Shown one piece after another: positions 1 to 29,377 of a stretch of DNA of 29,377 nt. The stretch covers positions 1-29,377 of the IMG/VR virus record IMGVR_UViG_3300042453_001774, one strand, 5' to 3'. The position numbers and the translations under genes are program-made. The stretch's first letter is position 1. Each line of letters starts with the position of its first letter. The notes below the pieces were generated by a model. It made no database searches. It was not told where the DNA came from and saw only the letters and a list, made by a program, of their open reading frames with translations. This stretch comes from a virus.

Positions 1-108
1 TAGATACTTGTTATGGATCTGTGGAGTGTTTACAGATTCAATGGCAAGTTCTGTGGAATCTATCTTGAGATCTTCTTGTACTTGTTGTTTTAATTCATCA
101 AAATTCAT
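1..108 (-). CDS. uvsY: UvsY-like recombination mediator (partial, N-terminus only)
   Basis: A minus-strand reading frame starts at the ATG at 106-108 and runs off the left edge without a stop, giving 36 residues. It begins MNFDELKQQVQEDLKIDSTE, and the pattern L..L...L..D..IDST.L..E..N matches the start of T4 UvsY (IDST followed by L and a YEAAN-like stretch). UvsY is the mediator that loads the UvsX recombinase onto gp32-coated ssDNA. In cyanophage-type T4-like genomes uvsY follows gene 23 closely, as here, with one small gene between. There is no Shine-Dalgarno sequence before the ATG. The match rests on about 20 residues and on gene order, so it is good but not certain. Confidence 0.72.
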   Translation of the reverse strand, partial: MNFDELKQQVQEDLKIDSTELAIESVNTPQIHNKYL

Positions 109-114
109 AATTTA

Positions 115-141
115 AGTATACACAATAGTAAATAAAGTCAA
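115..141 (-). promoter_or_regulatory. Candidate sigma70-like promoter for uvsY
   Basis: On the minus strand TTGACT (136-141) is followed after 15 bases by TATACT (115-120). The same two hexamers, with a 16-base spacer, precede gene 32 at the other end of the window. The predicted transcription start falls at or next to the uvsY ATG, which would give a leaderless or nearly leaderless message. That fits the lack of an SD but makes the call less secure. The spacer is also shorter than the usual 17. Confidence 0.35.
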
Positions 142-644
142 CTTGGATTGCCAGGATCTGGATCAAATCTATAATAAGTATAAGAAAATCTAGCAGTTGC
201 ATATTGCGGAGAATATGATTGTGCAACTGATGAAAATTTAAGACCCGTTAAAGCTACAGGGAATACATTTTGAAATATAACTTTTCTATTATCTTTATAT
301 GTACTTTTAGTCAAATATAAAATTGCTGTTGTCATCCATTGATTAAATGGTAATGTATTAAAAGTACAATCGTCATCAATATTTCCAAGTGCTCTCATCC
401 ATCTATAAATTTCAAGCCAATTTGTTAAATTTTCATCAACTATAAAACTTATAAGAAAATCATCAAAAGTATATTTGCTACTTGGTCTTTTTATTGGAAC
501 ACCTAAAGTTGTGGGTTGTTCATTTGCGGCCATAGACAAACTAGGTAAATTTGCTTCAGTGCAATTAAATACCACACCTGGCAGTCTTTCTATTTCAAAA
601 TGAAAATAATTTACTGCTAATGGATTTATTTGATTATTTGCCAT
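138..644 (-). CDS. Tail-tube-fold virion protein (gp19/gp54 superfamily), small
   Basis: The protein looks like a member of the T4 gp19-type tube fold used for tail tube, tube initiator and tube cap proteins. It begins with a NYFHFEIERLPG strand. A long middle hairpin follows (KYTFDDFLISFIVDENLTNW, then LEIYRWMRALG) and then a C-terminal FSYTYYRFDP strand. This order of strand, FIVDE..NW, helix and final Y/F-rich strand is shared with the gp54-like protein at 26.2 kb. An upstream ATG at 674 (10 extra residues) has a GGGAG just before it, but that start lies inside the gene 23 terminator hairpin, so I prefer the ATG at 642-644. It lies between gene 23 and uvsY, where cyanophages often carry gene 3; I see no clear gp3 similarity. 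Exact role (baseplate, tube completion or minor tube protein) is unknown. Confidence 0.6.
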   Translation of the reverse strand: MANNQINPLAVNYFHFEIERLPGVVFNCTEANLPSLSMAANEQPTTLGVPIKRPSSKYTFDDFLISFIVDENLTNWLEIYRWMRALGNIDDDCTFNTLPFNQWMTTAILYLTKSTYKDNRKVIFQNVFPVALTGLKFSSVAQSYSPQYATARFSYTYYRFDPDPGNPS

Positions 645-654
645 ATAGTATTTA

Positions 655-686
655 GAAAAGAAAACGGGAGCCATTTCTGGCTCCCG
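655..686 (-). terminator. Intrinsic terminator after gene 23
   Basis: A perfect 8-bp GC-rich stem (CGGGAGCC at 665-672 pairing with GGCTCCCG at 679-686, 6-base loop) lies about 25 bases after the gene 23 stop. On the minus strand it is followed by TTTTCTTTTC. This is a textbook rho-independent terminator, well placed to cap the abundant capsid transcript. It overlaps the longer possible start of the next gene. Confidence 0.9.
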
Positions 687-711
687 CTTCCGAAGTGTTT
701 GATATTAACTA

Positions 712-2106
712 TCAGTTAGTGTTACCGTGTAGATTTAGTACGCGGAAAATACGATAGTATTGGTTAAGATTTGCACTTAAAGCTTCTCCATCTGAAGTAC
801 CAGAACCATTGAGTACGAATGGATTAGCAACCATGCCGTAGCGGGTCTTGAATCCAATCTTGGGCTGGAATGTGTCGGGATCGACTGCACGGACCATCTG
901 GAGAGGGACATAGGGGCAGTAGAACAAGCCAGCATCGTATGGGCTTGAACCACGATATCCTACGCAAACAAAGTCTACACCAGACTGAACATAGGGATCG
1001 ATATAAACGCGCATCTTTCCGTTGAGTACGCCAGCAAAGGTATTGCCAGTATCATCGACTTCAAGTTGAGTGTTTAGAGCTGGGCTAATGTTAAGGAATC
1101 CACCCATTGCGAGGGCTGAAGCAACATCTGATGAGCAGATGATGAAGTTACCCTTACCGCGACGAGTTTCCTTGGCGATTGCATTAGCTTCGCGTTCGAT
1201 CTGGAACATGAGGCCACGGAAGCGTTCAGCTGACCAACGACCATCAGAGTCAGATAGAAGGTCATATGCCCCTCCACCCTGTCCATTGCCCAATAGATCA
1301 GTCTGCTGTGCTCCTAGTTTAGAGACATGGTAGATACCACGAACAACTTCTCGATTAATTTCAGCAAGAATTTCAGTGCTGAGAATGTTAGCAAGTTCGG
1401 TTTCAGCATCAAGTCCGTGAACAGCCTTGAGGTCTTGAGCAAGTTCAGTCGTGTAATCGGCCTTTAGAGCGCGTGTCTTAGCCTGAACAGCAACCTTGTC
1501 AATAGTGAAGGCCATTTCACCGAACTGCTTTGCACCAGCACCTCCGAGCGATTCAGCTTCACCTACTAACATGCCCTTGAAGTTATCTCCAAAGAAGCTA
1601 GATGAGTTTCTAGTACCGCTGCTAACACCTGCAAAGAGAGTTAGACCGTAATCAGCAGAACCTCCAAAGTAGCCCTGATATCCGCTTAAAGTGCCACCTG
1701 AACCACCGAATGGAACAAATGGTTCCTGATACATGGCTTCCTTACGGGGGGCGGTATCGTACTTGGGACGCATTGCGAAGATGAGTCCGGTTGGAGCGGT
1801 CATGGGCTGAACGCCGCAGATGTCATAAGCAATGAGGTTTGGCATTGCACGACGAACAAGGCTGATTAGGATTGGATCATAACCAGCGATGTTAGTTGAT
1901 GCCCCACCAAAAACATTGCTGATTGGTCCACCTAGGGTGTTGTCTTCAACAAGTCTTTGCTGACGCATTGCAGACTCTTGATTCTCAAGAAGAACTGCGG
2001 TTACTTTAGATTTGTAGCTATCTTCAATTGCAGGGAGTGCGCGGTGGCTTAAAACTGGCTCCCACTTCTCAGTTAAAATATCGTATGGTGTTGTATCTTC
2101 GAACAT
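712..2106 (-). CDS. 23: Major capsid protein gp23
   Basis: This is the precursor of the T4-type major head protein, which forms the hexamers of the prohead and is matured by the gp21 protease. The 464-residue length is a little shorter than T4 gp23 (521). Recognisable blocks are the N-terminal delta region with AVLLENQE, then LVRRAMPNLIAYDICGVQPM at about 83-102, TGLIFAMRPKY, and the conserved C-terminal fold. A prohead-protease type site, LVE|D, lies at residues 52-54, matching the T4 rule (I/L)-X-E and the place where the propeptide should end. AGGAG precedes the ATG, and an exact late promoter lies 19 bases upstream. G+C is clearly higher than in neighbouring genes, as expected for the most highly expressed virion gene. 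A strong terminator follows. Confidence 0.97.
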   Translation of the reverse strand: MFEDTTPYDILTEKWEPVLSHRALPAIEDSYKSKVTAVLLENQESAMRQQRLVEDNTLGGPISNVFGGASTNIAGYDPILISLVRRAMPNLIAYDICGVQPMTAPTGLIFAMRPKYDTAPRKEAMYQEPFVPFGGSGGTLSGYQGYFGGSADYGLTLFAGVSSGTRNSSSFFGDNFKGMLVGEAESLGGAGAKQFGEMAFTIDKVAVQAKTRALKADYTTELAQDLKAVHGLDAETELANILSTEILAEINREVVRGIYHVSKLGAQQTDLLGNGQGGGAYDLLSDSDGRWSAERFRGLMFQIEREANAIAKETRRGKGNFIICSSDVASALAMGGFLNISPALNTQLEVDDTGNTFAGVLNGKMRVYIDPYVQSGVDFVCVGYRGSSPYDAGLFYCPYVPLQMVRAVDPDTFQPKIGFKTRYGMVANPFVLNGSGTSDGEALSANLNQYYRIFRVLNLHGNTN

Positions 2107-2125
2107 GTTATCTCCTGTGTATTTT

Positions 2126-2133
2126 TATTTATA
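2126..2133 (-). promoter_or_regulatory. T4-type late promoter of gene 23
   Basis: An exact TATAAATA on the minus strand lies 19 bases before the gene 23 ATG, with the SD AGGAG between them. TATAAATA is the late promoter element read in T4 by the gp55 sigma factor with gp33 and the gp45 clamp. Confidence 0.82.
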
Positions 2134-2135
2134 AT

Positions 2136-3131
2136 TTATCTGTTCTTAAGGTGTCTACTAATCGCATTTGCATAAGCATTAACAGTACTTTCAGTTAATG
2201 TTTCGGGTACTGATGATGTTTCAAGTATATCAATAGCGCGATTTACTGATTGTATTCTTGGTAATGGTTGTGGGACATATTGAACTGGACGAGCAAAGAA
2301 GCTTTCCTTGATAACTCTTAGTTTTCTACGGAATTCATTTGCATTATCAAATTCAACTCCTTCTGCTAGATTAGCCAATTTATCTATCTGGGTTGAAGCT
2401 AAACCAGCAGTTTCTTCCGCAAAGACTGCTATAGCAGCAGTATCTAAAAGTTTCTTGCGAAGAGAAACATTTTCATGAATGCTCTTGTTTAGATGTCTTT
2501 TCTGGTTATCAATTTCAGAATAAAGTTCATCTAGAACATCATATTTTTCATCAGGAACATCAATGAAGTTAGTTTCAAAGAGTTTCTTTAGGCCAAAAAT
2601 AAAATTCTCTGCCAATTCAACTTTAACTCCTCTTTCGACTTGTAGGCGATTTTCTTTTACCCATTCTTCAACAACATAGGTTAAATAATCATCTACCTTC
2701 TCAGTCAATTCAGACACAGTTGAGGATAGTGCATTTGAGTATGTGTTCTGATATGCTTCCTGAAGTTTGTAAGATCTTTCGTTTAGTTTTTGATTTACAG
2801 CAGCAACAAAAATGGTTTTTGCTCTTTCAACAAAATCTTCTGAAAGATTTGAATTAGCAAATAAAGCAGCAAGATGTTCCTTTAAAGATTCTTCTGATTC
2901 TGCCTGTAACTCATCATCTGTTGGTTCTTCTTGGTCAATTCCATCTTCAGTACCCATAGGAGATCCTGGCATTTGCATTGGTCCTCCCATTCGTGGTGTC
3001 CTGATTGAGGCGGCATTTTGTGCGTAATATTCGCCTACTGGCTTGTTTAAAACTACTCCCCTGCCAGTGGTATCAAACGCACCACCTCCAAGGATATCCG
3101 GTTCAGTCGATTGTGTATTTTGTGGTAACAT
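2136..3131 (-). CDS. 22: Prohead core scaffolding protein gp22
   Basis: This is the major scaffold of the prohead core; in T4 it is degraded to peptides by gp21 during maturation. It has 331 residues, with a flexible Pro/Gly/Met-rich N-terminus followed by an acidic stretch and then long helical, charged sequence predicted to form coiled coils. The block around residues 125-205 (VEEWVKENRLQVERGVKVEL, then AENFIFGLKKLF and VPDEKYDVLDEL) is typical of T4-like gp22. Several L/I-X-E motifs (LNE, LAE, IHE, LTE) are potential protease cuts. It sits directly upstream of gene 23, as in T4. The start has a good SD (GGAG) and its own late promoter. Confidence 0.92.
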   Translation of the reverse strand: MLPQNTQSTEPDILGGGAFDTTGRGVVLNKPVGEYYAQNAASIRTPRMGGPMQMPGSPMGTEDGIDQEEPTDDELQAESEESLKEHLAALFANSNLSEDFVERAKTIFVAAVNQKLNERSYKLQEAYQNTYSNALSSTVSELTEKVDDYLTYVVEEWVKENRLQVERGVKVELAENFIFGLKKLFETNFIDVPDEKYDVLDELYSEIDNQKRHLNKSIHENVSLRKKLLDTAAIAVFAEETAGLASTQIDKLANLAEGVEFDNANEFRRKLRVIKESFFARPVQYVPQPLPRIQSVNRAIDILETSSVPETLTESTVNAYANAISRHLKNR

Positions 3132-3145
3132 TATATTCTCCGTTT

Positions 3146-3153
3146 TATTTATA
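3146..3153 (-). promoter_or_regulatory. T4-type late promoter of gene 22
   Basis: An exact TATAAATA on the minus strand lies 14 bases before the gene 22 ATG, with GGAG in the leader. Spacing is similar to that at genes 23 and 67. It lies just upstream of the stop of the preceding gene's reading frame. Confidence 0.8.
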
Positions 3154-3157
3154 AAAT

Positions 3158-4051
3158 TTATTTTCTATTTCTTTGGAGTTCCAGTTCTTCCCTTGCGCTT
3201 CCGCCAACCCCCTGTTGAAGGGATCTTGTTAATTCTGGAATACCTAAACTATTTGAAAGCCCTTGCGATGCTCCTTGTTCTAAAGGCTGAACAGTTGTTG
3301 ATGGCAACGAGCTTCTTGCACTTAAAAATTTTGTTGCAGCCCATGCTGCTGTACCCGCGCCTAATGCACCAATAGCAGCAGCTGTTCCCATACCCCCTCC
3401 CGTTCCTGCACCACTTCCAGCGGCTTTTTGTGCGGTTTGCGATAAAGCTTGTTGAGATGCTTTAGCACCACCACTCGGATGGGTTGAAAGCAATAACTTT
3501 TCTGCTTGAACCCAATCTCTTCCGGTTACAATAGGAGGAGTTCCAGGAACAGAACTCGGAAGTTGTACTCCTCTAGCTGCTTTAAATGCTCCTTGAACCT
3601 GTAATCTTTGTCCAGGTGTCATATTAGCAAGCCAAGCAGGAGAATTTGGATTATTTCCATATTGATTAATAATTCTTTGAAATTCTGGTATTACTCTTTG
3701 CCTCGCTGCATCTTGTGCTGATCGCTCTGCTGCTGCTGCTGCTTGTCTTTGTCCTCTAGCAGTGCTTGTCATTAATGAATAATTTCTACCTGTAAAAAAT
3801 TCTTTAGTTTTAGCAGCAGCTTCTTCTGCCCCCACTCCAAACCGTTGAATTGTTCTACCTAAAGCATCTTTATTGGCTTGTCTACCTGATGAAGTAGTAG
3901 TTCTTGCCACTGTTCTAATTCCTTTTCCAATACCGCGAAGAATAGCCCCTAATGCCTGTGACGCAGATTCGTCCAATTGTTGTTTATTGTTTACAACATT
4001 TGAACAAGATTCATTTAAAGATTTTAATTCTTTTGGATTTAGGCGTTTCAT
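3158..4051 (-). CDS. Basic Gly/Ala-rich protein in the prohead operon, candidate internal head protein
   Basis: I do not recognise a family. The 297-residue protein is rich in Ala, Gly, Gln, Ser and Arg and is net basic. Consensus T4 prohead-protease motifs (I/L-X-E) lie at the N-terminus: LNE|S at residues 12-14 and LDE|S at 26-28, with IPE at 121-123 and 271-273. A Gly/Ala run at about 212-242 (GALGAGTAAWAA) is hydrophobic enough to be a glycine-zipper or membrane-active segment. It overlaps gene 21 by ATGA and precedes gene 22, a place where T4 has no gene. A short cleavable N-terminus, basic body and core-operon position resemble T4 internal proteins, which are packed in the head and injected. 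That role is inference; a non-T4 core or decoration protein is the alternative. Confidence 0.6.
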   Translation of the reverse strand: MKRLNPKELKSLNESCSNVVNNKQQLDESASQALGAILRGIGKGIRTVARTTTSSGRQANKDALGRTIQRFGVGAEEAAAKTKEFFTGRNYSLMTSTARGQRQAAAAAERSAQDAARQRVIPEFQRIINQYGNNPNSPAWLANMTPGQRLQVQGAFKAARGVQLPSSVPGTPPIVTGRDWVQAEKLLLSTHPSGGAKASQQALSQTAQKAAGSGAGTGGGMGTAAAIGALGAGTAAWAATKFLSARSSLPSTTVQPLEQGASQGLSNSLGIPELTRSLQQGVGGSAREELELQRNRK

Positions 4052-4695
4052 TTTATTTTTCTTAAAAAATCTGCAAATACTTTTATAGATTCTTCTTGAA
4101 GTTTTCTTTTGGAAGATCTTGAAATTCTTCGATGATATCCAGCAATATCTTGTTCTTTTAGGATACCATTATCCCAAACCCATTCCTTACCTTCCATGAT
4201 TCCATCAACGAAAGCATTTGGTGCAGATGGATCTGCGACAATATCGATGGCAGCAAGCATGAAATCTTCTTTTACATAGTTCACTGCGCCTTTTTTCTCC
4301 AAAGAACCCATGCCGCGAGTCGATACTCCTAGTTTAACACCTTCATTCATTAAATTTTTTACAATTTGTCCGCATGGGGTATCAAGGACTTTTGCTTTTC
4401 CATAAATGTCACTTCCGCTTTCATTAAGCCAAGTAACTCTATGTGATACGCGATCCAAATTAACTGATGGTCCAGATGGATGATTTAGTTCGCCTAAAGC
4501 ACGATTTTTATGTACATATTCAGTAACATAACGACGAGCTTCATTCATTAGAATATTTCTTGGATAAATTCTTCCATTCTTATTCTTTTGATCGGCTTGC
4601 ATGAAAATACCTTCGATGAAATATTGCTTTTCACCGCTATCGGTTTTTTCAGTAAGAAATTTTATCTCTTCGACTGTTTCTGTTATTAATTTCAT
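4048..4695 (-). CDS. 21: Prohead core protein protease gp21
   Basis: This is the serine-type maturation protease of T4-like proheads (peptidase family S77, with a fold related to herpesvirus assemblin). It cuts scaffold, core and capsid precursors after I/L-X-E. It has 215 residues, close to T4 gp21 (212). Key motifs are GELNHPSGP with His72, LGVSTRGMGS with Ser125, and IDIVADPSAP with Asp151/Asp155 near the active site. NGRIYPRNIL at 40-49 is also typical of the family. An LQE|E motif at 199-201 near the C-terminus could be a self-cleavage site, since T4 gp21 inactivates itself. The ATG overlaps the stop of the gp67-like gene (ATGA), and its own stop overlaps the next start in the same way, which implies translational coupling. 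Confidence 0.95.
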   Translation of the reverse strand: MKLITETVEEIKFLTEKTDSGEKQYFIEGIFMQADQKNKNGRIYPRNILMNEARRYVTEYVHKNRALGELNHPSGPSVNLDRVSHRVTWLNESGSDIYGKAKVLDTPCGQIVKNLMNEGVKLGVSTRGMGSLEKKGAVNYVKEDFMLAAIDIVADPSAPNAFVDGIMEGKEWVWDNGILKEQDIAGYHRRISRSSKRKLQEESIKVFADFLRKIK

Positions 4696-5054
4696 TTTTT
4701 CTTCTTCTTCTTCATTTGAGCAGCTGCGATAATATCTCCTCTTGTTATCTTATCTTCTGGGGGATACATTGCTGCTAATTTAGATTTTGAAGATTCAGTC
4801 ATTGGCTCTTCGTCTTCTTCTTCATCTTCTGAATCCATATCTTCTTCATCTTCATCTTCTGAATCCATATATTCTTCATCGTCTTCTGAATCCATATATT
4901 CTTCATTTTTTTCATTAAATGTTTTTTTAGAAATACGGATATATTCTTCAGCAAGTCTTTCGCCAAGTTTAATAGTCAACTGTTCTTCAATTAACTTTTT
5001 AGCATTAATTGCGTTTTCTGATAGAATTGATTCAATTATTTTTTTGTTTATCAT
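4692..5054 (-). CDS. 67: Prohead core protein, gp67-like
   Basis: A small 120-residue core protein between genes 20 and 21, the place of T4 genes 67 and 68. The N-terminal helix (ESILSENAINAKKLIEEQL, then KLGERLAEEYI) resembles the T4 gp67 start, and it is followed by an extremely acidic segment as in T4 gp67. Potential gp21 sites are LSE (11-13), LIE (21-23) and LAE (34-36). The acidic segment holds three MDSED repeats at 54-58, 63-67 and 73-77. Unlike T4 gp67, the protein continues past the acid tract with a neutral stretch and ends in six lysines. It may combine gp67 and gp68 roles in one protein. Its start has an AAGGA SD and a late-promoter variant. Confidence 0.8.
   Translation of the reverse strand: MINKKIIESILSENAINAKKLIEEQLTIKLGERLAEEYIRISKKTFNEKNEEYMDSEDDEEYMDSEDEDEEDMDSEDEEEDEEPMTESSKSKLAAMYPPEDKITRGDIIAAAQMKKKKKK
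4825..4897 (-). repeat. Direct repeats encoding MDSED units of the gp67-like protein
   Basis: The 16-base unit tcttctgaatccatat occurs exactly at 4825-4840, 4855-4870 and 4882-4897, with periods of 30 and 27 bases. It encodes (I/Y)MDSED-type units in the acidic part of the protein. Periods divisible by three mean that expansion or contraction keeps the frame, so the acidic tract length could vary between relatives by slippage or recombination. Confidence 0.85.
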
Positions 5055-5068
5055 ATTTTTTTCCTTTA

Positions 5069-5076
5069 TATTTAGA
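5069..5076 (-). promoter_or_regulatory. Late promoter variant before the gp67-like gene
   Basis: TCTAAATA on the minus strand matches TATAAATA at 7 of 8 positions and lies 14 bases before the ATG, the same spacing as the exact element at gene 22. It occupies the short gap between gene 20 and this gene. It would start a head-core transcript of 67-21-X-22-23. Confidence 0.6.
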
Positions 5077-5081
5077 ATTTT

Positions 5082-6617
5082 TTATTCTTGGCCCTGAACT
5101 AGTTGTTGCATCTGCAACTGTTTCATTTGATCTTCTTCCATTTTTGCTAGATCAATCGCCATTTCTTTATTTAATTCTTCAATTTCCTCTTCGGATTGTT
5201 TTAGTATATTTTTTCTAATATAATTTGTGGAATAATATTTGCCAATCATAGGCTCCATTGACGCAGCTAGATCCATTCTTGCCGAAAGTATTTCAGCGTC
5301 TTTTAGATCATTGAAATAAGAATCTCTATTAAATACAAAATTGATGTTAGGATAAATAAGATTCCAATCTTCTTCTGTTATTATTCCCTTTAAAATTAAT
5401 TGAACTCTTAATAATTGAGAAAATACTCCAGAAAATTTATATCGTAATCTTTCTATAAATTTATAAAATTTTACTTCATCTCTGGTTATATCAGCAGATC
5501 TTCCAAGATTAAAACCATTTTCTCCTACTAATCTTGATGGAGGAATATTTAAGGCAAAATATAGCTTTTTCTTAAAATATTCAACATCGGTCAATTCGCC
5601 TAGATTTTGTCCCCCGTCCAAGGTGGTAATTTCAGTTCCTCTACCACCTTCTCTTCTGGGTAGCCAGAAATCCTCAAGCATTGCCATTTGATTTCTATCG
5701 TCTTTGATTTCACCAGTTGTCTGGTTATAAATCATACGATTTCTATATTTGTTCATTAATTCACGAACATATTGTTCTGCTTTTTGTTTTGGCAGATTAC
5801 CAACATCCACATAGAATATTCTTCTTTCTGGAGCGCGGGAGATGCGATATACGACTATTGCATCTTCGACCTGTCTAAGCATGTTTAGAGGTCTAATTGC
5901 CTTGTGGAGGAATCCTAAGACTCTCTTAGAATTCATATCAACCATTCCAGAATGTACATAACAAATAGAATCTGGAGAAATTTTAACACCTCCAGAACTA
6001 GTACCTATTATAGAATTTTTATCATTATTTGAATATAGATAAAATTCTTCAACATCTTTTATAATTGATAAAGTATCACTTCCGCTTTTTGCATTAGTAG
6101 ATTTTACTTTACGAACTTTTTTAATTTTTGTGGAATCTAATGGGACTAATTGCTTAATACCATCAGACGGATTATCCATATCAATTGAAATATAAAAATA
6201 TAATTTTGAATCAATGTACCATCTTCTAAAAATTTCATACGATTTATCATGAAAATCTAATAAATTTAAAATATTATCAAATTCATAATAAATTCTGCTT
6301 TTAACATTTTCAGAAAAATTTATTTTTGCTAAATCTAACTTTACAGGTTTTCTATCATTTCCATTAACAATAGATTCATTTGTAATCTCATCAATAGCTG
6401 TATCTACTTCTGGATATAACGCCATTGCTCTATATTGAGCAATTGTAGCATGTTCATCTTTAGCAGATCCCATGAAATCAATGAATGTTCCATAAACGCC
6501 AGAACCTTCAAGGGTATACGCCCCATCAAACTCCTCTGGGGGCGTGAAATTTTGCAAATTTTGTTTATCTGCTTTTTCATCTTTACCAAATTTAAATCCA
6601 AATAAATTTATAGCCAT
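5082..6617 (-). CDS. 20: Portal vertex protein gp20
   Basis: This is the dodecameric portal at the unique head vertex; it nucleates prohead assembly and is the docking site for the terminase and then the neck. It has 511 residues (T4 gp20 has 524). Recognisable parts are YPEVDTAIDEITNESIV at about 69-85, PLNMLRQVEDAIVVYRISRA at about 243-262 followed by PERRIFYVDVGNLP, the MLEDFWLPRREGGRGTEI block, and PPSRLV..NGFNLGRSADITRDE. These are hallmark gp20 segments and include the region used as a cyanophage marker gene. The C-terminus is charged and helical, as usual. A GGAG lies before the start. It sits between the tube genes and the core genes, as in T4. Confidence 0.96.
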   Translation of the reverse strand: MAINLFGFKFGKDEKADKQNLQNFTPPEEFDGAYTLEGSGVYGTFIDFMGSAKDEHATIAQYRAMALYPEVDTAIDEITNESIVNGNDRKPVKLDLAKINFSENVKSRIYYEFDNILNLLDFHDKSYEIFRRWYIDSKLYFYISIDMDNPSDGIKQLVPLDSTKIKKVRKVKSTNAKSGSDTLSIIKDVEEFYLYSNNDKNSIIGTSSGGVKISPDSICYVHSGMVDMNSKRVLGFLHKAIRPLNMLRQVEDAIVVYRISRAPERRIFYVDVGNLPKQKAEQYVRELMNKYRNRMIYNQTTGEIKDDRNQMAMLEDFWLPRREGGRGTEITTLDGGQNLGELTDVEYFKKKLYFALNIPPSRLVGENGFNLGRSADITRDEVKFYKFIERLRYKFSGVFSQLLRVQLILKGIITEEDWNLIYPNINFVFNRDSYFNDLKDAEILSARMDLAASMEPMIGKYYSTNYIRKNILKQSEEEIEELNKEMAIDLAKMEEDQMKQLQMQQLVQGQE

Positions 6618-6630
6618 TTATACTCCATAA

Positions 6631-7161
6631 TTAAAATTCTGCATAATCAAAAGAAAATGCAACTTGAAATGTAGCAAATTCGTTTGGTAATCTTTCATCT
6701 AATTCTATTTCTCCTACTTGGACAGGCCAACAGCCGTAAAGTTTTATTGTTTTTATCGCCGCATTACAATTTAAATTTAATTGATTTACTGTCCATACAG
6801 AAGCTTTATAATCACTTGCATTGCTTTGACTACCAGTATTTGCTGTATGATTATTTATGGTGTTACTCCAACCATGTATTGCATTCCATAATCTAGATGG
6901 ATTTTGGTTATTATCATCTAATACTAGAACTGTCCATAGAGAATTTCCACCAACACCATAAACTCTATCTCCAGGTAATTTTAATTTTCTACCACGATGA
7001 TCAAATTCTAATGTTAATAAATTATTTTGTGGTAATTGAGTTCCATATACTTGAAATTTATTCCAAGCTCCTCCATACGGAAAAGATCCTTGAACTTCAA
7101 ACCTATTTTTTCGTGTACCACCAAAAAAATTTGATTTAAAATTTTCTATTGATTGCGCCAT
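6631..7161 (-). CDS. 19: Tail tube protein gp19, copy B
   Basis: This is one of two adjacent gp19-type tube proteins (176 residues; T4 gp19 has 163). The tube fold is clear: GTRKNRFEVQ, TQLPQNNL, a HRGRKLKLPGDR loop (T4: NRKINVAGDR), WTVLVLDD, a helix LWNAIHGW, then KTIKLYGCWPVQVGEIELD and a final FATFQVAFSFDYAEF strand (T4: GLWPTNVGELQLDW, TFEVTLALDYWE). It shares the start pattern NF.SNF.GGTRKNRF with copy A next door but is otherwise diverged. The loop after GDR is longer here (VYGVGGNS). SD AAGGA lies before the ATG. Whether both copies build the tube or one has a special position cannot be told from sequence. Confidence 0.88.
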   Translation of the reverse strand: MAQSIENFKSNFFGGTRKNRFEVQGSFPYGGAWNKFQVYGTQLPQNNLLTLEFDHRGRKLKLPGDRVYGVGGNSLWTVLVLDDNNQNPSRLWNAIHGWSNTINNHTANTGSQSNASDYKASVWTVNQLNLNCNAAIKTIKLYGCWPVQVGEIELDERLPNEFATFQVAFSFDYAEF

Positions 7162-7170
7162 TATATTCCT

Positions 7171-7686
7171 TTAGAAGATTTGAAAATAATCGTAAGCTAT
7201 TTTTACTACAAATGTATTATAAACTTGTGAACCCATATCAAAATCAATAGGACCTACTATAGATGGATAGCAACCAATTAATCTAACATTTTTAATTGTA
7301 TTTCCATTTAAATCAGTTTGTCTTACCACCCAATTTTGCTTTAAATTACTAAATGATTCGTTGACCGCAGAATGAGTATTTGAAGCATGGCCATTTATTT
7401 TTTTATGCCATTCTTGAAAAGAACGCCACAAAGTCCCTGAAACCGGAGAGTCATCTAAAATAGAAACTTCCCAATCTTCGTATTCTCTATCACCAGCAAA
7501 ATGAATTTGTCTCCCCCTATAAGGAAAAGTTACTTTTCCTAGTGTAGAAGAGGGCAAAGTTGTAGCTAATACATGATATGTGGCAACTGGATTTCCTACT
7601 CCAGAAGGCCATACTGCTTCTACTAGAAATCTATTTTTTCTAGTACCACCTTTAAAATTTGATGTAAAATTAGTAATTGATGGCAT
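7171..7686 (-). CDS. 19: Tail tube protein gp19, copy A
   Basis: This is the second gp19-type tube protein (171 residues), directly upstream of copy B with a 9-base gap. Motifs include GTRKNRFLVE, TTLPSSTLG, the RGRQIHFAGDREYEDWEVSI block (T4: AGDRTFDDWTVTV), RSFQEWHKKINGH, and KNVRLIGCYPSIVGPIDFD, ending in FVVKIAYDYFQIF. The EYEDW element after GDR is closer to T4 gp19 than the matching part of copy B, so this copy is the better candidate for the canonical tube subunit. It follows the second sheath gene by three bases, giving a sheath-sheath-tube-tube order. The SD is weak, so translation may be coupled to the sheath gene. Confidence 0.9.
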   Translation of the reverse strand: MPSITNFTSNFKGGTRKNRFLVEAVWPSGVGNPVATYHVLATTLPSSTLGKVTFPYRGRQIHFAGDREYEDWEVSILDDSPVSGTLWRSFQEWHKKINGHASNTHSAVNESFSNLKQNWVVRQTDLNGNTIKNVRLIGCYPSIVGPIDFDMGSQVYNTFVVKIAYDYFQIF

Positions 7687-7689
7687 ATC

Positions 7690-8964
7690 TTATGTAGTAA
7701 AGCTCAATTCTACAAAATTTATACTTTGTGATGGTTTAATAAAAATATCAACAGTAAATTTTCTGTTTGTTATATCAACGATATTATTATTTGATGCATC
7801 ACAAACGACAGAAAATTCCTCAATACCTTCGTTTAATTTAATAGAAACCAGATATTGTTGTATTTTACTTTTTATAATATTTCGCAATTGTTCATCGTTT
7901 TGCTCAAATAATGCAGATGCCAATATCGATTTAATATTAGTTACGATATTAAATATTAAATTTGCATATGTAATACTTTGTTTTAATGGATTTGGGTCGT
8001 TTATAGCACCAGAAAAATCACTGTTAAAATAATATGCTATAATTCCACCATCACCTGAAATTTTTATAGGTAAATTAATTCCACGATCATAGATAACACT
8101 TAAATTATTTAAGTTTGATGGTGTATTAGGTATTATTTGTTCTACCTCTACATTATTTGAAGAAATAAAATTTTGATTTAAAATTTTTCCTCTTGAAAAA
8201 CCAGCAGGAGGCGACCAAGGAGATGTGATTAAACATCTAGAAAATACACCGATGGCATCGCTCATCAAAGGAACACAAGTATAATTTTTTGTATCTATTT
8301 GATCTTGTTCGTCTGTTCCTATATTTCTTGAAGAATAGTATCTTAATATTTTTTTAATTCCTGCACAGCTATATGTTAAATAGGAAAAATTATTAGTAAT
8401 AAAATTTCTTAAATATAAATCTGAAATATTAATAATAGGTATTCTATTATATTCTGTATAACTGGTTTCGTATACTGTATTATTTAATCTAGTACAGTTA
8501 AGAATTAATGGTATTTTATTATTTTCTATTAAAGTTTTTAAATAATTACTTATTGTAAGCTTTAAAGGATCATATGCTAATAATTTGATATTTCTTTCGT
8601 TTAAAGCGTATTGTATATTAGATTCTGATGTAGGGGATGAACAATTAACCAATATGACATTATGGCCATAATGTAATTGATCTAATATTAAATGATTATA
8701 TAAATCAATTTTTCTAGAAATATCCCCTCTATCAGGTATTTTCATAAAATTTAAAAAATCTTCAAATTTAGATATAGAAGAATCTAAAAATGTATAATTT
8801 GCATCTTTTATTAAAGATGTAATTTTATCAAAAGAGTCTATAACAAAATACTTTTCAGATGTTAATTTTAAAAATGTAAAATAATCAGAATCGTAGATTA
8901 AAAGAGCAACATCTACATTCTTTTTTGACTCTATTGTATTAAATTGAAATGAAATATCATCCAT
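7690..8964 (-). CDS. Second tail sheath-like protein (gp18 paralogue, diverged)
   Basis: A 424-residue protein whose C-terminal half is sheath-like. SDAIGVFSRC and PWSPPAGFSRG (249-259) line up with DAAGCIARTD and PWYAPAGTVRG of the neighbouring sheath protein. ASALFEQNDEQLR matches SNALFELNDAETR. EEFSVVCDASNN...VDIFIKPSQSINFVELSF matches YSIICDETNN...VDLSFKPVFSVNEVSF. The N-terminal half (about 1-200) is unlike the other copy and has no match I recognise. The C-terminal handshake arm needed for sheath polymerisation is present. It may form part of the sheath, a special ring at one end, or a decoration; function is inferred only. Its start overlaps the stop of the first sheath gene. Confidence 0.75.
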   Translation of the reverse strand: MDDISFQFNTIESKKNVDVALLIYDSDYFTFLKLTSEKYFVIDSFDKITSLIKDANYTFLDSSISKFEDFLNFMKIPDRGDISRKIDLYNHLILDQLHYGHNVILVNCSSPTSESNIQYALNERNIKLLAYDPLKLTISNYLKTLIENNKIPLILNCTRLNNTVYETSYTEYNRIPIINISDLYLRNFITNNFSYLTYSCAGIKKILRYYSSRNIGTDEQDQIDTKNYTCVPLMSDAIGVFSRCLITSPWSPPAGFSRGKILNQNFISSNNVEVEQIIPNTPSNLNNLSVIYDRGINLPIKISGDGGIIAYYFNSDFSGAINDPNPLKQSITYANLIFNIVTNIKSILASALFEQNDEQLRNIIKSKIQQYLVSIKLNEGIEEFSVVCDASNNNIVDITNRKFTVDIFIKPSQSINFVELSFTT

Positions 8965-10142
8965 TAAGATTGATTAATAACAAATCTAAACGAAACTTCA
9001 TTTACAGAGAATACTGGTTTAAACGATAAATCCACCACTATTTGTCTTGCTTCTTGTACTACTAATGTATTATTTGTTTCATCACATATTATTGAATATG
9101 AAGAAACTCCTCTTCCAGATTTAATAAATTCCATGACTGCTGTAGAAGATGTTACTATTTTAGATCTTGTTTCCGCATCATTAAGCTCAAATAGAGCATT
9201 AGAAATTATAGGTTTAAATGCCCTACCAATATAATTTACTAATCTTGTAATTCCAAGTTGAGTTTTATTTGATGAAGATGTAGTTTCGCATGTTTTATCA
9301 CCTAAAAGATAAGCACCATCTAAACCAACAATATTGTTAAAAGCATTGACTGATTGGGTTTGTAGAGTGGTTATATCATTATCATCGAGTGCTGGAATTA
9401 ATTTAGTAAAACTATTAATTTGACCACGAACTGTTCCAGCTGGAGCATACCACGGATAATATTCTGAATCTGTTCTAGCAATGCATCCGGCAGCATCTGA
9501 TGTCATTAGTATTCTAATATTAGCTGTTTCTCCACCGTACAATCTATTTCTTTCTTTTCTTCCTAGAACAGAAAATATCTGATTGTCAAAAGTACTTCCA
9601 GCAATACCAGTAAGCTGTAAAATACCAAATCCACCACCAGAATAAGTAGTTGGATAATCACCATCACTACCATTTCTATATTCAAAAGAAGAGCCTACAA
9701 TACCAATAACATCTTCAAAAATATTAACAAAGGCTATAACATCAAGAAATTTTTCTCTTCTTTCATAAAAAGCAGAGTCAAATTGTATATTTACAGATCC
9801 GAGTTGTGTTGCTCCAGTTGCAGCAATTAAAATTCCTCCATATTCAAGATAATTTAAAGCTGAATGTAATTCTCTGTCTAGAGTAGTACCACCACTAAAT
9901 CCCTTTTCTAATGTTGAATTAGCAAGTCCGCTAGAAGTTCCAGCAAGAACGGAAATATCAAATTCTGATATTAATTCTTGTGGAGTATTATATTGTTTAA
10001 AAACTGGTACTGGGTTTTCATTTTGTACTAGTTTATTATAAAATGTTTCTCCACAAAAAAATACAGAAATATGCGAAGATGCTTGAGATGCTATTGTATT
10101 AATTAAATTTGCTGAATTTTCTGTTATATTAATTTGTGGCAT
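8964..10142 (-). CDS. 18: Tail sheath protein gp18 (short form)
   Basis: This is the contractile sheath subunit. The C-terminal sheath signature is clear: ANIRILMTSDAAGCIARTD (208-225), PWYAPAGTVRG (230-240), ISNALFELNDAETR, and the final strand VDLSFKPVFSVNEVSFRFVI that swaps between subunits. An earlier LIAATGATQLG strand is also typical. The 392 residues are far fewer than T4 gp18 (659), so the variable outer domains of T4 gp18 are largely missing and this is close to a minimal sheath core. It lies directly after the terminase gene, as in T4. An AGGAA SD precedes the ATG. Being closer to the family consensus than the downstream paralogue, it is probably the main sheath protein. Confidence 0.88.
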   Translation of the reverse strand: MPQINITENSANLINTIASQASSHISVFFCGETFYNKLVQNENPVPVFKQYNTPQELISEFDISVLAGTSSGLANSTLEKGFSGGTTLDRELHSALNYLEYGGILIAATGATQLGSVNIQFDSAFYERREKFLDVIAFVNIFEDVIGIVGSSFEYRNGSDGDYPTTYSGGGFGILQLTGIAGSTFDNQIFSVLGRKERNRLYGGETANIRILMTSDAAGCIARTDSEYYPWYAPAGTVRGQINSFTKLIPALDDNDITTLQTQSVNAFNNIVGLDGAYLLGDKTCETTSSSNKTQLGITRLVNYIGRAFKPIISNALFELNDAETRSKIVTSSTAVMEFIKSGRGVSSYSIICDETNNTLVVQEARQIVVDLSFKPVFSVNEVSFRFVINQS

Positions 10143-10145
10143 ATA

Positions 10146-11789
10146 TTATTCCTGTGTAAACCAAATGTCTTTACCCGCTTTGAAAATATTATCAAATTTG
10201 TCCGGTCCAACAAAAAAAGTAGTATTTTCTTCCTCTTCTTTCTCTGTGGTATTTATTATTTTTTTCTTTTGTATCTCTATAATCTCTTCAAAATAGCCTT
10301 GACGGGTCAGCCATCCGAAAAGAACCAAGCACATAACCAAATCGTCTGTATATCCATCATCTGCACAATGTGTCTGATGTTTTGAAACAAAAGTCATCAA
10401 TTCTTGAATAATATCAAAATCTCTGACCAAGAGCCTGTCTTGCTCAATTAAATTTTTTAAAACTGCACAACCCAGTTTTTTGACCGCAGAGCTGGTCCTT
10501 ACGCCTCTTTGTTTTGTTCCGCGACCGAATCCCAAGGTTACTTTTTGTCCTGCACGACCCATCATCTGAGTCTGAATGATATTTTCATACTCGTAATCTT
10601 CGTGCATGGCATCGGCAATCTGACCGCCAATGTCGTTGACTTCAATCAGTAAGTGTGCATTATTATATTTTATTGCCAAATTGTAGAGTTCCGGCGGAAC
10701 ATCAAAGGGAGATATAAGATTATTTCTATACCTTGCCACGACCTTATGGGGCTTTTCGGTAGAATCGACCACCACCATAGCCGTATAGTCTCTTCCCTGG
10801 CCTCTGGCGACATCGACCATGATGAAGTAGGCATTGCCTTCAACTGGCTCGTCGTAGATATAAAGGCCCCCTGGCTCCTTTGCTAGTGGTTTATCAAACT
10901 GAAGCAAATTTAGCTTGCTGGCACTGATTAAAGTATTTGACGAACCAAGGAACGAACATTCGAACTCCTGCTCAAACTGCTGTTCGCTGGTCTGGGCAAT
11001 CATCTGCTGCTTCCATTGCTCGTCGCGCAGAGGCCCACCAGCGTACTTAGGAACCTGTCTCCAAGACACCTCTATGGGTATGTACTCGTTCTTGCCCTCC
11101 TCTCCCTGCTTCCTTGTAGCCCCCTTCCAGAAGGAATAGAACATATTCAGTCCGTTTGGGGTTGATACCATGAATACCTTCGTGGTTTGACCGGAGGTAA
11201 TTGTAGGGTAAACTGAACTGAAGAACTCTTCTGCTATGTTTTGAGAGACATGGGCAAATTCGTCCAAGAAGATGAGGTTGAATGATCCACCACGAACTGC
11301 CGATGAGGATGTGGCGGATGCCATGACTTTTGAGCCATTCTCAAGCTGAATGGATGTTTTATTCCATTCGATGATACCTTGCTGGAGCCACTTGGGAAGA
11401 TACTCATAGGCCAGACGAAGACGGCCAAGAATTTCTCTAGCCGTATTCATCTTGTTGGCTAGAATACCAACGCTCATGCTCTGATTGAAAAGAATATAGT
11501 GAAGAATGAATGCAACAATCGTTGTGCTCTTACCAGACTGACGCGGCAGTTTAGCAATAAGATAACGGTTATTGTGCATTTTATTGATCATGTCCTCTTG
11601 GTAATCATACAAATCAAAAGGAACAAGACCTTTATCAAGAGATACTACCTTGACATATTTCTTAATAAAGTAAATTGGATCTTGGGAGCAACGAACATAT
11701 TCCCGAATCTGTTCTTCGGTGAAGTCAATCTTTACTCCAGCTTCTTTTAAATTTGGATTACCTAAGTAACCCTTAAATTTCCTTGACAT
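10146..11789 (-). CDS. 17: Terminase large subunit gp17
   Basis: This is the DNA-packaging motor ATPase and headful nuclease. It has 547 residues (T4 gp17 has 610). ATPase domain: Walker A PRQSGKST at 82-89, Walker B NLIFLDEF at 171-178 with Asp176 and catalytic Glu177, and the coupling motif STPNG at 209-213. Nuclease domain (RNase H fold): Asp326 in FIMVDVARGQGRDYT, Glu383 in LLIEVND, and Asp482/Asp483 in DDGYTDDLV. These correspond to the T4 metal-binding triad. The start, with a GG-rich SD, overlaps the end of the small-subunit gene by 17 bases. G+C is visibly higher in the middle of the gene than at its ends, which reflects either strong purifying selection or past recombination. Confidence 0.97.
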   Translation of the reverse strand: MSRKFKGYLGNPNLKEAGVKIDFTEEQIREYVRCSQDPIYFIKKYVKVVSLDKGLVPFDLYDYQEDMINKMHNNRYLIAKLPRQSGKSTTIVAFILHYILFNQSMSVGILANKMNTAREILGRLRLAYEYLPKWLQQGIIEWNKTSIQLENGSKVMASATSSSAVRGGSFNLIFLDEFAHVSQNIAEEFFSSVYPTITSGQTTKVFMVSTPNGLNMFYSFWKGATRKQGEEGKNEYIPIEVSWRQVPKYAGGPLRDEQWKQQMIAQTSEQQFEQEFECSFLGSSNTLISASKLNLLQFDKPLAKEPGGLYIYDEPVEGNAYFIMVDVARGQGRDYTAMVVVDSTEKPHKVVARYRNNLISPFDVPPELYNLAIKYNNAHLLIEVNDIGGQIADAMHEDYEYENIIQTQMMGRAGQKVTLGFGRGTKQRGVRTSSAVKKLGCAVLKNLIEQDRLLVRDFDIIQELMTFVSKHQTHCADDGYTDDLVMCLVLFGWLTRQGYFEEIIEIQKKKIINTTEKEEEENTTFFVGPDKFDNIFKAGKDIWFTQE

Positions 11790-12189
11790 CCTCTACCACC
11801 TTCGCATCAATCATTTCTATAGCTTTATTCTTACTTCTTTCAGGATTGATTAAGTCCTGTAGATCACTAGTGGAACCTATGAAGAATGAATTATTATTTG
11901 TTGTTTTAATAGTAGTCTTATTTGTTTCGTTTTTGATCTTTTCAAGATCTATTAGATCTTTGTTAATCTCAGACATAGTCTTCAGCATTTGAGTTACCAC
12001 TTCATATGCTCTTGGAGAATCACCTTCAGTCGCAACTTTCATTATACCTTCAAGAGCAAGTTTTGACTTCTCAATGATATCGTACATATTACGCTTGGCA
12101 TATTCAAAATCCTTTTCTGGAGATTGTTGTATTTCTTTATTAGCGTTTTCTGTCGGTTCTATATTAAAAAAATCGTTCAAATAATTCAT
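11773..12189 (-). CDS. 16: Terminase small subunit gp16
   Basis: This small protein forms the ring that recognises DNA and stimulates gp17. It lies immediately upstream of gene 17, overlapping it as in T4. The pattern DFEYAKRNMYDIIEKSKLAL (from about 28), then EGIMKVATEGDSPRAYEVV and MLKTMSEINKDLIDLEKI matches the central coiled-coil oligomerisation domain of T4-like gp16. The C-terminal IDAKVVEDV resembles the conserved tail of the family. The frame is open 12 bases further, to a GTG at 12201 that overlaps gene 15, but the ATG at 12187-12189, two bases after the gene 15 stop, is the more natural start. No strong SD is visible, so coupling to gene 15 is likely. Confidence 0.88.
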   Translation of the reverse strand: MNYLNDFFNIEPTENANKEIQQSPEKDFEYAKRNMYDIIEKSKLALEGIMKVATEGDSPRAYEVVTQMLKTMSEINKDLIDLEKIKNETNKTTIKTTNNNSFFIGSTSDLQDLINPERSKNKAIEMIDAKVVEDVKEI

Positions 12190-12191
12190 AA

Positions 12192-13277
12192 TTATTGGCA
12201 CACTTTTATTGTGGATATATTTGCTTTAAATGTTGTACTTACTTCGCCATTAATAATTTTAAAATAATATTTTGGTTTTTGATAATCTATAAGTAAAAAT
12301 TCATCAATACATGGAATTGTATCTAAAGGATTTGCTCCAATATAATAAGTTAGTTCTCTTAGTATTACATTTACATCACTTTGAGATAAAGATAAACTAT
12401 TTGCATTTTTTCTAATTTGAGAAACAATACTATTATTTATCGAATCAAATAATTGTATTGTTGTTCTAGAATCAGTGACATTATTTTCTGTCCAAGTAAA
12501 ATTAGAAATAAAATTTGTAGCATTATCGGAGAGATAATAAGTTTGATTCAAATAATTGGGATTCATAATAATATTTGTTGATTGTGCATTTAACAGTGCT
12601 GCATACTCAACAGGATCTGGATTTGAATCTTCTGTAAAAACAAATGATTGTGAAGAAGAACCAGATTTTATTTCTCCAAAAAGATAACTAAAAACTATGA
12701 ATGATATAGATCCTACTATTGTTCTTTTAGAATTAAATGCTCCTTCGTGATCATCACTTAATCTTATTTCTTTTAAAGAAACAGAAACATTAATATTTTT
12801 AAAGATTTCATTAAAATTTAACCTCATGTTAAATTCTGGATTAAAATATGAAACTATTTGTTCAATTATTTGATAACCTTCATCCAGATTTCTAACATAA
12901 AAATATAAATTCATATTTAATACAATTGGGGTTTCAGAAAAAGTTTTATATGTTATAGAATCATCTAAACTCTCTCCTTCAACCACAGTGCTTGAAACTC
13001 TAAGTTTATTTCTTTTTCTAGAATTATCATATTCCATAGCAGAAATATCAAAACTCATATAAGGAAGATTTATTTGAGTTTTGATATTATCACTAATAGA
13101 CGAATTTTGTTCTAATCTTCGTAAAAATTTTTCTTTTGAGGAAAAAGTAATAGGCACTTTTATTTTTTCCTCTACATCTGTTGTTTCATTTTTTCTTATA
13201 ATATAAATTTCATCAAATAATGAACCAAAAGCAACAACTAATTTTCTAATTGATTGGTTATTAAATGTACTAAACAT
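12192..13277 (-). CDS. 15: Tail sheath terminator / neck protein gp15
   Basis: This is the ring protein that caps the finished sheath and tube and joins the tail to the head. The N-terminal half matches T4 gp15: MFSTFNNQSIRKLVVAFGSL with FDEIYI, then KVPITFSSKEKFLRRL (T4: RVPITYASKEHFMMKL), LPYMSFDI, LNMNLYFYVRN, and the QIIEQIVSYFNPEFN block (T4: QIVEQILPYFQPHFN). The following SKRTIVGSISFIVFSYLFG strand also fits. At 361 residues it is longer than T4 gp15 (272). The extra C-terminal 130 or so residues are Asn/Ser-rich and unassigned. It overlaps gene 14 by one base and has an AAGGT SD. Order 13-14-15-16-17 is exactly that of T4. Confidence 0.93.
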   Translation of the reverse strand: MFSTFNNQSIRKLVVAFGSLFDEIYIIRKNETTDVEEKIKVPITFSSKEKFLRRLEQNSSISDNIKTQINLPYMSFDISAMEYDNSRKRNKLRVSSTVVEGESLDDSITYKTFSETPIVLNMNLYFYVRNLDEGYQIIEQIVSYFNPEFNMRLNFNEIFKNINVSVSLKEIRLSDDHEGAFNSKRTIVGSISFIVFSYLFGEIKSGSSSQSFVFTEDSNPDPVEYAALLNAQSTNIIMNPNYLNQTYYLSDNATNFISNFTWTENNVTDSRTTIQLFDSINNSIVSQIRKNANSLSLSQSDVNVILRELTYYIGANPLDTIPCIDEFLLIDYQKPKYYFKIINGEVSTTFKANISTIKVCQ

Positions 13278-14215
13278 TAGTAGTTACCTTCTGAGAATGG
13301 GTCTTTTTCGCTAAAATTAATTATAGGTTCAGTATATTTACTACCAGAACCAGTAAATCCTCTTTGATAATCTAGAGGTGGTGTTTCCCCTTCAATATCG
13401 TCAAGAACTATATTTACTGGACCATAACTATTTGAAGTATCTAAAGCATGTATTCTAAATGTTATTCCACTTGTTGTACTTGTTACTGTTGTTGGAAGCG
13501 AGAATGTAGTTCCATCCAAAGATTGCATTTCAGATGTCATCGTAGAACCAGAAATATCAAAATCTAAGATTCTAAAATATGCAGCTGAACCCGATATAAC
13601 ACCCGGCAATTCAAATTTATCTCCACGAATTATCTTATTATAAGAAGCAGTAAGACCAGAATCTGATGTTGTGGTTTTAAATATATAAATTTTTTGCTTG
13701 AAGTCGTTAATAGCATCCACAGCTTCTGTACCTGTATTGAAATTTTCCATAGAATATGCAAAGGTTTCACATGTTAAAGTAAACACATAATTTTTATCTA
13801 ATTGATAAAAAGGAAGTTCGTGTTCGACAAAAGTAATCTCAAACATCGTTTTTGACAACGGAAAATATAAAATATCACCTTCTCTTGGTCTTATTATATT
13901 AGAAGATTTTTCTGTAATTTCTTTTATAAATCTTTTTTTACTAACAATTAAATTTAAAGTATCTTTTACTTCAAGGCCAAATTTTCCTATAGTATCTCCA
14001 CCACCAAATCCAGATGTTGAAGCAACATACATTTCAATTTGATAAGTTTTAGTAAATTTATTTAATGGATCTTCCCCAAAAAGTCTATCTAGATTTACAT
14101 TTTCTCTAGGAATATACCATAGATTTTTACCCATCATTCGAATAATTTCTATGATGTTGTCTTCGACAACATTTTGCTCTGTTCCTTGAAATCTAAAATA
14201 GGGATTAAGGGCCAT
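13277..14215 (-). CDS. 14: Neck protein gp14
   Basis: This is a head-completion/neck protein that binds with gp13 to the packaged head before tail joining. The N-terminus matches T4-like gp14: EDNIIEIIRMMGKNLWYIPR, then NLDRLFGEDPLNKF, YQIEMYVASTSGFGGG and DTIGKFGLEVKDTLNLIVSKKRF. Further support is the REGDILYFPLSKTMFEITFV block with HELPFYQLDKNYVFTLTCE. It has 312 residues, somewhat longer than T4 gp14 (256); the additional Ser/Thr/Gly-rich part lies at about 200-275. The conserved ending NFSEKDPFSEGNY is typical. AGGA lies just before the ATG, in the last codons of gene 13. Confidence 0.93.
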   Translation of the reverse strand: MALNPYFRFQGTEQNVVEDNIIEIIRMMGKNLWYIPRENVNLDRLFGEDPLNKFTKTYQIEMYVASTSGFGGGDTIGKFGLEVKDTLNLIVSKKRFIKEITEKSSNIIRPREGDILYFPLSKTMFEITFVEHELPFYQLDKNYVFTLTCETFAYSMENFNTGTEAVDAINDFKQKIYIFKTTTSDSGLTASYNKIIRGDKFELPGVISGSAAYFRILDFDISGSTMTSEMQSLDGTTFSLPTTVTSTTSGITFRIHALDTSNSYGPVNIVLDDIEGETPPLDYQRGFTGSGSKYTEPIINFSEKDPFSEGNY

Positions 14216-14217
14216 AT

Positions 14218-15021
14218 TTATCCTGTCATCATATCAGGAGGAAGTTCGTAAGAAGAAATAATTTGTTCTTCTAAAATAGCTATTTCTCTTTCAGCTTCTC
14301 CAAATATTGTTCCTCCACGAAGCTGTACTCCACCTGGAAGGGCAACACCATCAAATTTGGACAAATTTGCTCCCCATTGTCTTTTAATAAGAGCAGTAAA
14401 ATATTTTTTTAACATTCTGTCATTGTAAATTTCTGGATACTTATCTGGATCTAAATTTACATATGCCTCTATAGCTAAATAAGTTCCTGCCTTTAAAACA
14501 GTCCAGTCAGTTTCGATGTATATTTTATTTGTTACTTTATTGAATCTTATTGTTCTTTCTGGATCGAACATCATTTCAATAAGTCTAATATATCTTTTAG
14601 TTAAATCAAAATTTGCTATTGGAGTAGAATTTATGAATCCTAAATTAGTATTAATCCCATAAACATCGTTTAGTGCTAATTGATATCTAATATCAAACAA
14701 TTCATTAGCATTAAGAGAGCCAAATGGAAATATTCTCAATACGGAAAGAATATCATATCCAGTAGGAGATCCGGCAGATGATCCTACGATAGGACCCAAA
14801 TTATTTGTATTAAGATACTTATTTGCTATATCTTCTTCTGTAAGATTATAAGAAAAATATGCTCTCTCTACACCATCATAGTGTCTTTCTGAAAAAAATT
14901 GAAGAGCGTCGTCTAATCTATCTAATGCCTGCTGATGATCTACATTTATTTCTACTACTGGTGCTCCCAGAGTTCTAAATGCGTAATCAATTAGAGTTTG
15001 TTTGGAATTTGGTTGTGCCAT
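14218..15021 (-). CDS. 13: Neck protein gp13
   Basis: This is a head-completion protein that works with gp14 at the portal. Its 267 residues include the conserved start LIDYAFRTLGAPVVEINVDH and QQALDRLDDALQFFSERHYDGVER, which are characteristic of T4-like gp13. The LRIFPFG, FDIRYQLALNDVYG, MFDPERTIRFNKVTNKIYI and ALIKRQWGANLSKFDGVALPG blocks are also typical. The C-terminus IISSYELPPDMMTG fits the usual end. It lies two bases ahead of gene 14. No SD is apparent; the bases before the ATG are A/T-rich and include a CATAAATA that is too close to the start to serve as an ordinary late promoter. Confidence 0.93.
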   Translation of the reverse strand: MAQPNSKQTLIDYAFRTLGAPVVEINVDHQQALDRLDDALQFFSERHYDGVERAYFSYNLTEEDIANKYLNTNNLGPIVGSSAGSPTGYDILSVLRIFPFGSLNANELFDIRYQLALNDVYGINTNLGFINSTPIANFDLTKRYIRLIEMMFDPERTIRFNKVTNKIYIETDWTVLKAGTYLAIEAYVNLDPDKYPEIYNDRMLKKYFTALIKRQWGANLSKFDGVALPGGVQLRGGTIFGEAEREIAILEEQIISSYELPPDMMTG

Positions 15022-15040
15022 TACATTTATTTATGCACAT

Positions 15041-15634
15041 TTATTCCTTCTCTATTTTTCTTTTTTCTTCAGCTTCAATTATTTTATCAAAAATTTTTTG
15101 TAATTCTTCTGGAGCATCTGGAGTAGTTATAACAACATTTTCAACATCTTCAATACTTAATTTTTCTATTTTATTTTTTCTATTATCTGGATTATTTGTT
15201 TCAGATATAGTACATGGAATATAATTAGTAAACCCTGGCATTTTAAGAGGGCAATTTAATTTTGGAAAATCTAATTTACTATATTCATCATCAGAACCAT
15301 TGAGCCATGTTTGTTTTCTATCTCCGCAACCACAACCACCGCAAAAAAATTTTCCTTCTGTAGTAGATTTGCTCAAATGCTCACATGGAGGAATTGAGCC
15401 TCCATTACCGAAGCAGCTCAAAACTCGTAATTGTTTTGTTTCTTTTTCTACTTTTTTATTAGTAAATCCCTTTGAAATAAGAGACATAGCATAACTTTGA
15501 ATCATATTAAATGGGTTTGGTATAGTCATAGGTTCTTCCCTTGTGGGAAGCTCTATCTTTTCTACTGGTTTTCTATTAAATAGTAATTTTCCGCTTGAAT
15601 TTTTTCCGCAGTTGCAAGGCTTGTTTTCAGCCAT
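15041..15634 (-). CDS. Cysteine-rich protein of unknown function, probable metal-binding
   Basis: I do not assign a family. The 197-residue protein has nine cysteines, mostly in clusters: CNC at residues 7-9, a central Cys-rich block with CEH and then CGGCGCGDRKQTW, and later NCPLKMPGF and IPCT. The spacing C..C.C plus CEH suggests zinc or possibly iron-sulfur binding. The C-terminal 50 residues are charged and helical (APEELQKIFDKIIEAEEKRK). It lies between neck gene 13 and a tail-protein gene, within a block of structural genes and with a good SD (GAGGT). A virion component or an assembly factor is plausible, but this is inference from position only. Cysteines in such a pattern are unusual among T4-type structural proteins. 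Confidence 0.7.
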   Translation of the reverse strand: MAENKPCNCGKNSSGKLLFNRKPVEKIELPTREEPMTIPNPFNMIQSYAMSLISKGFTNKKVEKETKQLRVLSCFGNGGSIPPCEHLSKSTTEGKFFCGGCGCGDRKQTWLNGSDDEYSKLDFPKLNCPLKMPGFTNYIPCTISETNNPDNRKNKIEKLSIEDVENVVITTPDAPEELQKIFDKIIEAEEKRKIEKE

Positions 15635-15644
15635 AATTAAAACC

Positions 15645-16355
15645 TCATATTGTTAAACCATTAATATATTGCACCGAAAAAGTAGATCCTGATAAACCAA
15701 ATTTAATTACTTTTTGAAATAGATTATTATTGTAACTAGTAGTACCAGTTATTTGAGCCGTACTGAATGATATCTTATATCTATCAGCACCGCATATAGA
15801 TTCTGAAACTATTCCAGAAGAATTATCCATCAGTGTTGTATCTTCCGAGCAATCGATATAATCAGTAGTTAAAGATAGTCCAGCATAATATTCTGTATTA
15901 TTTGTAGGACTTATTCTAACAATAGAGTCACTATTTAAGTAAACCCATTGCTTTATTCCAGAATTTAGAGTAGAAAGATACCATCCTTCATTAAAAGTAA
16001 AAGTAACTCCTCCTGTACCAGTATAAGAATATGTTACCATATTTTCATAGGTTAAACCATCTGGATGAGTTTTTGGATAAAGTGGGGTTGCTCCTTCCCA
16101 TGCTGGTCCATCACATGTAGTGCCATTTAATTCATTAAACCATTCTCTTATAAGATTTAAATTTAATGTATTTTGCATTGCAAAAATTTCTTGCAATTCA
16201 TTCAATTCTGAAGCCTGAAGTCTTGTTTTTGGCTTAAATCCAATAAATGCGTAGTTCTTTCTTGGATCTAAATCAACATTCGAACCCCAGAATCTACTAG
16301 AATAAGGATAATTGGTTAAAGGAAATTGGTTTTCGAAAGGATAATTGTTGCTCAT
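15645..16355 (-). CDS. Tail/baseplate structural protein with LQASELNELQ motif
   Basis: A 236-residue protein with RKNYAFIGFKPKTRLQASEL directly followed by NELQEIFAMQ at about 32-62. The pattern F.P...LQA.ELNELQ is shared with the N-terminal parts of many phage baseplate and tail-fibre attachment proteins (DUF4815-like). The rest is rich in Gly, Ser, Thr and Tyr with beta-strand character, as in fibre or short tail-appendage proteins. It lies between the gp8-like gene and the Cys-rich gene, one base from the former. Probable role: a peripheral baseplate protein or an adaptor for fibres. It could fill the place of T4 gp9, gp10 or gp12, but no specific similarity to these is visible. Confidence 0.55.
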   Translation of the reverse strand: MSNNYPFENQFPLTNYPYSSRFWGSNVDLDPRKNYAFIGFKPKTRLQASELNELQEIFAMQNTLNLNLIREWFNELNGTTCDGPAWEGATPLYPKTHPDGLTYENMVTYSYTGTGGVTFTFNEGWYLSTLNSGIKQWVYLNSDSIVRISPTNNTEYYAGLSLTTDYIDCSEDTTLMDNSSGIVSESICGADRYKISFSTAQITGTTSYNNNLFQKVIKFGLSGSTFSVQYINGLTI

Positions 16356-16356
16356 T

Positions 16357-18228
16357 TTAGATATTGAAAATTAAAGTTACTGTGTTCTTGTCTTGATTAA
16401 ACGCACTATCTGTTGCAAATAAAACATCACAATCTGACATATTTATTTGAGATGTAGTTACTCCATTTATTCGAATAACTCCATATGTTGCTCCTTGTGT
16501 CTGGAAGAAATATGTTCCTCCACTTGTCAAGCCATAAGCATTATATTTGCTAATTTCAAATGTTCCACTAGTTTGTCCAGAAGAAACATTATCAAAAGCA
16601 AAATTATAACTAAAAACTGGTTTGCCTGGTTCAAATTGAGTTTCATCAGATCCAATTTTTTTATTCTGCGAATCTCTATTGACTAGATAATTTGTAGAAA
16701 TATCACTAGATACTATATCTGTTGCTACAGTATCAAATGATATACTATTCAAATCTCCCTGTATTACTTCAATAGAAGCAGTAGTACTGGTCTTTAAATA
16801 TTCCGTAAAGTCTCTATAGATCTTTGGTGCAAATTTATAGCCAGAGGAATTTTTAATATTTGAAGTTAGGAATGCACTTGAGAATGAATATGTTGCTCCT
16901 ATTGTAGGAATAAGTGTTTGTAGATTTGCACTAGTAATAGATGCAGAAATAGAAATCTTATCTGTTCTAAGTAAATCCATTATAGAAAGATATGATTCTT
17001 GAGTTTTTGTAATTGGTGATAAATTAAATTGTATTGAAGCTAAAAGATTAGAAAAATCACCAGAAGATGCAGAACCAGTACAATCGATAACATTTACTGC
17101 CTCTGCATAAGTTATATTACTACTTGATAGTTGATTTTCAAGTTCAATACCAGTTACTTTCCATCCATAATTTCCACCAATATATTCAGTTTTTAAATAT
17201 CCTTTACATGAGCCTAATGTCCCATCAACTTTAATATTTAATTCTGGTCGTTCAGCACTCACATAATATGATGTAGACGAAACATCATTTATTATTGCAT
17301 TTAATATACATCCAGATGGAATAGATGTTAAAATTTCATAATTTTTTCTATAGGTGTTGGTTGATGAATAACCAGCAGATCCACCCGAAGCAAATGATAA
17401 GAATGGAGTTACATCTGTATATGATGCCTCACACGGAGTACATCCGCTGGTTGATGAAATATTATAAAATCCACCATATTCTGAACCAGTTATATTTGGT
17501 TTAAATACAGAATGTAAACTTGTTAATTGACCTAGATGGTCACATGACCAAGCATTAGCTACTTTATAAGCTGCTAATATATCTCCAGAAGAATAGGTCT
17601 TATTTGTTATTGGTTCTACAAAAGCTTCTTTAACATATAGGCAACATGTGCCATAAGTGAGGCCAGAAGCACCATGTAATTCGTTTATTGCTGCTGTTGG
17701 TCCAGAATTATCAGCAGTAAATCCTTTAAAGTTTTGCATTCCCTCTATTCCAAAAATTCTAATATAATTTGTAGATAGAGGAGATGGATCATAATTAATT
17801 TTTAGCCACTTATAACCATCATTTGTATCAATTATAGTACCATTAGATCCTGAAGGAGCAAATTTGGATCTTGATGCAAAATTTCTATTGTAAAATTTAT
17901 TTTGACTTGAATTTTCGATACATAAAAACAATTCATTTGTATTTGTATTATAGCATGTACTGCTTGATATGTCTGGGTCCGTAGTATCAAAAACTTTGAA
18001 TGTTTTTCCTTCGTACCAATCGTTTCTTTTAAATGCAGAATTTATATCGCTTAATTTTACCCTTTTAATAAAACTAGAAACATTTGCTATTTTTTTATTT
18101 AATCTCGTATCTTTAGCTTCATATCCGACTGAATCTACACCAAGACCAATGTAAAAATCGTTGGTTAGAGCAGAATTTATAAATTTCTCTATAGCAAAAG
18201 AATATCTAGATGAAGAGTCATTTGGCAT
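16357..18228 (-). CDS. Baseplate wedge protein, gp8-like (expanded)
   Basis: The N-terminal third resembles T4-like gp8 in layout. A start AIEKFINSALTNDFYIGLG compares with T4 KFRTEKMLNFYNSIG. Then come VSSFIKRVKLSDINSAFKRN and DWYEGKTFKVFD (T4: VIPRRDWGDTRYPDPY), a NTNELFLCIEN strand (T4: NATE...VYRCLD), and a TIIDTNDGYKWLKIN segment (T4: IEPGDGYVWEYLFEI). These elements come in the right order and spacing. The 623 residues are nearly twice T4 gp8 (334); the remainder is Ser/Thr/Gly-rich beta sequence, with scattered Cys including GCTPCEASY. The extra part may add decoration or fibre-binding domains. It lies downstream of the wedge genes 25, 6 and a gp7-like gene, consistent with a wedge role. 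The assignment is by pattern, not strong identity. Confidence 0.55.
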   Translation of the reverse strand: MPNDSSSRYSFAIEKFINSALTNDFYIGLGVDSVGYEAKDTRLNKKIANVSSFIKRVKLSDINSAFKRNDWYEGKTFKVFDTTDPDISSSTCYNTNTNELFLCIENSSQNKFYNRNFASRSKFAPSGSNGTIIDTNDGYKWLKINYDPSPLSTNYIRIFGIEGMQNFKGFTADNSGPTAAINELHGASGLTYGTCCLYVKEAFVEPITNKTYSSGDILAAYKVANAWSCDHLGQLTSLHSVFKPNITGSEYGGFYNISSTSGCTPCEASYTDVTPFLSFASGGSAGYSSTNTYRKNYEILTSIPSGCILNAIINDVSSTSYYVSAERPELNIKVDGTLGSCKGYLKTEYIGGNYGWKVTGIELENQLSSSNITYAEAVNVIDCTGSASSGDFSNLLASIQFNLSPITKTQESYLSIMDLLRTDKISISASITSANLQTLIPTIGATYSFSSAFLTSNIKNSSGYKFAPKIYRDFTEYLKTSTTASIEVIQGDLNSISFDTVATDIVSSDISTNYLVNRDSQNKKIGSDETQFEPGKPVFSYNFAFDNVSSGQTSGTFEISKYNAYGLTSGGTYFFQTQGATYGVIRINGVTTSQINMSDCDVLFATDSAFNQDKNTVTLIFNI

Positions 18229-18243
18229 ACAATTATGTATAGA

Positions 18244-18999
18244 TCAAGAAATTATGATTTCTTTTGGCTCTATGTCCAACGAACTTGTTACTGTACCAGA
18301 GAATAAAGTATTTTCACTATTAACTAAATCAAAATAAAATCCCATTGGTTTAAGTAGAGATATTAAATCATCTTGATATTTTTCATCAATATTTGCTTCT
18401 AATTTTATAGAAAATTCTTGATTATATCTACCATCTGATAATATTTCAGTATTTGTATTGGATTGATTTAATAAAAATGTACCATTTGAACCATATTCAA
18501 TTTTAAAATCATTAAAAGCAGAATTGAAAAAAGTTTGTATGAATATCTTAAAAGATTCTTCTGTACCTTTTTTTTCTATAAATTTTTGTTTATTTGAAAT
18601 TAAAAATTCTCTTAAAATTTTTATATCATTAAAATCAGAAAAATCAAAATTAGAAAATAATGACGAATATATTTTTTTTAATGATTCTTCATTTGTATAA
18701 AATGGATTTTGTAGATTTTCAAAATTTGGATAAAGATCAAGACCGTTTTTTGAAAAAATCCAATTGTATAATTCTTGTACCAAATTTATAGTGTTATATG
18801 AAGAATTATCTTCTGATTCAGTTATTAGCCAAGAAGGAAATTGATTTTGTACTCTATAGGAGTAATTTCTATTATTTCTAACTTCTTGTGTATTATGCGT
18901 TTGGTTTAATATAGCAATTGCATATTCGGCTCCAGCATTTAAATCCAATTCGGCGGGAGTCAGATTTTGATTTTTATTTTGATTAAAAAATAATATCAT
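18244..18999 (-). CDS. Baseplate wedge protein, gp7-like / tail protein I-like
   Basis: A 251-residue protein whose pattern fits phage wedge proteins that bind the gp6/J-type protein: NQFPSWLITE near residue 55, a helical region with NLVQELYNWIFSKNGLDLY, then a helical bundle ending FIEKKGTEESFKIFIQTFF (compare the KGTE.S..LF..lF motif of tail proteins), and an ILSDGRYNQEFSIKLE segment like the SDG.W element of cyanophage baseplate proteins. T4 gp7 is a 1032-residue protein; this one would represent only the gp6-binding core. It overlaps gene 6 by four bases (ATGA-type junction), which supports a wedge partner. Assignment to gp7 itself is uncertain; a general tail-protein-I role is the safer reading. 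Confidence 0.5.
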   Translation of the reverse strand: MILFFNQNKNQNLTPAELDLNAGAEYAIAILNQTHNTQEVRNNRNYSYRVQNQFPSWLITESEDNSSYNTINLVQELYNWIFSKNGLDLYPNFENLQNPFYTNEESLKKIYSSLFSNFDFSDFNDIKILREFLISNKQKFIEKKGTEESFKIFIQTFFNSAFNDFKIEYGSNGTFLLNQSNTNTEILSDGRYNQEFSIKLEANIDEKYQDDLISLLKPMGFYFDLVNSENTLFSGTVTSSLDIEPKEIIIS

Positions 19000-20723
19000 G
19001 TGATTGTAACTGAATCTACTTCATAATCTATAGCCATATTGTTTATAGCTGTTATGGAAGAGCTTGCTGGTGTTATAGTAAATGTTAAAGAATCATTTGT
19101 AGTAATATGATCATATATTTGAATAAACCCAGTAGTAGGATTATAAATTCCCACTTTACTGTTTATAACTGTATCCGATGAATCTCTAGCTTCAATATAT
19201 TTGAATCCATTTAATTCTGGAACTTCAATAGTAGAATTTACAAATTTAATTTGTGATGTTGATAAATTTGTTGTTATAAAATTGGTGTATAAAGATTGAA
19301 TTTCGTTATAGAATCTTATTATTTTTTGTGTTGATAAATCGAGAGTTTTATCAAAAATAATTGTTATACTAGAATCAGATACTGAAATATTAGAATCAAT
19401 TCCAACACAAATGTTGATTAATTCAGATTTAGAAATATTATTAAAAAATAATTTCTTTGAATAAATATCTGTTATACTATTTGTTATTTGAGATTGTAAA
19501 TTTGCTTTAGTATTTGTAGTTTTTTTGGTATCCAACTTACACGATAAAGCTATTTTTCCTATAAAGTCTTGTGATTCAATATAATCAAGATTTAATCCAA
19601 CGATCATTTTTGCTTTTAATAATTGAATCAATGAAGAAACTTCATTAGATGTAACGCCCAAATCTATTATTGAAAAATATACTGTTCCATAACGATCATT
19701 ATATTCTTGACCATCAAAAACCGATACTCTTTGATCAATTTCTGTTATAGTTGGGAGTAATCCAGAATTTGCTATTACATATTCAAAATCGCTCTTTGTA
19801 ACTAGAGATGAATAACTATATGATCTAGGACTAATATACTTTAAATATTCATTGTCAATTTGTGAATAACCGCCAGAAGAAGTATTTGAGCTTATTGATA
19901 TAGATGGTATATTTAAAGAACCATTTTGCACAAATTGTGAAATAGAATTAAATGATGTATTATTTCCTTTTTCTCCATTGGAAACAACATAAGATACCGT
20001 TATAGTATCAGTAGGAAGCACAGATTTTCCTATAGTTGCATCAGATGATTGAATATTTTTACCAAATTTTACGAATATTTTTGAACCTTTATTTACAGTA
20101 AAAAATATTTTTGATGTTTCATTTGTTCCTATTATTGGTTCATTTGTATAATTAGTCCAATATTCATCATTAATATTTACAACAATTGTTCTAATATCAA
20201 CATTAGAATCTGGTAATTCTATTTCCTGATTATCATAATCTACAGTTGGAATTAAATTTTTAACTAATTTAGAACCAGAATAAAATTGTAATGTTGTTGA
20301 AATATCAACGGTTGTTCTTGGACCAACATAATAAAAATTTATTAAATTATTATTTGAATTTTTATTTTGTAAAACGGCAAATCTATCGATTTCAGCAACA
20401 GAGCTATTAATCTTACTAAACGATACAAGACAAGTTGAAGATTTGTATCTATTGGCAGTAAAACCATTTGTCTGTAATAATTTTACCAAAGAACTTGTTT
20501 TTTGAGCACTATCAATAAAACTTTCATTATTAAGAGCATGCAAATAATGCAACCAAATTAAATTGTTATATGTAAATATCCCCAGCAACATATCAATTGC
20601 TGTACCTTCACTATTAAAATCAAAAGTATTTGCGTAACTAGTTGATTTTAAATATGTTCTTAGATTTTCTTTTAGATCATTATAATCAAGATTGATAAGA
20701 TCTATATTTTTTGGTTCATTCAT
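18996..20723 (-). CDS. 6: Baseplate wedge protein gp6 (baseplate J-like)
   Basis: This is the central wedge protein that dimerises to form the continuous ring of the T4 baseplate and belongs to the baseplate J-like family. It has 575 residues (T4 gp6 has 660). Features are the N-terminal LDYNDLKENLRTYLKSTSYA and FDFNSEGTAIDMLLGIFTYN segment (seen in most gp6 proteins), then LLQTNGFTANRY. VKFGKNIQSSDATIGKSVLP and TDTITVSYVVSNGEKGN form the conserved beta region. SSLVTKSDFEYVIA and YNDRYGTVYFSI match J-like proteins. It follows gp25 directly and overlaps the gp7-like gene, the usual 25-6-7 relationship. No SD is evident. Confidence 0.85.
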   Translation of the reverse strand: MNEPKNIDLINLDYNDLKENLRTYLKSTSYANTFDFNSEGTAIDMLLGIFTYNNLIWLHYLHALNNESFIDSAQKTSSLVKLLQTNGFTANRYKSSTCLVSFSKINSSVAEIDRFAVLQNKNSNNNLINFYYVGPRTTVDISTTLQFYSGSKLVKNLIPTVDYDNQEIELPDSNVDIRTIVVNINDEYWTNYTNEPIIGTNETSKIFFTVNKGSKIFVKFGKNIQSSDATIGKSVLPTDTITVSYVVSNGEKGNNTSFNSISQFVQNGSLNIPSISISSNTSSGGYSQIDNEYLKYISPRSYSYSSLVTKSDFEYVIANSGLLPTITEIDQRVSVFDGQEYNDRYGTVYFSIIDLGVTSNEVSSLIQLLKAKMIVGLNLDYIESQDFIGKIALSCKLDTKKTTNTKANLQSQITNSITDIYSKKLFFNNISKSELINICVGIDSNISVSDSSITIIFDKTLDLSTQKIIRFYNEIQSLYTNFITTNLSTSQIKFVNSTIEVPELNGFKYIEARDSSDTVINSKVGIYNPTTGFIQIYDHITTNDSLTFTITPASSSITAINNMAIDYEVDSVTIT

Positions 20724-20727
20724 AAAA

Positions 20728-21105
20728 TTATTTATTTAAATAAAATTTGAACGAAGAATTAGTCAATGAAGAAGAATCGGAATTTTTGCTATAATTGACA
20801 TTAAAATAGATTTTTCTATTAAAAATATCAGATCTATCCACAGAAAATGCAATAGTTTGTAATCCTTTTATAAGTAATTTACATTTTGATTCAAGATAAT
20901 TTAATAAATAAATTTGTCTAGATTTACTATTGTTGAATTTTAATTCATCTAGTGCAGAGCCAATATTTTTATTAAATCTAAAACCATTAATTTCAGTTAC
21001 ACATATATTTTTTATTTGTTGTTTTACAAAAAATGTTTGTGAAATGCTATTTATGTCGTTTTGAGCATTCGTTCTAAAGTAAATATCTAAATCCTTTAAG
21101 CTCAT
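20728..21105 (-). CDS. 25: Baseplate wedge protein gp25
   Basis: A short 125-residue protein of the gp25/GpW-lysozyme-like family. gp25 sits at the wedge core, in contact with the sheath and gp6, and triggers sheath assembly. The characteristic segment is NSISQTFFVKQQIKNICVTE followed by INGFRFNKNIGSALDELKF, equivalent to the I.N.l.T..G...F..n.G..l...lF motif. The length agrees with T4 gp25 (132). The ATG overlaps the stop of the upstream hub gene (ATGA). An exact TATAAATA lies seven bases before the start, too close for a normal leader. Confidence 0.82.
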   Translation of the reverse strand: MSLKDLDIYFRTNAQNDINSISQTFFVKQQIKNICVTEINGFRFNKNIGSALDELKFNNSKSRQIYLLNYLESKCKLLIKGLQTIAFSVDRSDIFNRKIYFNVNYSKNSDSSSLTNSSFKFYLNK

Positions 21106-21821
21106 GTCTGTATATTTATATCTTGAATATTTGATTTAAAAGAATTAAAGAAACCAGAATTTGGAAGAGCAGATAATATTAAAGTAGTTTCATGATGTCT
21201 ATCTTTAAAAATTCTATGAGACATACTTAAAACTAACCATTTTCCATTTAATTTACGATCTGCTATTTGATATTCTGGATGGGGAGGATCAATTATTTCA
21301 ACAATATTACCAGGCCAAACTCTAAATGTTCCAGTTACTCTTATTTTAATTTTATAAGCATCTAATAAAGTTTTAAATGCTCCGCGCATAAGAGGAACTT
21401 TTAAATCAGTATTCCAAAATGTTGCATTTTTTGTTGCTATTTTTAATAGTTTTGGATATTTAGTTCCAACTATGGGGCAATTGCAACTAAAAACAGCATC
21501 TGGATCTGAAAAATTACATCCAAGGTACTCATATCCCAATTCGGTTTCTAAAAATGTGCAACCATTTAAACTTTTAAATGCAGTATCTATATCAATATTT
21601 GATGGTTCTGGTTCTTTTGGTCTAAATGTTATTCCCGGTAACCATTCGCCATCTAAATCTTTAAAAAATAAATCTTCGCATTGGTTTATTGTTGAAATTT
21701 TTCCGCCAACTGCTCCAGGATTTGCACATTTATAGTTCTTGTGCTCTGCATATTTTTCATTTATTTGCCCAACAAGACCCGGAGCTTGTATTAAAGATTG
21801 TAAAATAAAGTTGCTAGACAT
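21102..21821 (-). CDS. Baseplate hub protein, C-terminal-domain type (gp27-related)
   Basis: A 239-residue protein from the ATG at 21819-21821; the frame is open 11 codons further, but that longer start would overlap the preceding gene. The C-terminal part has RVTGTFRVWPGNIVEIIDPP, then LNGKWLVLSMSHRIF and TTLILS. This G...v.pG..v.I..P....d..l.GkWlV....H.......T.l.l pattern is typical of the last domain of gp27/gpD hub proteins. The N-terminal half has cysteines (CANPG, CEDLF, CTFLE, CNFSD, CNCPIVG) that may be structural. It follows the large hub gene, which has the gp27-like N-terminal domains but not this ending. The two together may make one hub. Confidence 0.55.
   Translation of the reverse strand: MSSNFILQSLIQAPGLVGQINEKYAEHKNYKCANPGAVGGKISTINQCEDLFFKDLDGEWLPGITFRPKEPEPSNIDIDTAFKSLNGCTFLETELGYEYLGCNFSDPDAVFSCNCPIVGTKYPKLLKIATKNATFWNTDLKVPLMRGAFKTLLDAYKIKIRVTGTFRVWPGNIVEIIDPPHPEYQIADRKLNGKWLVLSMSHRIFKDRHHETTLILSALPNSGFFNSFKSNIQDINIQT
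21113..21120 (-). promoter_or_regulatory. Exact TATAAATA just before gene 25
   Basis: TATAAATA on the minus strand lies 7 bases before the gene 25 ATG. T4 late transcription starts about six bases after the element, which would leave almost no leader and no SD. It is either a promoter producing leaderless gp25 mRNA or a chance match within the end of the hub gene. Confidence 0.35.
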
Positions 21822-21835
21822 AACAATATTTATTA

Positions 21836-24256
21836 TTAACAAGTACATCCACAAAGAGCACTAGCAAAAAACGCACAAGTTTCAGACCAACAATTTATAC
21901 AAGTATCATCATAAGATATTACTAGATTATAACAAGCTACATCCACACAGTTTAAAGGATATCCGCTAGATGATTGCTGGCACTCTATTGAAGCATCATA
22001 AATGCAACAGCAATATTGAGGATCAGCTTCAGGTGGAATACAAATAGATTCTGATGCCAATACAGTAGCAGTTAATGCTGTTGATACATCGCAAGTTCCT
22101 TCCTTATCATTAGCAACATCAAAAACATAAATGAACGGCATTAATTCGTATGATTGTCTATTAAAAGTTATTCCTGGTATAGATGCAATATCTATTTGAT
22201 ACATTCTAACTATTTGACCAGCTATTCCATAGTCATATCGATTTGAAAGAGCTGGATGAAATCCGCCAATAGGAACATTAAAAAAGTTTACTGGATAGTC
22301 AGAAACACTAAAATTGGTTCCAGGACCAGCGTAATTTCCTGCATTAGCTGTCGGACCATTAAAAAATTCATTTATATTATAAGCATAAGTTGCATATTCA
22401 AGAGTTGTTCCTATTGGCCAAGCAGATGGATCTTGTTCATCAAAAATTACTGGACTCGGATTCGGTCCACCATCATCTGGCTGAAAAATAGGATCTTCTC
22501 CTTCTTGCACAATTTCATATAAATTTGTGGTAGAAATTCTAGAACCAAAATTAACAGCAAATTTTGGATTTCTAAGAGAAATAGAACTACCCAAAGTAAA
22601 TCCAGAAATACCTGTCGGGAAAAAATTTACTTCTGACCAACCATATTCATATGCAACTCCCTGTCTCCATGTTTGTCCTGGTATTTGTCTAGCACCAGTA
22701 ATTAATGCCCAGAAAGATTCTATAGCTGGCCTATAAATGCAACAAATAACATATTTGTATACATTCCATTTTTCTTTTAATGATCTAAGTTTATAATAAT
22801 GTGCAGTATTTTCTGCATTTATTTTTTTAAATTGAATATATTTTTTTGCAACTTCTTTTAAGCTGTCTCCACCAGCATCTTCTACTATTTCATTTGGATT
22901 TTCTTCCTCTATATCAAACATAGATTGCCAATAATTAGTCGAAGCTCTTGATGAATACTCACTAGAAAGAGTAAAACCAGAATTTGTTCTATAAGTATAG
23001 ATTGGTTCTGAATAAGATGAATTTTCAGTAAAATTATCAAAATAACCATATCCATCGGGATCATAAAATCTTTTTACATATATTGGATCAGATGGTTTTT
23101 CTGGAGGTATTACAATATCATTTAAGTCTAATGGAAAATTTTCAGCCTCTGGTGCATCTGCGACTTTCCATTTTGTAGTAACGCTATCGTAAAAGTTATA
23201 TGTTGATATTGGAGCAAAATCAGTAATATTATAATAGACATTCTTTTTTGTTAAAGAATTTCTTTGATCTAATAAAAATGCAATAGGATCATCTAGATTA
23301 GGATCTATTCTTTCATAATAAGAAGCAAATGCTCCATTGTTTTCCAAATCCATAAATGAAGTTGTATATTGTTCAATGTAATCTATTTTAATTGGAGTAG
23401 ATACAGAACTAATAGGACCACTATATGCTTCTGTTTCTGTTACAGAAAATGTAGAAACAGGATCTGTATCAATCAATTCTCTTACTGAAGCAAAATTAAT
23501 AGTATGCAAGTCCTTCCAGAAAAACATATCTGGAAATGGTTCTTGTGTTGATTCTGTTCCTTGTTTTGTTGAAGTCTCTACTAAAGATGAATCATATAAA
23601 AAAGATCTTTGTTTTGTCTTTTCAGTTGTTATAGGTGGTGTTGATGTAGCATATTCAGAAAGATAATTTAATAATGTTAAAAATTTAGTATTATCAAATC
23701 TTCTTCCTATTGGATAAGTAAGATTTTTATTTTTTAACCAAGCATAATTTGAACTTTTTGTAACCCAAAATTTATCCTGTTGATTTGGAAAATATTGCAG
23801 AAAAATATCTTTTATCCAATTATCAGTATCATTTACTGCTGAAATAAGCTTTATATCTTCTTCAAACTCAAAAGATACTTTTGAGTTTGAAAAATAACAA
23901 CCATCGACAAATTTTAAAGAAATTACTTTTGGAGATTCTTTGGATTGATAATTTGTTAGTCTATTTACTTGGTAGATATAAAAATTATCAAATGTTCTTT
24001 CTTGTCCACTAATATCAATTATTACTATTGTTAATTTATCTTTTCCTGTAAAATTAAAATCTGCTGCTATATCCCCCTGATCTTTTAATATTAGAGTCCC
24101 AGTAGGAACTGTACCCAACATACTTTCTTCTATAATAATATCTTCAAAATAACCAAAACTTTGATTATCTTTAATTATTTCCCATTTAATGTTATCGGGA
24201 TCTCTGCCATGTGTTATGGTTAATTCTTTAATTATAATAGGATCAGCTACTGCCAT
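21836..24256 (-). CDS. 27: Large baseplate hub protein (gp27-like) with Cys-rich C-terminal tail
   Basis: An 806-residue protein. The N-terminal region (about 1-200) looks like the first hub domains of gp27/gpD. IKWEIIKDNQSFGYFEDIII is followed by GTVPTGTLILKDQGDI and then a TIVIIDISGQERTFDNFYIY strand and KVISLKFVDGCYF. The middle (about 380-700) is long and unassigned, with Tyr/Pro/Gly-rich beta sequence. The last 90 residues hold 14 cysteines, including a CCC run and a CGCTC ending. T4 gp27 has 391 residues and no such tail. It starts 14 bases inside the preceding gp53-like gene. The hub is the trimeric centre that connects the tube to the puncturing device; no lysozyme domain is visible here. 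Confidence 0.6.
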   Translation of the reverse strand: MAVADPIIIKELTITHGRDPDNIKWEIIKDNQSFGYFEDIIIEESMLGTVPTGTLILKDQGDIAADFNFTGKDKLTIVIIDISGQERTFDNFYIYQVNRLTNYQSKESPKVISLKFVDGCYFSNSKVSFEFEEDIKLISAVNDTDNWIKDIFLQYFPNQQDKFWVTKSSNYAWLKNKNLTYPIGRRFDNTKFLTLLNYLSEYATSTPPITTEKTKQRSFLYDSSLVETSTKQGTESTQEPFPDMFFWKDLHTINFASVRELIDTDPVSTFSVTETEAYSGPISSVSTPIKIDYIEQYTTSFMDLENNGAFASYYERIDPNLDDPIAFLLDQRNSLTKKNVYYNITDFAPISTYNFYDSVTTKWKVADAPEAENFPLDLNDIVIPPEKPSDPIYVKRFYDPDGYGYFDNFTENSSYSEPIYTYRTNSGFTLSSEYSSRASTNYWQSMFDIEEENPNEIVEDAGGDSLKEVAKKYIQFKKINAENTAHYYKLRSLKEKWNVYKYVICCIYRPAIESFWALITGARQIPGQTWRQGVAYEYGWSEVNFFPTGISGFTLGSSISLRNPKFAVNFGSRISTTNLYEIVQEGEDPIFQPDDGGPNPSPVIFDEQDPSAWPIGTTLEYATYAYNINEFFNGPTANAGNYAGPGTNFSVSDYPVNFFNVPIGGFHPALSNRYDYGIAGQIVRMYQIDIASIPGITFNRQSYELMPFIYVFDVANDKEGTCDVSTALTATVLASESICIPPEADPQYCCCIYDASIECQQSSSGYPLNCVDVACYNLVISYDDTCINCWSETCAFFASALCGCTC

Positions 24257-24986
24257 TTATTTCATTCTCAAAATTTGTTAAAGAAAAAGAATCAATAAAA
24301 TATAATATTTCTTTATTTTGTTTATATGTTTCTTGACTCGATATGAACAAACTATTTATACCAGAAATACCATTTTTAAAATCATAATATTCATTTAATT
24401 TACTTTCATTATTTTTTTCTTCTATACCATTATTAATAAAATATTCAACTGAATCAGAAAAATTTTCTACTAGTTTTAATTCAAAGGAATATTTTTGATT
24501 CCACTGGTTATCTTCTTTTCTAAAAACATAGTTAATTCCAGTTCCTAAAGAACCAACTACAAAGGCTTTTAATTTATTTAAATTTTCTTGTTTATCGATT
24601 ATGTAACCAAAATTTTGAGACACATCAAAACCTGCACAAAATCCTGCTGTGGCTGCTGCAATTAAGTCTCCAGAAGAAAAAGATGAACCAGAAATTCCAC
24701 TATAAAAAATAGCCTTATAAGAATCTATTTCCTCTTCAACATCCTTTTGGGATTTAGGAAATTCTAAAAATGGATTTATTATTTCTCCACAATAAAATGG
24801 TACATAATAATATTTAAAGTCAGAATAATTTTCTATTGATATTTTATCTAATAATAAATCATAATTTAATTTTTTAGAAAAAATATTATTTTTAAATTTT
24901 TCTATAGAATACCCATTAGAAAAATTAAACATTTTTAATTCTTTTCCTTGAAAATTATATGAAATTTTATTAAAATTATTAAACAT
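24243..24986 (-). CDS. Baseplate wedge protein, gp53-like (tentative)
   Basis: A 247-residue AT-rich, Asn/Lys/Phe-rich protein. The start FNNFNKISYNFQGKELKMFN resembles the opening of gp53-type wedge proteins (a short F...I.Y segment leading into a first strand and helix). The DFKYYYVPFYCGEIINPFLE stretch may correspond to the part of gp53 that describes a ladder of wedge contacts. Beyond that I find no strong motif; a SGSSFSSGDLIAAATAGFCAGF segment is Gly/Ala-rich and a GSLGTGINYVFRKEDN segment follows. It lies between the tube cap and hub genes, a baseplate context. SD AAGGAAAG before the start is good. The real identity could also be a hub or tube-associated protein of another type. Confidence 0.4.
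   Translation of the reverse strand: MFNNFNKISYNFQGKELKMFNFSNGYSIEKFKNNIFSKKLNYDLLLDKISIENYSDFKYYYVPFYCGEIINPFLEFPKSQKDVEEEIDSYKAIFYSGISGSSFSSGDLIAAATAGFCAGFDVSQNFGYIIDKQENLNKLKAFVVGSLGTGINYVFRKEDNQWNQKYSFELKLVENFSDSVEYFINNGIEEKNNESKLNEYYDFKNGISGINSLFISSQETYKQNKEILYFIDSFSLTNFENEINGSS
24353..24360 (-). promoter_or_regulatory. Possible internal late promoter before the hub gene
   Basis: An exact TATAAATA on the minus strand lies inside the gp53-like coding region, 96 bases before the large hub gene ATG. It could start a hub-specific late transcript. Because it lies within coding sequence in an AT-rich genome, chance occurrence is possible. Confidence 0.35.
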
Positions 24987-24994
24987 TACTTTCC

Positions 24995-25783
24995 TTAAAT
25001 ATCAGTTGATGATTCTAAAGCATCAGCTGCTAATTCAGATTTACTCAATATTCTTCCACCTTTATTTGTACCTGTTTCATGTTCTTGAAACACCAAAGTT
25101 AAAGCAGTGACCATTGGCCCACCATCTTCAAAAAATCTAGGAACATCTTGTGGTATTGGACTTTTATTTATATGTACAGATCTAAGTACACAAACTAATG
25201 GATCTGAGAGCCAAGAAGCACTTAAAAATTCAGTTGATCCTTCTCCTGCTACTGCCACTCTCCATAAATCTGGGGGAAATGTTCTTTCGGGTGTTGAAGT
25301 CGCCGCAGGATAGGAATTTGTTCTAAAATAATTACACATATCAGTTATAGTTCTAGACTCAAGTAAGCTTCTAGGAACTAAAACATATTCAAATATAAAA
25401 ACTCTTCTAGCTTCATTTACTAATGTTAATTCGTTTGTATTTCCAAATCGTCTATATGTTGAAGTAGTAGCTGCCTTTTCTAAAGAATATAATGCTCTAT
25501 CAACAAAGAACTTTTTATATAATGCTGGTCTTCCTCCAACTGTATTTAATTCATTTGCTTTTGATAATTGATTTCCACCAACAGTACCTGCCGTTGCATT
25601 ATATTCGTGTTCAGTTTTAATTAAAAGTTCTTGCGGTAGAGGAAGTTGAATATATCCATCAGACCTAGAAACTATAGCATCTCTAGTTCTTTCTTTTGCT
25701 AAAACACTATATGGTGCATGATGGAATATTAACCAATATGGTATTTCTGTTAAATCGTCTTGTGGATATACAAAATTTGCCAT
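24995..25783 (-). CDS. 48: Baseplate tail tube cap protein, gp48-like
   Basis: A 262-residue protein that fits the tube cap, which sits between hub and tube initiator gp54. The N-terminal region has YWLIFHHAPYSVLAKERTRD and then IQLPLPQELLIKTEHEYNA, as in gp48-like proteins of cyanophages. The second half is a tube-type fold: RRVFIFEYVLVPRSLLESRT (helix and strand), PPDLWRVAV, LSDPLVCVLRSVHINKSP and DGGPMVTALTLVFQEHET, the last being the outer strand of the gp19/gp54/gp48 fold. T4 gp48 has 364 residues. It is first in the minus-strand block, with a late-promoter variant 18 bases upstream, and diverges from the gp4 gene. Confidence 0.7.
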   Translation of the reverse strand: MANFVYPQDDLTEIPYWLIFHHAPYSVLAKERTRDAIVSRSDGYIQLPLPQELLIKTEHEYNATAGTVGGNQLSKANELNTVGGRPALYKKFFVDRALYSLEKAATTSTYRRFGNTNELTLVNEARRVFIFEYVLVPRSLLESRTITDMCNYFRTNSYPAATSTPERTFPPDLWRVAVAGEGSTEFLSASWLSDPLVCVLRSVHINKSPIPQDVPRFFEDGGPMVTALTLVFQEHETGTNKGGRILSKSELAADALESSTDI

Positions 25784-25801
25784 TTTTTTTTCTTTAATAT
25801 A

Positions 25802-25809
25802 TATTTACA
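25802..25809 (-). promoter_or_regulatory. Late promoter variant at the divergent junction
   Basis: TGTAAATA on the minus strand (7 of 8 matches to TATAAATA) lies 18 bases before the gp48-like ATG, much like the 19 bases at gene 23. The 25-base gap between the divergent genes holds little else, only A/T tracts. On the plus strand I see no TATAAATA before gene 4. Confidence 0.45.
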
Positions 25810-26237
25810 TGGCATATAAGACAAAATTTACTCCACAAAACATAAAAAAATATGTTGGTAATTTGGATAAAATTTTTTGCAAATCTTTGTGGGAAAGAAA
25901 ATTATGCAAGTATTTTGATTCACAAGAAAATATAATTAAGTGGTGTTACGAATGTATAAAAATACCTTACATATCTCCTGTTGATAATAAAAAACACAAT
26001 TACTATCCTGATTTTTTAGTTCTTCTTAAAGAAAAAAATGGAAAAGAAAAAACTTTAATTGTTGAAGTAAAACCAGAAAAACAAACAGAAGCTCCAAAAA
26101 ATATTAAAACTAAATCATATAAAAATGAAATGAAAACATTTTTAGTAAATGATGCTAAATGGAAAGCAGCTAAAAATCTTTGCGAGAATAACAGTTGGAA
26201 TTTTAAAATACTAACAGAAAAAAATTTATTCAGATGA
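25809..26237 (+). CDS. 4: Head completion protein gp4
   Basis: This is the T4-type head completion protein (also called gp50/gp65), added to filled heads before tail joining. It has 142 residues (T4 gp4 has 150). It starts KTKFTPQNIKKYVGNLDKIF with CKSLWERKLCKYFD. A PD-(D/E)XK nuclease-like core is visible: Glu29 in SLWER, Asp68 in YYPDFLV, and Glu86-x-Lys88 in IVEVKP. This resembles the TnsA-like fold seen in gp4 relatives. In the family it is thought to process or protect the DNA end at the portal; whether it still cuts is unknown. It is the first gene of the plus-strand block and overlaps the next start (ATGA). Confidence 0.88.
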   Translation: MAYKTKFTPQNIKKYVGNLDKIFCKSLWERKLCKYFDSQENIIKWCYECIKIPYISPVDNKKHNYYPDFLVLLKEKNGKEKTLIVEVKPEKQTEAPKNIKTKSYKNEMKTFLVNDAKWKAAKNLCENNSWNFKILTEKNLFR

Positions 26238-26869
26238 GCAATTCTATAGACACAATTAGATCATTAATAATAAATTCTGGAGGAATTCAAAGATCCAATA
26301 GATTTAATGTCATTGTATATACTCCTAGTGGAACAAATACAATGACTGCATTGGAAGTATCATTTGGCGGAAGACAAATAGATGTTGTTACGGATAGAAT
26401 TGGTAGTACAGGATTGGGGAGAAGTATACCAATTGCACAATCGTATAATGATACTGGATTTTCACGGTCAATTACCCAATATCAATCAAATCTTCTTATA
26501 ACATTTCCAATAGAACAAAATTGGTCAACATATTCTAAAATAGAAAATTGGATGAATCTTATAGTACAAGATGGATTAATACCATTTCCAAATTCTAGTA
26601 TTTCATTTGCTAGATCATATAACGATTATGCAAGACCTGGATTAGTAGAAGTAGAATGTTTAGATATGAATGGGAATGCTAGAGGGCTATTTACATTTAG
26701 AGAAGCATATCCTATAAAATTAAATCCAATCACAATGAGTGCTAAAACAGGAGAACCAGCAAAGTTTGATGTATTTTTTGTTTTTAGATCATATGAATTT
26801 ACAATACCAACTGGAGTTGGTATTAACGCGCAACAATCCCCAGCACTTCAAACACAGCCCGAATTTTAA
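26234..26869 (+). CDS. 54: Baseplate tail tube initiator, gp54-like
   Basis: A 211-residue tube-fold protein. IQRSNRFNVIVYTPSG is the first strand. ALEVSFGGRQIDVVTDRIG is followed by IPIAQSYNDTGFSRSITQYQ and SNLLITFPIEQNWSTYSKIE with NWMNLIV. This last block matches T4 gp54 (LVISFRMD...YRAMQDWVNSV). The end LFTFREAYPIKLNPITMSA leading to FDVFFVFRSYEF parallels gp54 (CIPISVSSPELSYD, TFDVTFAYRVM). T4 gp54 is longer (320). It would polymerise on the gp48-like cap and start the tube. Unlike in T4, it lies apart from the cap gene and on the opposite strand. It could instead be another tube-fold baseplate protein such as a gp3-like one. Confidence 0.7.
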   Translation: MSNSIDTIRSLIINSGGIQRSNRFNVIVYTPSGTNTMTALEVSFGGRQIDVVTDRIGSTGLGRSIPIAQSYNDTGFSRSITQYQSNLLITFPIEQNWSTYSKIENWMNLIVQDGLIPFPNSSISFARSYNDYARPGLVEVECLDMNGNARGLFTFREAYPIKLNPITMSAKTGEPAKFDVFFVFRSYEFTIPTGVGINAQQSPALQTQPEF

Positions 26870-26895
26870 TATCAAATATATTTAAGATTTAAACT

Positions 26896-27582
26896 ATGAA
26901 ATTTCAAAGATCATATCCAAAGTATCAAACCGTTTTACCTTCAACTGGAGAAAAAATTTATTTTAGACCATTTTTAGTCTCTGATGAAAAATCTTTATTA
27001 ATTATAAAAGAAGAAAAAAATTCATCTCTGATAATTAAAAATGTTTTAGAATTGATTGAAAAATGTTTTGATGGTATTAATAAAGAAAAAATAACATTAC
27101 AAGATATGGAATATCTTTTTTGTTCACTCAGATCAAAATCAATAGGTGAAATTGTAAAAACTAATTTTACATGTCCTATAACACAAGAAAAAATTAGAAC
27201 TAGTTTAGATTTATCTAATTTATTTTTAAAAGAGGGTAAAACATCCTTCGAATTGCAATTAGATGATAATTTAAAAATAAAATTTGAATCTCCAACTATA
27301 GTTAAAATACTTTTAATAGATGGAAAATTTGATATGGATCATTTTATAAAATGTTCGATATCACAAATTCAAAAAGAACATTCAATTTATAACTTTGAAG
27401 ATTTGAGTAGTTCTGATATAGAAGAAATTTTTTCTTTATTTACTAAAAAAGAATACAATGAAATAAAAAAATTTATTAATGATTTACCTAAAGTTTGTGC
27501 AGATGTAAAATACATCACAGCAGATGGAGTAGAAAGAACACTCAGATTGGACGGAGTACTTAATTTTTTTACTTTAATTTAA
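26896..27582 (+). CDS. 26: Baseplate hub assembly protein gp26 (zero-frame product)
   Basis: A 228-residue protein matching T4-like gp26: YPKYQTVLPSTGEKIYFRPF with LVSDEKSLL (cyanophage: LPSTGK..KFRPFLV.EEK.LL), then VLELIEKCFDGINKEKITLQ and DMEYLFCSLRSKSIGEIV. gp26 is needed for hub assembly in T4 and is thought to be a chaperone that does not stay in the virion. The C-terminus is helical with a final VKYITADGVERTLRLDGVLN strand. The reading frame ends with LNFFTLI, and the two Phe codons before it form part of a T_TTT_TTT slippery heptamer at 27564-27570. A fraction of ribosomes shifting -1 there would produce a 287-residue fusion with the gp51-like ORF. No strong SD is seen upstream of the ATG. 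Confidence 0.88.
   Translation: MKFQRSYPKYQTVLPSTGEKIYFRPFLVSDEKSLLIIKEEKNSSLIIKNVLELIEKCFDGINKEKITLQDMEYLFCSLRSKSIGEIVKTNFTCPITQEKIRTSLDLSNLFLKEGKTSFELQLDDNLKIKFESPTIVKILLIDGKFDMDHFIKCSISQIQKEHSIYNFEDLSSSDIEEIFSLFTKKEYNEIKKFINDLPKVCADVKYITADGVERTLRLDGVLNFFTLI
27564..27570 (+). other. Candidate -1 programmed frameshift site (T_TTT_TTT) in gene 26
   Basis: In the gp26 frame the codons AAT TTT TTT ACT give a perfect X_XXY_YYZ heptamer with X, Y and Z all T, four codons before the stop at 27580-27582. The -1 frame has a TAA at 27561-27563, immediately before the heptamer, and is open from 27564 to the TAA at 27756-27758, passing straight into the gp51-like ORF. A weak 6-bp stem (TAAATC 27580-27585 with GATTTA 27591-27596, 5-base loop) starts nine bases after the heptamer. 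The shifted product would have 225 zero-frame and 62 shifted residues. Confidence 0.6.
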
Positions 27583-27611
27583 ATCATATAGATTTATTAG
27601 TTTATTACAAG

Positions 27612-27758
27612 ATGAATTTCTTTTTATGTTCTAATAAAATTCTTTCTGTAGATGAACTTGAAAGTATGTTTCCGTGGGAAAGAGATATTTATTTCAATCA
27701 GTATAAAAATAAATTAGAAGAGGACGCAGAAAATGCCAGAAACAGAAATGTTTTCTAA
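27612..27758 (+). CDS. 51: gp51-like short ORF; probable C-terminal extension of gp26 by frameshift
   Basis: A 48-residue ORF (MNFFLCSNKILSVDELESMF, then PWERDIYFNQYKN, then a charged end). The SVDELESMFPWERDIY pattern resembles the short proteins that follow gp26 in T4-like phages. In T4 gene 51 follows gene 26 and encodes a hub assembly catalyst. There is no SD before its ATG, and its frame is open 16 codons further upstream to the slippery run in gene 26. It is therefore likely expressed as a 62-residue extension of gp26 rather than alone. The short-helix and acidic layout recalls the second part of lambda-type GT chaperones. It overlaps the next gene by 26 bases. Confidence 0.65.
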   Translation: MNFFLCSNKILSVDELESMFPWERDIYFNQYKNKLEEDAENARNRNVF

Positions 27759-28407
27759 CGAAGAAGAAACACCAAAAGATAATCGTTCTACTGAAATGAT
27801 GGATGAAAAAAAAGAAGTTTTTTCATCGGCAAATTACTCTTCTATTATTGATGATGATGAAAAAAATTCATCTATCGAAATTGTTCAAGAAAAAGAATCA
27901 ATAACAATACCAGAAAAAAAAGATTCTTTACCAGAAGAAAATTCTAATCAAAGTACCGAAAAAGAAAAAAGTCCAGAAGGACCATCATCAGAAAATTTAA
28001 CAAACAAACAAACTCTTAAGCCAGTTAGTTTTCCGACAGATTCATTGACTCCAAACAATGAAAATGATATACCAGAGCAAAAACAAGCAGAAGAAAACTC
28101 TGAAAATTTTATGTTATCTGATGTGGTAAAAGATAATACAGAAGCAAATGAATTATCCACAATATTAAATGAAACACAAGCTTTAACTAATGTACAAAAA
28201 GATGTAATAATAGAAAGAATAGATTCTATAGAAAAGATGCAAACGGAATCTAGTGGTGTTTCTGATTTTGATACACGATTAAATACTATGGCAGGAACTG
28301 TTATGGATTTTGATGACGGTGGTATAATAGATGTAAATAGCGGCCATATTTCTGATTTAAAATATTTTATGGATGAAATAAAAAGTCCTCCTGAGTGGAG
28401 GACTTAA
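27733..28407 (+). CDS. Acidic, low-complexity protein of unknown function
   Basis: A 224-residue protein, very rich in Glu, Ser, Asn, Asp and Lys through about residue 140 and probably disordered. The remainder (about 140-224) looks more ordered: TEANELSTILNETQALTNVQ, then a DVIIERIDSIEKMQ helix, and a MDFDDGGIIDVNSGHISDLK segment ending in KSPPEWRT. I recognise no family. It starts inside the gp51-like ORF with GAGG nine bases before the ATG, so it is the last gene of the plus-strand block. Position after gp26/gp51 suggests a tail-assembly or scaffold-type role, but there is no direct support. The 3' end doubles as the gene 32 terminator, and its last codons may be constrained by that. Confidence 0.65.
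   Translation: MPETEMFSNEEETPKDNRSTEMMDEKKEVFSSANYSSIIDDDEKNSSIEIVQEKESITIPEKKDSLPEENSNQSTEKEKSPEGPSSENLTNKQTLKPVSFPTDSLTPNNENDIPEQKQAEENSENFMLSDVVKDNTEANELSTILNETQALTNVQKDVIIERIDSIEKMQTESSGVSDFDTRLNTMAGTVMDFDDGGIIDVNSGHISDLKYFMDEIKSPPEWRT
28374..28405 (-). terminator. Intrinsic terminator of gene 32, inside the convergent ORF
   Basis: An 8-bp stem (AAGTCCTC 28383-28390 with GAGGACTT 28398-28405, 7-base loop) is followed on the minus strand by TTTATTTC, continuing the TT of the stem to make a TTTTT run. It is well placed to end the gene 32 transcript about 25 bases after its stop. It encodes the last residues of the acidic protein on the other strand. Confidence 0.85.
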
Positions 28408-28410
28408 TAT

Positions 28411-28440
28411 CTAATATTTAAAAAAATATTAGTCTTCTTT
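28411..28440 (+). terminator. Possible AT-rich terminator of the plus-strand block
   Basis: A perfect 9-bp stem (CTAATATTT 28411-28419 with AAATATTAG 28424-28432, AAAA loop) right after the acidic protein stop is followed on the plus strand by TCTTCTTT. The stem is nearly all A/T, so it is weaker than usual, but it stands at a convergent gene end. It includes the gene 32 stop codon. Confidence 0.4.
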
Positions 28441-29301
28441 AGCCAGTCGCTTGAAGTACTCAAGCGCATCTTCATCCTCGTCAGGCTTTGGAGCCTTACG
28501 AGCAGCAGCAGCCTCAACATCGTCCTCATCTTCCGCTCTCTTTGCGGCAGGGGCAACGCTGCGAATGTCGCCACCGAGAACATCATTGAGCTTCTTCTTG
28601 AGTTCGTCATATGACTTGAACTCACCAGGAGCAACAAAGTCCTGAAGCTTGTAAAGAGTCTTCCAGAGCTTTTCTAGCTTCTCATCATCGCCCTTGTAGA
28701 GTTCGCTAGCACCATCAAACTCAGACTTATCGTAGTTGGTGTAACCAGCAACCTTACGAATCTTTAGCTTGAAGTTAGCACCCTTCCAGAAGTCGAATGG
28801 GTTGATGGCTTCTTCGTCTTTGAACTGAGGCTGCATGGCCTCCTGGACCTTCTGGAAGATCTTAGTCCCGTACTTGAAGAGGAACACCTTACCTTCGTTC
28901 TGGGGGTTGGAGGGATCGCTAACAACCAGAATGTTGCTGATATAGGTTAGCTTACGCTTACGGGTACGAGCAAGATCCTTATCCTTCTCAACTCCGCTAT
29001 TCCAGAGTTCACTGTTGGCTTCGCAGATCGGACACTTCTGGCCGATGGTGGTCGGGCAGTTATCGATTAGCCAGCCACCCTTGCCCTGAAAGCCGTGTGA
29101 GTAGACCTTGGCCCACGGAACATCTTCACCTTCACACGCAGGCAGGAAGCGAATAACGGCATAGCCATTGCCAGCCTTATCAACTTCCGGTCGCCAGAAC
29201 CGATCATCCTTGTAATCGGCAGTCTTGTTTAGGTCTTCGATCTTCTTGGTTAGATCTTCAATGCTTGACTTCGAACGCTTCTTAAAATCGCTAAATGACA
29301 T
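28429..29301 (-). CDS. 32: Single-stranded DNA-binding protein gp32
   Basis: This is the T4-type ssDNA-binding protein for replication, recombination and repair. It has 290 residues (T4 gp32 has 301). The N-terminal basic B-domain (MSFSDFKKRSKSSIEDLTKK) mediates cooperativity. The core shows DRFWRPEVDKAGNGYAVIRF and LPACEGEDVPWAKVYSHGFQ. Zinc ligands are His69, Cys82, Cys90 and Cys93 (KCPICEANSELW), the same H-C-C-C set as in T4. The C-terminus is an acidic tail (EDEDDVEAAAARKAPKPDED) for partner proteins, ending in LEYFKRLAKED. G+C and codon use are clearly higher than in neighbouring genes, as for gene 23, which suggests selection for high expression. It has a strong AAGGAG SD and its own promoter, and converges on the plus-strand block. 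Confidence 0.97.
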   Translation of the reverse strand: MSFSDFKKRSKSSIEDLTKKIEDLNKTADYKDDRFWRPEVDKAGNGYAVIRFLPACEGEDVPWAKVYSHGFQGKGGWLIDNCPTTIGQKCPICEANSELWNSGVEKDKDLARTRKRKLTYISNILVVSDPSNPQNEGKVFLFKYGTKIFQKVQEAMQPQFKDEEAINPFDFWKGANFKLKIRKVAGYTNYDKSEFDGASELYKGDDEKLEKLWKTLYKLQDFVAPGEFKSYDELKKKLNDVLGGDIRSVAPAAKRAEDEDDVEAAAARKAPKPDEDEDALEYFKRLAKED

Positions 29302-29320
29302 ATAGTCTCCTTATATTAAC

Positions 29321-29337
29321 CCAAGGAACTCCCTTGG
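29321..29337 (-). promoter_or_regulatory. Stem-loop in the gene 32 leader
   Basis: CCAAGG (29321-29326) and CCTTGG (29332-29337) form a perfect 6-bp stem with a 5-base loop. It lies near the predicted 5' end of the message, about 20 bases before the start codon and just upstream of the SD. T4 gene 32 has a 5' pseudoknot that nucleates gp32 binding for translational autoregulation; this hairpin could do a similar job or simply stabilise the message. I do not see a convincing pseudoknot partner. Confidence 0.5.
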
Positions 29338-29347
29338 CCGATGGTGT

Positions 29348-29375
29348 AGTATACCAAAGATTGGTGTTTAGTCAA
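29348..29375 (-). promoter_or_regulatory. Sigma70-like promoter of gene 32
   Basis: On the minus strand TTGACT (29370-29375) and TATACT (29348-29353) are separated by 16 bases, each one mismatch from the host consensus. TGG before the -10 gives an extended -10 (TGn). The start would be near 29341, about 40 bases before the ATG, leaving room for the leader stem-loop and the SD. The same hexamer pair stands before uvsY, so both DNA-metabolism genes may share early or middle control by host polymerase. Confidence 0.65.
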
Positions 29376-29377
29376 AA

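Follow-up and report, generated by a model that had tools for sequence, protein, structure and literature searches.

Phages lambda and P2 each use a −1 frameshift near the end of a gene in the tail cluster to make two versions, short and long, of a tail assembly chaperone (G/GT and E/E', respectively), and the lambda slip site is GGGAAAG. In Escherichia coli dnaX, the slippery heptamer A_AAA_AAG is preceded by a Shine–Dalgarno (SD)-like element and followed by a hairpin, and the shift shortens the product. Poly-T slip sites are also on record. The tail assembly chaperone (TAC) gene of the Vandenendeviridae and Andersonviridae (phage Adele) has a conserved −1 frameshift with the slip motif GTTTTT, and the Adele-type extension is annotated elsewhere as a separate hypothetical gene (PMC12846349). 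Closer to the present case, Vladimirov, Gautam and Davidson (2022, Virology 566:9–15) are cited for poly-T slippery sequences in the TAC-N genes of T4-like phages (PMC12846349), and for some T4-like phages having a short gene and a long fusion gene instead (PMC10885494). As that study is described in these two papers, a frameshift at the gene 26 locus appears already to have been reported for T4-like phages, and both its poly-T −1 signal and its two-gene alternative match what we describe below. In T4 itself, gp26 and gp51 are both classed as chaperones of hub assembly; gp51 is required for assembly and absent from the particle, and the presence of gp26 in the hub is disputed (PMC3004832).

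The DNA analysed here (the window) is the 29,377-nucleotide IMG/VR record IMGVR_UViG_3300042453_001774, from a marine, T4-like phage of an uncultivated clade, and would be a further case of this kind. An IMG/VR scan found four contigs carrying the same sequence. The window gp26 is about 32% or less identical to the gp26 of isolates. The major capsid protein (712–2106, minus strand) is far closer to its relatives than gp26 is (about 30%), being 56–57% identical to those of T4-like phages of cyanobacteria, Pelagibacter and Methylophilales. The features discussed below are as follows.

26234–26869, plus strand: tail-tube-like gene directly upstream of gene 26 (PHROG 45, tail tube, E = 1e-13)
26896–27582, plus strand: gene 26, short form, 228 aa, T4_baseplate family, probable TAC-N (PF12322, PHROG 150, AlphaFold2 model)
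27553–27556, plus strand: SD-like GGAG, candidate upstream stimulator, 7 nt before the heptamer (anti-SD duplex; GAG preference in relatives)
27564–27570, plus strand: slippery heptamer T_TTT_TTT (read directly, and from relatives)
27564–27758, plus strand: −1 frame extension, gp51-like C-terminal part of the predicted long form (PHROG 634, alignment, dN/dS)
27580–27596, plus strand: weak AU-rich hairpin, candidate downstream stimulator (fold, relatives)
27612–27758, plus strand: 48-aa ORF, gp51 to gene finders, with no SD and a start codon that is not conserved

In a Pfam profile search gene 26 scores 148.6 bits against PF12322 (T4_baseplate; curated cut-off 24.5), and its product matches PHROG 150 (baseplate hub). 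A sequence-only reading of the window had proposed that gene 26 is joined by a −1 frameshift to the gp51-like extension. The elements on which it relied are present: the heptamer lies in the gene-26 phase (codon context AAT TTT TTT ACT TTA ATT TAA), the gene ends with a directly read TAA at 27580–27582, and the −1 frame, after a TAA at 27561–27563, is open from 27564 to a stop at 27756–27758. Taken alone, however, the window is weak evidence. It holds six in-phase T_TTT_TTY in 9544 codons; at one of its 31 gene ends, that of gene 26, the motif falls inside a −1 overlap. We estimate a chance of about 1 in 10 that some gene end in the window would show such a heptamer. The earlier caution that a T run can arise by chance is thus fair for the window by itself, but not against the universal heptamer of its relatives.

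For the comparison with relatives, 202 unique gene-26 junctions were collected from IMG/VR scans and annotated isolates. Set apart from these were three T4-type loci with an in-frame gp51 (L250, L251 and L253), one locus whose gene-26 frame is broken upstream, probably by a contig error (L222), and the window's own locus, leaving 197 others. Every one of the 197 carries T_TTT_TT[C/T/G] in phase at the end of gene 26 (T_TTT_TTC in 172, T_TTT_TTT in 24 and T_TTT_TTG in one). They form 34 clusters at 60% identity and include isolates from nine host genera (Synechococcus, Sinorhizobium, Rhizobium, Desulfovibrio, Vibrio, Stenotrophomonas, Delftia, Aeromonas and Agrobacterium), the most divergent extension being that of Agrobacterium phage Atu_ph07 (490 kb). 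The gp51-type motif P[WFY]E is found in the −1 frame at 194 of the 202 junctions; the remainder are the T4-type loci, the broken locus, early-ending contigs and two Vibrio phages that have LFE instead. All 197 also have an open −1 frame, and in no intact relative of the frameshift type does a stop interrupt it on the way from the slip into the extension.

Synonymous sites around the slip are constrained. The preceding codon ends in T throughout, yet codes for any of six residues (S, N, A, D, T and H), and TTT is invariably the codon for the first Phe at the slip. Judged by each gene's own codon usage, these regularities have P values of ∼1e-7 and ∼1e-9, respectively, which serve as guides since the clusters are partly dependent on each other. 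The comparative evidence for a slip site at this position is overwhelming, well beyond chance. Two of the comparisons that the sequence-only reading had proposed, of heptamer with open frame and of synonymous constraint, thus bore it out. One of its arguments was dropped: the −1 frame stop that immediately precedes the heptamer in the window is not conserved, and relatives have this frame open up to ∼120 nt farther upstream, so that the stop is not diagnostic.

Homopolymers are prone to error, and the true gene could in principle be a single in-frame fusion, broken in the record by a sequencing or assembly indel. This explanation is already contradicted, and we regard it as scarcely credible: the arrangement is common to 197 unique junctions, isolate genomes included, the window's sequence recurs in four contigs, and stop codons differ in position and identity from lineage to lineage.

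The −1 extension itself has the properties of translated sequence. Its translation matches PHROG 634 (‘baseplate hub assembly catalyst’, gp51) with E = 1.5e-14, and the match begins at the second residue, ahead of the ATG of the 48-aa ORF. The alignment of relatives likewise starts at the slip (FFxxxLxHxxLxxYYxxNFALMQHHKYSLTELENMxPWERxxY). Over the 14 codons preceding the window's ATG, dN/dS in the −1 frame is ∼0.14, with 94 synonymous and 43 replacement changes in 58 disjoint close pairs; in the other two frames the same codons show mostly replacements (21:90 and 18:95 synonymous to replacement). Since synonymous changes prevail in the −1 frame only, the stretch ahead of the ATG is predicted to be translated in that frame.

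These data bear on the view, implied by public records in which gp51 is annotated as a separate gene, that translation of a small gp51 begins separately at the ATG at 27612, through re-initiation or translational coupling once gene 26 has ended, the T run being due to chance. The heptamer is universal among the junctions and there is protein-coding selection ahead of the ATG, neither of which favours an independent gene. The lack of an SD before this ATG, remarked on from the sequence alone, was confirmed in the window (anti-SD duplex +1.0 kcal/mol), and no Met is conserved in the extension across the aligned relatives. A general argument that start codons are missing proved only partly true: most lineages have an ATG, GTG or TTG within 24 codons, and for this reason early starts and SDs were counted instead. 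No ATG, GTG or TTG occurs in the first 14 codons in 18 of 34 lineages, and only five of the 34 have an SD ahead of any candidate start in the first 24 codons. In some lineages, Vibrio phages among them, an ATG does adjoin or overlap the gene-26 stop, and re-initiation there could add a free short product. Overall, the 48-aa ORF is probably not a separate gene, and we consider its independent expression very unlikely as an account of the locus.

None of the annotated frameshift-type records examined marks the shift as a joined gene, and in the cyanophage and other T4-like records covered here gp51 is either annotated separately or missed. In the published genomes of cyanophages S-MbCM6 (L255, 2514–2690) and S-H9-1 (L256, 2514–2688) the extension is unannotated and its stretch is left between genes.

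Two kinds of candidate stimulator flank the heptamer, an arrangement resembling that of E. coli dnaX, although there the heptamer is A_AAA_AAG and the shift shortens the product, whereas the gene 26 shift would lengthen it. Upstream, the segment 27546–27563 forms an anti-SD duplex of −6.1 kcal/mol, stronger than three of the four SDs tested at neighbouring genes and on a par with the remaining one. The element has the form GGAG/GAGGG and lies 7–9 nt before the heptamer. Anti-SD affinity peaks near the slip and exceeds that of synonymous shuffles (p = 0.001 with 34 lineages, 1e-9 with 79). The codon for a conserved Glu five codons before the slip is GAG in 13 and GAA in four of the 34 lineages (p = 3e-4), and 50:12 in the set of 79, while the GAG share at other Glu codons is about 30–33%.

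Downstream, the 6-bp stem noted nine bases past the heptamer in the sequence-only reading is present (TAAATC, 27580–27585, with GATTTA, 27591–27596), but it is weak (fold z −1.5) and varies by lineage. The close relative L006 has a 7-bp stem at the corresponding place. More generally, codons 3–40 downstream of the slip fold better than synonymous shuffles (mean z −2.4, against −0.4 to −0.8 for control windows within gene 26). A hairpin of 7–11 bp starting 5 nt after the heptamer occurs in 42 of 119 lineages, all of one cyanophage-like group. Among 43 lineages selected solely on the 5' arm of the hairpin, the stem persists and few of its pairs change, one of them occurring as T-A, G-C and A-T. 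A search for one downstream helix common to all lineages found none, the best six-pair helix being formed in 70% of cells. The upstream SD-like element, which the sequence-only reading had not mentioned, is better supported across lineages than the stem it noted. The SD-like element and the lineage-specific hairpins probably stimulate the shift; we know of no earlier description of either at the gene 26–51 locus.

The position of the SD-like element also bears on where slipping would take place. RNA polymerase might itself slip on a run of seven Ts, which would give mRNAs with added or missing U and an identical protein outcome. In 172 of the 197 relatives, however, the run is six Ts followed by C, and six Ts are a short run for polymerase slippage. 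The strict tandem codon phase, together with an SD-like element at a fixed distance, points to the ribosome rather than the polymerase, and we judge transcriptional slippage to be highly improbable.

A −1 ribosomal frameshift at the gene-26 T run, probably stimulated by the SD-like GGAG and hairpins and yielding a short and a long tail chaperone form, is in our judgement highly probable. By sequence, the predicted slip site is conserved, the −1 frame is protein-coding and the fusion is equivalent to T4 gp51; the occurrence and frequency of the slip, which form is the major one, what the stimulators do and how the chaperones work, we infer. Ribosomes translating gene 26 would arrive at AAT TTT TTT, where a fraction would slip back by one base as both Phe-tRNAs re-pair in the −1 frame. 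The GGAG, 7 nt upstream, would pair with the tail of 16S rRNA and probably stimulate the slip, and a downstream hairpin, 5–9 nt off, may assist in some lineages. Slipped ribosomes would carry on to 27758 and give, as the minor product, a long protein in which gp26 as far as LNFF is followed by YFNLNH..., the major product being the 228-aa short form that ends at 27582.

The T4 proteins offer a key to the predicted fusion. When the virtual fusion is searched as a profile, its match covers positions 23–282 of 296 for T4 gp51 (60 bits) but only 11–236 for T4 gp26 (92 bits). A profile of the extension matches gp51 of T4 (24 bits), IME281 and avDM2 and the corresponding gene of Acinetobacter phage AbTZA1, and does not match gp26 of T4, IME281 or AbTZA1. 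T4 gp26 is thus like the short form and T4 gp51 like the whole predicted fusion, a further point against a separate small gp51, and T4 has two genes for what is read here as one frameshifting gene. In T4, IME281 and avDM2 these genes are separate and adjoin in divergent orientation. The sequence-only reading knew of no described frameshift at the T4 26–51 junction; this holds for T4, which has none, but not for T4-like phages, for which one is reported as summarized in PMC12846349 and PMC10885494. The frameshift layout is found in other Straboviridae (phage phiAS5 of Aeromonas and the schizotequatroviruses of Vibrio). Judged by this distribution rather than by a tree, the two-gene state would seem to be derived. 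The chances seem to us evenly balanced that the frameshift, driven by both stimulators, is ancestral to the whole T4 superfamily and that the T4 group replaced it through gene duplication and inversion, the long form becoming gene 51. Part of one phage lineage would then use two genes, 26 (short) and 51 (long), for the pair that its relatives make by frameshifting. What is added here is the breadth of occurrence, the test of T4 equivalence and the candidate stimulators, as the frameshift itself appears from the two citing papers to have been reported.

As to function, the earlier suggestion that gp26 and gp51 are the T4-branch equivalent of G and GT gains support from T4 gp51, which corresponds in a single frame to the predicted fusion. 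As in lambda G/GT and P2 E/E', a short form and a C-terminally extended form with a common N-terminal domain are predicted by sequence (with T4 gp26/gp51 as counterpart), through a −1 shift near a gene end in a tail cluster, although lambda slips at GGGAAAG and gene 26 at T_TTT_TTT. The poly-T −1 shift of the Vandenendeviridae and Andersonviridae is like the one predicted for the window, in other phage families. A tail-tube-like gene lies directly upstream of gene 26, and in Caulobacter phage Cr30 an annotated tape measure gene follows soon downstream; no tape measure gene was recognised within the window. The AlphaFold2 model of gp26 (pLDDT 90) matches viral gp26 proteins widely in a structure search. 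Its similarity to the HK97 TAC (2ob9) is weak (E 1.4, TMt 0.38, 59 columns); the Foldseek probability of this match, 0.51, is the highest among the matches listed. Neither the Pfam TAC families nor, by sequence search, solved structures gave a match to gp26, and no plasmid homologues were found. We think it very likely that the short and long forms are a G/GT-type chaperone pair, this being the best reading, and most likely they would help, as chaperones, to assemble the tail and the baseplate hub. For T4 gp51, which is essential for assembly, this would supply a definite role, that of the longer member of such a pair.

Several neighbouring genes of the window deserve mention. Upstream of the tail-tube-like gene, where relatives have a head completion/closure (gp4-like) gene, a 142-aa protein (25809–26237, plus strand) has a TnsA-like endonuclease N-terminal domain (PF08722, E 1e-23). 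A 224-aa ORF (27733–28407, plus strand) whose product is rich in the residues E, K, S and N overlaps the end of the gp51 extension; it has no Pfam or PHROG match, and its SD (−5.8 kcal/mol) is the best among those tested at four neighbouring starts. Farther away, two adjacent genes on the minus strand (7690–8964 and 8964–10142; 424 and 392 aa) are tail-sheath-like (PHROG 23), compared with the single sheath gene, 18, of T4; their C-terminal parts share 29% identity (BLASTP E 2e-15), an apparent tandem duplication.
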